From positions 1 to 45,007 of the forward strand of contig CALWXR010000019.1 of the NCBI GenBank assembly GCA_944385535.1: a DNA stretch of 45,007 nt, read 5' to 3'. The notes under the pieces are model-generated. The model made no database searches and was not told where the DNA came from. It saw only the letters and a list, made by a program, of their open reading frames with translations. The position numbers were made by a program, and so were the translations under genes. Source of the DNA: an uncultured Oscillospiraceae bacterium (GTDB lineage Bacteria > Bacillota > Clostridia > Oscillospirales > Oscillospiraceae). This document shows, in pieces, positions 1 to 45,007 of this stretch (positions are counted from its first letter, which is position 1; each line of letters opens with the position of its first letter).

Positions 1-100
1 TGCTACCGGATGCAGTCAGATTTTTCACTTGGTTTCGTGAAAAGGATTCTTGCCAATTATTACTTGACACATACTCCATCAGCAAGCAGGCAAAGGCGCG

Positions 101-129
101 TTGACAAGGGGCGTTTCCTTGTTTATAAT
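101..129 (+). promoter_or_regulatory. Sigma-A promoter of the NSS transporter gene
   Basis: TTGACA at 101-106 and TATAAT at 124-129 are both perfect consensus with a 17-bp spacer. Transcription would begin near 136, giving a short leader of about 30 nt before the start codon at 166. Nothing else is recognised in bases 1-100. Confidence 0.85.
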
Positions 130-165
130 TGAAGCAGATTTGAAAGCATTTCTGGAGGGATCGTG

Positions 166-1530
166 ATGGAGCGGGAACATTTGGCAAGCCGTCTTGGATT
201 TATTCTGCTCAGCGCCGGCTGTGCCATCGGCATCGGCAATGTATGGAAATTTCCCTGGATGGCGGGGCGGTATGGAGGCGGCGCCTTTGTGGCGGTGTAT
301 TTGCTCTTCCTGCTGATCCTGGGGGTGCCGGTGCTGACCATGGAGTTTGCCATGGGCCGGGCGGCCCAGAAAAGCCCCTTGCAAATGTATCAGGCGTTGA
401 AGCCCGGCGGAAAATGGGGCTGGCACGGCTGGGCATGCCTGATCGGCAATGTGGTGCTGATGATGTTCTACACCACCGTCTCCGGCTGGATGCTTCAGTA
501 TTTTGTGGATACGGCCCGGGGCGTTTTCACCGGTCTGGACGCCGCCGGGGTGGAAGGAAAGTTTTCTCAGATGCTCTCTTCTCCCGGCACCATGGGGGTG
601 TATATGTCCATTGTGGTGATCGGCTGCTTTGCCGTAATCTCCGTGGGCGTTCAGAAAGGATTGGAGCGGGTTACCAAGGCCATGATGCTGGCCCTGATCC
701 TGCTTATGTGGATCCTGGCCGTCAATTCCATCTTCCTGGAAGGGGGCGGCGAGGGCCTGCGTTTCTACCTGATCCCGGATATTGACCGGATGCAGGCGGT
801 GGGCGTGGGCAATATGATCGCGGCGGCCATGAACCAGTCCTTTTTTACCTTAAGTCTCGGCATCGGCTCCATGGCCATTTTCGGCAGCTATATCGGCAAG
901 GAGCATGCCCTGGCGGGAGAGTCCGTCCGGGTATGCCTGCTGGACACGATGGTGGCGCTGTGCTCCGGCCTGATTATTTTTCCCGCCTGCTTTGCCTACG
1001 GAGTGGATGTGAACAGCGGCCCCGCGCTGATCTTCATCACCCTGCCCAATGTGTTCAACAACCTCCCCATGGGCCGTTTCTGGGGGACGCTGTTCTTCCT
1101 GTTCATGACCTTCGCCGCCTTGTCTACGGTGCTGGCGGTGTTTGAGAACATCGCCTCCTGTGTCAGCGAGAAAACCGGATGGAGCCGGAAAAAGACCTGC
1201 GTCCTTTGCTGCGTGGGAATTTTGCTGCTGAGTCTGCCCTGCGTGCTGGGATATAATGTATGGAGCGGAGTCAGGCCCATTGCCGGTCACGACATTCTGG
1301 ACAGTGAGGACTTTATCGTCAGTAACCTTTTGCTTCCTCTGGGGTCGTTGGTCATTGTGGTCTTTTGCACCAGCCGCTATGGCTGGGGCTGGGAGAATTT
1401 CCTGAAAGAGGCAAACCAGGGCAAGGGCCTGAAAATGGCCAAATGGCTCCGGCCTTACGTAGCCTATGTGGTGCCGGTGATCATTTTGACCATCTTCGTT
1501 CTGGGGCTTTTCAGCTTCTTTGGGGGATAA
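166..1530 (+). CDS. Sodium-dependent transporter, NSS/SNF family
   Basis: Inner-membrane sodium symporter of the neurotransmitter:sodium symporter family, which in bacteria mostly imports amino acids. The N-terminus carries the family hallmark: a first helix broken by GIGNVWKFP, then RYGGGAFVAVYLL, and GVPVLTMEFAMG in helix 2. The protein is about 454 residues with 11-12 hydrophobic segments, the usual bacterial size. I chose ATG 166 over GTG 163 because GGAGG at 154-158 then sits 7 nt upstream rather than 4. The gene stands alone between its own promoter and a terminator, so the substrate cannot be read from context; the downstream beta-glucuronidase has its own promoter. Family assignment is firm, substrate unknown. 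Confidence 0.93.
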   Translation: MEREHLASRLGFILLSAGCAIGIGNVWKFPWMAGRYGGGAFVAVYLLFLLILGVPVLTMEFAMGRAAQKSPLQMYQALKPGGKWGWHGWACLIGNVVLMMFYTTVSGWMLQYFVDTARGVFTGLDAAGVEGKFSQMLSSPGTMGVYMSIVVIGCFAVISVGVQKGLERVTKAMMLALILLMWILAVNSIFLEGGGEGLRFYLIPDIDRMQAVGVGNMIAAAMNQSFFTLSLGIGSMAIFGSYIGKEHALAGESVRVCLLDTMVALCSGLIIFPACFAYGVDVNSGPALIFITLPNVFNNLPMGRFWGTLFFLFMTFAALSTVLAVFENIASCVSEKTGWSRKKTCVLCCVGILLLSLPCVLGYNVWSGVRPIAGHDILDSEDFIVSNLLLPLGSLVIVVFCTSRYGWGWENFLKEANQGKGLKMAKWLRPYVAYVVPVIILTIFVLGLFSFFGG

Positions 1531-1570
1531 AAATACCGCGGCTGTATAAAAACGCGGCCGCGATATTTTT
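1529..1570 (+). terminator. Terminator after the NSS transporter
   Basis: Arms 1529-1542 and 1557-1570 form a 14-bp stem with one mismatch. The outer part is A-rich on the left and T-rich on the right, so the hairpin carries its own U-tract (1566-1570). The loop is 14 nt. It begins right at the stop codon. Confidence 0.65.
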
Positions 1571-1605
1571 GTAGGAAGGGTGCCACAGATGCGGCGTTTT
1601 GGGCG

Positions 1606-1634
1606 TTGTTTTTTGTACGGGAGAATGATAAAAT
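1606..1634 (+). promoter_or_regulatory. Probable promoter of the beta-glucuronidase gene
   Basis: TTGTTT at 1606-1611 and TAAAAT at 1629-1634 with a 17-bp spacer. The leader to the start codon at 1724 is about 80 nt. No operator-like palindrome was convincing in it. Confidence 0.5.
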
Positions 1635-1723
1635 AAACAAAGTAAGGATCTGTACACGAAAAAAATTGTGCGAACAGTCCAACGCGCCTTTGGCGTAAAT
1701 CTATGATCGGAGGAATCAACGTT

Positions 1724-3550
1724 ATGAATATGTCTTTGCTGTATCCCCGTGCCACGGCTTCCCGCCGGGTGATCTCTCTGGACGGAATGTGGCAGTTCCA
1801 GTTTGACCCGGAATCCGCCGGCGAGGCTGCCGGCTGGACCGGCGGCCTGCCGGAAAGCTGCTCCATGCCGGTGCCGTCCTCCTTCTGCGACGTCTTTACC
1901 ACCAAGGACGCCCGGGAGTACACCGGCGACTTCTGGTATGAGACGGACTTCTTCGTCCCCGGCGAGTGGGAGGGGAAGGAAGTGGTCATCCGCTTCGGCT
2001 CCGTCACCCACAAGGCCAAGGTCTTTGTGAACGGAGCGGAAATCTGCTCCCACGTGGGCGGCTTCCTGCCCTTCAACGCGGTGGTTACCGATGTGGTCAA
2101 GTACAACCAGGTGAACAAGCTGTCCGTGCTGGCTAACAACGAGCTCAGCGAGACCATGCTGCCCTGCGGCAAAACCCAGGTGCTGTCCAACGGCAAGAAG
2201 GTGTCCGCCCCCTACTTTGACTTCTACAACTACGCGGGCATCCAGCGCCCGGTGAAGCTGCTGTGCCTGCCCAAGGCCGCCGTCACCGACTATGAGGTGA
2301 AGTTCACCCTCCAGGACGCCGACGCGGAAGTGGACTACAGCGTGAAAACCTGCGGCGAAGGCGATGTGACCGTCTCCCTGTACGATAAGCAGGGTAATCT
2401 GGCCGCGGAAGGCAAGGGCGCGGCAGGGAAGCTGCTGGTGAAGGACGCCAAGCTGTGGAACGTCCACGCTCCCTACCTGTACAAGATCGTCATCCGGCTG
2501 TACCAGGACGAGAAGCTGGTGGACGAGTACTATGACACCCTGGGCATCCGCACCTTCGAAGTGAAGGGAGATAAGCTGTTGCTCAACGGCAAGCATGTGT
2601 ACCTGCGGGGCTTCGGCAAGCATGAGGACGCGGACATCCGGGGCCGGGGCCTGGATCTGGTCACCGTGAAGCGGGACTACGAGTGCCTGAAGTGGGTGGG
2701 GGCCAACTGCTTCCGTACCTCCCACTACCCCTACGCGGAAGAGCTGTACTACATGGCCGATGAGGAAGGCTTCCTGATTATCGACGAGACCACCGCGGTG
2801 GGCTGCATGGAGTCCACCATGAACTTCCTGGCCGCCAACCAGGGCACCGGCAAGAAGCTGGGCTTCTTTGAAAAGGAGACCACACCCCAGCTGCTGGAGC
2901 ACCATCGCCAGGTTCTCCACGACATGATCACCCGGGACAAGAACCACGCCTCCGTCATCGCCTGGTCCATCCTGAACGAGCCCCAGTGCACCTCCGATGG
3001 GACCGAAGAGTACTTTAAGAACCTGTTCGACTACGCCCACGAGCTGGACGTGCAGAAGCGGCCCCGGACCTACGCCGTGGTCATGATGAGCCTGCCCCAC
3101 ACCTCCAAGGGCCAGCAGTTCGCCGACATCATCAGCCTGAACCGGTACTACGGCTGGTACGTTATGGGCGGCGCGGGAATCGTGGACGCGGAAGCCGCCT
3201 TCCGGAAGGAGATGGACGGCTGGAATCAGGTGCGGGGCGACCGTCCCGTGATCTTCACCGAGTACGGCGCGGACACCCTGGCCTCCGAGCACAAGCTGCC
3301 CAGCGTCATGTGGAGCCAGGAGTATCAGAACGAGTATCTGGAGATGAACCACCGGGTCTTCGACAGCTACGATTTCGTCCAGGGCGAGCTCATGTGGAAC
3401 TTCGCCGACTTCCAGACCACCGAGGGCATCCTCCGGGTCAACGGCAACAAGAAGGGCGCCTTCACCCGTCAGCGTCAGCCCAAGGATGTGGCCTATGTGC
3501 TGAAGAGCCGCTGGGAGGCTCTGCCCACCGACTACAAATCCGATAAGTAA
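1724..3550 (+). CDS. uidA: Beta-glucuronidase, glycoside hydrolase family 2
   Basis: Cytoplasmic retaining beta-glucuronidase that releases glucuronic acid from glucuronide conjugates; in gut bacteria it frees sugars from host-conjugated compounds. The protein is about 608 residues with the GH2 order of jelly-roll, immunoglobulin-like and TIM-barrel domains. The acid/base Glu419 lies in WSILNEP and the nucleophile Glu513 in FTEYGAD. The glucuronate-reading N-x-K motif is present as NKKGAFTR (Asn575, Lys577), and NRYYGWYV precedes it, as in E. coli GUS. An insert of roughly 35 residues after the DETTAVG stretch corresponds to the active-site loop that classes gut enzymes as Loop-1-like (inferred from length). 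No signal peptide. Start ATG 1724 has GGAGG at 1709-1713; the in-frame ATG at 1703 lies upstream of that site. The N-x-K motif makes galactosidase unlikely. Confidence 0.95.
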   Translation: MNMSLLYPRATASRRVISLDGMWQFQFDPESAGEAAGWTGGLPESCSMPVPSSFCDVFTTKDAREYTGDFWYETDFFVPGEWEGKEVVIRFGSVTHKAKVFVNGAEICSHVGGFLPFNAVVTDVVKYNQVNKLSVLANNELSETMLPCGKTQVLSNGKKVSAPYFDFYNYAGIQRPVKLLCLPKAAVTDYEVKFTLQDADAEVDYSVKTCGEGDVTVSLYDKQGNLAAEGKGAAGKLLVKDAKLWNVHAPYLYKIVIRLYQDEKLVDEYYDTLGIRTFEVKGDKLLLNGKHVYLRGFGKHEDADIRGRGLDLVTVKRDYECLKWVGANCFRTSHYPYAEELYYMADEEGFLIIDETTAVGCMESTMNFLAANQGTGKKLGFFEKETTPQLLEHHRQVLHDMITRDKNHASVIAWSILNEPQCTSDGTEEYFKNLFDYAHELDVQKRPRTYAVVMMSLPHTSKGQQFADIISLNRYYGWYVMGGAGIVDAEAAFRKEMDGWNQVRGDRPVIFTEYGADTLASEHKLPSVMWSQEYQNEYLEMNHRVFDSYDFVQGELMWNFADFQTTEGILRVNGNKKGAFTRQRQPKDVAYVLKSRWEALPTDYKSDK

Positions 3551-3553
3551 CAA

Positions 3554-3597
3554 TAGAAAAACCAGCCGATCCGGTTTCGGGTCGGCTGGTTTTTTTG
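3554..3597. terminator. Bidirectional terminator between uidA and the leftward operon
   Basis: Arms 3561-3573 and 3578-3590 pair with one mismatch around a GTTT loop. T7 follows on the + strand (3590-3596) and the A-run at 3556-3561 gives a U-tract on the - strand. It therefore serves both the rightward beta-glucuronidase gene and the leftward gene ending at 3615. Confidence 0.85.
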
Positions 3598-3614
3598 GAG
3601 GCCCAAGGGGTTCC

Positions 3615-4121
3615 TCAGCTCCTCTTATTTTGAATGGCAATGAGCACGCATCCAAAGTAGCCTTTTCTCTTTAAAAATGCCTCAAGACTGGGGCCGTAGA
3701 GATCCGGGCCGGTGGAATTCCGGTAGGTGTTATAGCCCACAAAGCCGCCGCCGGTGTGATGGAGGGCCACAAAGTGAGCCCCAAAGCGGAGTCCTCTGCG
3801 CCAGCGGTAGAACAGGATGCACACGTCCGACGCTCCGGCGATTCGGTCGAAGGCATTTCGCCGGAAGCAGAACCGCACGGGAAAGCCCCATTTCCGGAAG
3901 CACAGGGCGGGACACCAGAAGCTGGTTCCGGCGTTGCCGTGGATCAGCGGCAGCTGCCAGGCAAACCAGCGGATCAGCTGTTTTTTGTCCGTGTCATAGC
4001 CCAGAAGCCGCAGGGCGTTATAGGCGGCGATCCAGCCGCAGCCGGTGGCGGCGGAGGAGCGCAGGCCGTAGCGGTACCGGTTCCGGGGGATGGCCCGCTG
4101 GTTGTAGATCAAATCACTCAT
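3615..4121 (-). CDS. Putative papain-like cysteine peptidase (C39-like), function unknown
   Basis: Soluble 168-residue protein with no signal peptide. Cys28 sits in TGCGWIAAYNALRLLG, at the start of a helix as in C39-like and other papain-fold peptidases. His116 lies in GAHFVAL, followed by GGGFVGYN with Asn131, so a Cys-His-Asn triad is plausible. The middle part is rich in aromatic and Arg residues. It overlaps the upstream C_GCAxxG_C_C gene by 4 nt (ATGA), so the two are translationally coupled, and it ends the operon at the bidirectional terminator. The peptidase reading comes from motif spacing only; it could be an inactive relative. Confidence 0.6.
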   Translation of the reverse strand: MSDLIYNQRAIPRNRYRYGLRSSAATGCGWIAAYNALRLLGYDTDKKQLIRWFAWQLPLIHGNAGTSFWCPALCFRKWGFPVRFCFRRNAFDRIAGASDVCILFYRWRRGLRFGAHFVALHHTGGGFVGYNTYRNSTGPDLYGPSLEAFLKRKGYFGCVLIAIQNKRS

Positions 4122-4591
4122 TTCTCTAATCCGCCTTTCTCCGGCAGAGGGTGCTGGTCTATGTACGCGTCCAGCACCCGGGCGGCGGTCATCACCATGC
4201 GGGCGCAGGGCCGCTTCTTGTAATATTCCTGGGTTCTGGGGGTGGGGTTGGGATCCGAGGGAGGATTCTTCAGAATCTCCCGGCAGACGATGCTTCCCAC
4301 TTCCTCCCGGAAGGCCCCGGCCAGGGCCTGAACCCGGACATAGTGCTCCCTCTTGCGGCAGTCGTTCTCTCCCGGCTCCTCATAGCCGTAGAGCAGCCCC
4401 GCTACCATAAGCATGCCGCTGACGGCCCCGCATACCTCCCGCATCCGGCCCATCCCGCCGCCAAAGGACGAGGAAAGCCTGGCCGCGAAGCCTTCCTCCA
4501 GCCCGGTAACATCGCAAAAGGCCACCACAATGGCCTGGGCGCAGTTGCTTCCGGATAAAAACAGCTCCGCCGCTTTTTCGCTGTGATTCAT
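4118..4591 (-). CDS. C_GCAxxG_C_C family redox-type protein
   Basis: 157-residue member of the C_GCAxxG_C_C family, small cysteine-rich proteins thought to be redox active or metal binding, with no settled function. Conserved features: NCAQAIVVAF near the N-terminus, then GGGMGRMREVCGAVSG holding the CGAxxG core, then Cys in NDCRKRE and in GSIVCREIL. Its own AGGAGG-type site lies at about 4600. It follows butyrate kinase by 68 nt and overlaps the next gene by 4 nt, so the three are probably one transcript. Family call is firm; role unknown. Confidence 0.85.
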   Translation of the reverse strand: MNHSEKAAELFLSGSNCAQAIVVAFCDVTGLEEGFAARLSSSFGGGMGRMREVCGAVSGMLMVAGLLYGYEEPGENDCRKREHYVRVQALAGAFREEVGSIVCREILKNPPSDPNPTPRTQEYYKKRPCARMVMTAARVLDAYIDQHPLPEKGGLEK

Positions 4592-4659
4592 ATAGACTTC
4601 CTCCTGCTTGTCTGTTTCTCATGAACAGGTCTGTAAGGCCGGAATGGGCACGCGATGGA

Positions 4660-5769
4660 TTATTCCCAGTCGAATCCCCGGAATACCGGCTCGCCTGTGT
4701 ACCGGTTGGCCTGCCTGCTGCCCTGGAGCACCTCCAGAACGGCCTGGGCCATGGCCTCCTGCTCACACTCCCCGGGGTAGACCGAGATGGGGGCGATCCA
4801 GCCGCATCGGGCTTCCACGCCCTTGATAATGTCCGCGTAGATTATCAGGCCGCCGGTGAGCAGGATTCCGTCCACCTTTCCCTCCAGCACCGCCGCCATG
4901 GCGCCGATGGATTTACACAGCTGGTAGATCATGGCGTTCCAGACAGTGGCGGCCTTCTTGTCTCCCGACGCCGCCATGGCGTGGATTTTCGACGCGTCGG
5001 AGGTGCCGAAGTGGCTGACAAACCCGCCGGAACGGGACAGCATGGCCCGCATTTCCCCGGTGGTGTGGCCCTGATCCAGGTATTGCAGCACCTCCATAAT
5101 GGGAATGGAGCCCAGCCGGGTGGGGGTGAAGGGGCCGTCGCCCCCGGCGCCTTCCGTGCTGTCGATCATGCGTCCGCCTTTGTGGACGGTGATGGTAATG
5201 CCCCCGTCCACATGGCAGACGATCAGGTTCAGATCCTCGTAGGATCTTCCCATTTTTCCGGCGTGGATGGCGGCGATGCCCTTCTGATTCAGCACGTGGG
5301 TCTGGGCCCGGCGATAGAGTCCGGCAATGCCGGTGATCCGGGCGTAGTCCCACAGCTCGTCTACGTTGGTGGGATTGACGGTATAGGCGGGCTTTCCGTA
5401 TTCGTTTCCCAGGGCATAGGCAAGCATGACTCCCAGCTTCGCCGGGTGGTCGCTGCCGCCCTTGTCCGCGGCGGTATCCGCGTTCAGCCGCTGGTCAATT
5501 TCCATCACACCGGCCGCCTGAGAATAGGCGCAGCCGCCCCGGCCCACAAATACGTCCATATCCCCGGGGGTCAGCCCATGAGAGTGCAGAACGTCCAAAA
5601 TCACCTGCCTGCGCATGGGGAGCTGGTGGTTGGTGGTGGGATATTTCAGAAGCTCCGGGGCGTCGTGGAAGATGCTTTCGGTAAAAATATTATGTTCGTC
5701 TTGAAAGACGCTTACCTTGGTGGAGGTGGAGCCGGGGTTGATGATGAGCAGTTTCTTTGGGGAATGCAT
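4660..5769 (-). CDS. buk: Butyrate kinase
   Basis: ATP-dependent kinase of the acetokinase/ASKHA superfamily that interconverts butyryl phosphate plus ADP with butyrate plus ATP, the energy-yielding last step of one butyrate route. The 369-residue length is close to the usual 355. The N-terminus has the phosphate loop INPGSTSTKVSVF; later motifs include GRGGCAY, NPTNVDELWDYARITG, CHVDGGITI and the C-terminal LLTGGLIIY and YPGECEQEAMA. I chose ATG 5769 because AAGAAGG lies 8 nt upstream; an ORF open further upstream has no such site. No phosphotransbutyrylase (ptb) is next to it, which is unusual because ptb-buk is the common pair. Branched-chain acid kinase activity cannot be excluded. Confidence 0.93.
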   Translation of the reverse strand: MHSPKKLLIINPGSTSTKVSVFQDEHNIFTESIFHDAPELLKYPTTNHQLPMRRQVILDVLHSHGLTPGDMDVFVGRGGCAYSQAAGVMEIDQRLNADTAADKGGSDHPAKLGVMLAYALGNEYGKPAYTVNPTNVDELWDYARITGIAGLYRRAQTHVLNQKGIAAIHAGKMGRSYEDLNLIVCHVDGGITITVHKGGRMIDSTEGAGGDGPFTPTRLGSIPIMEVLQYLDQGHTTGEMRAMLSRSGGFVSHFGTSDASKIHAMAASGDKKAATVWNAMIYQLCKSIGAMAAVLEGKVDGILLTGGLIIYADIIKGVEARCGWIAPISVYPGECEQEAMAQAVLEVLQGSRQANRYTGEPVFRGFDWE

Positions 5770-5848
5770 GGTAAAAACCTTCTTTGCATAAAAAATTCGC
5801 TCCGGAGAAAGGGGGGCTCCGGAAACGCGCCGCTTTCTATCGGGTGTT

Positions 5849-5877
5849 ATCATACCACTTTTTTCCGCAAAAAGAAA
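5849..5877 (-). promoter_or_regulatory. Probable promoter of the buk operon
   Basis: On the - strand TATGAT (5854-5849) is preceded by TGG, an extended -10, with a poor -35 (TTTCTT, 5877-5872) 17 bp upstream. The leader to the buk start is about 75 nt. Confidence 0.45.
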
Positions 5878-5950
5878 GGGGGGGCTCACAGAATAAGAGC
5901 CGGAGATGATTTCCGGATGCCATTTCAAAGCAGGAAGCAATTCATTTACG

Positions 5951-5984
5951 AAAAAACAGCCAGCCCCTTGGGGCTGGCTGTTTT
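5951..5984 (-). terminator. Terminator of the tRNA-Gly gene
   Basis: Reading leftward, a perfect stem built from CAGCCAGCCCC and its complement (about 5956-5966 and 5970-5980), with outer A/T pairs and a 3-nt loop, is followed by a run of U. It starts at the 3' end of the tRNA. Confidence 0.85.
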
Positions 5985-6057
5985 GGAGCAGGGTACGGGA
6001 ATCGAACCCGCCTTCACGGCTTGGGAAGCCGTTGTATTACCGATATACGAACCCTGC
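5984..6057 (-). tRNA. tRNA-Gly(CCC)
   Basis: The reverse complement folds as a complete tRNA: acceptor GCAGGGT/ACCCTGC, D arm GTAT...ATAC, anticodon stem ACGGC/GCCGT around the loop TTCCCAA (anticodon CCC, reads GGG), and T arm CGGG-TTCGATT-CCCG. The 3' CCA is encoded (5986-5984). It has its own promoter and terminator, so it is a single-gene unit. Confidence 0.97.
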
Positions 6058-6067
6058 GCATGGGTAG

Positions 6068-6096
6068 ATTATAGCAGACTCCTTTGAAAAATGCAA
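6068..6096 (-). promoter_or_regulatory. Promoter of tRNA-Gly
   Basis: On the - strand TTGCAT (6096-6091) and TATAAT (6073-6068) are separated by 17 bp, placing the start site a few bases before the mature tRNA 5' end at 6057. Confidence 0.8.
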
Positions 6097-6126
6097 CCAC
6101 TTTTTTGCCGGAATGGGCAGGGTGTA

Positions 6127-6155
6127 TTGAGGTTTTTTCTCTGCTGTGGTAAAAT
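6127..6155 (+). promoter_or_regulatory. Promoter of the small gene at 6200
   Basis: TTGAGG at 6127-6132, 17-bp spacer, TAAAAT at 6150-6155 preceded by TGG (extended -10). It lies back to back with the tRNA promoter. Confidence 0.6.
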
Positions 6156-6199
6156 GATCTCAGAATATCCCCGGGAGGGGGAGAATGGGAGGATGCCCT

Positions 6200-6427
6200 A
6201 TGGCGGAATATGAGCTGGTTCATGAGATCAAAAATCTGTGCCGGAACAACCAGATGCGGGATGTTTTCTTTGAGGAAGTGGAGTGCGACGACCCGGTTGC
6301 TTACCTGGAAGGAAGGCTTCGGGGAAAGGCGGTGGAGCTGTCTGTGGAGCCGGGAACGGACGGGGCGGTGACTGTTCACGCGGTGGTGGATGGGCTGATT
6401 CAGAAATTCGTCTTTACGCCCATTTAG
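6200..6427 (+). CDS. Small conserved-looking protein, function unknown
   Basis: 75-residue acidic soluble protein that I do not recognise. It has a helical N-terminal half (AEYELVHEIKNLCRNNQM), then a beta-rich C-terminal half ending in VVDGLIQKFVFTPI. GGGAGG at 6187-6192 lies 7 nt before ATG 6200, so the in-frame ATG at 6185 is rejected. It has its own promoter. No terminator is visible before the metF promoter, so read-through into metF is possible. Confidence 0.7.
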   Translation: MAEYELVHEIKNLCRNNQMRDVFFEEVECDDPVAYLEGRLRGKAVELSVEPGTDGAVTVHAVVDGLIQKFVFTPI

Positions 6428-6465
6428 GCCGCTTGATTTTTTTTGTTATTTGCCTAAATTGTGGG

Positions 6466-6494
6466 TTGAATTTGGGCGGTTTATGTGTTACGAT
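6466..6494 (+). promoter_or_regulatory. Probable promoter of the metF-cooC-acsD-acsCE operon
   Basis: TTGAAT at 6466-6471, 17-bp spacer, TACGAT at 6489-6494. The leader of about 80 nt contains a small hairpin (GGCGC-ATT-GCGCC near 6511-6524) followed by TTTT, which could be a weak attenuator. No recognised riboswitch is seen here. Confidence 0.5.
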
Positions 6495-6582
6495 ATCGTT
6501 GTATCGATATGGGCGCATTGCGCCTTTTCGAATATCATACCTGTTAACCCAAAATAGGAAATATAGTTGGAGGTAAAAAAGT

Positions 6583-7512
6583 ATGTCTGTTATGGATATT
6601 CTTGACAAGCGCGCCGCGTTCTCTTTTGAGGTGTTCCCCCCCAAGACCGACGTGGGCATGGAGAAATTGTGCGGTGAGGGCGGCGTGCTGGAGCAGCTGT
6701 ACACCCTGAACCCGGATTACATCTCCTGCACCTACGGCGCGGGCGGCACCAATGTGGGCAAGAACCTGGAGGTTCTGGACAAGATCCAGAAGGACGGCAA
6801 GTGCGTCCCCGTCACCCACTTCACCTGCATCGGCAACACCAAAGAGGGCATTAAGGAGCAGCTGCAGACTTATCTGGATCATGGCATCAACCATATGCTG
6901 GCTCTGCGGGGCGACCTGCCCTTCGGCTGGACCGGCACCGGCGGCGACCTGCACTACGCCACCGAGCTGGTAAAGTTCGTCCGTCAGGAGTTCGGCGACA
7001 AGTTCACCATCGCCGTGGCCGGTTCTCCCGAGGGCCACATTGCCTGCCGCTCTCTGGAAGCGGACATCGCCTTCCTGAAGCAGAAGCAGGACAACGGCGC
7101 CGACTACATCATGACTCAGCTGTGCTGGGATATGGATCAGTTCCGCTACTGGCTGGACGCCATCCGGGCCGCCGGTATCTGGATGCCCGTGGACGTGGGT
7201 ATCATGCCCATCCTGGATCAGGCCGCTACCATCAACATGGCCCTGTCCCGGAACGGCTGCGTCATGCCCCGGGAGCTGTGCGAGATCATCTCCAAGAACT
7301 GGATCTTCCCCAACCCCTTCGTCAAGGATCCCTTCGACGCCGACGTAGAGGGCAAGAAGGCCTCCTTCAAGGCTGCCGGCATCGAGTACACCATCCGTCA
7401 GATCGACGAGTACCGCGCCTGCGGCATCAACGGCATCCATCTGTATGCCCTGAACAAGTTCGACGACGTGGCCTACATCGCCAAGGCCGCCGGTCTGATC
7501 GACCTGATCTAA
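6583..7512 (+). CDS. metF: 5,10-Methylenetetrahydrofolate reductase
   Basis: Flavoprotein that reduces 5,10-methylene-THF to 5-methyl-THF, the last step of the methyl branch of the Wood-Ljungdahl pathway and also the methyl source for methionine. The 309-residue TIM barrel shows FSFEVFPPK near the N-terminus (catalytic Glu16), SCTYGAGGT, LALRGD and CWDMDQFRYW. GGAGG lies 9 nt before ATG 6583. It is the first gene of the carbonyl-branch operon, which argues for an acetogenic or C1-linked role rather than only methionine synthesis. No metV partner, usual beside metF in many acetogens, is in the window. Codon use is strongly biased to C/G-ending codons (AAG, CTG, GCC), suggesting high expression. 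Confidence 0.95.
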   Translation: MSVMDILDKRAAFSFEVFPPKTDVGMEKLCGEGGVLEQLYTLNPDYISCTYGAGGTNVGKNLEVLDKIQKDGKCVPVTHFTCIGNTKEGIKEQLQTYLDHGINHMLALRGDLPFGWTGTGGDLHYATELVKFVRQEFGDKFTIAVAGSPEGHIACRSLEADIAFLKQKQDNGADYIMTQLCWDMDQFRYWLDAIRAAGIWMPVDVGIMPILDQAATINMALSRNGCVMPRELCEIISKNWIFPNPFVKDPFDADVEGKKASFKAAGIEYTIRQIDEYRACGINGIHLYALNKFDDVAYIAKAAGLIDLI

Positions 7513-7534
7513 GGGAAGCGGTAAGCATGAAGCG

Positions 7535-7585
7535 TGAAGAAGTGAGGCATATCGCCTCGCCGATTCACGATTGCCGATTTCTTCA
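7535..7585. repeat. Hairpin-forming intergenic element between metF and cooC
   Basis: A core stem GAGGC-ATATC-GCCTC (7544-7558) is enclosed by TGAAGAA (7535-7541) pairing with TTCTTCA (7579-7585). There is no T-run after it, so it is not an ordinary terminator. The style (alternating GTGAAG and CGATTCACGATT words) resembles short palindromic intergenic repeats seen in related genomes; this is from memory. Confidence 0.45.
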
Positions 7586-7620
7586 ACACTGCGCATTTTA
7601 CCAAAAGGAGTAAACTGACT

Positions 7621-8385
7621 ATGCCTCATACCATTGCCGTGGCAGGAAAGGGCGGCGTGGGTAAAACCACCACCTGCGGCATGCTCATTGATTATCTGTG
7701 CAAGAAGAAGCAGGGCCCTGTCCTGGTGGTGGACGCCGACGCCAACAGCAACTTAAACGAGGTGCTGGGGGTGGAGGTGGAGACCTCCCTGGGCCAGATC
7801 CGGGAGGAAATGGCTCAGGCGGAGCTGAAGGGCACCATTCCCAAGGGAATGACCAAGGCGGACTACGCCGAGCTGAAATTCAACAACGCCCTGATTGAGG
7901 ACGACGATTTTGATATGCTGGTCATGGGCCGCACCCAGGGCAAGGGCTGCTACTGCTATGTCAACGGGGTGCTCCAGTCCCAGGTGGCCAAGTACGCCAA
8001 GAACTACACCTATGTGGTCATGGACAATGAGGCGGGCCTGGAGCATATCGCCCGGGGGACCCTGCCCCATGTGGACACCATGCTTTTGATCTCCGACTGC
8101 TCCCGCCGGGGTGTCCAGGCCGTGGCCCGGATCGCCGAAATGATCGGCGAAATGGAATTAAATCCCGGCCAGATGGGCCTGATTATCAACCGGGCCCCGG
8201 ATGGAAAGCTGGACGAGGGCGTCCGGGAGGAGATCGAAAAGCACGGCCTGAAGCTCTTCGGCGTGCTGCCCCAGGACGAGGCTGTGTACCGCTGCGACTG
8301 TGCCGGAGAGCCCTCCGCCAAGCTGCCGGACAGCGATCCTATGAAATCCCAGCTGAGAACCATCATGGCCGCCATCGGGCTGTAG
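7621..8385 (+). CDS. cooC: CooC/AcsF-type nickel-insertion ATPase
   Basis: MinD/SIMIBI-class P-loop ATPase that matures nickel enzymes of the pathway (CODH C-cluster or ACS A-cluster). The 254-residue protein has the deviant Walker A GKGGVGKTT at residues 9-17, a switch region VVDADANSN, and the metal-binding C-x-C pair CYC at 110-112 typical of CooC/AcsF. Purine-contact residues appear in INRAPDG. A GGAG site precedes ATG 7621. It lies between metF and acsD with acsB downstream, so here its client is most likely acetyl-CoA synthase, since no CODH gene is nearby. Choosing between the names cooC and acsF needs phylogeny. Confidence 0.9.
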   Translation: MPHTIAVAGKGGVGKTTTCGMLIDYLCKKKQGPVLVVDADANSNLNEVLGVEVETSLGQIREEMAQAELKGTIPKGMTKADYAELKFNNALIEDDDFDMLVMGRTQGKGCYCYVNGVLQSQVAKYAKNYTYVVMDNEAGLEHIARGTLPHVDTMLLISDCSRRGVQAVARIAEMIGEMELNPGQMGLIINRAPDGKLDEGVREEIEKHGLKLFGVLPQDEAVYRCDCAGEPSAKLPDSDPMKSQLRTIMAAIGL

Positions 8386-8469
8386 CCCCTGGCCGCCCCG
8401 CCTGAAAAGGCAACCAAATCTGTTATCCAAATAAAACTATATTATATAACTCAAGGGGGATAATTCACT

Positions 8470-9411
8470 ATGGCTTTCACTCCCAAGACGGCTCCCTTCC
8501 GCGGCAAGATCAATGCCGTGACCCTGGGCGCCGGTGACAAGGCAATCGTCATCGGCGGCCAGAATGTGATGCCGTTCTACACCTTCGACGCACCCATCGA
8601 GAACGTGCCCAAGATCGGCGTGGAGATCTCTGACCTGGCTGGGGAATGGACTGCCCCCGCGCTGAAGGAATTTTACGCCGGCTGCGTCACCATGGCCGAC
8701 TACGCCAAGAAGGCTCAGACCATGCCCGGCGCGGATTTCCTGTGCCTGCACTTTGAGTCCGCCGACCCCAACGGCGCCAACCGGTCCGTTGCCGAGTGTG
8801 TGGCCGACGCCAAGGCGGTTGCCGAGGCCGTCACCATGCCCATTGTGATTATGGGCTGCAAGAACCTGGAAAAGGACGGCGAGCTGTTCTCCAAGATCGC
8901 CGAGGCCCTCCAGGGCAAGAACATCCTGGTTCTGTCCGCCAGAAGCGAGGACTACAAGACCGTGGGCGCGTCCGTGGCCCTGGCCTACGGCCAGAAGGTG
9001 GGCGCGGAGACCGCCGACGACATCAACCTGGCCAAGCAGCTGAACATCATGCTCAAGGGCCTGTCCATCAATCCCGAGAACATCGTTATGAACATCGGCA
9101 CCGCCGCCGTGGGCTACGGCTATGAGTACGTGGCCTCCACATTGGACCGGGTTCGTCTGGCCGCTCTGGAGCAGTCCGACGCCGACCTGCAGATGCCCAT
9201 CATCGCGCCTGTGTCCACCGACACCTGGGGCGTGAAGGAATCCACCGCCACCGAGGAAGACGAACCCGCCTGGGGCTGCGCCGAAGAGCGGGCCATCGAG
9301 ATGGAAGTCTCCACCGCCGCCGCCAACCTGACCGGCGGCGCCGACGCGGTGATTATGCGTCACCCCGCCGCCGTGGCTACCATCAGCAAGTTCATTACCG
9401 AACTGGTCTAA
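8470..9411 (+). CDS. acsD: Corrinoid iron-sulfur protein small subunit (acetyl-CoA decarbonylase/synthase delta)
   Basis: Small subunit of the heterodimeric corrinoid iron-sulfur protein, which carries the methyl group on cobalt between methyl-THF and acetyl-CoA synthase. The 313-residue TIM-barrel protein has the family start PFRGKINAVTLGAG and VIGGQNVMPFY, and later NIGTAAVGYGYEYVASTLDR and APVSTDTWGVKES. Family length is about 310-325. It has no iron-sulfur cysteine motif, as expected, because the cluster is in AcsC. A GGGGG-type site precedes ATG 8470. The next gene follows after 20 nt, in keeping with a tight 1:1 complex. Confidence 0.95.
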   Translation: MAFTPKTAPFRGKINAVTLGAGDKAIVIGGQNVMPFYTFDAPIENVPKIGVEISDLAGEWTAPALKEFYAGCVTMADYAKKAQTMPGADFLCLHFESADPNGANRSVAECVADAKAVAEAVTMPIVIMGCKNLEKDGELFSKIAEALQGKNILVLSARSEDYKTVGASVALAYGQKVGAETADDINLAKQLNIMLKGLSINPENIVMNIGTAAVGYGYEYVASTLDRVRLAALEQSDADLQMPIIAPVSTDTWGVKESTATEEDEPAWGCAEERAIEMEVSTAAANLTGGADAVIMRHPAAVATISKFITELV

Positions 9412-9431
9412 TCGGAAGGAGGATACATACA

Positions 9432-11708
9432 ATGGCTTTGAAAGGTCTTGACATTTTTAAGCTGTCGCCCAGGAAAAACTGTAAAGAGTGCGGCAGCCCC
9501 ACCTGTATGGCATTCTGCATGAAGGTGGCCCAGGGCTCCGTGTCCATCGACAAGTGCCCCTACTTCTCTGACGACGCCAAGGCAATGCTCAACGAGCAGA
9601 CCGCGCCTCCCATGAAAACCATCGCTGTGGGCGAGCACAAGCTGGGCGGCGAGACCGTGCTGTACCGGCATGAAAAGACCCTGGTGAATAAGAACCTGTA
9701 CGCTGTGGCCGTCAGCACCGACATGACCGCCGAAGAAGCGGACAAGAAGCTCTCTGATCTTCAGAAGGTGGACTACGAGCGCATCGGCGAGCGGATGTAT
9801 GTGGAGTTCGTGTTCGTCTCCAACACCCAGGCCGACCCCGCCGTGTACGCCGAGCTGGTGAAGAAGGCCGCCGCCACCGGCCGCTGCCTGATCCTGGAGT
9901 GCTGGGATGTGGAGTGCGCCAAGGCCGCTCTGGCGGCCGCCGGCAAGAACGTGATCCTGGACGGCGCGACCCCCGACAACTGGGAGGCCATGAACGCCGC
10001 TGCCAAGGAGGCCGGCGTGGTGCTGGGCGTGTACGCGGAGAACATCAGCGACCTGTATGACACCGTGAAGAAGCTGGAAGCCGCCGGCAACAAGGATCTG
10101 GTGCTGGACGTCACCGGCAAGACCGCTAAGGAGACCCTGGCCAACGCCGTGCTGGTCCGCCGCACCGCCATCAAGGACGGCGACCGGAGCTTCGGCTATC
10201 CTTCCATCGTGAACCTGGCCCGTCTGGCCAAGGGCGACGACCGGCTCCAGACCGCCTACGCCTCCATGTTCACCGAGAAGTATGCCTCCATCATCGTCAT
10301 GGAGAACATGACCTACGCCCAGGCCCTGCCTCTGTACGGCCTGCGCCAGAACATCTACACCGATCCTCAGAAGCCCATGAAGGTGGAGTCCAAGATCTAC
10401 CCCCTGAACGGCGCCGACGAGAACAGCCCCTGCGCCCTGACCGTGGACTTCGCCCTGACCTACTTCCTGGTCTCCGGCGAGCTGGAGCGTTCCAACCAGC
10501 CTGTGAACCTGATCATCACCGACGCTTCCGGCATGTCCGTTCTGACTGCCTGGGCCGCCGGCAAGTTCTCCTCCTCCACCGTGAAGAAAACCTTCGAGGA
10601 GCTGGACATTGAGAACAAGATCAAGAACCGCACCCTGATTATCCCCGGCAAGGTGGCCGTGATGAAGGGCGAAATCCAGGAGAAGCTGCCCGGCTGGAAC
10701 GTGGTAGTCGGCCCTCTGGAAGCGGTTCAGCTGCCCAAGTACATGAAGGACAAGGAGTACGAGGCCGCCGCCAAGGCCGCCCAGGCCGAAGCCGCCGCCA
10801 AGGCTGCCGCCGCGCCCAAGGAAGAGGTTAAGGAGCTGTCCTTCGAAGAGCTGCTGGCCACCAAGGTTCCCGAGATCAAGGTGGTGGACATGGGCGTAAA
10901 GTACAAGGGCCACAACCCCGAGAGCAAGACCTTCGTCACCATCGGCGAGCGGATCCACTGCATCTCCCCCGTCATCCGCAAGGCTATGGACGAGCGGGAT
11001 CCCGAGCCCATCCTGAAGCGTGCCGCTGAGCAGATCGCCGCCGGCGCCACCTACCTGGATGTGAACATCGGCCCCGCGGAGAAGGACGGCCCCGAGCGTA
11101 TGATGTGGGCGGTCAAGCTCCTGCAGGAGAACTTCAACAACGTTCCCCTGGCCCTGGACACCGCCAACAAGAAGGCCATCGAAGCCGGTATCAAGGTCTA
11201 CAACCGTACCAACGGCAAGCCCATCGTCAACTCCGCCGACGCCGGTTCCCGAATCAGCAACATTGACCTGGCTGCCGCCAACGACGCCATCGTCATCGCC
11301 CTGTGCTCTGCCGACGGCATTGCCAAGGACAACGAAGAGCGGATGAAGCACTGCCACAACATGCTGGAGCGGGGCCTGAGCCTGGGCATGGCCTCCGACG
11401 ACCTGTGGTTTGACCCCCTGTTCCTGGTGGTCAAGGGCATGCAGGACAAGCAGATGGACGTGCTGAACGCCATCAAGCTGTTCTCCGACGAGGGCCTGAA
11501 GTCCACCGGCGGTCTGTCCAACAACTCCAACGGCGCGCCCAAGGCTGTCCGTCCCATCATGGACTCCGCGCTGGTGGCCATGGCTATGATGCAGGGCCTG
11601 ACCTCCGCCATCGTCAACCCCTGCGACCTGCGGCTGATGGAGACCATCAAGTCCTGCGACATCTTCAAGAACCACGTGCTGTACTCCGATTCCTACCTGG
11701 ATCTGTAA
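9432..11708 (+). CDS. acsC-acsE: Fusion of corrinoid iron-sulfur protein large subunit (AcsC) and methyl-THF methyltransferase (AcsE)
   Basis: One uninterrupted 758-codon frame joins two normally separate proteins. Residues 1 to about 442 are AcsC: the N-terminal 4Fe-4S module has Cys17, 20, 25 and 42 (C-x2-C-x4-C-x16-C), followed by the TIM barrel and the corrinoid-binding domain (NLIITDASGMSVLTAWAAGKFSS region). Residues about 443-475 are an Ala/Lys/Glu-rich linker of repeated AAAK-like units. Residues about 497-758 are a full-length AcsE methyltransferase (IGERIHCISPVI, GATYLDVNIGP, LALDTAN, NSADAGSR), about 262 residues as in free AcsE. The GC content and codon use do not change across the join. 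The fusion would tether methyl donor enzyme and corrinoid acceptor. A missed stop is unlikely because both the frame and the linker are clean. Confidence 0.93.
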   Translation: MALKGLDIFKLSPRKNCKECGSPTCMAFCMKVAQGSVSIDKCPYFSDDAKAMLNEQTAPPMKTIAVGEHKLGGETVLYRHEKTLVNKNLYAVAVSTDMTAEEADKKLSDLQKVDYERIGERMYVEFVFVSNTQADPAVYAELVKKAAATGRCLILECWDVECAKAALAAAGKNVILDGATPDNWEAMNAAAKEAGVVLGVYAENISDLYDTVKKLEAAGNKDLVLDVTGKTAKETLANAVLVRRTAIKDGDRSFGYPSIVNLARLAKGDDRLQTAYASMFTEKYASIIVMENMTYAQALPLYGLRQNIYTDPQKPMKVESKIYPLNGADENSPCALTVDFALTYFLVSGELERSNQPVNLIITDASGMSVLTAWAAGKFSSSTVKKTFEELDIENKIKNRTLIIPGKVAVMKGEIQEKLPGWNVVVGPLEAVQLPKYMKDKEYEAAAKAAQAEAAAKAAAAPKEEVKELSFEELLATKVPEIKVVDMGVKYKGHNPESKTFVTIGERIHCISPVIRKAMDERDPEPILKRAAEQIAAGATYLDVNIGPAEKDGPERMMWAVKLLQENFNNVPLALDTANKKAIEAGIKVYNRTNGKPIVNSADAGSRISNIDLAAANDAIVIALCSADGIAKDNEERMKHCHNMLERGLSLGMASDDLWFDPLFLVVKGMQDKQMDVLNAIKLFSDEGLKSTGGLSNNSNGAPKAVRPIMDSALVAMAMMQGLTSAIVNPCDLRLMETIKSCDIFKNHVLYSDSYLDL

Positions 11709-11739
11709 GCGCGGCCAATACCGTATTTCCCAATCAATC

Positions 11740-11781
11740 CTGGCTGGGAGGGGACCTCCCTCCCGGCCAGTTTGCGTTTTC
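11740..11781 (+). terminator. Hairpin after acsC-acsE, possible partial terminator
   Basis: Arms 11740-11752 and 11758-11770 pair over 13 positions with one mismatch. They are followed by TTTGCGTTTT, an interrupted T-tract. It could stop part of the transcripts and so lower acsB expression relative to the upstream genes. Confidence 0.55.
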
Positions 11782-11796
11782 GATCCTTAAAAATTT

Positions 11797-12252
11797 ATGA
11801 ACATCACACAACCCTGGCAGTACTGCCTGGCAGCCGCCGGAGCGGCGCTGCTGCTAACCCTGGCGGTTCGGTCCGCCGCCGGGAAAAGAAAACGACTGGC
11901 CCAGCGGGATTTTACCCGCAGACTGGAGACCGTCCTGCAGCCAAGAGAGAATATTAAGCTGGTATGCCCTCAAAAGGGAGGACACTGTGTGCTCACTTCC
12001 CGCCGGCTGCTTCTGGAACAGGGGGAGAATTTTACCGCCATTCCCCTGACAAAGATCAAGCGGGTGCAGGGCTTCACCGCCGAAGGCAAAGCTACCACAT
12101 CCCCGGCAAAGATGCAGCGCCTGACGGTGAAGGCGGAGAAGGAGTATACCTTTACCCGTACCACAGAGGAATTCACCCAACTGGCAAAGCAGTTGAACGT
12201 CAGAAAAAAACCGGAGAAGAAGCCGGGCGGAAAAAAGACCGCCTCTTCTTAA
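11797..12252 (+). CDS. Small membrane-anchored PH-like protein, function unknown
   Basis: 151 residues. One N-terminal membrane segment (about residues 8-27) is followed by a basic stretch (GKRKRLAQR), a compact beta-rich domain (HCVLTSRRLLLEQGENFTAIPLTKIKRVQGF) that resembles bacterial PH-like domains, and a Lys-rich tail (KKPEKKPGGKK). I see no strong ribosome site before ATG 11797. It lies between acsC-acsE and acsB, so a role at the membrane near the ACS complex is possible, but nothing in the sequence proves it. The PH-like call is a fold guess from pattern. Confidence 0.65.
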   Translation: MNITQPWQYCLAAAGAALLLTLAVRSAAGKRKRLAQRDFTRRLETVLQPRENIKLVCPQKGGHCVLTSRRLLLEQGENFTAIPLTKIKRVQGFTAEGKATTSPAKMQRLTVKAEKEYTFTRTTEEFTQLAKQLNVRKKPEKKPGGKKTASS

Positions 12253-12315
12253 AATAATATAACTCCGGCTTTATCATATAGGTACACCCTTAATTTTTTA
12301 TGGGAGGAATCATTT

Positions 12316-14442
12316 ATGAGTGTATTAACCGATCTAATCTACGGCGGCAGCAATGCCGTGGCCGGCCTGACGGAAGCCGCCGTCAACGACGCCATTGCCA
12401 AGTACGGCGCTGACAAGGAAATCGCCTTCCCCGACACCGCCTATTACTTCCCCACCATCTACGTGGCCACAAGTGTGAAGGTTCAGACCCTGGGGGATCT
12501 GACCGCCTGCGTGGGCGTGCTGAAAAGCCTGATTACCAACAAGGAGGATCTGGGCCAGGCCCTGAATGCGGGCCTTGCCACCGCGGTGGGCGCGGAGATT
12601 ATTGAGGGCCTGAAATATGTGGAGGGCGGAGATCCCTACGCCGCCGATTCCGGCATTGGCTTTGTGCCCGATCCCGTCATCCGCTCTCTGGGCGTGCCCC
12701 TGGTCACCGGAGATATCCCCGGCGTGGCCGTGGTGCTGGGCAAGTCCGAAAAGGACGAGGACGTGGTCAGCGTGGTCAAGGACTATCAGTCCAAGGGCCT
12801 GCTTACCTTCCTGGTGGGGGACGTGATCGAGCAGTGCGCGGAAGGCGGCGTGAAAATGGGCCTGGAGTACCGGGTGGTGCCTCTGGGCCACGACGTCACC
12901 TCTGTGATCCATGTGGTCACCGTGGCCATTCGGGCCGCCCTGATCTTCGGCAACATTCAGCCCGGGGATCTGGCGGGGCTGCTGGATTACACCAAGAACC
13001 GGGTTCCCGCCTTTGTCAATACCTTCGGGCCCATTGACGCGGTGATGGTATCCGCCGGAGCGGGCGCCATTGCCCTGGGCTTCCCAGTGGTGGTGGACAT
13101 CGACCTGGCGGAGAACCAGGTGCCCGGCGCTCTGGAATCTGTGGTCATCCACAGCGAGACGGTGAAAAAGTCCCTGGAGCTGCGGGGCATCAAGATCAAG
13201 GTGAAGGAGCTGCCCATTCCCGTGGCCTTCGCCGCCGCCTTCGAGGGTGAAATCATCCGCAAGAGCGATATGCACAACGAATTCTGGTCCTCCAAAAACC
13301 CCACCGCCGAGCTGGTGATTATGCGGGAAATGAACCAGGTGGAGGATCACAAGATCACCATCGTAGGCCCCGATCTGGACGAAGAAAAGGACCTGGCCCT
13401 GGGCACCTTTGTAGAGGTGGCGGGCCGGAAGATGCAGGAGGACTTTGAATCCGTCATCGAGCGGAAGTTCCACGCCTGGTTCAACTACATGGAGGGCGTC
13501 ATGCACACCGGCCAGCGCAATCAGGTTCGGGTTCGGGTGTCCAACGCCGCCTTTGAAGCCGGTCTGCGGCTGAAGGATTTTGCCGAAGTGCTCTACACCA
13601 TGATTATGGACGAGTTTGACGCGGTGGTGGACAAGTGCCAGATCACCTTGTACACCGAGCCCGCCCAGGCGGAAGCCTTCCGGGACGAGATCGCCATGCC
13701 CAGATATAACCAGCGGGACGACCGCCTGGCCTCCATGACCGACGAGGCGGTGGACCGCTACTACACCTGCATCCTGTGCCAGTCCTTCGCCCCCGCCCAC
13801 TGCTGCGTGGTCACCCCGGAGCGGCTGGGCCTGTGCGGCGCGGTCTCCTGGCTGGACGCCAAGGCCACCTACGAGCTCAACGCCAACGGCCCCTGCCAGC
13901 CCATTGTGAAGGAGGGCTGCACCGACGAGCGCACCGGCCGGTTCGATTCTGTGGATCAGGCCATCAAGGACGCCACCCACGGGGCGGTGGAGACGGTGAC
14001 CTTGTACTCCATTCTGGAGGATCCCATGACCTCCTGCGGCTGCTTCGAGTGTATCTGCGGCATTGAGCCCATGTCCAACGGCTTCATCGTGGTGAACCGG
14101 GAATTCAAGGGCATGACTCCCGCGGGCATGACCTTCGGCGAGCTGGCCTCCTGCACCGGCGGCGGCGTTCAGACCCCGGGCTACATGGGCCACGGCCGTC
14201 ACTTCATCTCTTCCAAGAAGTTCATCGCAGCGGAAGGGGGCATTGAGCGGATCGTCTGGATGCCCAAGGAGCTGAAGGACGATGTGGCGGCGAAACTGAA
14301 CGCCACGGCCAAGGAGCTGTACGGCATTGAGAATTTCACCGACTATATTGCCGATGAAACCGTTACCACCGACTGCGAGGAGCTGCTTTCCTGGCTCACC
14401 GAGCGCAACCACCCGGTGCTGGCCATGGAGCCGCTGATGTAA
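12316..14442 (+). CDS. acsB: Acetyl-CoA synthase (CO-methylating), bacterial type
   Basis: Nickel enzyme that assembles acetyl-CoA from a corrinoid-bound methyl group, CO and CoA. The 708 residues align end to end with Moorella AcsB, about 20 residues shorter at the N-terminus. All A-cluster ligands are present: Cys485, Cys488, Cys497 and Cys507 for the 4Fe-4S/proximal nickel site (YTCILCQSFAP...LCGAVSW), and Cys574-Gly575-Cys576 for the distal nickel (MTSCGCFEC). The C-terminal domain motif TPGYMGHGRHFISSKKF is intact. The N-terminal CODH-docking domain, absent from archaeal CdhC, is retained. GGGAGGAAT lies just before ATG 12316. No acsA/cooS gene is nearby, so the CO supplier must be encoded elsewhere or come from another source. 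Confidence 0.97.
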   Translation: MSVLTDLIYGGSNAVAGLTEAAVNDAIAKYGADKEIAFPDTAYYFPTIYVATSVKVQTLGDLTACVGVLKSLITNKEDLGQALNAGLATAVGAEIIEGLKYVEGGDPYAADSGIGFVPDPVIRSLGVPLVTGDIPGVAVVLGKSEKDEDVVSVVKDYQSKGLLTFLVGDVIEQCAEGGVKMGLEYRVVPLGHDVTSVIHVVTVAIRAALIFGNIQPGDLAGLLDYTKNRVPAFVNTFGPIDAVMVSAGAGAIALGFPVVVDIDLAENQVPGALESVVIHSETVKKSLELRGIKIKVKELPIPVAFAAAFEGEIIRKSDMHNEFWSSKNPTAELVIMREMNQVEDHKITIVGPDLDEEKDLALGTFVEVAGRKMQEDFESVIERKFHAWFNYMEGVMHTGQRNQVRVRVSNAAFEAGLRLKDFAEVLYTMIMDEFDAVVDKCQITLYTEPAQAEAFRDEIAMPRYNQRDDRLASMTDEAVDRYYTCILCQSFAPAHCCVVTPERLGLCGAVSWLDAKATYELNANGPCQPIVKEGCTDERTGRFDSVDQAIKDATHGAVETVTLYSILEDPMTSCGCFECICGIEPMSNGFIVVNREFKGMTPAGMTFGELASCTGGGVQTPGYMGHGRHFISSKKFIAAEGGIERIVWMPKELKDDVAAKLNATAKELYGIENFTDYIADETVTTDCEELLSWLTERNHPVLAMEPLM

Positions 14443-14450
14443 AAACTGTG

Positions 14451-14473
14451 CCGGCGGGGCCTTGCCCCGCCGG
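14451..14473 (+). other. Strong GC hairpin between acsB and the next gene
   Basis: A perfect 10-bp stem CCGGCGGGGC/GCCCCGCCGG with a 3-nt loop starts 8 nt after the acsB stop. There is no T-run, so it is probably an mRNA-stabilising or processing hairpin. It ends within a few bases of the purine-rich site of the next gene (14475-14482) and may restrain its translation. Confidence 0.6.
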
Positions 14474-14485
14474 AAAGGAAAGATT

Positions 14486-14992
14486 ATGCCAATGTTTGAA
14501 TTGGAATACACTGCCGGCCGAAGGATGATGACGGAGGTTTACAGAAAAATTACCATTGGCCCCCGGCCGGTGACCACAGCCGTCATTGCCGGGATGTTTA
14601 TCATGGTTTTCTTGTTCGCCAATTGGATGGGCATCTGGAAAGAAATATCCGGAATGTTCTTTTTCATGCTGACACTGGAAGTTGTTCTTTTCTTCCTTCC
14701 GAATCTGGTTGCGTGGAGTTCTCTGAGAGGCGCCCGAAAGAAAAATGGTGGACAAATCCCTGTAACCCGGGTAAGTCTGGGGGAGGATGATGTTCAGCTA
14801 TTTGAAGGAATGACCCACATAACCGTGCCGTACGGCGAAATCTGCCGGGTGGTGAAGCTGAAGCACAGCTATGTGCTGATGCTGGGAAAACGCAACGGCC
14901 TTCTTTTAGACCCGCATGGATTTACCAAAGGAAACCTGGAAGAATGCAAGATCTTTCTGCAAACAAAATGTCCGCAGCTGCGGATTCCCTGA
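14486..14992 (+). CDS. Two-helix membrane protein with YcxB-like C-terminal domain, function unknown
   Basis: 168 residues. A short cytoplasmic N-terminus (MPMFELEYTAGRRMMTEVYRK) precedes two adjacent membrane helices (about residues 32-50 and 55-75) and a beta-rich C-terminal domain (VSLGEDDVQLFEGMTHITVPYGEICRVVK...LLLDPHGFTKG) of the YcxB-like/PH-like type found in small Firmicutes membrane proteins. The start at 14486 is preferred over ATG 14462, which lies inside the hairpin. It is the last gene before a strong terminator. Like the gene at 11797 it pairs a membrane anchor with a PH-like domain, so the acs block carries two such proteins. Confidence 0.7.
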   Translation: MPMFELEYTAGRRMMTEVYRKITIGPRPVTTAVIAGMFIMVFLFANWMGIWKEISGMFFFMLTLEVVLFFLPNLVAWSSLRGARKKNGGQIPVTRVSLGEDDVQLFEGMTHITVPYGEICRVVKLKHSYVLMLGKRNGLLLDPHGFTKGNLEECKIFLQTKCPQLRIP

Positions 14993-15013
14993 GACAATAT
15001 AAAGCCGGCAAAG

Positions 15014-15041
15014 CTCCGGGGCGCCGCCCCGGAGTTTTTTT
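15014..15041 (+). terminator. Terminator closing the acsB unit
   Basis: Perfect 9-bp GC stem CTCCGGGGC (15014-15022) with GCCCCGGAG (15026-15034), a 3-nt loop, then T7 (15035-15041). It separates acsB and its small follower from acsV. Confidence 0.92.
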
Positions 15042-15074
15042 GCCCCAATTTTCCGGGGAAACGGAAGATATCCA

Positions 15075-15103
15075 TTGCAAATGTACCGCCGGTATGGTAT
15101 CAT
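15075..15103 (+). promoter_or_regulatory. Promoter of acsV
   Basis: TTGCAA at 15075-15080, 17-bp spacer, TATCAT at 15098-15103 preceded by TGG (extended -10). Transcription should begin near 15110, leaving a leader of about 255 nt. Confidence 0.75.
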
Positions 15104-15109
15104 TTAAAG

Positions 15110-15363
15110 GAATTAGGATAGGGATATTCCATTAATAGCTTTTCGTGTGCGCAATGGAAGTTTTGAACAGGAAGATCATAATGAAGCCGCCGGCGCCTCG
15201 GCGCGGCGGCAACCTGACAAGAACCGAGGGCTTTTATTGGATTTTGGAATGAGATTCCAAAACAGGATTCAAACGCCTGCCCGGCCCGGTTTTCCGGCTG
15301 CTGTCCTATGGAAGACAAGCAGCAGCCGCGTCAGAATATCCATGAAGGAAAGGAACGAATCTC
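15110..15363 (+). promoter_or_regulatory. Long structured 5' leader of acsV, class not recognised
   Basis: Visible elements: hairpin A 15186-15210 (11 pairs with one bulged G), hairpin B 15242-15262 (perfect 9-bp stem, GAG loop), hairpin C 15295-15328 (9-bp stem CGGCTGCTG/CAGCAGCCG). CCTG at 15213-15216 can pair with CAGG at 15263-15266, closing a domain around hairpin B, but the same CAGG can instead pair with CCTG at 15276-15279. Such exclusive pairing is typical of switches. There is no T-run, so any control would be translational or by processing. I could not fit the conserved boxes of cobalamin, SAM, THF or c-di-GMP riboswitches. No gene is seen in 15042-15363. Confidence 0.55.
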
Positions 15364-17292
15364 ATGAGCAAGGTAACCTTCCAAATTGAAGAAGGAACCC
15401 CGGTTTGCGTGGAGTGCAACGCCGGGGATAATCTGCTGGAGCTGGCCCGTCGGGTCAATGTGGCCATCGACGCGCCCTGCTCCGGCAACGGCTCCTGCGG
15501 CAAGTGCCGGGTGAAGCTTTTGGAGGGGACGGTAGAGTCTCCCCAAAGCCGCCATATTACCGGCGAGGAATACGAGGACGGCTGGCGTCTGGCCTGCTGC
15601 TCCCGGGTGGTGGGGGACTGCGTTGTATTCGTCCCCGACATTGCCAGCGCCTACCAGTCCCGGATGAAAACCGCCGACCTGAGCAGTCCTCAGGAGGTGG
15701 CCATCTTCGAAGCCTGCGAGCAGGGTCTGGCGGAAAGCGGCATCCACTTTGTCAACCGGTTCCGGTCTGTGGTGGTCACCATGACGCCCCCCAGCCTGGA
15801 GGACACCATGCCGGACAACGAGCGGTTCAGCTGGGCACTGGAAGAGGCCTTGGGGGTTGACAAGGTGGAGATCCCCTTCCCGGTGATGCGCTCTCTGGCT
15901 TCCAAGCTTCGGGAACATGACTTTACGGTGCGGGTTAAGGGCGTGCTTACGGAAGCCGGATTCCGCTGCATGGAGATCTCCGACCCGGAGGATCGGGTCA
16001 TTGCCGGGGCTGCCATCGACATCGGCACCACCACTGTGACCATGGTGCTGACGGATCTGGAAACGGGAAAGCTGCTGGCAAAAGGCTCCTCCGGCAACGG
16101 CCAGATCCGCTACGGCGCGGACGTGATCAACCGGATCATCCAGCAGAGCCGCCCGGGAGGACGGAAAAAGCTCCAGGACGCGGTGATCCGGGAGACCCTG
16201 AACCCCATCCTGGTGAAGCTGTGCCAGAGCGCGGGAATCACCGCCAGAAGCATTTTGCAGCTGAGCGTGGCGGCCAACACCACCATGAACCACCTGTTTG
16301 TGGGGGTGGACGCGGAGCCGGTGCGGGTGGAGCCTTACATCCCCAGCTTCTTTTCCTGGGAGGATCTGACGGCCCATGACCTGAAGCTGACGGCCAACCC
16401 CCTGGCCCCGGTGCGCATTGCCCCAAACATCGGCTCCTACGTAGGCGGGGACATTACCGCGGGCACCCTGGCCTCCGGTATCTGGAACATGGAGGAAATG
16501 AGTCTGTTCATCGACCTGGGCACCAACGGAGAGATCGTATTCGGCAACCGGGATTTCCTGGTCAGCTGCGCCTGCTCCGCCGGTCCCGCCTTCGAAGGCG
16601 GCGACATCTCCTGCGGCATGCGGGCCACAGACGGAGCGATAGAGGCCTGCGAGATTGACAAGGATACCATGGAGCCGGAGCTTACCATCATCGGCGATGA
16701 GGGCCAGCGGGCGGTGGGCATCTGCGGCAGCGGCATCATCGACCTGATTTCCGAGCTGTTCCGCTGCGGGATCATCAACGCCAAGGGCCTGTTTGTCCGG
16801 GAAGGACGGCGGGTTCTGCGAGATCAGCACGGTATGGGCCGGTATGTGCTGGTGTTCCCCCAGGACAGCGAGACTGGCCGGGAGGTGTCCATCAACGAGG
16901 TGGACATTGACAACTTCATCCGGGCCAAGGGCGCGGTGTTCTCCGCCATTGACACCCTGCTCCAAAGTGTGGACATGACCGTGGACATGATCGACAAAGT
17001 GTACGTAGCCGGGGGCATTGGCAGCGGCATCAATATGAAAAACGCGGTGAACATCGGCATGTTCCCGGACGTGGAGCTGGAAAAGTTCCGCTATATCGGA
17101 AATTCCTCCCTGGCCGGGGCCTATGCCATGGTCATGAGCGACGAGGCGGCGGCCAAGACCGGGGAAGTGGCCGCCAACATGACCTATCTGGAGCTGAGCA
17201 CCTACCCCGGGTATATGGACAGCTTTGTGGCAGCCTGCTTCCTGCCCCACACCGACGCCCGCCTGTTTCCCCACAGCCGCCAGGAGTGCTGA
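15364..17292 (+). CDS. acsV: Reductive activator of the corrinoid iron-sulfur protein (RACo-type ASKHA protein)
   Basis: ATP-dependent activator that returns accidentally oxidised Co(II) in the corrinoid protein to active Co(I). The 642-residue protein has an N-terminal plant-type 2Fe-2S domain (Cys39, Cys45, Cys48 in CSGNGSCGKC, with Cys78 or 79 as fourth ligand), a linker/middle domain (to about residue 210) and a C-terminal ASKHA ATPase domain with AIDIGTTTVTMVL, ANTTMNHLF, FIDLGTNGEIV, GPAFEGG, ICGSGIIDLISEL and VAGGIGSGI. Family length is 600-650. AGGAAAGGA lies about 9 nt before ATG 15364. Related ASKHA activators also serve corrinoid methyltransferases, but the acs neighbours make AcsC/AcsD the likely client. 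Confidence 0.93.
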   Translation: MSKVTFQIEEGTPVCVECNAGDNLLELARRVNVAIDAPCSGNGSCGKCRVKLLEGTVESPQSRHITGEEYEDGWRLACCSRVVGDCVVFVPDIASAYQSRMKTADLSSPQEVAIFEACEQGLAESGIHFVNRFRSVVVTMTPPSLEDTMPDNERFSWALEEALGVDKVEIPFPVMRSLASKLREHDFTVRVKGVLTEAGFRCMEISDPEDRVIAGAAIDIGTTTVTMVLTDLETGKLLAKGSSGNGQIRYGADVINRIIQQSRPGGRKKLQDAVIRETLNPILVKLCQSAGITARSILQLSVAANTTMNHLFVGVDAEPVRVEPYIPSFFSWEDLTAHDLKLTANPLAPVRIAPNIGSYVGGDITAGTLASGIWNMEEMSLFIDLGTNGEIVFGNRDFLVSCACSAGPAFEGGDISCGMRATDGAIEACEIDKDTMEPELTIIGDEGQRAVGICGSGIIDLISELFRCGIINAKGLFVREGRRVLRDQHGMGRYVLVFPQDSETGREVSINEVDIDNFIRAKGAVFSAIDTLLQSVDMTVDMIDKVYVAGGIGSGINMKNAVNIGMFPDVELEKFRYIGNSSLAGAYAMVMSDEAAAKTGEVAANMTYLELSTYPGYMDSFVAACFLPHTDARLFPHSRQEC

Positions 17293-17335
17293 GCCCTGAT
17301 CGCCTATGGAACAATCATTTTGACGAGGACAGACT

Positions 17336-17947
17336 ATGCAGATCGAGAATCATAAAGAAGAAGTGCCCTTTGCCCACTATGCCCAGCTGTTTTCCGTCCT
17401 GGATCCCCGGGAAGCCCTGGAGCGGCTGCCGGATGTGGGCTGGGACGGAAAGGAATTCCAGGTAACATTGCTGGGAAGAACCTACGCCATCGCCCATCCG
17501 GACTACGCCATTCGGGCCTTGGATGGGGGAAAAGCGCCCTCTCTTCCCGCCCAGACCTTCCTGCTGCGATACCTTCTGGAAAGCCGGGAGGTTCCCTGGG
17601 GAGGCCAATGGAAAACCTTCCGGGAAATGCCCTGGGGGGAAATGTACATCCAGCCCTACACCGGAAGAGTGCTGACCCGGGCGGCCTTTACCTTCGGCAC
17701 CCGGCTGGAGGCATTCCGCCGGGCGGCGGAGAAAATGGGGGCCGTTCCCCTGAAACACGGGGACGCGGGCTACCAGTTTACCTTGGTGGGAAATTATCAC
17801 ATCCAGCTGCTCATTTGGGAAGGGGACGAGGAGTTTCCCCCCAGCGCCCAGGTGATCTACTCGGATAACTTCGCCCAGGGCTTCGCCGCGGAGGACCGGG
17901 TGGTGGCGGGGGATCTGCTGATTACCGCCGTGAAGGGAAATATGTAA
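17336..17947 (+). CDS. DUF3786 domain protein
   Basis: 203-residue soluble protein of the DUF3786 family, whose function is not established but which I recall beside corrinoid and Wood-Ljungdahl genes in anaerobes. Visible features: VTLLGRTYAIAHPDYAI, FLLRYLLES, WKTFREMPWGEMYIQPY and a C-terminal LLIWEGDEEFPPSAQVIYSDNFAQGF. No cysteines suggest metal or cluster binding, and there is no membrane segment. GAGGA precedes ATG 17336. It starts 43 nt after acsV and is followed by a terminator, so the two form one unit; a chaperone-like or regulatory role for corrinoid proteins is only inference. Confidence 0.85.
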   Translation: MQIENHKEEVPFAHYAQLFSVLDPREALERLPDVGWDGKEFQVTLLGRTYAIAHPDYAIRALDGGKAPSLPAQTFLLRYLLESREVPWGGQWKTFREMPWGEMYIQPYTGRVLTRAAFTFGTRLEAFRRAAEKMGAVPLKHGDAGYQFTLVGNYHIQLLIWEGDEEFPPSAQVIYSDNFAQGFAAEDRVVAGDLLITAVKGNM

Positions 17948-17961
17948 AACAATCGCCGCGG

Positions 17962-18000
17962 CCGGCTCTCTTCCAAAAAAAGAGGGCCGGATTTCTCTTT
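17962..18000 (+). terminator. Terminator after the acsV-DUF3786 unit
   Basis: Arms 17962-17972 and 17980-17990 (CCGGCTCTCTT with AAGAGGGCCGG, one wobble or mismatch), then a T-rich stretch 17991-18000. Confidence 0.75.
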
Positions 18001-18008
18001 ACCCGGTC

Positions 18009-18037
18009 TTGTCAAACCTGGAAAGACATGGTATAAT
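18009..18037 (+). promoter_or_regulatory. Promoter of the ABC exporter operon
   Basis: TTGTCA at 18009-18014, 17-bp spacer, perfect TATAAT at 18032-18037 with an extended -10 (TGG). Confidence 0.85.
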
Positions 18038-18076
18038 GCAACTTACGTGCTTTTTGGTGAAAAGGAGGGGAAAGAC

Positions 18077-19858
18077 ATGATTTTTGGAAAGCATATCAAT
18101 CGGTATTATGTAAAGTATGGGCCCATGCTGCTTTTGGGTGTAATCACATTGATTGTGGTGGACTACATGCAGCTGGAGATCCCGGAGCTGTATCAGATGG
18201 TAATCAACGGCATGAACCAGGGATACGTGATGGTTGACGGGACGCGGACGGCCTTTGATATGGCCTTTTTGCTGGATGAGATCTGCATGAACATGATCCG
18301 GATCATATTGTGCCTGGTATTCGGCCGCTTTCTGTGGCGGGTGTGCTTCTTCGGCGCCGCCATTAAGGTGGAGACCGATCTGCGCAACCGGATGTTTGAC
18401 AATGTGAAGAACCTGAGCCGGGAGTATTTTCAGGTAAATAAGGTGGGCAGTCTCATGAGCCTGTTTACCAACGACCTGGATACCATTCAGGAGTGCTACG
18501 GCTGGGGCGTGCTCATGTTCTGCGACGCCTTGTTCCTGGGCCTGCTGGCGGTGGGGAAGATGTGGCGGATGGATCCGCTTCTGACGATTCTTTCCATGAT
18601 TCCCATGGTTCTGCTGCTGGCAGCGGCCTCCATCGTGGGAAAATACATGTCCCAAAAATGGGATTACAGGCAGGACTGCTTTTCCCGGCTTTCGGACTTT
18701 GCCCAGGAGAGCTTTACCGGCATCGCGGTGATCAAGGCCTTTGCCAAGGAAGCCAGGGAATTGATGGCCTTCCGCAAGCTCAATGAGGAAAATGAAATCG
18801 CCAACATCGACTATACTAAAGCCTCCGTGCTGCTGCGGATCCTGGTGACCTTGTTTGTGGAAAGCGTGATCTGCGTGATCCTGGGCTATGGCGGATACCT
18901 GGTTTACCGGGAGCAGTTCAACGCCGGTCAGCTGGTGGAGTTTATCGGCTATTTCAGCTCCGTGGTGTGGCCTATTATGGCGGTGTCCGAGCTGATCGAC
19001 ATGACCTCCCGGGGCAAGACCTCCCTGGAGCGGGTCAGCCAGCTTCTGGACGCCAAGCAGACCGTGGTGGATCGGCCCGGGGTAAAGGATCTGACCGATG
19101 TGAAGGGCGGCATTGAATTCCGGCACTTAAGCTTCCGGTATCCGGACGGGGAGCATGAGGCTCTGGAGGATGTGTCCTTCACCATTGCCCCCGGCGAGCA
19201 GGTGGGCGTGGTAGGCAAAACCGGTTCCGGCAAGACCACCCTGGTGGATCTGATCCTGCGGATTCACAACGCCCCGGAGGGCACGTTGTTTATCGACGGG
19301 CAGGATGTGAACGATGTATCCATCCGCTCGGTTCGGGCGGCCTGCGCCTATGTGCCCCAGGATAACTTCCTGTTCTCCGATACCATTGAGAATAACATTG
19401 CCTTCGGCCTTCCGGGGTATGACCACAGCGCCATTGCCCGGGCCGCCAAGCTGGCGGATGTTCACGGCAACATCAAGGAGTTCCAGCAGGGCTACGATAC
19501 GGTTCTGGGAGAGCGGGGCGTGACCGTCTCCGGCGGTCAGAAGCAGCGGATCTCCATTGCCCGGGCTCTGCTGAAGGACGCGCCCATCCTGATCCTGGAC
19601 GACTCCGTATCCGCGGTGGACACCAAAACCGAGGAGACCATCCTGGACAATCTGCATTCCATCCGGGCGGGCAAGACCACCATTCTCATTGCCCACCGGA
19701 TCTCCACCATCGCCCAGATGGACAAAATTCTGTTTATTGACGAAGGCCGTCTGGCGGCGGCGGGTACCCATGAGGAGCTGTACGAGGGAAATCCCGCCTA
19801 CCGGAAAATGGTGGATCTCCAGCGGCTGGAAGAGGAAGGAGGCGCCCACAATGGCTGA
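18077..19858 (+). CDS. ABC transporter half-unit, ATP-binding/permease (degenerate-site subunit)
   Basis: 593-residue half-transporter with six N-terminal membrane helices and a C-terminal ATPase domain, the type IV exporter layout. Walker A GKTGSGKTT is at about residues 380-388 and the signature VSGGQ at about 484-488. Walker B reads ILILDDS, so the catalytic Glu is replaced by Asp509, the mark of the subunit whose own ATP site is non-hydrolytic in heterodimeric exporters such as TM287/288. AAAGGAGGGG lies 8 nt before ATG 18077; the upstream ATG at 18047 has no site. It overlaps the next gene by 8 nt. Substrate unknown; no drug or peptide cargo gene is adjacent. Confidence 0.9.
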   Translation: MIFGKHINRYYVKYGPMLLLGVITLIVVDYMQLEIPELYQMVINGMNQGYVMVDGTRTAFDMAFLLDEICMNMIRIILCLVFGRFLWRVCFFGAAIKVETDLRNRMFDNVKNLSREYFQVNKVGSLMSLFTNDLDTIQECYGWGVLMFCDALFLGLLAVGKMWRMDPLLTILSMIPMVLLLAAASIVGKYMSQKWDYRQDCFSRLSDFAQESFTGIAVIKAFAKEARELMAFRKLNEENEIANIDYTKASVLLRILVTLFVESVICVILGYGGYLVYREQFNAGQLVEFIGYFSSVVWPIMAVSELIDMTSRGKTSLERVSQLLDAKQTVVDRPGVKDLTDVKGGIEFRHLSFRYPDGEHEALEDVSFTIAPGEQVGVVGKTGSGKTTLVDLILRIHNAPEGTLFIDGQDVNDVSIRSVRAACAYVPQDNFLFSDTIENNIAFGLPGYDHSAIARAAKLADVHGNIKEFQQGYDTVLGERGVTVSGGQKQRISIARALLKDAPILILDDSVSAVDTKTEETILDNLHSIRAGKTTILIAHRISTIAQMDKILFIDEGRLAAAGTHEELYEGNPAYRKMVDLQRLEEEGGAHNG

Positions 19859-21737
19859 GTATCTGCCTATTTTGATCGTCGGCGCCATCATCGGTGTTTT
19901 TACGGTGATCTTCGTAGGGGTGTACGCCTTAGAAAAAAGAAAAACGGGAATCAAAGGCTATGACCGGCATATGCCGGATCGGGAGATCGTCCGGCGGCTG
20001 ATGCACTATGCCCGGCCCTACTGGAAGGAGTTCGCCCTGGCGCTGGTGGTGATGCTGGTTTCCATTGTCTATGACCTGGCCTCTCCGCTGATTATCGGCG
20101 ATGTACAGGCGCTGGTCAAGGGGCCCTTCCAGCTGAAGGATCTGTATCTGCGGGTGGCGGTGTACGCCGGCATTCTGGTGGTGAGCATGATCTGCACCTA
20201 TATTCAGGCCATGATTCTGCAAAAAACCGGCCAGAAGATCCTGTCCGCCTTGCGCCAGGATGTGTTTACCCATATTGAAAGTTTGTCTCAGGAGCAGCTG
20301 AACAACATCCCCGTAGGCAAGCTGGTGACCCGGGCCACCAACGATCCCAACGCCATTTCCTTCATGTTCACCAATGTGCTGGTGACTCTGGTGAAAAACT
20401 GCATGGTGATCCTGGGGGTGCTGGGGGCCATGCTGGTGCTCAATTACGCGCTGACGCTGATGGTACTGTGCTTTGTGCCCTTTGTGGTGCTGTTCGCGGT
20501 CATCTTCCGGGCCTTCTCCCGGAAAGCCCACCGGGCGGTCAGCGACGCCACCACCGATGTGAACACCTATCTGTCGGAAAATCTCTCCGGCATCAAGATT
20601 ACCCAGATCTTCAACCAGGAGCAGCGGAAAATGGAGGACTTCCTGAAAAAAAGCCGCCAGCTGGAAAAAGCCAAGGAGCAGCGGATGCTGGTGTTCGGCA
20701 TCTTCCGGCCCATGGTGTATATGCTCTATATCTCCACGGTCATGTGCCTGCTGTACCTGGGAGCCAAGGGCAGTATCCAGGATCGGGTGTTTTTCGGACA
20801 GGTCATCACCAGCGAGGTGGTGGTGGCGTTCTACATGTACATTTCCAAGTTCTTTAACCCCATCCAGACCCTGGCGGAGCAGTTCGACATGCTGCAAAAA
20901 TCCTTCGCCTCCGCGGAGAAGATCTTTACCATTTTGGATATGGATCCTGCGCTGGTGGACGAGCCGGACGCCATAGAGCTGGAGGAGATCCGGGGAGAGA
21001 TCGAGTTTCAGGACGTTTGGTTTGCCTACAAGCCCGGGGAGTGGGTGCTCAAGGGGGTATCCTTCCATGTGCTGCCCAAGCAGACCGTGGCCTTTGTAGG
21101 CGCGACCGGCTCCGGTAAGACCACCATCCTCAGCCTGATCTGCCGGAACTACGAGTTCCAGAAGGGCCGGATCCTCATTGACGGGGTGGACATCCGCAGG
21201 ATCAAAACCGACTGCCTGCGCCGCCATTTCGGCCAGATGCTTCAGGATGTGTTCCTGTTCTCCGGGGACATCCGCAGCAACATTCTGCTGCGCAGCGAAG
21301 GGATTTCCGATGAAGAGGTCTGGGAGGCCTGCCGGTATGTAAATGCCGACAGCTTTATCAAGAAGCTGGAAAAGGGCCTGGACGAGCCGGTTTTGGAGCG
21401 GGGCAACAACTTCTCCGCCGGCCAGAGGCAGCTCCTCAGCTTTGCCCGAACCATCCTCCATAAGCCCTCGGTGATGATCCTGGACGAGGCCACCGCCAAC
21501 ATCGACACGGAGACGGAGCTTCTGATCCAGGACTCCCTGGAAAAGATGAAGAACATCGGCACCATGCTGATCGTGGCCCACCGGCTGTCCACCATCCAGC
21601 ACGCGGACAACATCATCCTTCTGTCCGACGGCCAGATCGTGGAGCAGGGGAACCATCAGCAGCTGCTCCACCAGAAGGGCCGGTACTACCAGCTGTACTC
21701 CCTGCAATTTAAAAAGCAGCAGCTGCAAAATAGCTGA
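19851..21737 (+). CDS. ABC transporter half-unit, ATP-binding/permease (catalytic subunit)
   Basis: 628-residue partner of the preceding half-transporter. An N-terminal membrane anchor (LPILIVGAIIGVFTVIFVGVYAL, one helix beyond the core six) leads into the exporter domain, followed by the ATPase domain with Walker A GATGSGKTT at about 417-425 and Walker B VMILDEAT with catalytic Glu546. Its signature is altered to FSAGQ (about 521-525), as expected where this signature completes the partner's degenerate site. Start ATG 19851 has AGGAGG at 19837-19842 and overlaps the previous stop; the ORF is open further upstream but without a site. Heterodimeric multidrug-type exporter; cargo unknown. Confidence 0.9.
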   Translation: MAEYLPILIVGAIIGVFTVIFVGVYALEKRKTGIKGYDRHMPDREIVRRLMHYARPYWKEFALALVVMLVSIVYDLASPLIIGDVQALVKGPFQLKDLYLRVAVYAGILVVSMICTYIQAMILQKTGQKILSALRQDVFTHIESLSQEQLNNIPVGKLVTRATNDPNAISFMFTNVLVTLVKNCMVILGVLGAMLVLNYALTLMVLCFVPFVVLFAVIFRAFSRKAHRAVSDATTDVNTYLSENLSGIKITQIFNQEQRKMEDFLKKSRQLEKAKEQRMLVFGIFRPMVYMLYISTVMCLLYLGAKGSIQDRVFFGQVITSEVVVAFYMYISKFFNPIQTLAEQFDMLQKSFASAEKIFTILDMDPALVDEPDAIELEEIRGEIEFQDVWFAYKPGEWVLKGVSFHVLPKQTVAFVGATGSGKTTILSLICRNYEFQKGRILIDGVDIRRIKTDCLRRHFGQMLQDVFLFSGDIRSNILLRSEGISDEEVWEACRYVNADSFIKKLEKGLDEPVLERGNNFSAGQRQLLSFARTILHKPSVMILDEATANIDTETELLIQDSLEKMKNIGTMLIVAHRLSTIQHADNIILLSDGQIVEQGNHQQLLHQKGRYYQLYSLQFKKQQLQNS

Positions 21738-21741
21738 CAAA

Positions 21742-21765
21742 AGCGCCGCGAAAGCGGCGCTTTTT
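21742..21765 (+). terminator. Terminator of the ABC exporter operon
   Basis: Perfect stem AGCGCCGC/GCGGCGCT with a GAAA tetraloop (21742-21761), then T5. Confidence 0.9.
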
Positions 21766-21807
21766 CGCACGCAAGGGAGCTGTGCCGAAATGACTGCTGG
21801 GCAGTAA

Positions 21808-21949
21808 GCCCCCCTTGTGTAAAGGGGGGGTAGGGGGGATTGACGCGGTGGGGTGGTTCCCTGTTCGCCTGAGTGCGGGCGAATTCGGAAGTGCCTGCTG
21901 CACAATCCCTCAGTCGCTTCGCGACAGCTCCCTTTACACAAGGGAGCCT
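21808..21949. repeat. Palindromic MITE-like intergenic repeat
   Basis: The left end (21808-21842) reads CCCCCTTGTGTAAAGGGGG then GGGGGGATT. The right end (21903-21949), read in reverse, gives GGCTCCCTTGTGTAAAGGG...CTGAGGGATT, so the two ends are imperfect inverted copies around a 60-nt centre. A small hairpin GTCGC-TTC-GCGAC lies in the right arm. The TTGTGTAAAGG palindrome family is, from memory, scattered widely in Oscillospiraceae genomes. No protein is encoded. The 408-nt gap between the exporter and typA otherwise holds only a direct repeat and the typA promoter. Confidence 0.7.
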
Positions 21950-21995
21950 TTTTGGGCGCTGCCGCGCCAGAGGGAGCCTTGGGGCGCTGCCGCGG
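21942..21995 (+). repeat. Short direct repeat next to the MITE-like element
   Basis: GGGAGCCTT followed by GGGCGCTGCCGCG occurs twice in a row (starting at 21942 and 21972), differing by TTT in the middle. It looks like a tandem duplication at the edge of the palindromic element. Confidence 0.6.
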
Positions 21996-22067
21996 CGGAC
22001 CGTTCTTTCGCTATGGCGGATTTTGTTTTCTTTTCTAAAAAAAGCATGGTTGTTTTCAACAAATATA

Positions 22068-22096
22068 TTGCTTTTCTTTTGTATAAGTGCTATAAT
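22068..22096 (+). promoter_or_regulatory. Promoter of typA
   Basis: TTGCTT at 22068-22073, 17-bp spacer, perfect TATAAT at 22091-22096 with TGC immediately before it (extended -10). The leader is about 45 nt. Confidence 0.85.
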
Positions 22097-22146
22097 TTTC
22101 AGTTGAGAGTTTATGCAAATCACACTTCAATAAGGAGTTTTCATAT

Positions 22147-23982
22147 ATGGTATCTCAGGAGAATATTCGAAATATCGCCATCATCGCCCATGTTGACCAC
22201 GGCAAGACCACCCTGGTGGATGAAATGCTGAAGCAGGGGGGCATCTACCGGGAGAATCAGGCCACGGTGGAGCGGGTCATGGACTCCGGCGATCTGGAGC
22301 GGGAGCGGGGCATCACCATCCTGGCAAAGAACACCTCCGTCCACTACAAGGACTATAAGATCAACATTGTGGATACCCCGGGCCACGCCGACTTCAGCGG
22401 CGAGGTGGAGCGGATCCTGAAAATGGTCAACGGCGTGATTCTGCTGGTGGACGCGGCGGAAGGCCCCATGCCCCAGACCCGGTTCGTGCTGAAAAAGGCT
22501 CTGGAAATGGGCCACAAGGTGATCGTGGCGGTGAACAAGATTGACAAGCCCGACGCCCGGGTTCATGAGGTCATGGACGAGGTGCTGGAGCTATTGCTGG
22601 ATCTGGACGCCACCGACGAGCAGTTCAACAGCCCCACGGTATTCTGCTCCGGACGCAAAGGCACCGCCGCCTACGGCCCGGATCAGGAGGGCACCGACCT
22701 GACCCCCCTGTTCGAAACCATCGTCAACTATATTCCTGCCCCGGAAGGGGACGTAAGCGGCCCCCTGCAGCTGCTGGTGTCCTCCATTGACTACAACGAG
22801 TATGTAGGCCGGATTGCCGTGGGCCGGGTGGAGCGGGGCGCCATCCAGGTGAACCAGGAGGTCACCATCTGCGATTTCCACGACCCGGAAGTGAAAACCA
22901 AGGGCAAGGTGGTGGCCCTGTACGAGTTTGACGGCCTGGGGAAAAATCCCATCCAACAGGCCGGGGCCGGTGAGATCGTGGCCCTGTCCGGCATGTCGGA
23001 CATCACCATCGGCCGGACCCTGTGCGCGCCCGATTGCGTGGAGCCCCTGCCCTTTGTAAAGATCTCCGATCCCACCATTGAAATGACCTTCGCCGTCAAC
23101 GACTCTCCCTTTGCCGGTAAGGAGGGCAAGTTCGTCACCTCCCGGAACCTGCGGGACCGGCTGGAGAAGGAGCTTCTGAAGGACGTTTCCCTCCATGTTA
23201 CCGAGCAGGGCACCGACGCCTTTAACGTGGCGGGCCGGGGCGAGATGCACCTGAGCATCCTCATGGAAACCATGCGCCGGGAAGGGTACGAATTTTCCGT
23301 GTCCACCCCCCGGGTGCTGACCAAGGTGATCGACGGCAAGCTGTGCGAGCCCATCGAGCGGATGGTGGCGGACGTGCCGGAGGAGTGCATGGGCGCGGTG
23401 ATCGAGAAGATGGGCCGCCGGAAGGGGGATCTGCTGGGCATGACCCCCATGGGCAGCCGGTACCGTCTGGAATTCCTGGTGCCCTCCCGGGGCCTGTTCG
23501 GCTACCGGAGCGAATTTTTAACCGATACCCGGGGCGAGGGCATTATGTCCTCGGTGCTGGATTCCTACGCCCCCATGAAGGGGGAGATCGAGCGGCGGCT
23601 CAACGGCTCCCTGATCGCCCACGAGTCCGGGGAGGCTGTTGCCTACGGCCTGGGAGCCGCCCAGGAGCGGGGCGCGCTGTTCATCACCCCCGGCACCCCG
23701 GTGTACGCCGGTATGGTGGTGGGCATTTGCAGCCGGAACGAGGATATGACCGTAAACGTGTGCAAGCGCAAGCAGCTGACCAATATGCGGGCCGCCGGTT
23801 CCGACGAGGCCATTCGGCTGGTGCCTCCCAGAAACTTTTCTCTGGAACAGTGCCTGGAATTTCTGGCGGACGATGAGCTGCTGGAATGCACCCCCAAGAG
23901 CCTGCGGATCCGGAAGCGGGAGCTGGATCACGGCATCCGCATGCGGAACCTGATGAAAAAACGGGCCCAGGAAAATGGCTGA
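22147..23982 (+). CDS. typA: Ribosome-associated translational GTPase TypA/BipA
   Basis: EF-G-like GTPase that binds the ribosome and helps 50S assembly and growth under stress. The 611 residues show the G motifs AHVDHGKTT (G1), RGITI (G2), DTPGH (G3) and NKIDKPDA (G4), then the beta-barrel, the EF-G III/V-like domains and the TypA-specific C-terminus (RGLFGYRSEF, RGEGIM, TPGTPVYAGM). TAAGGAG precedes ATG 22147. The next gene begins 36 nt after its stop with no terminator between, so the two are probably co-transcribed. Confidence 0.97.
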   Translation: MVSQENIRNIAIIAHVDHGKTTLVDEMLKQGGIYRENQATVERVMDSGDLERERGITILAKNTSVHYKDYKINIVDTPGHADFSGEVERILKMVNGVILLVDAAEGPMPQTRFVLKKALEMGHKVIVAVNKIDKPDARVHEVMDEVLELLLDLDATDEQFNSPTVFCSGRKGTAAYGPDQEGTDLTPLFETIVNYIPAPEGDVSGPLQLLVSSIDYNEYVGRIAVGRVERGAIQVNQEVTICDFHDPEVKTKGKVVALYEFDGLGKNPIQQAGAGEIVALSGMSDITIGRTLCAPDCVEPLPFVKISDPTIEMTFAVNDSPFAGKEGKFVTSRNLRDRLEKELLKDVSLHVTEQGTDAFNVAGRGEMHLSILMETMRREGYEFSVSTPRVLTKVIDGKLCEPIERMVADVPEECMGAVIEKMGRRKGDLLGMTPMGSRYRLEFLVPSRGLFGYRSEFLTDTRGEGIMSSVLDSYAPMKGEIERRLNGSLIAHESGEAVAYGLGAAQERGALFITPGTPVYAGMVVGICSRNEDMTVNVCKRKQLTNMRAAGSDEAIRLVPPRNFSLEQCLEFLADDELLECTPKSLRIRKRELDHGIRMRNLMKKRAQENG

Positions 23983-24018
23983 CATTCCGTTTCCGGCGGC
24001 AGGAAGGAGGCACTGGAA

Positions 24019-25113
24019 ATGGACACCAGAGTGATCAAAGGGCTGATGCTGGCGGTGGCGCTTTTGGGGATTGTGGGCTGCGGGGGAAAAGAACTCCCTG
24101 ACCAACCCGAAACCACAGAAACGGCGATAACCCAACCGGCTCAGATCCTGGAAACCCAGCCGCCTCAGACGGAATCTGCTCCGACGGAACCGGAAATTGA
24201 GCGGTTTGTGTTCACCTTTGCCGGGGACTGCACCTTCGGCGCCACGCCCTCCAACTATAATCTGGATATTGGATTTCCCAAAACCGTGGGGGAGGATTAC
24301 GGCTATCCCTTTGCCAATGTGATCGAGTATTTGGAAAATGACGAATTCACCATGGTGAATTTGGAAGGGCCTTTGACAGACCGGGGCTATCCGGCGGAAA
24401 AAAAGCATGTATTCCAAAGCTCTGCCGCCTTTGTAAACATCCTGACGGAGAATTCTGTGGAGGCGGTGACCATCGCCAACAACCACACCATGGACTACGG
24501 CAATACCGGCTACCAGTCCACCCTGGAGACTCTGGAAAATGCCGGGGTGCCCTATGTGGAGCGGGACAGCTCTACCCTGGTCACCACGAAAAACGGCTTG
24601 ACCGTGGGGCTTTACGCCGCCGTATACTACAAGCTGGATGTGGAGGATATGACCGAGGAGATTGCCGCGCTGAAGGAGCAGGGCGCGGATGTGATCATTT
24701 TCGCCCCCCACTGGGGAGCGGAAGGGGTCTACCGTCCCACGGAGGAACAGAAGCGGGTGGGCCGGGCGGCCATTGACGCGGGCGCGGATATCGTCTTTGG
24801 ATCCCATCCCCACGTGCTGCAGCCGGTGGAACGCTACGGCGACGGGATCATTTATTATTCCCTGGGAAATTTCAGCTTCGGCGGCAATATCTATCCCCGG
24901 GATCTGGACACGGCCTTAATGTGCCAGGAGGTGATCCGGGAGGACGGACAGGTGCGCCTGGGGGAATTGACCATCATTCCCGCCAGCGTCAGTTCGGTTT
25001 CTGACCGGAACAACTTCCAGCCCACGCCCTTTCAGCCGGGCACCGAGGACTATGAGCGGGTCATGTCCAAGCTGGACGGAACCTTTGACGGGCCCAATTT
25101 GAAAATCCAATAA
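24019..25113 (+). CDS. CapA-family lipoprotein (poly-gamma-glutamate synthesis-like)
   Basis: 364-residue secreted lipoprotein: signal peptide with lipobox IVGC (Cys21), a Thr/Pro/Glu-rich spacer (about residues 27-60), then the CapA-type metallophosphatase-like domain. Conserved motifs are GDCTFG, NLEGPL, NNHTMDYG, APHWG and GSHPHVLQ, followed by YYSLGNF. CapA proteins take part in poly-gamma-glutamate capsule synthesis or retention, but most family members in Clostridia have no capBC partners, and none is seen here. GGAGG lies 8 nt before ATG 24019. Surface role likely; exact function unknown. Confidence 0.88.
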   Translation: MDTRVIKGLMLAVALLGIVGCGGKELPDQPETTETAITQPAQILETQPPQTESAPTEPEIERFVFTFAGDCTFGATPSNYNLDIGFPKTVGEDYGYPFANVIEYLENDEFTMVNLEGPLTDRGYPAEKKHVFQSSAAFVNILTENSVEAVTIANNHTMDYGNTGYQSTLETLENAGVPYVERDSSTLVTTKNGLTVGLYAAVYYKLDVEDMTEEIAALKEQGADVIIFAPHWGAEGVYRPTEEQKRVGRAAIDAGADIVFGSHPHVLQPVERYGDGIIYYSLGNFSFGGNIYPRDLDTALMCQEVIREDGQVRLGELTIIPASVSSVSDRNNFQPTPFQPGTEDYERVMSKLDGTFDGPNLKIQ

Positions 25114-25128
25114 AATGCGAAAAAAATA

Positions 25129-25157
25129 TTGACCAAACCATGTTTTTCGGTTATAAT
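25129..25157 (+). promoter_or_regulatory. Promoter of the rpmH-rnpA cluster
   Basis: TTGACC at 25129-25134, 17-bp spacer, perfect TATAAT at 25152-25157. An inverted repeat ATGACC-GTTAT-GGTCAT (25166-25182) covers the first transcribed bases and could form a stabilising 5' hairpin. No terminator is obvious between the CapA gene and this promoter. Confidence 0.85.
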
Positions 25158-25253
25158 GTACGGGTATGACCGTTATGGTCATTTATTATGTGTTGCTGCG
25201 GCCTTCGGGCTGTCGAGCATAGAAATTGTCTTTTGACAGGAGGTGTAAATGTA

Positions 25254-25388
25254 ATGAAGCGTACCTACCAGCCCAGCAGGCGTCATCGTTCCAAGGTTCA
25301 CGGTTTCCGTCAGAGAATGGCTACTTCCAATGGCCGTAAGGTTCTGGCCCGCCGTCGTGCGAAGGGCCGCAAGGTTCTGTCCGCCTGA
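25254..25388 (+). CDS. rpmH: 50S ribosomal protein L34
   Basis: 44-residue, very basic protein of the large ribosomal subunit with the invariant start MKRTYQPS and the family motifs [29 protein letters not shown] (25238-25243) lies 10 nt before ATG 25254. A longer in-frame start upstream is rejected because it would precede that site and add non-homologous residues. It heads the classic rpmH-rnpA-yidD-yidC-jag order. Confidence 0.98.
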
Positions 25389-25537
25389 TGCGCACATAAG
25401 TGGGTAGACCACCGGGAAATATGCGCACAGAAGCGAAACGGGAGCTGCAGCGGGGTGAATGGAACATTCGCCCCGCTCCCTTTTTAGGAACAAATGTTTT
25501 ATCCGGCTTTCGCTTTTCGAAGAACAGGGGAAAAACC

Positions 25538-25885
25538 ATGAAGTATTCAACCAGTCTGAAACAAAACCACATTTTCCGCCGGCTTTACCACACCTCCGGC
25601 GTTGCCGACGGGTACATGGTGCTCTATGCCAGACGAAACCGCACCCCCTATAACCGGGTGGGGATCACCGTCAGCAAAAAGCTGGGCAAGGCCCATGTGC
25701 GCAACCGCGCCCGCCGCCGCTTCCGGGAGGTCTACCGGCTGAATGAGGAGCAGTTTCAGCCGGGGTGGGATATTGTGGTGGTGGCCCGGAGCAAGGCTGT
25801 AGAGGCTCCCTTTGACGCCCTGACCAAAAGCTACCTGTCTCTTGCCAAAAGGGCGGGCATTCTGAAAGGGGAGGGAAGCCGGTAA
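25538..25885 (+). CDS. rnpA: Ribonuclease P protein component
   Basis: Basic 115-residue cofactor of the RNase P ribozyme in tRNA 5' maturation. It shows the RNR signature KAHVRNRARRRFREVYR, and VGITVSKKLG before it. Start ATG 25538 (KYSTSLKQNHIFRR) follows an AGGGG site by 7 nt; the ORF is open to 25400 but that extension is not homologous. It follows rpmH by 149 nt. Confidence 0.96.
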   Translation: MKYSTSLKQNHIFRRLYHTSGVADGYMVLYARRNRTPYNRVGITVSKKLGKAHVRNRARRRFREVYRLNEEQFQPGWDIVVVARSKAVEAPFDALTKSYLSLAKRAGILKGEGSR

Positions 25886-25915
25886 ACGATCCCGCGCCGG
25901 ATCCTGCCGCTGATT

Positions 25916-26128
25916 ATGAGAATCCTTCTTTTGAAGCTGATCCGCTTCTACCAACGCTATCTTTCCAAGGCTACCCCGGCATGCTGCCGCTTCCGTCCCA
26001 CCTGTTCGGCCTATGCTTACCAGGCAATCCAAAAATACGGGGCAGTAAAAGGCGGTATTCTGGCGCTGAAGCGCCTGTCCCGCTGCCATCCCTTCTACCG
26101 GGGAGATATTTACGACCCTGTGCCATGA
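25916..26128 (+). CDS. yidD: Membrane protein insertion efficiency factor YidD
   Basis: 70-residue YidD protein, a small membrane-associated helper of YidC-dependent insertion. Typical motifs: [10 protein letters not shown], a cysteine cluster [31 protein letters not shown]. It lies 30 nt after rnpA and 61 nt before yidC, the conserved order. Confidence 0.95.
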
Positions 26129-26189
26129 CTTCCATGGGCAGCGTATGACCCAGACCCTGCGCTGACCCAAACCACAAGGAGGAAAGCCA

Positions 26190-27440
26190 ATGTTTCTCGC
26201 ATTCCAGTTATCCGATATCATCACCGTGCCCTTCGGCTGGCTGCTGGCCCAGCTGTATGACCTGGTGAGCAACTATGGCGTTGCCATGATCCTGTTCGCT
26301 CTGCTGGTTCAGCTGATCATCACCCCCATCAATGCCAAGAGCAAGAAGAGCATGATGAAGATGTCCCGTCTGACCCCCCGGCTGCAGGAGCTGCAGAAGA
26401 AATACGCGGACGATCCCCAGCGCCAGAACCAGGCCGTTCAGGAGCTGTACCAGCAGGAGGGCGTCTCCGTCATGGGCGGCGGCTGCCTGTGGAGCTTTGT
26501 GCCTCTGCTGATTATGCTTCCTTTGTACGCGGTCATCCGCCAGCCCATCACCTATATCCTGATGGAGTCCGCCGAGCCCGCCCAGCAGATTGTGGATGTG
26601 ATCAAGACCGCCGCGCCGAATCTGTTTACTACCAATAATAACTTCTACGACCAAGTTGTGGCCGCCCAGGCCATCCCTCAGTATGTTGAGGAGCTGAAGG
26701 CCGCCATCCCCGCCATCAGCGAGCGTACCCTGGCGGGCATCAACTTTAACTTCCTGGGCATTAACCTGGGCTCCATTCCCAGCTTCTCCTTCTGGAACTG
26801 GAGCGCCTTTGACTGGGCCCACATCGGCGCCTTCCTGATCCCCTGCCTGTCCGCCGGCTCTCAGGTGCTGCAGATGTGGATCAGCCAGAAAACCAACGAC
26901 TCTCTGGTGACCAATGAAAAGGGCATTCAGGACAAGGAAACCGCCAAGAATTCCCAGACTGCCCAGACCAACAAAATGATGATGTGGATGATGCCCCTGA
27001 TGTCTCTGTGGATCGGCTTCACCGTGCCCGCGGGACTGTCCCTGTACTGGTTCGTCGGCGGCGCATTCCGTATGCTTACCGACCCCATTATGACCAAGCA
27101 TTACCGGAAGATCTACGACGCCGAGGACGCCGAGCGGCTTCGCAAGGCGATGGAGCAGGAAAAAATTGAGGCGGAGAAGGAGCGGGTTCGGGCAGAGCGC
27201 CGGGCCGCCAACCCCGACGGCATCACCACCAACACCAGTAAAAAGAAGCTGCAGAAGCAGCAGCGGGCCGAGGTAGAGGCTGCCAAGGCTGCCGCCGCCA
27301 AGGAGTATGCCGCAAAGAAGGGCATCCTGGAGCCGGAAGCGGAAAAGAGCAGCTGCATGTCCGGTATCCCCAGCCGCCCCTACTGTAAGGGCCGCAACTA
27401 TGATCCCAACCGCTACGCTCCCCAAACTACGGAGGAATAA
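26190..27440 (+). CDS. yidC: Membrane protein insertase YidC/Oxa1 family
   Basis: 416-residue insertase that places membrane proteins in the bilayer with or without Sec. The YidC core has ALLVQLIITPINAKSKKSMMKMSRLTP with a conserved Arg in the groove, a charged coiled hairpin (LQELQKKYADDPQRQNQAVQELYQQEGV), and later helices including MMMWMMPLMSLWIGFTVPAG and LSLYWFVGG. There is no lipobox. The long basic C-terminal tail (about 330-416, rich in Lys, Arg, Ala and Glu) is of the ribosome-binding kind. An AGGAGG-type site precedes ATG 26190. The next gene starts 3 nt after its stop. Confidence 0.96.
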   Translation: MFLAFQLSDIITVPFGWLLAQLYDLVSNYGVAMILFALLVQLIITPINAKSKKSMMKMSRLTPRLQELQKKYADDPQRQNQAVQELYQQEGVSVMGGGCLWSFVPLLIMLPLYAVIRQPITYILMESAEPAQQIVDVIKTAAPNLFTTNNNFYDQVVAAQAIPQYVEELKAAIPAISERTLAGINFNFLGINLGSIPSFSFWNWSAFDWAHIGAFLIPCLSAGSQVLQMWISQKTNDSLVTNEKGIQDKETAKNSQTAQTNKMMMWMMPLMSLWIGFTVPAGLSLYWFVGGAFRMLTDPIMTKHYRKIYDAEDAERLRKAMEQEKIEAEKERVRAERRAANPDGITTNTSKKKLQKQQRAEVEAAKAAAAKEYAAKKGILEPEAEKSSCMSGIPSRPYCKGRNYDPNRYAPQTTEE

Positions 27441-27443
27441 GCA

Positions 27444-28337
27444 ATGGAAAAAACCATCATTACCACCGGTAAGACCATTGATCTGGCCATTGAGGCCGCC
27501 CTGTCTCAGCTGGGACTGGACCGGGACAGCGTGTCTGTGCTGGTATTGCAGCAGGCCAAAAGCGGCTTCCTGGGCTTCGGCGCCCAGCCCGCCAAGGTTC
27601 AGGTGACCTATGAGGCCCTGGATCCTGTGCCGGAAAAGGAGCCGGAGAAGCCCAAGAGCGCCCTGGGCAGCGCCTCCCGCTCCAAGCCCAAGGCCCCTGC
27701 CGCTCCCGTGAAGAAGCCCGAGGCCCCCAAGGCAGTCCAGGCCCCTAAGGCGGAGACGGTCAAGCCGGAGCAGCAGGACAAGCCCAGGCAGGAGAAGAAG
27801 GCGGACAAGGCCCCCAAGGCCCCCAAACAGGAGAAGCCCAAGGCGGCTCCCGTCCAGCCCAAGGAGTACGCTCCCGCCCAGCCCGGCTCCATCGAGGAGA
27901 AGATCGAGCAGTTCATTAAGGGCCTGCTGGAGCATATGAACTCCCAGGCTGTGCCCCACTGCTGGAACGCGGAGGGGAATACATACAAGGTAGATCTGGT
28001 GGGCGATGATCTGGGCTACCTGATCGGCCGCCGGGGAGATACCCTGGACGCCATCCAGCACCTGACCAACTACGCGCTCAACCGGGATGTGGAAGGCCAC
28101 ATCCGGGTGAACGTGGACGCGGAGTGCTACCGGGAGAAGCGGGAGGAGAGCCTGCGCCGGTACGCCCGGAAGAAGGCCCAGCAGGTGCTGAAGGCCCGCC
28201 GCCGTACCACCTTGGAGCCTATGAACGCCTACGAGCGGCACATCATCCACGCCGCCCTTCAGGACATGGACAACATCACCACCTACTCCACCGGCACCGA
28301 GCCCAACCGCCGGGTGGTCATTGAGTACGTAAGATAA
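27444..28337 (+). CDS. khpB: RNA-binding protein KhpB/Jag
   Basis: 297-residue single-strand nucleic-acid-binding protein. The Jag N-terminal domain (about 1-55: ITTGKTIDLAIEAALSQLGL, SGFLGFGAQPAKV) is joined by a Pro/Lys/Ala-rich linker (about 60-150) to a KH domain (LVGDDLGYLIGRRGDTLDAIQHL) and an R3H domain (MNAYERHIIHAALQDMDNI, GTEPNRRVVIEY). With KhpA it acts as an RNA chaperone linked to cell elongation and division. The linker is longer than in many relatives. It ends the rpmH cluster; mnmE, which often follows, is not here. Confidence 0.95.
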   Translation: MEKTIITTGKTIDLAIEAALSQLGLDRDSVSVLVLQQAKSGFLGFGAQPAKVQVTYEALDPVPEKEPEKPKSALGSASRSKPKAPAAPVKKPEAPKAVQAPKAETVKPEQQDKPRQEKKADKAPKAPKQEKPKAAPVQPKEYAPAQPGSIEEKIEQFIKGLLEHMNSQAVPHCWNAEGNTYKVDLVGDDLGYLIGRRGDTLDAIQHLTNYALNRDVEGHIRVNVDAECYREKREESLRRYARKKAQQVLKARRRTTLEPMNAYERHIIHAALQDMDNITTYSTGTEPNRRVVIEYVR

Positions 28338-28349
28338 GCATAATGCCTG

Positions 28350-28384
28350 CCGCCGCAGCCTGTGTTTGGCTGCGGCGGATTTTT
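28350..28384 (+). terminator. Terminator of the rpmH-khpB cluster
   Basis: Perfect 11-bp stem CCGCCGCAGCC (28350-28360) with GGCTGCGGCGG (28368-28378), 7-nt loop, then TTTTT (28380-28384). Confidence 0.92.
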
Positions 28385-28486
28385 CTGTCTCGGCCTTATT
28401 TGGGTTATGCGGGTAGGTCACGGGCATCCATTCACCAGCCGTCCGTGCTACCGGGGACAGAGTTTTTTGACGGCGCATAGCCTGTC

Positions 28487-29054
28487 TTATTGATCCAGCT
28501 TTTTCTTTCCTTTACTCAAAGATTTAATAATTACAACAGTGAGCTTCCAAAGCAACCATCCAATAATAAAGCTCACGACACCAATCAAAATAGAAATAGG
28601 GAAAAATTCAATCGCACTAGCGGAATAAGTGCCGATGTTAACCCCAATTTCTGTAATCTCATATCCCAAAAAGTGGGCCACAAGTTTGATAATACCCGCA
28701 ATCGGACAAAGCACGCCGCTTACCATAAAGGTGATAGCGCCAATGCTGGTAATTGGCAAAACAAACATACCACCAATTCCAGCAAGGCTGTAAAAAGCAA
28801 TTACGGCACTCAGCCGGCGCCAGCCAGCTAAAACCACTGTTTTTTTCAATAGCTTCTCCTAAATAGGCTTTTGCAAGTTCTTTAGGATTACCAAGTCGTT
28901 CAATGATTTGTTCTGCGGAAGTACCGCTTGCCTGTAATTCAAGCATTTCACTTTTAATTTCTTTGACAATATCCACACGCTCTGACACAGTCAGCGGTTT
29001 CAGATATTTTTCAATTTTCTCAAGATATTCGTTAAGGGATTTTTCCAGTTCCAT
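28487..29054 (-). pseudogene. Frameshifted HAAS/DUF1700-like membrane protein gene
   Basis: Two overlapping frames on the - strand together make one HAAS/DUF1700-type protein. Frame 1 (ATG 29054, AAAGGAG 9 nt upstream) encodes the helical N-terminal domain MELEKSLNEYLEKIEKYLKP...RLGNPKELAKAYLGEAIEKNSGFSW and then runs into unrelated residues to a stop at 28659. Frame 2 (28849-28487) supplies the membrane part RRLSAVIAFYSLAGIGGMFVLP with three or four helices. The break coincides with a tandem CCAG-CCAG (28820-28827): removing one 4-bp copy restores SGFSW-RRLSAV without a gap. A TTG with an AGGAG-like site at 28849 could allow separate translation of the membrane part, so function is not fully excluded. 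Confidence 0.75.
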
Positions 29055-29309
29055 TGTCTTATTCTCCTTTAATTTCATTGATTGCATAGACTTTTTAGAA
29101 AAGACCAGTAGTTTGGCTGCCTCTGTCAGCTGCCGCCTGCTCACATAATCATGGATCGTCATGCCTACTGTTTCGGTAAACATACGGTGCAAATAATATT
29201 TGGAATAATGGACGGCTGCTGCAACTGTGTCAAGCTCCAATTTTCCATCAAGGTTGCTTTCAATAAACGCAATGACTGTTTCCATGGTGATAACTTTTTG
29301 GATTTCCAT
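29055..29309 (-). pseudogene. Truncated AraC-family regulator fragment, fused in frame to the HAAS gene
   Basis: About 74 residues of an AraC-type helix-turn-helix domain (VIAFIESNLDGKLELDTVAAAVHYSKYYLHRMF...GMTIHDYVSRRQLTEAAKLLVFSKK) break off before the second helix-turn-helix. They continue through about 11 unrelated residues (MQSMKLKENKT) straight into the start of the HAAS gene. The short non-homologous stretch is the translated ribosome site of the HAAS gene, so a deletion removed the 3' part of the AraC gene. GGAGGGAG precedes ATG 29309. The DNA here is much more AT-rich than its neighbours. Confidence 0.65.
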
Positions 29310-29463
29310 GTGCGCTCCCTCCTTTCCATAGAAAGATTATCAGAAATCAACATCAAAGTTTTAATAATTCTTGCGTTCTTGCTGCATATCGCGTACCACA
29401 GCATATTATAATCTCTTACCTAGGATAAATCAAAGACGGATCTGAATTAAATAATGGGTACGG

Positions 29464-29526
29464 AATAACACAAAACAGCTTAAAAGCCAAGGCTTTCCCC
29501 TTGAGTTTGTGTTATTCGGGCGCAAG
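29464..29526. repeat. Nested inverted repeat in the AT-rich island
   Basis: AATAACACAAA (29464-29474) and its exact complement TTTGTGTTATT (29516-29526) enclose an inner hairpin AAAAGCC-AA-GGCTTT. No T-run follows. It may be the end of a mobile element or a transcription barrier. The stretch 29310-29630 shows no gene. Confidence 0.5.
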
Positions 29527-29630
29527 GTTTTTCTTCAGCGGGCAGCTTCCGCCTTTTTATTAGAGAATCAGTATGAAGCTTCATCGGTGAAGCCATCCCG
29601 CCGGGGGACGATCAGACTGCGGAACGGCAA

Positions 29631-29673
29631 AGAAAAAGCAGGACGGCATGACCGTTCAGCCATGCCGCCCTGC
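29631..29673 (-). terminator. purL terminator: Terminator of the purine operon
   Basis: Reading leftward from purL: GCAGGGCGGCATG (29673-29661), a 10-nt loop, CATGCCGTCCTGC (29650-29638), one mismatch, then UUUUUCU (29637-29631). It lies 45 nt past the purL stop. Confidence 0.92.
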
Positions 29674-29717
29674 GATAATCGGATTACATCCTTATGGGGG
29701 CGCTTTTTGACAGGGGA

Positions 29718-32700
29718 TTACTTGAAGTACTTCACCGCGGCTTCGAACATGCGGATGTCATATTCTCCGGGGACGTTTTGGTACAGCCCGGAGCCAATGC
29801 GTTCGCTGTGGCCCATCTTGCCGAAGACACGCCCGTCGGGGGAGGTGATGCCCTCCACGGCGAACAGGGAGCCGTTGGGGTTAAAGTGTACGTCGGCGGT
29901 GGCATTGCCTGTCAGATCCACGTACTGGGTGGCAATCTGACCGTTGGCGGCAAGCTGGCGGATCAGCGCCTCGCTGGCCAGGAACTTGCCTTCCCCGTGG
30001 GAGATGGGCACGCTGTACACGTCGCCTACCTGGGTCAATGCCAGCCAGGGGGACTTGTTGGAGGCCACCCGGGTGCGGACGATCCGGCTCTGGTGCCGGG
30101 AGATGTTGTTGAAGGTCAGGGTGGGACAGCTCTCGTCCGTGTCCATGATTTTACCGTAGGGCACCAGTCCCAGCTTAATCAGGGCCTGGAAGCCGTTGCA
30201 GATGCCGCACATCAGGCCATCCCGGTTGTCCAGAAGATCGGCCACGCCCTCCTTTACCGCCGGACTGCGGAAAAAGGCGGTGATGAATTTGGCGGAACCG
30301 TCCGGCTCATCGCCGCCGGAGAAGCCGCCGGGGATGAACACCATCTGGGCCTCCTTCAGGGCCTGGGCGAAACGGTCTACGCTCCTGGCGATATCGTCGG
30401 CGGACAGGTTGTTGATTACCAGAATCTCCGGTTCCGCCCCAGCGTCCCGAACCGCCTTGGCGGAGTCGTACTCGCAGTTGGTGCCCGGGAAGGCGGGGAT
30501 CAGCACCTTGGGCTTGGCGACTTTCACCGCCGGGGCCTTCCGGGTGGATGCTTCGTAGGAGAAGGTCTCCATGGGCTGCTCCTGGGCGGGGATGTTGCAG
30601 GGGTAGACAGATTCCAGCTTGTCCTCGTAGGCCGTCAGTACCTGCCCGTGGGAAAGGGTCTCTCCTTGATAGGAGAAGCTTCCGTCGGCGGTGGTCACGC
30701 CCAGAACCCGGCCTGCTTCCCCTTCCGCCATTTCCAGAAGGAAGCTGCCGTACCGGTAGCCGAAGATGGTATCCAGGGTCACATCCCGGTCAAAGGCCAG
30801 CCCCAAACCGTTGCCGAAGCCCATCTTCATCACCCCTTCCGCCACGCCGCCCATGCCGGGGGTGTAGGCGGCTACGGCCTTGCCGGAGCGGAGCAGGGAG
30901 GTGACGGTTTGGAAGTTCTCCAGCAGGGAGGCGGTGTCAGGCAGGTTGCTTTCATCATATTTACATTCCAGCAGGCACACCTTGCGGCCCGCCGCTTTGA
31001 ATTCGGGGGATACCACGTCCCCGGTCTTGCCGGTGGTCACGGCGAAGGACACCAGGGTGGGGGGCACGTCCAGATTTTCAAAAGAACCGGACATGGAGTC
31101 CTTGCCGCCGATGGAGCCGACGCCCAGATCCATCTGAGCCCGGAAAGCCCCCAGCAGCGCCGCCATGGGCTGGCCCCACCGCTTGGGATCCTTCCCCAGC
31201 CGGGGGAAGTACTCCTGGAAGGTCAGGTAGGTATCCTCAAAGGAAGCGCCGGTGGCGATCAGCTTGGACAACGATTCCACCACCGCCAGATACGCCCCGT
31301 GGTAGGGGGAGGCGGAGGTGATGAAGGGGTTGTAGCCGAAGGACATGAAGGAGCAGTCGTCGGTGTGCTGCTTTTCCACGCTGATTTTTTGCACCATGGC
31401 CTGAATGGGGGTGAGCTGATGCTTACCGCCGAAGGGCATGAGCACCGTGCCCGCGCCGATGGTGGAGTCGAACCGCTCGGACAGGCCCCGCTTGGAGCAG
31501 GTGTTCAGATCGGAAGCGACGGCGAGGAAATTCTCACTAAAGCCGCCGGCAACAGCCTTTTCATAGGGGGTGGGGGCGGCGGCGGAGACGGTGATGTGCT
31601 TGTCCGCCCCGTTGGAGTTCAGGAATTCCCGGCTGATGTCGCAGATGGTCTTGCCGTTCCAGACCATTACCAGCCGGGGATTTTCCGTGACCACCGCCAC
31701 GGGAACGGCGTTCAGGTTTTCCGTAGCCGCCAGCTCCAGGAACCGGGGGGCGTCGGCGGCCTCTACCACCACCGCCATCCGCTCCTGGGATTCGGAAATG
31801 GCCAGCTCCGTGCCGTCCAGGCCCTCGTACTTCTTGGGCACCGCGTTCAGGTCGATCTCCAGGCCGTCCGCCAGCTCGCCGATGGCTACGGACACGCCGC
31901 CCGCGCCGAAGTCGTTGCACCGCTTAATGAGGCGGGAGGCTTCCGGATTCCGGAACAGCCGCTGGAGCTTCCGCTCCTCGGGGGCGTTGCCCTTCTGAAC
32001 CTCAGAGCCGCAGACCTCCACCGACTGGGTATTGTGGGCCTTGGAGGAGCCGGTAGCCCCGCCGATGCCGTCCCGGCCGGTGTTGCCGCCCAGGAGGATG
32101 ACCACATCCCCGGGCTGGGGACGCTCCCGCCGGACGTTCTCCGCCGGGGCAGCGGCGATGACTGCGCCGATCTCCATCCGCTTGGCGGCGTAGCCGGGAT
32201 GGTAGATTTCATCCACAATGCCGGTAGCCAGGCCGATCTGGTTGCCGTAGCTGGAATAGCCCGCGGCGGCGGTGGTGACGATCTTCCGCTGGGGCAGCTT
32301 GCCCGGGAGGGTTTCGGACACGGGCTTCAGGGGATCCGCCGCGCCGGTGACCCGCATGGCCCCGTACACGTAAGCCCGACCGGACAGGGGATCCCGAATG
32401 GCGCCGCCGATGCAGGTGGCCGCGCCGCCGAAGGGCTCGATTTCCGTGGGGTGGTTGTGGGTTTCGTTCTTAAACAGCAGCAGCCAGGGCTGGACCTCCC
32501 CATCCACGGTCACGTCCATCTTCACCGTGCAGGCGTTGATCTCCTCGCTCTCGTCCAGCTTGTCCAGCTTCCCGGCGGCCTTCAGGTGCTTGACGGCGAT
32601 GGTAGCCAAATCCATCAGGCAGATGGGCTTGTGCTCCCGGCCCAGGGCCTTCCGGGTGGCCAGGTATGCTTCGTAGGTTTTTTGCAGCAGTTCATCCGCA

Positions 32701-33407
32701 AACACCGCGTCGTCGATGATGGTGCCGAAGGTGGTGTGGCGGCAGTGGTCGGACCAGTAGGTGTCGATCATCCGGATCTCGGTGATGGTGGGATCCCGGC
32801 CCTCGGAAATGAAATACTGCTGGCAGAAGGCAATGTCGTCTAAGTCCATGGCAAGCCCGTAGCTGCGGATAAAGTCCTCCAGCCCCGCCTTGTCCAGTCG
32901 GGTAAAGCCGGTCAGGGTGGCCACATCTGTGGGGATGTCATACTGGATGGCCAGCGTCTCCGGCTTATCCAGGGCGGCCTCCCGGCACTCCACCGGGTTG
33001 ATGACGTACTTCTTGAAGGCCGCAATCTCCCCATCGGTCAGAGGGCCGTACAGGGCGTAGACCTTGGCGGTGCGGATCAGGGGGCGGTCCCCCTGGGAGA
33101 TGATCTGGATGCACTGGGCCGCGGAATCCGCCCGCTGGTCAAACTGGCCGGGCAGGGCTTCCACCGCGAACACATAGGCCCCGGGAACCTGAATTTCCTC
33201 GGCGGCAATGTCCAGCTGGGGTTCGGAAAAGACCGTCTTAACGCAGTCGGAGAACAGCTCCCGGGAGATGTTTTCCGCGTCGTACCGGTTGAACAGCCGG
33301 ATGTTTTCCAGTTTGGAAAGGCCCAAAAGGTTTCTGGCCTCGCTGAGCAGGCCCCGGGCTTCGTTGTCCAGGCCCTGCTTTTTCTCAACAAATACGCGAT
33401 AAACCAT
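29718..33407 (-). CDS. purL: Phosphoribosylformylglycinamidine synthase, single-chain form
   Basis: 1229-residue enzyme converting FGAR, glutamine and ATP to FGAM. Layout: N-terminal PurS-like region (about 1-170), two AIR-synthase-related ATP-binding halves ([65 protein letters not shown]), and a C-terminal class I glutaminase (about 960-1229) with the nucleophile Cys1070 in GICNGFQ plus PGTNCEYD and [14 protein letters not shown]. It is the long form, not the PurL/PurQ/PurS complex. AGGAGG lies 6 nt before ATG 33407. It is the last gene of the pur operon, 20 nt after purD. Confidence 0.97.
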   Translation of the reverse strand: [1229 protein letters not shown]

Positions 33408-33427
33408 AGGGTTCCTCCTGTTTTTGA

Positions 33428-34693
33428 TTATTTCCCGGCCTGCAAAGCCCGCCGGCCGATGTCGCTTCTGCGGTAGGCGTTTTCGAATTTCACCCCGTCG
33501 GAAAGCCGGTAGGCCTCCCGGATGGCCGCTTCCAGAGAGTCCGCCACGGCGGTGGTGCCGGTGACCCGGCCGCCGGAGGTGAGCAGCTTCCCATCCTCCA
33601 GCTTGGCCCCGGCCACAAAGGTGGCTTCCCTGGCTTCGGGGGTCATGGTGATCTCATAGCCCTTTTTGTAGGCGGTGGGGTAGCCCTGGGAGGCCAGGAT
33701 CACGCAGCAGGCGTGCTTGGAAGAAAATTTGACTTCCGTATCTGCCAGGGTGCCGTTGGTGCAGGCGCGCATAATGGTCAGCAGGTCGCTTTCCAGCAGG
33801 GGCAGCACCACCTGGGTCTCCGGGTCGCCGAAGCGGCAGTTGTACTCGATCACCTTGGGGCCCTGGGGGGTGAGCATAAGCCCAAAGTACAGGCAGCCCC
33901 GGAAGGTGCGGCCCTCCGCGTTCATGGCGGCAATGGTGGGCAGGAAGATCTCTTCCATGCACTGTTTGGCCACTTCCTCTGTATAGTAGGGGTTGGGGGC
34001 CACGGTGCCCATGCCGCCGGTGTTCAGGCCCGTATCATTGTCCCCGGCGCGCTTGTGATCCATGGAGGACACCATGGGCTTGACCACCTTGCCGTCGGTG
34101 AAGGCCAGCACGGACACCTCTGGGCCGGTGAGAAATTCCTCGATGACGATGTGATCCCCGGAGGCCCCAAAGATCTTATCCGCCATCATGGACTTTACCG
34201 CGTCCTTGGCTTCCTCCCGGGTCTGGGCGATGATGACGCCCTTGCCCAGAGCCAGACCGTCCGCCTTGATCACCGTGGGGATGGGGGCGGCGTCCAGGTA
34301 GCGCAGCGCGGCGTCCATATTGTCAAAGACTTCATAGGCGGCGGTGGGGATGCGGTACTTTTTCATCAGGTTCTTGGCAAATACCTTGCTGCCCTCGATG
34401 ATGGCGGCGTTGGCCCGGGGGCCGAAGCAGGGGATGCCCTTTGCTTCCAGAGCGTCCACACAGCCTAAGACCAGAGGATCGTCCGGGGCCACTACGGCAT
34501 AGTCCACCTGATTCTCAACGGCGAAAGCCGCGATGTTTTCAATATCCGTGGCGGGGATGGGCACGCAGACAGCGTCCGACGCGATGCCCCCGTTGCCGGG
34601 GAGGGCGTAGATATCCGTAACGGCAGGGTTCTTCTTCAGAGAGCGGATGATGGCGTGCTCCCGGCCGCCCCCGCCTACAACAAGCAGTTTCAT
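33428..34693 (-). CDS. purD: Phosphoribosylamine-glycine ligase (GAR synthetase)
   Basis: 421-residue ATP-grasp enzyme making GAR from phosphoribosylamine and glycine. Motifs: MKLLVVGGGGREHAI, ALPGNGGI, FGPRANAAIIEGSK, IKADGLALGKGV, EEFLTGPEVSVLAF, NTGGMGTVAP, EYNCRFGDPETQ. Start ATG 34693 is chosen over one 8 codons upstream because AAGGGA lies just before it. Single-domain, without PurM or PurN fusion. Confidence 0.97.
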   Translation of the reverse strand: MKLLVVGGGGREHAIIRSLKKNPAVTDIYALPGNGGIASDAVCVPIPATDIENIAAFAVENQVDYAVVAPDDPLVLGCVDALEAKGIPCFGPRANAAIIEGSKVFAKNLMKKYRIPTAAYEVFDNMDAALRYLDAAPIPTVIKADGLALGKGVIIAQTREEAKDAVKSMMADKIFGASGDHIVIEEFLTGPEVSVLAFTDGKVVKPMVSSMDHKRAGDNDTGLNTGGMGTVAPNPYYTEEVAKQCMEEIFLPTIAAMNAEGRTFRGCLYFGLMLTPQGPKVIEYNCRFGDPETQVVLPLLESDLLTIMRACTNGTLADTEVKFSSKHACCVILASQGYPTAYKKGYEITMTPEAREATFVAGAKLEDGKLLTSGGRVTGTTAVADSLEAAIREAYRLSDGVKFENAYRRSDIGRRALQAGK

Positions 34694-34713
34694 AGACGTT
34701 CCCTTTCTATGGA

Positions 34714-35898
34714 TCAATGGTGGAACAGCCGCATGCCGGTGAAGGCCATGACCATGCCGTTCTTGTCACACTCGGCGATTACCAGATCGTCCCGGATGGA
34801 GCCGCCGGGCTGGGCGATGTACTTGACGCCGGAGGCCTTGGCCCGCTTGATGTTGTCCGGGAAGGGGAAGAAGGCGTCGGAACCCAGGGCAACCCCGTCA
34901 AAGGTCGCCAGGAAGGCGTTCTTATCCTCCTGGGTCAGAGGCTCGGGACGGGAGGTGAAGTAATTCTGCCAGATGCCCTCGGCGCACACGTCCTCTTCGT
35001 TGCCGTTGATGTAGCCGTCGATCACGTTGTCCCGGTTGGGCCGGCCCAGATCCGGGCGGAAGGGCAGGTTCAGGGTCTTGGGATGCTGGCGCAGGAAGAA
35101 GGTATCCGCCTTGCTGCCTGCCAGCCGGGTGCAGTGGATCCGGGACTGCTGGCCCGCCCCCACGCCCACCGCCTGGCCGTCATAGGCAAAGCAGACGGAG
35201 TTGGACTGGGTGTACTTCAGGGTAATCAGGGCCACGATCAAATCAATCTTGGCGTCCTGGGGCAGTTCCTTATTCTCGGTGACAATGTTGGAAAGCAGAG
35301 CCTCGTCAATCTTAAAGTTGTTCCGGCCCTGCTGGAAGGTGATGCCGAATACCTGCTTGGTCTCCTGTTCCTCAGGCACGTAGCCCGGGTCAATGGCGAC
35401 CACGTTGTAGCCGCCCTTGCGCTTGGTCTTTAAAATCGCCAGGGCTTCCTCCGTATACCCCGGGGCGATGACGCCGTCGGACACCTCCCGGGCGATGAGC
35501 CGGGCGGTGACTTCGTCGCACTCATCGGACAGGGCAACCCAGTCCCCGAAGGAGCACATCCGGTCGGTGCCCCGGGCCCGGGCGTAGGCGCAGGCGAGAG
35601 GGCTCTGGTCCAACTCCGGCACGTCGTCCACAAAGCAGGCCTTTTTCAGCGCGTCAGACAGGGGCTTGCCCACGGCGGCGGAGGTGGGGGACACGTGCTT
35701 GAAGGAGGTGACCGCCACCATGCCGGTGGCCTCCTTCAGCTCCTTCACCAGCTGCCAGGCGTTCAGGGCGTCCAGGAAGTTGATGTAGCCGGGCTTGCCG
35801 TTGAGCACGGTCAGGGGCAGGTCGGAGCCGTCGCTCATATAGATCCGGGAGGGCTTCTGGTTGGGGTTGCAGCCGTATTTCAAAGCAATTTCATTCAT
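34714..35898 (-). CDS. purH: AICAR transformylase, stand-alone (no IMP cyclohydrolase domain)
   Basis: 394-residue protein equal to the C-terminal transformylase half of PurH, using 10-formyl-THF to formylate AICAR to FAICAR. The catalytic Lys-His pair is in SFKHVSPTSAA; other motifs are LKYGCNPNQKPS, SDGVIAPGYTEEAL, FAYDGQAVGVGAGQQSR and GSDAFFPFPDNI. The roughly 200-residue MGS-like cyclohydrolase domain of ordinary bacterial PurH is missing. The start is fixed by AGGAGG (35913-35908) 9 nt before ATG 35898, so it is not a missed N-terminus. The cyclohydrolase step is supplied by the PurO-type gene immediately upstream. Confidence 0.94.
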   Translation of the reverse strand: MNEIALKYGCNPNQKPSRIYMSDGSDLPLTVLNGKPGYINFLDALNAWQLVKELKEATGMVAVTSFKHVSPTSAAVGKPLSDALKKACFVDDVPELDQSPLACAYARARGTDRMCSFGDWVALSDECDEVTARLIAREVSDGVIAPGYTEEALAILKTKRKGGYNVVAIDPGYVPEEQETKQVFGITFQQGRNNFKIDEALLSNIVTENKELPQDAKIDLIVALITLKYTQSNSVCFAYDGQAVGVGAGQQSRIHCTRLAGSKADTFFLRQHPKTLNLPFRPDLGRPNRDNVIDGYINGNEEDVCAEGIWQNYFTSRPEPLTQEDKNAFLATFDGVALGSDAFFPFPDNIKRAKASGVKYIAQPGGSIRDDLVIAECDKNGMVMAFTGMRLFHH

Positions 35899-35928
35899 TG
35901 TAAATAACCTCCTGATATGGTCCTGCGT

Positions 35929-36642
35929 TTACTGATGTTTGTTGAGGATGCGCTGCTGATAGGCCCCGGTTTCCAGGTTTGTATAGCGGACAAACAGGGA
36001 GATCTTGTTGTCCGGGTCCAGGTTTTCCCACAGCTCGTTGGTAAAATCGTCGATGGCGTCGGGGATGGACACCCGCTCCGGCTCCCCCTGGAAGGTGGGG
36101 ATCACCGGATTGCCGTCGCACACGTAGGTATGCAGGAAGTGGCCCAGACCGGCCTTGCCGGGGTACTCATAGGTGAACCGGGCGCAGCCCTCCCCATCCG
36201 GGTCGTTGGCCTTCAGAATGGACAGCTTATAGCTGCCGTCGGGGCTCATCAGGCCGGAGATCCGGGGGGTCCAGTTGGGGCCGTCGTGCTCAAATTTCCG
36301 GGTCCGCAGCGCCTGCTCCATAGGCAGGCCCTTTTTCAAAAACTCCCGGATGGTGTCGGTCTGGTCGCCGTTGGTGACGATCAGGCCCCGGCCCACCTGC
36401 CGGACGGGGTGGTAGATAATCAGGCTGGGATCCACCATTTTGCTGGGATCAAAAGCCTCTGTACGGATGCCGTCCGGTTCTTCCACAAAGATCCGGTTCC
36501 GGCTGTTGACGCTGCGGCCCATGATGAAATAGGCGGCCACGGAAGTCTTGCCGTCGGCGGTCAGGCCCAGGACGATGCCCCGGCCAGGGTAGGTGTTCCC
36601 CGCCAGCCTCGCGGCCATGGTTTTGGTTTCGTAGACGTTCAT
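35929..36642 (-). CDS. purO: IMP cyclohydrolase, PurO type
   Basis: 237-residue protein of the archaeal-style IMP cyclohydrolase family, closing FAICAR to IMP in the last step of purine synthesis. Family features: TYPGRGIVLGLTADGKTSVAAYFIMGRS with NSRNR, LIIYHPVRQ, IVTNGDQTDTI, FEHDGPNWTPRISG. It is unrelated to the PurH cyclohydrolase domain. AAGGAGGG overlaps the purN stop and lies 8 nt before ATG 36642. It sits between purN and the transformylase-only purH, which confirms the split arrangement. Confidence 0.9.
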   Translation of the reverse strand: MNVYETKTMAARLAGNTYPGRGIVLGLTADGKTSVAAYFIMGRSVNSRNRIFVEEPDGIRTEAFDPSKMVDPSLIIYHPVRQVGRGLIVTNGDQTDTIREFLKKGLPMEQALRTRKFEHDGPNWTPRISGLMSPDGSYKLSILKANDPDGEGCARFTYEYPGKAGLGHFLHTYVCDGNPVIPTFQGEPERVSIPDAIDDFTNELWENLDPDNKISLFVRYTNLETGAYQQRILNKHQ

Positions 36643-36657
36643 GGTGTTTGCCCTCCT

Positions 36658-37260
36658 TTATGCCTTGTTTTGCAGCCCGGCGCAGACCCGCTCCGCCGCC
36701 TGGGGGAGCAGCACCCATTCCGCCTGCTCCATCACCCGGCGCTGCAAGGTCTCCGGGGTGTCGTTTTCTTCAATGTACACCGCCTTTTGGGCGATGATCT
36801 CTCCCCCGTCGGGGATTTCGTTTACATAATGCACCGTGGCTCCGGTGACCTTGACTCCATAGTCCAGAGCCGCCTGGTGTACCCGCAGGCCGTAGAAGCC
36901 CTCCCCGCAGAAGGATGGGATCAGGGAAGGATGGACATTCAAAATCCGCTTGGGATAGCGGGAAGTGAAGGATTCAGTGAGAATGGTCATGAAGCCCGCC
37001 AGGATGATAAGTTCAATATGATGGGCCGTCAGCACCTGGTTCAGTTTTTCTTCAAAGGCCGCCTGGGAACCCCATTCCTTTTTGCTGACCACCGCGGTAT
37101 CGATCCCCGCCTTTTTGGCCCGTTCCAGGGCGTAGGCGTTGGGATTGCTGGACACCACCAGGGCGATCTCCCCGCTTTTCAGGGTCTTTCCCTGGGCGTC
37201 GATCAGGGCTTGCAGGTTGGTTCCGCCGCCGGAAACCAGAACAGCGATTTTTGTTTTCAC
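36658..37260 (-). CDS. purN: Phosphoribosylglycinamide formyltransferase, 10-formyl-THF dependent
   Basis: 200-residue GAR transformylase. Motifs: [17 protein letters not shown], the catalytic [10 protein letters not shown] (Asn, His), and the Asp in EIPDGGEII. It starts with GTG at 37260, overlapping the purM stop by 4 nt (GTGA), so the two are coupled. It uses 10-formyl-THF, as does purH. Confidence 0.97.
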
Positions 37261-38309
37261 GCCAGGATCACCTTTTCCTCGTTTTCCACAATGGAGCCGA
37301 TCACGTAGGCGTCCACCCCGTTGTCCTTCAGAATCTGAAGGGCCGTATCTTTCTGGGCGGCGGGAACCACAACGCTCATGCCCACGCCCATGTTGTAGGT
37401 GTTGTACATATCCCGCTCAGGGATATTGCCGGTCCTGGCGATGAGATCGAAGATGGGCAGCACCTTCACCGCCCCTTTTTCGATCCTGGCGCACAGGCCG
37501 TCGGGAATGGAGCGGGGGATGTTCTCGTAGAAGCCGCCGCCGGTGATGTGGCTGATGCCCTTCACATCCACCTGTTCCAGCAGGGCCAGCACCGGCTTTA
37601 CATAGATCTTGGTGGGGGTCAGCAGCGTTTCCGCAATGGTCTTGCCCCCCAGGTCTTCACAGGGAACATACAGCTCGGCGGGGTTCTCGTCAATGCGGAA
37701 CACCTTCCGGATCAGGCTGAAGCCGTTGGAGTGGATGCCGCTGGAGGGCAGGGCGATGACCACATCCCCGGGGGCCATGCGGGTATTGTCGATGATCTTT
37801 TTCTTATCCACAATGCCCACGGCGAAGCCTGCCAGGTCGTAGTCCTCCACAGGCATCATGCCGGGATGCTCGGCGGTCTCCCCGCCGATGAGGGCGGCCC
37901 CGGACTGGACGCAGCCCTCCGCCACGCCGGACACGATTTCGGCGATCTTCTCCGGCACATTCTTCCCGCAGGCGATGTAGTCCAGGAAGAACAGGGGCTT
38001 CGCGCCGGTGCAGATGATGTCGTTGACGCACATGGCCACGCAGTCAATGCCGATGGTGTCGTGTTTGTCCATCAAAATGGCCAGCTTCACCTTGGTGCCG
38101 CAGCCGTCGGTGCCGGAGACCAGCACCGGCTCCTCCATGCCGCCCATGGGCAGGCCGAAGCAGCCGCCGAAGCCGCCCACATCGTCCAGGCAGCCTTCGT
38201 TCCGGGTCCGGGCCACATGCTTCTTCATCAGCTCCACGGCCTTGTATCCGGCGGTGATGTCCACACCGGCGGCGGCGTAGCTGGCGGACTGAGAGTTCTT
38301 GTGATCCAT
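37257..38309 (-). CDS. purM: Phosphoribosylformylglycinamidine cyclo-ligase (AIR synthetase)
   Basis: 350-residue enzyme closing FGAM to AIR with ATP. Motifs: [76 protein letters not shown] chose ATG 38309: AAAGGAG (38325-38319) is 9 nt before it but only 3 nt before the ATG at 38315. Confidence 0.96.
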
Positions 38310-38344
38310 GTTCATACGCTCCTTTATATGATACGGTGGAAAGC

Positions 38345-39769
38345 TTAGTCTTCTTTGCCGTTCCAGCAGTAGGTGCAGACCTTGTCCTCGGGCAGGCCGA
38401 TGGCTTCCAGAAGCCCCTCCAGGGACTGATACCCCAGGGAGTCGAAGCCCATTTCCTCACAGATGGCCTTCAGCAGGCACCGGCCCCGCTGGGTGGCGCC
38501 GTCGGCGTATTCCTCCAGATGGTTTTGCCCTTCGTCTCCTTCCAGCTCCTGAACCTTCCGCCGGGCGATCAGCTCCATGTCGGAGTTGGATCGGGAGAAG
38601 TTCAGGAACTTGCAGCCGTACATAATGGGCGGGCAGGCGGAGCGCATGTGCACTTCCTTGGCGCCGCTTTCGTACAGGAATTCCACGGTCTCCCGCAGCT
38701 GGGTGCCCCGGACGATGGAGTCGTCCACGAACAATAGCTTTTTGTCCTGGATCAGCTCCGGCACGGGGATCTGCTTCATTTTCGCCACCAGGTTGCGCAT
38801 TTCCTGATTGGCGGGGGTGAAGGATCGGGGCCAGGTGGGGGTGTATTTCACAAAGGGACGGGCGAAGGGCTTATGGGACTGGTTGGCGTAGCCGATGGCG
38901 TGGGGCAGACCGGAGTCCGGGACGCCGGCCACATAGTCCACGTCCGGCATGGTGCCGTTTTTTATTTCCTCCCGGGCCATGATCTCGCCGTTGCGGTAGC
39001 GCATGACCTCTACGTTTCTGCCTTCGTAGTTGGAGTTGGGATAGCCGTAGTAGGTCCACAGGAAGGCGCAGATCTTCATCTTATCTCCGGGGGCGGACAG
39101 CTGCTCCACCCCATCGGGGGTGAGCTTTACGATCTCCCCGGGGCCCAGCTCGTAGCAGTCCTGATAGCCCAGCTTGTGGTAGGCGAAGGACTCGAAGCTG
39201 ACGCAGCAGCCATTGTCATTTTTTCCTACCAGCACCGGCAGCCGGCCCAGGCGATCCCGGGCGGCGATGATGCAGTCCTTCATTAAAATCAAAATGGTGC
39301 AGGAGCCGTCGATCACGTTCTGGGCGTAGCGGATGCCGTCCACCAGATTGTCACAGCGGTTGATCAGGGCGGCGGTAAGCTCCGTGGAGTTCACCTTGCC
39401 GGAGGACATGGCCATGAACTGATAGCCCGGGCCGGAGAAGGTCTCTTCCACCAGCGCTTCCGCGTTGTTGATGATGCCCACGGTGGAGAGGGCGAACAGG
39501 CCTAAGTGAGAGCGAACCAGCAGGGGCTGTGGGTCCGTGTCGGAGATACAGCCGATGCCCGCGTGGCCGCTGAATTTGTGCATGTCGTTGTCAAACTTGG
39601 TACGAAAGGGCGTGTTTTCAATGCTGTGGATCTGACGCTGGAAGCCTTTTTCTCCGTCATAGAAGGTAAGTCCGGCCCGGCGGGTGCCCAGGTGGGAATG
39701 GTAGTCGGTGCCGAAAAACACATCGTAAACACAGTTTTGCTTGGAAATGGTTCCAAAGAAACCACCCAT
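38345..39769 (-). CDS. purF: Amidophosphoribosyltransferase-like protein lacking the N-terminal catalytic Cys
   Basis: 474-residue PurF relative, first step of purine synthesis (PRPP plus glutamine to phosphoribosylamine). The N-terminus is [10 protein letters not shown] where active PurF exposes Cys1 (CGVFG-like). AGGAGG 8 nt before ATG 39769 fixes this start, and no Cys codon precedes it. The rest of the Ntn fold is recognisable ([36 protein letters not shown]). The PRPP loop [13 protein letters not shown] is intact, and cysteines matching the iron-sulfur ligands are kept, including CTYC at the C-terminus. It may use free ammonia, use an external glutaminase, or work by an unknown route. 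Confidence 0.9.
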
Positions 39770-39858
39770 AGTGTATTCCTCCTTGCAATCAAAACAGGGC
39801 TTCAGGGCTTCCCCGGGGGAAAGCCCTGGTGGGATCGGTTTTGGGAAAACCGAAGGGA

Positions 39859-40548
39859 TCAGGCGAAGAACAGCTTATTCAGCGTCATGGGATCGATGTA
39901 GACCCCGTCCTTGTAGACCCGCATGTTGCCGGAGGCAATCTCATCAATGAGCATCACATTGCCATCGGCGTCGTAGCCGAACTCAAACTTGATGTCGTAC
40001 AGATCCAGGCCCTTTTCCTTCAGGTCATCGGCCACGATCTTGGTAATGGCCTGGGTCTGAGCCTTCAGAGAGTCGTACTGCTCCTCGGTCATAACGCCCA
40101 GAACCACCAGGCCGTCCTTGGTGACCAGGGGATCTCCCAGGGCGTCGTTTTTGAAGGTGGTCTCCACGTAGGCGGGCAGATCCTGGCCTTCTTCGCAGTA
40201 CTGGTTGTACCGGCGGTAGAAGGAGCCCACGGCCTTGTAACGGCAGATGACCTCCAGACCCTTGCCGAAAACCTTGGCGGGGAGTACTTCCATGGTGGTG
40301 TTTTCCAGGTCGGCGGAAACGTAGTGGGTACGAATGCCGGCGGCGTTGATCTTTTCGAAGAAGTAGATGCTCATCCGCAGATTCACATCGCCTACGCCCT
40401 CGATGGTCAGACCCACGGAGTTTTCACCGGGATCGAACACGCCGTCCTTGCCGGTGCAGTCGTCCTTGAATTTCAGCAGGCAGTTGCCGTTGGGCAGGGC
40501 ATAAACATTCTTGGTCTTGCCGGTGTACAGAAGCTTGTAGTTTTCCAT
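39859..40548 (-). CDS. purC: SAICAR synthetase
   Basis: 229-residue ATP-dependent ligase joining CAIR and aspartate. Motifs: [13 protein letters not shown] (glycine-rich loop), [29 protein letters not shown], and [27 protein letters not shown] precedes ATG 40548. In the 89-nt gap to purF a hairpin (39803-39828) of about 11 pairs may affect the balance of downstream genes. Confidence 0.97.
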
Positions 40549-40610
40549 AAATAAAGTACCTCTTTCTAAAGTCTGTTTTTCGGATGGGCGTTTATGGGAA
40601 GAGCATTGGC

Positions 40611-41105
40611 TTATACATTCAGTTCCGCCTGAAGGGCGGCGTCCTTTTCCAGAACCTTGGCGGCGTCGGCCCGGCGCTTTTGGTCCAATTTGGCGGCCAG
40701 GGCCGGATCCTCCACAGCCAAAATCTGGGCAGACAACAAAGCGGCATTCACGCCTCCATTGATGGCTACGGTAGCGACGGGGATACCGGAGGGCATCATC
40801 ACAGTGGAAAGAAGGGCGTCAATGCCGTCTAAGCAGGTGGATTTACAGGGAATGCCGATGACCGGCAGGGTGGTGTTGGCGGCAATGGCCCCGGCTAAGT
40901 GGGCGGCCATGCCCGCGGCGGCGATGATCACGCCAAAGCCCTTTTCCCGGGCGGATGCGGCAAAATCCCGAGCTTCCTCGGGGGTGCGGTGGGCGGAATA
41001 GACGTGACATTCATAAGGAATGTCCAGGGAACCCAGGGTGTCCATGGTCTTGCGCAGGATGGGCAGATCGCTGTCACTGCCCATAACGATACCGACTTTT
41101 TTCAA
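40611..41105 (-). CDS. purE: 5-(Carboxyamino)imidazole ribonucleotide mutase
   Basis: 164-residue PurE that makes CAIR. Motifs: [49 protein letters not shown]. It starts with TTG at 41105; AGGAGG (41117-41112) is 6 nt upstream and no ATG is available. No purK follows, so this could be the mutase with purK elsewhere or a form that uses CO2 directly. First gene of the pur operon, behind the ZTP riboswitch. Confidence 0.96.
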
Positions 41106-41126
41106 TGGTGAACCTCCTTTTTAGGC

Positions 41127-41168
41127 AAAACAAAAGGGCGCACTTACCCCTTTGGTGTAAGTGTGCCC
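41127..41168 (-). terminator. Attenuating terminator of the ZTP riboswitch
   Basis: On the - strand GGGCACACTTAC (41168-41157) pairs with GTAAGTGCGCCC (41147-41136), one mismatch, then UUUUGUUUU (41135-41127). Its 5' arm begins inside the CTGGGCA of the aptamer, so ligand binding and termination are mutually exclusive. Confidence 0.88.
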
Positions 41169-41240
41169 AGACGGTCGGCCGATTTTCTATGCCCTTACTC
41201 CATGTGGTGCTCCACCTATCCGTCAGTCATAAGGGTTTGA
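41163..41240 (-). promoter_or_regulatory. ZTP/AICAR (pfl) riboswitch upstream of purE
   Basis: The - strand leader contains the two conserved halves of the pfl/ZTP aptamer: TGACTGACGGATAGGTGG with a small hairpin and ATGGAGTA, then GGCCGACCGTCTGGGCA forming the pseudoknot-side strand. The order, spacing and overlap with a terminator match known ZTP riboswitches before purine and folate genes. ZMP/ZTP accumulates when 10-formyl-THF is short, and binding should turn the pur operon on. Confidence 0.88.
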
Positions 41241-41254
41241 TGATTTACAAGATG

Positions 41255-41283
41255 ATTATACCATCAACCGGGGGAACCGTCAA
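41255..41283 (-). promoter_or_regulatory. Promoter of the purine operon
   Basis: On the - strand TTGACG (41283-41278), 17-bp spacer, perfect TATAAT (41260-41255) preceded by TGG (extended -10). The start site near 41248 leaves a leader of about 140 nt holding the riboswitch. I see no PurR-type box. Confidence 0.9.
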
Positions 41284-41364
41284 GAAAGCAGAAAGACAAT
41301 TTCTTTGGAAAAATGACAGGTTCTCCATGTATATGTTGCCAATGAAGAGAAATAAAGGAAAATA

Positions 41365-42120
41365 TCAGTCGAAAATCAGACCGAAATAGTCAGGCGCGGG
41401 CAGATCCGGGATCAGAGGCAGCAGCATCGGCCCCTGCTTTTCTGCACCCGGGGTGCGGAAAAAGCCGGCGTCCTTGTCCAGGGCCCCTAAGATCCCGGAA
41501 GCCGCCTGGGGATCCCCCAGCAGCTCCAGGCCCTGGAGAAAGCGACCGTCCTCAGCGGCGGCCAGAAGAAAATGATCGCCCGCGTAGAGCTGGGCGTAGC
41601 TTTCCAGAAAGGCAAGATTCGCTCCCTCCTGAATCATACCGCCACGGGGCAGAAGGGCGCGGCGCAGGGCGGCGTATTCCCCGGCGGTAACCGGGCGGAT
41701 GGGTATGGGATCCCCTCTTTTAAAGGTAAATTCCCGGAAGCTGCAGCAGTCCCGGTAGCCGAAGCGGCGGTACATCTGCCGCAGAGGCGGGTTTTCCGGC
41801 ATCAGCAGGCTCCCGGCGTAGCCCAGGGAGGCAAGAAGGGAATGGGTATCCGCCATCAGCGCCCGGCACAGACCCCGGCCCCGAGCGTCCGGGCGGGTGG
41901 CGACGGCATAGAGATAGGCGTATGAATTGCCGGCGTATTCTCCGTCAAACCAGTAAAGGGCGGCGGCCACCCGGCCCTGCTCCATCAGGCAGCGGCACCG
42001 CCGGGGGGAGTAGGCCTTTTGAAAGAAGCGCTCCAAAAAGTTGTCGGTGTCCTGAAACGCGGTCTGCCAAAGCTGATGAAGCTGGGGGATCGCCTCCCGG
42101 GTGGGGTATTCAATCTCCAT
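41365..42120 (-). CDS. GNAT-family N-acetyltransferase
   Basis: 251-residue protein with an N-terminal GNAT fold: acetyl-CoA-binding motif ATRPDARGRGLCRALM, preceded by LYWFDGEY and followed by LMPENPPLRQMYRRFGY. The C-terminal 100 residues are a second, less conserved domain (LLPRGGMIQEGANLAFLESYAQLY). That two-part plan resembles Eis-like or sterol-carrier-linked acetyltransferases, but the substrate cannot be told. It overlaps the upstream DUF2156 gene by 11 nt. Confidence 0.85.
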   Translation of the reverse strand: MEIEYPTREAIPQLHQLWQTAFQDTDNFLERFFQKAYSPRRCRCLMEQGRVAAALYWFDGEYAGNSYAYLYAVATRPDARGRGLCRALMADTHSLLASLGYAGSLLMPENPPLRQMYRRFGYRDCCSFREFTFKRGDPIPIRPVTAGEYAALRRALLPRGGMIQEGANLAFLESYAQLYAGDHFLLAAAEDGRFLQGLELLGDPQAASGILGALDKDAGFFRTPGAEKQGPMLLPLIPDLPAPDYFGLIFD

Positions 42121-43024
42121 GGCGCAGCTCCTCCAGAAGATAGGCCTGGTACTTGTCCACCATGTGGTGGGGATTGTAGGACAGCTTGGCCTTGCGCAGG
42201 CCCTCCAGCCCCATGTCGTCCTCCCGATCCAGGAAGGCTGTCTGGGGGTATTTCAGCCGCAGATACCGGGCAAACTCGCAGTTGACCGCGGCGTAAGCCC
42301 CTTCAATGTCCTCCCGGGCTTTTTCAAAGTGGATATCAAACATGTCCCTTCCCATGGAGGAACCCATGGTCATGGCAAGGATCTCCCCATTCTCCACCAG
42401 GGCGATTCCCTCCATGCCCAGGGCTTCGTAATTCTGGAAGGCCCGGGCCATGGCAATGTTCTCCAGCAGATAATCCCCGTGGGGATCGGATTGAAGCCGG
42501 GCCAGATACCAGTCGTTGACCATATTCTGAACCATGGGCATATTGCGGCAGGTCAGAGGCTCTACTTGAAAATCGGGGTGCTCCAGCCGGAATCGGTTTA
42601 CATGGTTGCGCTTCTTCTGAAACTTCCGGCCCCGGAGATCCGCCAGGTCGTCGATGGCGTACACATAGTCGGCGCTGTCCCGTCTGGCCTTAATCAGGAA
42701 CTTTCCGGGATAGAGCCCTTCCAATTCCTCCCGGTCAGCGTCGGTCATGTTGGTGATCCGGCAGGGCAGGCCCCGCTGGGCGGCGTCCTCCATAATGGCG
42801 TCCAGCACCGCTTTTTTGTCCCCCGGACCGATGGGGTAGGGGTAGACGCTGCGGTCATAGAAGTGGGCGAAGAAGGCAACGCAGTCGTGAAGAAAGACAG
42901 CCTGCTGCTGGCCCCAGAGAAAGAGATTGGCAAAGGCGTATTCACAGCCCCGGGGCGGGCAGGAGAATAAAATGGAATCGTAACGCTCTTTTTGTGTTAG
43001 TTTCAGCCGCTGAAAGTTTAACAT
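42110..43024 (-). CDS. DUF2156 (phosphatidylglycerol lysyltransferase C-terminal-like) protein
   Basis: 304-residue soluble protein of the DUF2156 family, two GNAT-like halves as in the catalytic part of aminoacyl-phosphatidylglycerol synthases. Visible motifs: CEYAFANLFLWG, DSADYVYAIDDLADLRGRKFQKKRNHVNRF, GSSMGRDMFDIHFEKA, NCEFARYL and NREDD-like LDREDDMGLEGLRKAKLSYNPH. It has no membrane domain, so lipid lysylation is doubtful. Paired with a GNAT gene by an 11-nt overlap. No terminator is seen after the pair before the pur promoter. Confidence 0.85.
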   Translation of the reverse strand: MLNFQRLKLTQKERYDSILFSCPPRGCEYAFANLFLWGQQQAVFLHDCVAFFAHFYDRSVYPYPIGPGDKKAVLDAIMEDAAQRGLPCRITNMTDADREELEGLYPGKFLIKARRDSADYVYAIDDLADLRGRKFQKKRNHVNRFRLEHPDFQVEPLTCRNMPMVQNMVNDWYLARLQSDPHGDYLLENIAMARAFQNYEALGMEGIALVENGEILAMTMGSSMGRDMFDIHFEKAREDIEGAYAAVNCEFARYLRLKYPQTAFLDREDDMGLEGLRKAKLSYNPHHMVDKYQAYLLEELRHGD

Positions 43025-43093
43025 ATATTCACATCCTTATGGCAGCATCATACCATAGTTTACCCCAAAAAACAAGAAGTCAGAAGCAACGGG

Positions 43094-43127
43094 CAAAACC
43101 CCCTGAAAGCAGTCCGGTTCCAGGGGG
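43094..43127 (-). terminator. Terminator after queT
   Basis: On the - strand CCCCCTG (43127-43121 complement) and CAGGGGG (43105-43099 complement) close a 15-nt loop, followed by UUUU. Confidence 0.7.
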
Positions 43128-43156
43128 AGCGGGAAGGAACGCTTCGTTTTTGCGGC

Positions 43157-43663
43157 TCAGGCGAAGAGTCTGCTATCCAGACCCCGATGCTTCATGGCGT
43201 AGTATAGGGCCGTGCCGAAGATCAGCAGAACCGCCGCCTCCCCCAGAGCCACGTACACCGCGTTTATGACAAAGCCGCCGCCGATGTAAACGTTCAGTTC
43301 CCAGCCGACCAGAATCGCGTTGGTCAGTGCGGGCATGAGCATGCCCAGAATCGGATAGCCTTTGACGGTCACATTGCGCAGCATCCACATGGCCTGGGCC
43401 GCCAGGAGGGTAGCCAGGCTGCCCACCAGGAAATCCAGGGGCAGAGCGGCGGCGTAGGTCAGGTTGAATACCAGACAGCCCACGGTCAGGCCGGGCACGG
43501 CGGCGGGGGTGAAAAAGGAAAGCACGCACAGGGCTTCCGACAGCCGCATCTGAATGGCCCAAGTGGCGGAGCCGGGAACCAGAAGGTTTTGCATATGGGT
43601 CAGCACTGCGTACAGGGCGGCGATGATGGCGGCATAGACCAGGTAACGGGTGTTTTGTTTCAT
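43157..43663 (-). CDS. queT: QueT-family queuosine precursor transporter (ECF substrate-binding component)
   Basis: 168-residue membrane protein with five or six helices, the S component of an ECF importer for queuosine precursors such as preQ1. Family motifs: AAIIAALYAVLTH, QMRLSEALCVLSFFTPAAVPGLTVGCLVFNL, LDFLVGSLATLLAA, GWELNVYIGG and GEAAVLL. AGGAGAG precedes ATG 43663. The preQ1 riboswitch in its leader supports the substrate. The shared ECF energising module is not in the window. Confidence 0.95.
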   Translation of the reverse strand: MKQNTRYLVYAAIIAALYAVLTHMQNLLVPGSATWAIQMRLSEALCVLSFFTPAAVPGLTVGCLVFNLTYAAALPLDFLVGSLATLLAAQAMWMLRNVTVKGYPILGMLMPALTNAILVGWELNVYIGGGFVINAVYVALGEAAVLLIFGTALYYAMKHRGLDSRLFA

Positions 43664-43681
43664 AGCTTGGCTCTCCTAAAA

Positions 43682-43711
43682 TAAAAATGGGCGCAGAACG
43701 TGACCGCACCC
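43682..43711 (-). terminator. Second terminator-like hairpin in the queT leader
   Basis: On the - strand GGGTGC (43711-43706) and GCGCCC (43694-43689) form the stem with one G-U pair, then AUUUUUAUUUU. Its loop contains GGTCACG, the exact complement of CGTGACC in the aptamer loop. Confidence 0.6.
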
Positions 43712-43715
43712 AAAG

Positions 43716-43739
43716 AAAAATGGGCAGATTTCTGCCCAT
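43716..43739 (-). terminator. First terminator of the preQ1 riboswitch
   Basis: Perfect 9-bp stem ATGGGCAGA/TCTGCCCAT with an AA loop on the - strand, followed by a U-run. It lies directly after the aptamer tail. Confidence 0.85.
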
Positions 43740-43745
43740 CAAAAT

Positions 43746-43786
43746 CCCTAGTTTTGTTTACCGACAGGATGGTCACGAACTGTCCT
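43746..43786 (-). promoter_or_regulatory. PreQ1-I riboswitch aptamer upstream of queT
   Basis: On the - strand a short stem made by GGACAG and CCTGTC encloses the loop TTCGTGACCAT and is followed by GGTAAACAAAACTAGGG. This H-type pseudoknot plan, with the A-rich tail ending in AACTAGG, matches the preQ1-I class and recalls the Thermoanaerobacter example. A terminator follows, so preQ1 should switch queT off. Confidence 0.85.
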
Positions 43787-43801
43787 ATAAAGTTGTGTTT
43801 C

Positions 43802-43830
43802 ATTATATCCCGGAAAAAGGGAAATGTCAA
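43802..43830 (-). promoter_or_regulatory. Promoter of queT
   Basis: On the - strand perfect TTGACA (43830-43825), 17-bp spacer, perfect TATAAT (43807-43802). Confidence 0.92.
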
Positions 43831-43832
43831 GG

Positions 43833-43861
43833 TTGAAATTTGCTTCGGGATCTGCTATAGT
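43833..43861 (+). promoter_or_regulatory. Promoter of the membrane-protein gene at 43894
   Basis: TTGAAA at 43833-43838, 17-bp spacer, TATAGT at 43856-43861 preceded by TGC (extended -10). Its -35 box lies 2 bp from the -35 box of the divergent queT promoter. Confidence 0.8.
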
Positions 43862-43893
43862 GATTTTATTCTAGTGGAAAGAAGGGATTTCCT

Positions 43894-44442
43894 ATGGCTT
43901 TCAATACAAACCAAAAGGACAAAAACTCCTATGGCAAGCTCGCTTCCCGGGTAGCCGGCGGACGATACAGCTTGCTGCTGGTCCTGATCTTCACGCTGGT
44001 GAATCTGGTGATGGTGCTGCTGGACACGGACCGGTATTTCCTGTTCTCCGCTTCGGTGCCCTATTACATGACCTTTTACGGCAAGGCCATGGACAACGGC
44101 TTCACCACCGGGGCCTGGGATGTGAACGGCACCTACACCATGACCGCTCTGGTAGTGTCGGCGGTGATCCTGGCGCTGTATTTCCTGTGCTGGTTCCTGA
44201 GCCGGAAGAAGCCGGGCTGGATGGCCGGCGCGCTGGCGCTGTTCACCTTGGATACGGTGGCGCTGCTGCTTATCTCCTACGTCCTGTATGGCAATATTCT
44301 GATCAACCTGGTGGATCTGCTGATTCACATCTGGGTTCTGTGGGAGCTGTTCCAGGCGGTCAAAAGCCATAAAAAACTCCAGACCCTGCCCCCGGAGGAG
44401 CCGGTGAACCCCAGCCGCTACAACGCGCCGCCGGAGTTTTAA
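43894..44442 (+). CDS. Four-helix membrane protein, function unknown
   Basis: 182 residues with a polar N-terminus (NQKDKNSYGKLASRVAGG) and four membrane helices: about 25-44 (YSLLLVLIFTLVNLVMVLL), 83-103, 110-129 and 132-150. Tyr/Phe-rich stretches link them (YFLFSASVPYYMTFYGKAMD), and the C-terminus is cytoplasmic and Pro-rich (LPPEEPVNPSRYNAPPEF). I do not recognise a named family, though similar proteins are common in Clostridia. It has its own promoter and a GAAGGGA site before ATG 43894. Nothing in the sequence gives a function. Confidence 0.8.
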   Translation: MAFNTNQKDKNSYGKLASRVAGGRYSLLLVLIFTLVNLVMVLLDTDRYFLFSASVPYYMTFYGKAMDNGFTTGAWDVNGTYTMTALVVSAVILALYFLCWFLSRKKPGWMAGALALFTLDTVALLLISYVLYGNILINLVDLLIHIWVLWELFQAVKSHKKLQTLPPEEPVNPSRYNAPPEF

Positions 44443-45007
44443 GCCGCGATTCTGAATGCAAACGGTGCTGCCTGTTTGCCAACCACCGATAAGGAAGGTT
44501 TGAAAACAAACTAACTTAACGGCTGGCAGACAGGTTGCAATGAAAAGCGGGTAAGAGGTCAAAGACTTCTTGCCCGCTTTTTCTGTGCCGCGTGGAACGA
44601 TAGAACAGCATTTTTGCGCTTTCGAGGGATATGATATTCCCCACTCTGTTTCTGCCCTCTGCAAGCCGCATAAATCAAGGCTTTTTGCCCGTCTAAATGT
44701 CCATGCTGGCATAGCAAAATGTTACGCAGTAGACCGCCATTTTTGAGGGTGGGAATATAAACGCTCAACTGTCGTGTTTTCAAGTTTGCAAAGCCGAGTT
44801 GTGCAAGGCTTAAACACTTCCTATTGCGTAACAACATACTCATAATATCTTGAGGGCGCAAGCGGTCTATCCGTTTGCGCCCTCTTGTCTGTCATAGAGC
44901 TAAGGCGGGAAAATTTCAACAAACAAAAATATTTATCCTGAATTATTCGCGCAGGCTCAGCTTATAGTCCAATAACTGTACAGTAGCAACACAATACAGC
45001 TATTTTC
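44443..45007. other. AT-richer right end without a confident gene
   Basis: GC content drops compared with the rest. A terminator-like hairpin lies at about 44547-44582 (GCGGG...CCCGC then TTTTTC) and a 14-bp hairpin with one wobble at 44852-44884. A leftward frame from about 44843 to 44559 could encode roughly 94 residues (MSMLLRNRKCLSLAQLGF...) but has no clear ribosome site and no homology I recognise. The stretch could be the edge of an integrated element continuing past the window. Confidence 0.4.

Follow-up and report, generated by a model that had tools for sequence, protein, structure and literature searches.

For the last methyl step of the acetate-forming Wood-Ljungdahl pathway, the corrinoid/iron-sulfur protein (CFeSP) has to meet its methyltransferase (MeTr, AcsE), and in the solved complexes that we found the two are separate chains. 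The relevant complex is that of entries 4djd, 4dje and 4djf, which we take to be the Moorella thermoacetica CFeSP-MeTr complex; the Moorella complex entries hold 6 AcsC chains in 3 entries and 8 MeTr chains in 4, suggesting equal numbers. A methyl-THF-binding TIM barrel and a corrinoid domain do occur in one chain in MetH, the cobalamin-dependent methionine synthase. The corrinoid domain of CFeSP is described in PMC12289521 as a mobile element that serves both acetyl-CoA synthase (ACS) and the methyltransferase. According to a study of human gut genomes carrying CODH and ACS genes (PMC11338639), where genes were assigned by KO, 78% of Oscillospirales genomes (7/9 genera) had no acsE that could be detected, and Faecousia accounted for 65% of the CODH transcript reads within Oscillospirales.

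Here we describe an uncultured Oscillospiraceae bacterium in which AcsC, the large subunit of CFeSP, and AcsE are encoded as one polypeptide. Within open-access PubMed Central we found no published description of an AcsC-AcsE fusion, let alone one that treats it as routine in this family. The fusion of these two well-known proteins is apparently undescribed.

The fused frame and the acs operon

The window, by which we mean the whole analysed stretch of 45,007 nucleotides, comes from contig C19 of a 2.85 Mb draft genome (C, G and L numbers are our handles for contigs, genomes and loci). At 9432-11708(+) it contains a single frame of 758 codons, from ATG to TAA, with AAGGAGG, a good ribosome-binding site, immediately 5' of the ATG. 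An earlier note on this DNA had read the frame as complete AcsC plus full AcsE, and this reading held, as both halves score above the cut-offs of their NCBIfam families. Residues 1-441 (9432-10754, +) match the AcsC family NF003195 with 514 bits where 306 would suffice, covering positions 1-446 of the 450 in the profile, and residues 500-758 (10929-11705, +) match the AcsE family NF040758 with 469 bits against 370, covering positions 3-261 of 261; the AcsE domain thus measures 259 residues, not 262 as first given. Pfam finds FeS, CdhD and Pterin_bind in the protein, the first two in its AcsC half. The folds of CFeSP and MeTr are matched as well, by the AcsC half to 9fzy_F and 4djd_C and by the AcsE half to 1f6y, 2e7f and 2ogy, in each case by sequence and by fold.

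The AcsC half presumably comprises a 4Fe-4S domain, a TIM barrel and a C-terminal corrinoid domain. The 4Fe-4S cysteines pointed out earlier (Cys17/20/25/42) are present in the window protein and invariant across an alignment of 28 fused rows that includes it, and the corrinoid domain, predicted to bind a corrinoid, is found and conserved. At the position of the catalytic Asn199 (Moorella numbering) the window protein has N, as do 1f6y and 2e7f, whereas the N199A mutant 2ogy has A. The AcsE half is a predicted methyl-THF:CFeSP methyltransferase; that it might be degenerate was rejected, since the catalytic Asn is retained and dN/dS is low. An antisense frame of 755 aa at 9408-11675(-) was taken for a by-product of high GC3.

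The gene order around the fusion is metF, cooC-like, acsD, acsC-acsE, small ORF, acsB, YcxB-like ORF, acsV. Methylenetetrahydrofolate reductase, MetF (6583-7512, +), is recognized by PF02219, scores below the cut-off of TIGR00676 and has the same position in many relatives. The following ATPase gene (7621-8385, +; PF01656) matches only generic CbiA/ParA models, its operon position is conserved, and we take it, by its position, to be a cooC-like nickel-insertion ATPase. The small subunit of CFeSP, AcsD (8470-9411, +; NF040759, 471 bits), lies directly before the fusion, and acetyl-CoA synthase, AcsB (12316-14442, +; NF040764, 992 bits), and the corrinoid activation/regeneration protein, AcsV (15364-17292, +; NF040756, 924 bits), lie after it. 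The small ORF between the fusion and acsB (11797-12252, +) encodes 151 aa with no Pfam match, and a relative (55%) was found in the same place only in L022 among 24 loci. Near the operon there is also an acetokinase-family ORF (4660-5940, -; PF00871, 63 bits), possibly a butyrate or acetate kinase.

A separate acsE elsewhere in the same genome was considered and rejected, because at E<=0.001 the whole genome yields the fusion and no other match to either gene. On contig C43, cooS has another cooC-like gene and another copy of acsB (L193, 4427-6544) beside it, and fhs is on contig C18; CODH (CooS), ACS, CFeSP, MeTr, MetF and FTHFS are all present in the genome. The two acetyl-CoA synthases are 55% identical, one standing with the fusion and acsV and the other beside cooS, and one acsC/acsE was found for the two. 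Cys-rich stretches, presumably the A-cluster ligands, are retained in both AcsB copies. The family as a whole has two acs operon types, cooS-cooC-acsB-acsD-acsC-acsE (L196, L197) and (metF-)cooC-acsD-acsC-acsE-acsB-acsV (L195, L219); all fusions whose flanks were checked are of the latter type.

The junction between AcsC and AcsE

Among 36 genomes of the same genus, a stop-free frame from AcsC into AcsE was seen in 26 and separate genes in none (0/36); nine were uninformative, having no match, fragments or nothing but generic methyltransferases, and in G003 the frame continues from AcsC across the linker until the contig stops. The junction was also uninterrupted in 79 of the best 80 named loci out of 525, a set that leans to close relatives and whose count is not independent of the same-genus count, since some genomes are in both. 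Several Candidatus Faecousia and other Oscillospiraceae MAGs are among the best named relatives, so that the organism, judged by similarity, is probably a Faecousia. One fused locus (L040) belongs to a record titled as strain Pseudoflavonifractor sp. MSJ-30 and not as a MAG. A break of the frame in the linker, which the earlier note had regarded as decisive against a fusion, was found in one MAG only (L069, CAMGCA010000009.1), where a TAG stands at the linker start and the AcsE frame is intact downstream. This TAG may reflect either an error in sequencing or a genuine natural separation of the halves.

Between the two halves we measured 58 residues, considerably more than the 35 or so of the earlier estimate. 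The linker had been called Ala/Lys/Glu-rich, and its first 21 residues are indeed Ala-rich (residues 442-462, 10755-10817, +; 13 Ala), but the remaining 37 form a conserved segment (residues 463-499, 10818-10928, +), hereafter the arm, which is found in fusions only and is predicted to fold with AcsE. Across the 104 frames without interruption, which encode 82 distinct proteins, the length of the junction varied from 41 to 63 residues, and the Ala-rich part is the length-variable one; in L183 and L184, with junctions of 41 and 46 residues, it is much shrunken while the arm is retained. No Pfam family matched the linker or arm above its cut-off. When the linker was searched for outside complete fusions, the best 40 of 162 matches consisted of other fusion loci (incomplete or re-fetched) and weak matches with E of 0.3-0.8.

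The median dN/dS was 0.225 for the whole linker, 0.277 for its arm part, 0.114 for AcsE and 0.08-0.23 for AcsC, as estimated from 400 of 1250 pairs at 85-95% identity, drawn from 68 of 102 complete fusions. By these codon comparisons the linker is under purifying selection. Its GC3 (0.88) is like that of the flanking parts (0.88 and 0.91). These values bear on the possibility that a missed stop or a frameshift between two normal genes created the frame artificially, a concern that arises because the genome to which the window belongs is a draft in 121 contigs. An artefact of this kind would hardly recur in the same frame in nearly all of the best named loci, from many projects, and in the same-genus genomes counted above, nor would it leave a linker with such dN/dS and GC3; we regard it as extremely improbable and rejected it on the recurrence of the fusion across relatives and the selection on its linker.

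The structure of the junction was predicted by AlphaFold2. The model of the full protein (85-row alignment) had a mean pLDDT of 85.7 and a pTM of only 0.51, and the relative placement of the AcsC and AcsE halves is therefore not fixed by the model. It contained a helix at 442-460, a poorly ordered hinge at 461-470 (mean pLDDT 51), a short helix at 471-477 and then the better-ordered arm. When residues 464-758 were folded without AcsC, the pLDDT was 90-92 for 474-503 and the pTM was 0.89, so the arm appears to be part of the AcsE side and not to need AcsC. Solved MeTr structures aligned with this 295-residue model over 262-269 columns, suggesting that the arm is probably without a counterpart in solved MeTr; some MetH matches were longer (to 296 columns), with an rmsd of about 7.5 A. 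Taken with the retention of the arm in L183 and L184, the helix, low-order hinge and AcsE-side arm lead us to see in the junction two elements, a short rod with a hinge that belongs to the corrinoid domain and an anchor that sits on AcsE, as far as the models can tell.

This predicted architecture weakens the swinging linker proposed in the earlier note. A long flexible arm that channels methyl groups would fit the Ala-rich stretch, which is like known swinging-arm linkers, but that stretch is predicted to be helical over 442-460, the hinge spans only about 10 residues, the remainder is ordered with AcsE, and L183 and L184 retain little of the Ala-rich part. We therefore consider a channelling arm of this kind quite unlikely.

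Another alternative is that the gene is fused while the protein is not, with an internal start or proteolysis at the hinge freeing AcsE and the fusion mainly coupling expression. Consistent with this, the arm of the window protein has a Met codon at residue 487, which is present in 17 of the 28 fused rows, order is predicted to be low at 461-470, and L069 shows that a stop at the linker start can be followed by an intact AcsE frame. However, the other 11 of the 28 rows lack a Met in that alignment column (L100 and L182 have another Met nearby), so the internal start is not conserved, and purifying selection on the linker also speaks against a freed AcsE. This reading seems unlikely to us; we prefer a protein made at full length, as the sequences lead us to infer.

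Distribution and origin of the fusion

Among the genomes sampled, all fusions belong to a single family and, within it, to one group of 12 genera, Faecousia and Avoscillospira among them; a 13th genus shows the fusion in part. The samples were draws of 400 genomes from the family, 295 from the order, 391 from the class and 398 from the phylum, all within the phylum of the host; DNA was read for some of the matches, and for most phylum matches the verdict came from the match table alone. In the family, 116 of the 400 genomes (own included) matched at E<=1e-30, and in 38 of these 116, from 12 genera, the match was stop-free, in a single frame and covered residues 1-757 or 1-758. In the 13th genus (g85) the frame covers 1-645 and is ended by the contig end. 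Sixty family loci read as DNA comprised 14 fused, 37 separate (20 genera), 1 broken and 8 with one gene only, and no genus contributed both fused and separate loci. The linker of L185 is present, its AcsC frame being broken, and in G066 and G070, two of the genomes behind the single-gene loci, the other gene is on another contig.

In all 37 unfused family loci acsC and acsE are separate neighbours, and the same holds outside the family for every locus that has both genes and was read as DNA (38/38; 18 from the class, 18 from the phylum and 2 from the order, the order loci L223 and L224 belonging to another family). Matches as such were found in 14 of 295 order genomes at E<=1e-60, in 41 of 391 class genomes, many of them by generic methyltransferases only, and in 129 of 398 phylum genomes. 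An open-frame length of 710-780 aa was tried as proof of fusion and rejected, as DNA revealed a stop between the genes in many loci with such a value (e.g., L141, L144, L203, L206-L209, L211-L218). The DNA of relatives supports the earlier claim of a genuine AcsC-AcsE fusion set against separate genes elsewhere. In fused genera other than that of the window (L171-L184), AcsE is 86-91% identical to the window protein (L183, 79%) and AcsC 64-73% (L183, 58%); by these identities the methyltransferase half would change much more slowly than the AcsC half.

A protein that is filed as AcsC but also holds AcsE could produce a gap in acsE counts, and the fusion may explain the one reported for gut Oscillospirales in PMC11338639. 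Faecousia would then be among the genera of that study in which acsE was undetected, with the fusion as the cause. If so, these bacteria probably have the methyl-transfer step, and recognizing AcsE inside AcsC-labelled proteins matters for annotation.

We analysed the origin of the fusion with trees of 82 chosen rows, 27 of them fused (65 of the 82 in the concatenated tree, 17 being left out), from quick searches without bootstrap. In the AcsE tree all 27 fused rows form one clade (SH-aLRT 99) with the unfused L147, from genome G129, adjacent. In the AcsC tree, by contrast, the fused rows fall into two groups, and four rows with an EWKKS linker (L100/L179/L181/L182) lie with the unfused L147, apart from the other 23. 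In the concatenated tree the fused rows group with L147 as a clade (SH-aLRT 99). In both the AcsC and the AcsE tree, five rows sampled at class level from other families (L106-L109, L119) sit among the rows of this family, which makes operon transfer between families likely and complicates the picture of the origin.

G129, the closest unfused relative, has the order metF-cooC-acsD-acsC-acsE-acsB-acsV with separate genes, the acsE ATG lying 67 nt from the acsC stop. This is an arrangement from which the loss of one stop gives the fusion, or the product of a later split. Most likely, the fusion has a single origin in such an operon, where the acsC stop that kept the two neighbouring genes apart was lost. 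Two independent fusions, one in the main group and one in the EWKKS-linker group, with or without a later loss in G129, are an alternative that we find rather unlikely but still worth weighing. The AcsC tree favours it by joining the EWKKS rows to the unfused L147, a grouping that the AcsE data do not reject (p-AU 0.307), and the first halves of the linkers differ between the groups. However, the single fused clade of the AcsE tree contradicts it, and all fused rows together are not rejected by the AcsC data (p-AU 0.136, with fused rows plus L147 as one clade having the higher likelihood) or by the concatenated data (p-AU 0.35). Moreover, the arms of the two groups have alike ends, with cross-group matches at E 0.002 (L185, L199), and for this reason a single origin is the simpler reading.

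Proposed working and comparison with known systems

We consider it probable that the gene encodes a tethered methyltransferase-corrinoid protein, in which AcsC is joined to its own methyltransferase in a single polypeptide. With AcsD, the fusion would form the usual CFeSP-MeTr assembly, but the C-terminus of the mobile corrinoid domain would carry the MeTr at all times, via the helix, the short hinge and the MeTr-side arm. AcsE would take the methyl group from methyl-tetrahydrofolate, the product of MetF, and hand it on to the cob(I)alamin of the tethered corrinoid domain; this domain would then move to acetyl-CoA synthase with the MeTr still attached, and AcsV would re-reduce the corrinoid when it is inactivated. 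Methyl transfer would be mostly intramolecular, and the tether would presumably raise the local concentration rather than open a channel. Against a need for the tether, unfused relatives in the same family manage without one.

The earlier note had also held that a fusion fixes methyl donor and acceptor at 1:1. This is true by construction, but the ratio is not new, as the chain counts in the Moorella complex are similar; by analogy with these counts, the fusion would keep rather than create it. For structure and kinetics work, the fusion is a natural 1:1 tethered version of the pair.

A bolder version, which we offer tentatively and as somewhat less than an even prospect, is that in this clade of common gut Oscillospiraceae a transient encounter has become an obligate tethered enzyme, with the new arm anchoring MeTr by the corrinoid domain, loading being intramolecular and first-order, and one particle serving both AcsB proteins despite their 55% identity. 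If true, this would be a natural experiment on how far bimolecular encounter limits the pathway.

Several known systems resemble the fusion in part. The fusion family of HgcAB-like proteins (NF043039), in which the partner is a ferredoxin, matches residues 315-445, the corrinoid domain, weakly, at 52 bits against a cut-off of 285. The folate domain of MetH is matched by the AcsE half, but the fusion scores far under the cut-off of the MetH family TIGR02082 (92 versus 1010.85 bits). MetH also differs in its corrinoid protein and its methyl acceptor, has its domains in the reverse order and carries a homocysteine domain in addition. Relatives in the family that keep acsC and acsE separate, such as G129 and L147/L219, share the operon order and are 83% similar in AcsE and 64% in AcsC, but there the acsC stop is followed by the acsE ATG with no arm sequence. 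The CFeSP-MeTr complex (4djd/4dje/4djf) is a further counterpart, its AcsC and MeTr chains being matched by the two halves in both sequence and fold; what are separate polypeptides there are here one chain with a 58-residue junction.
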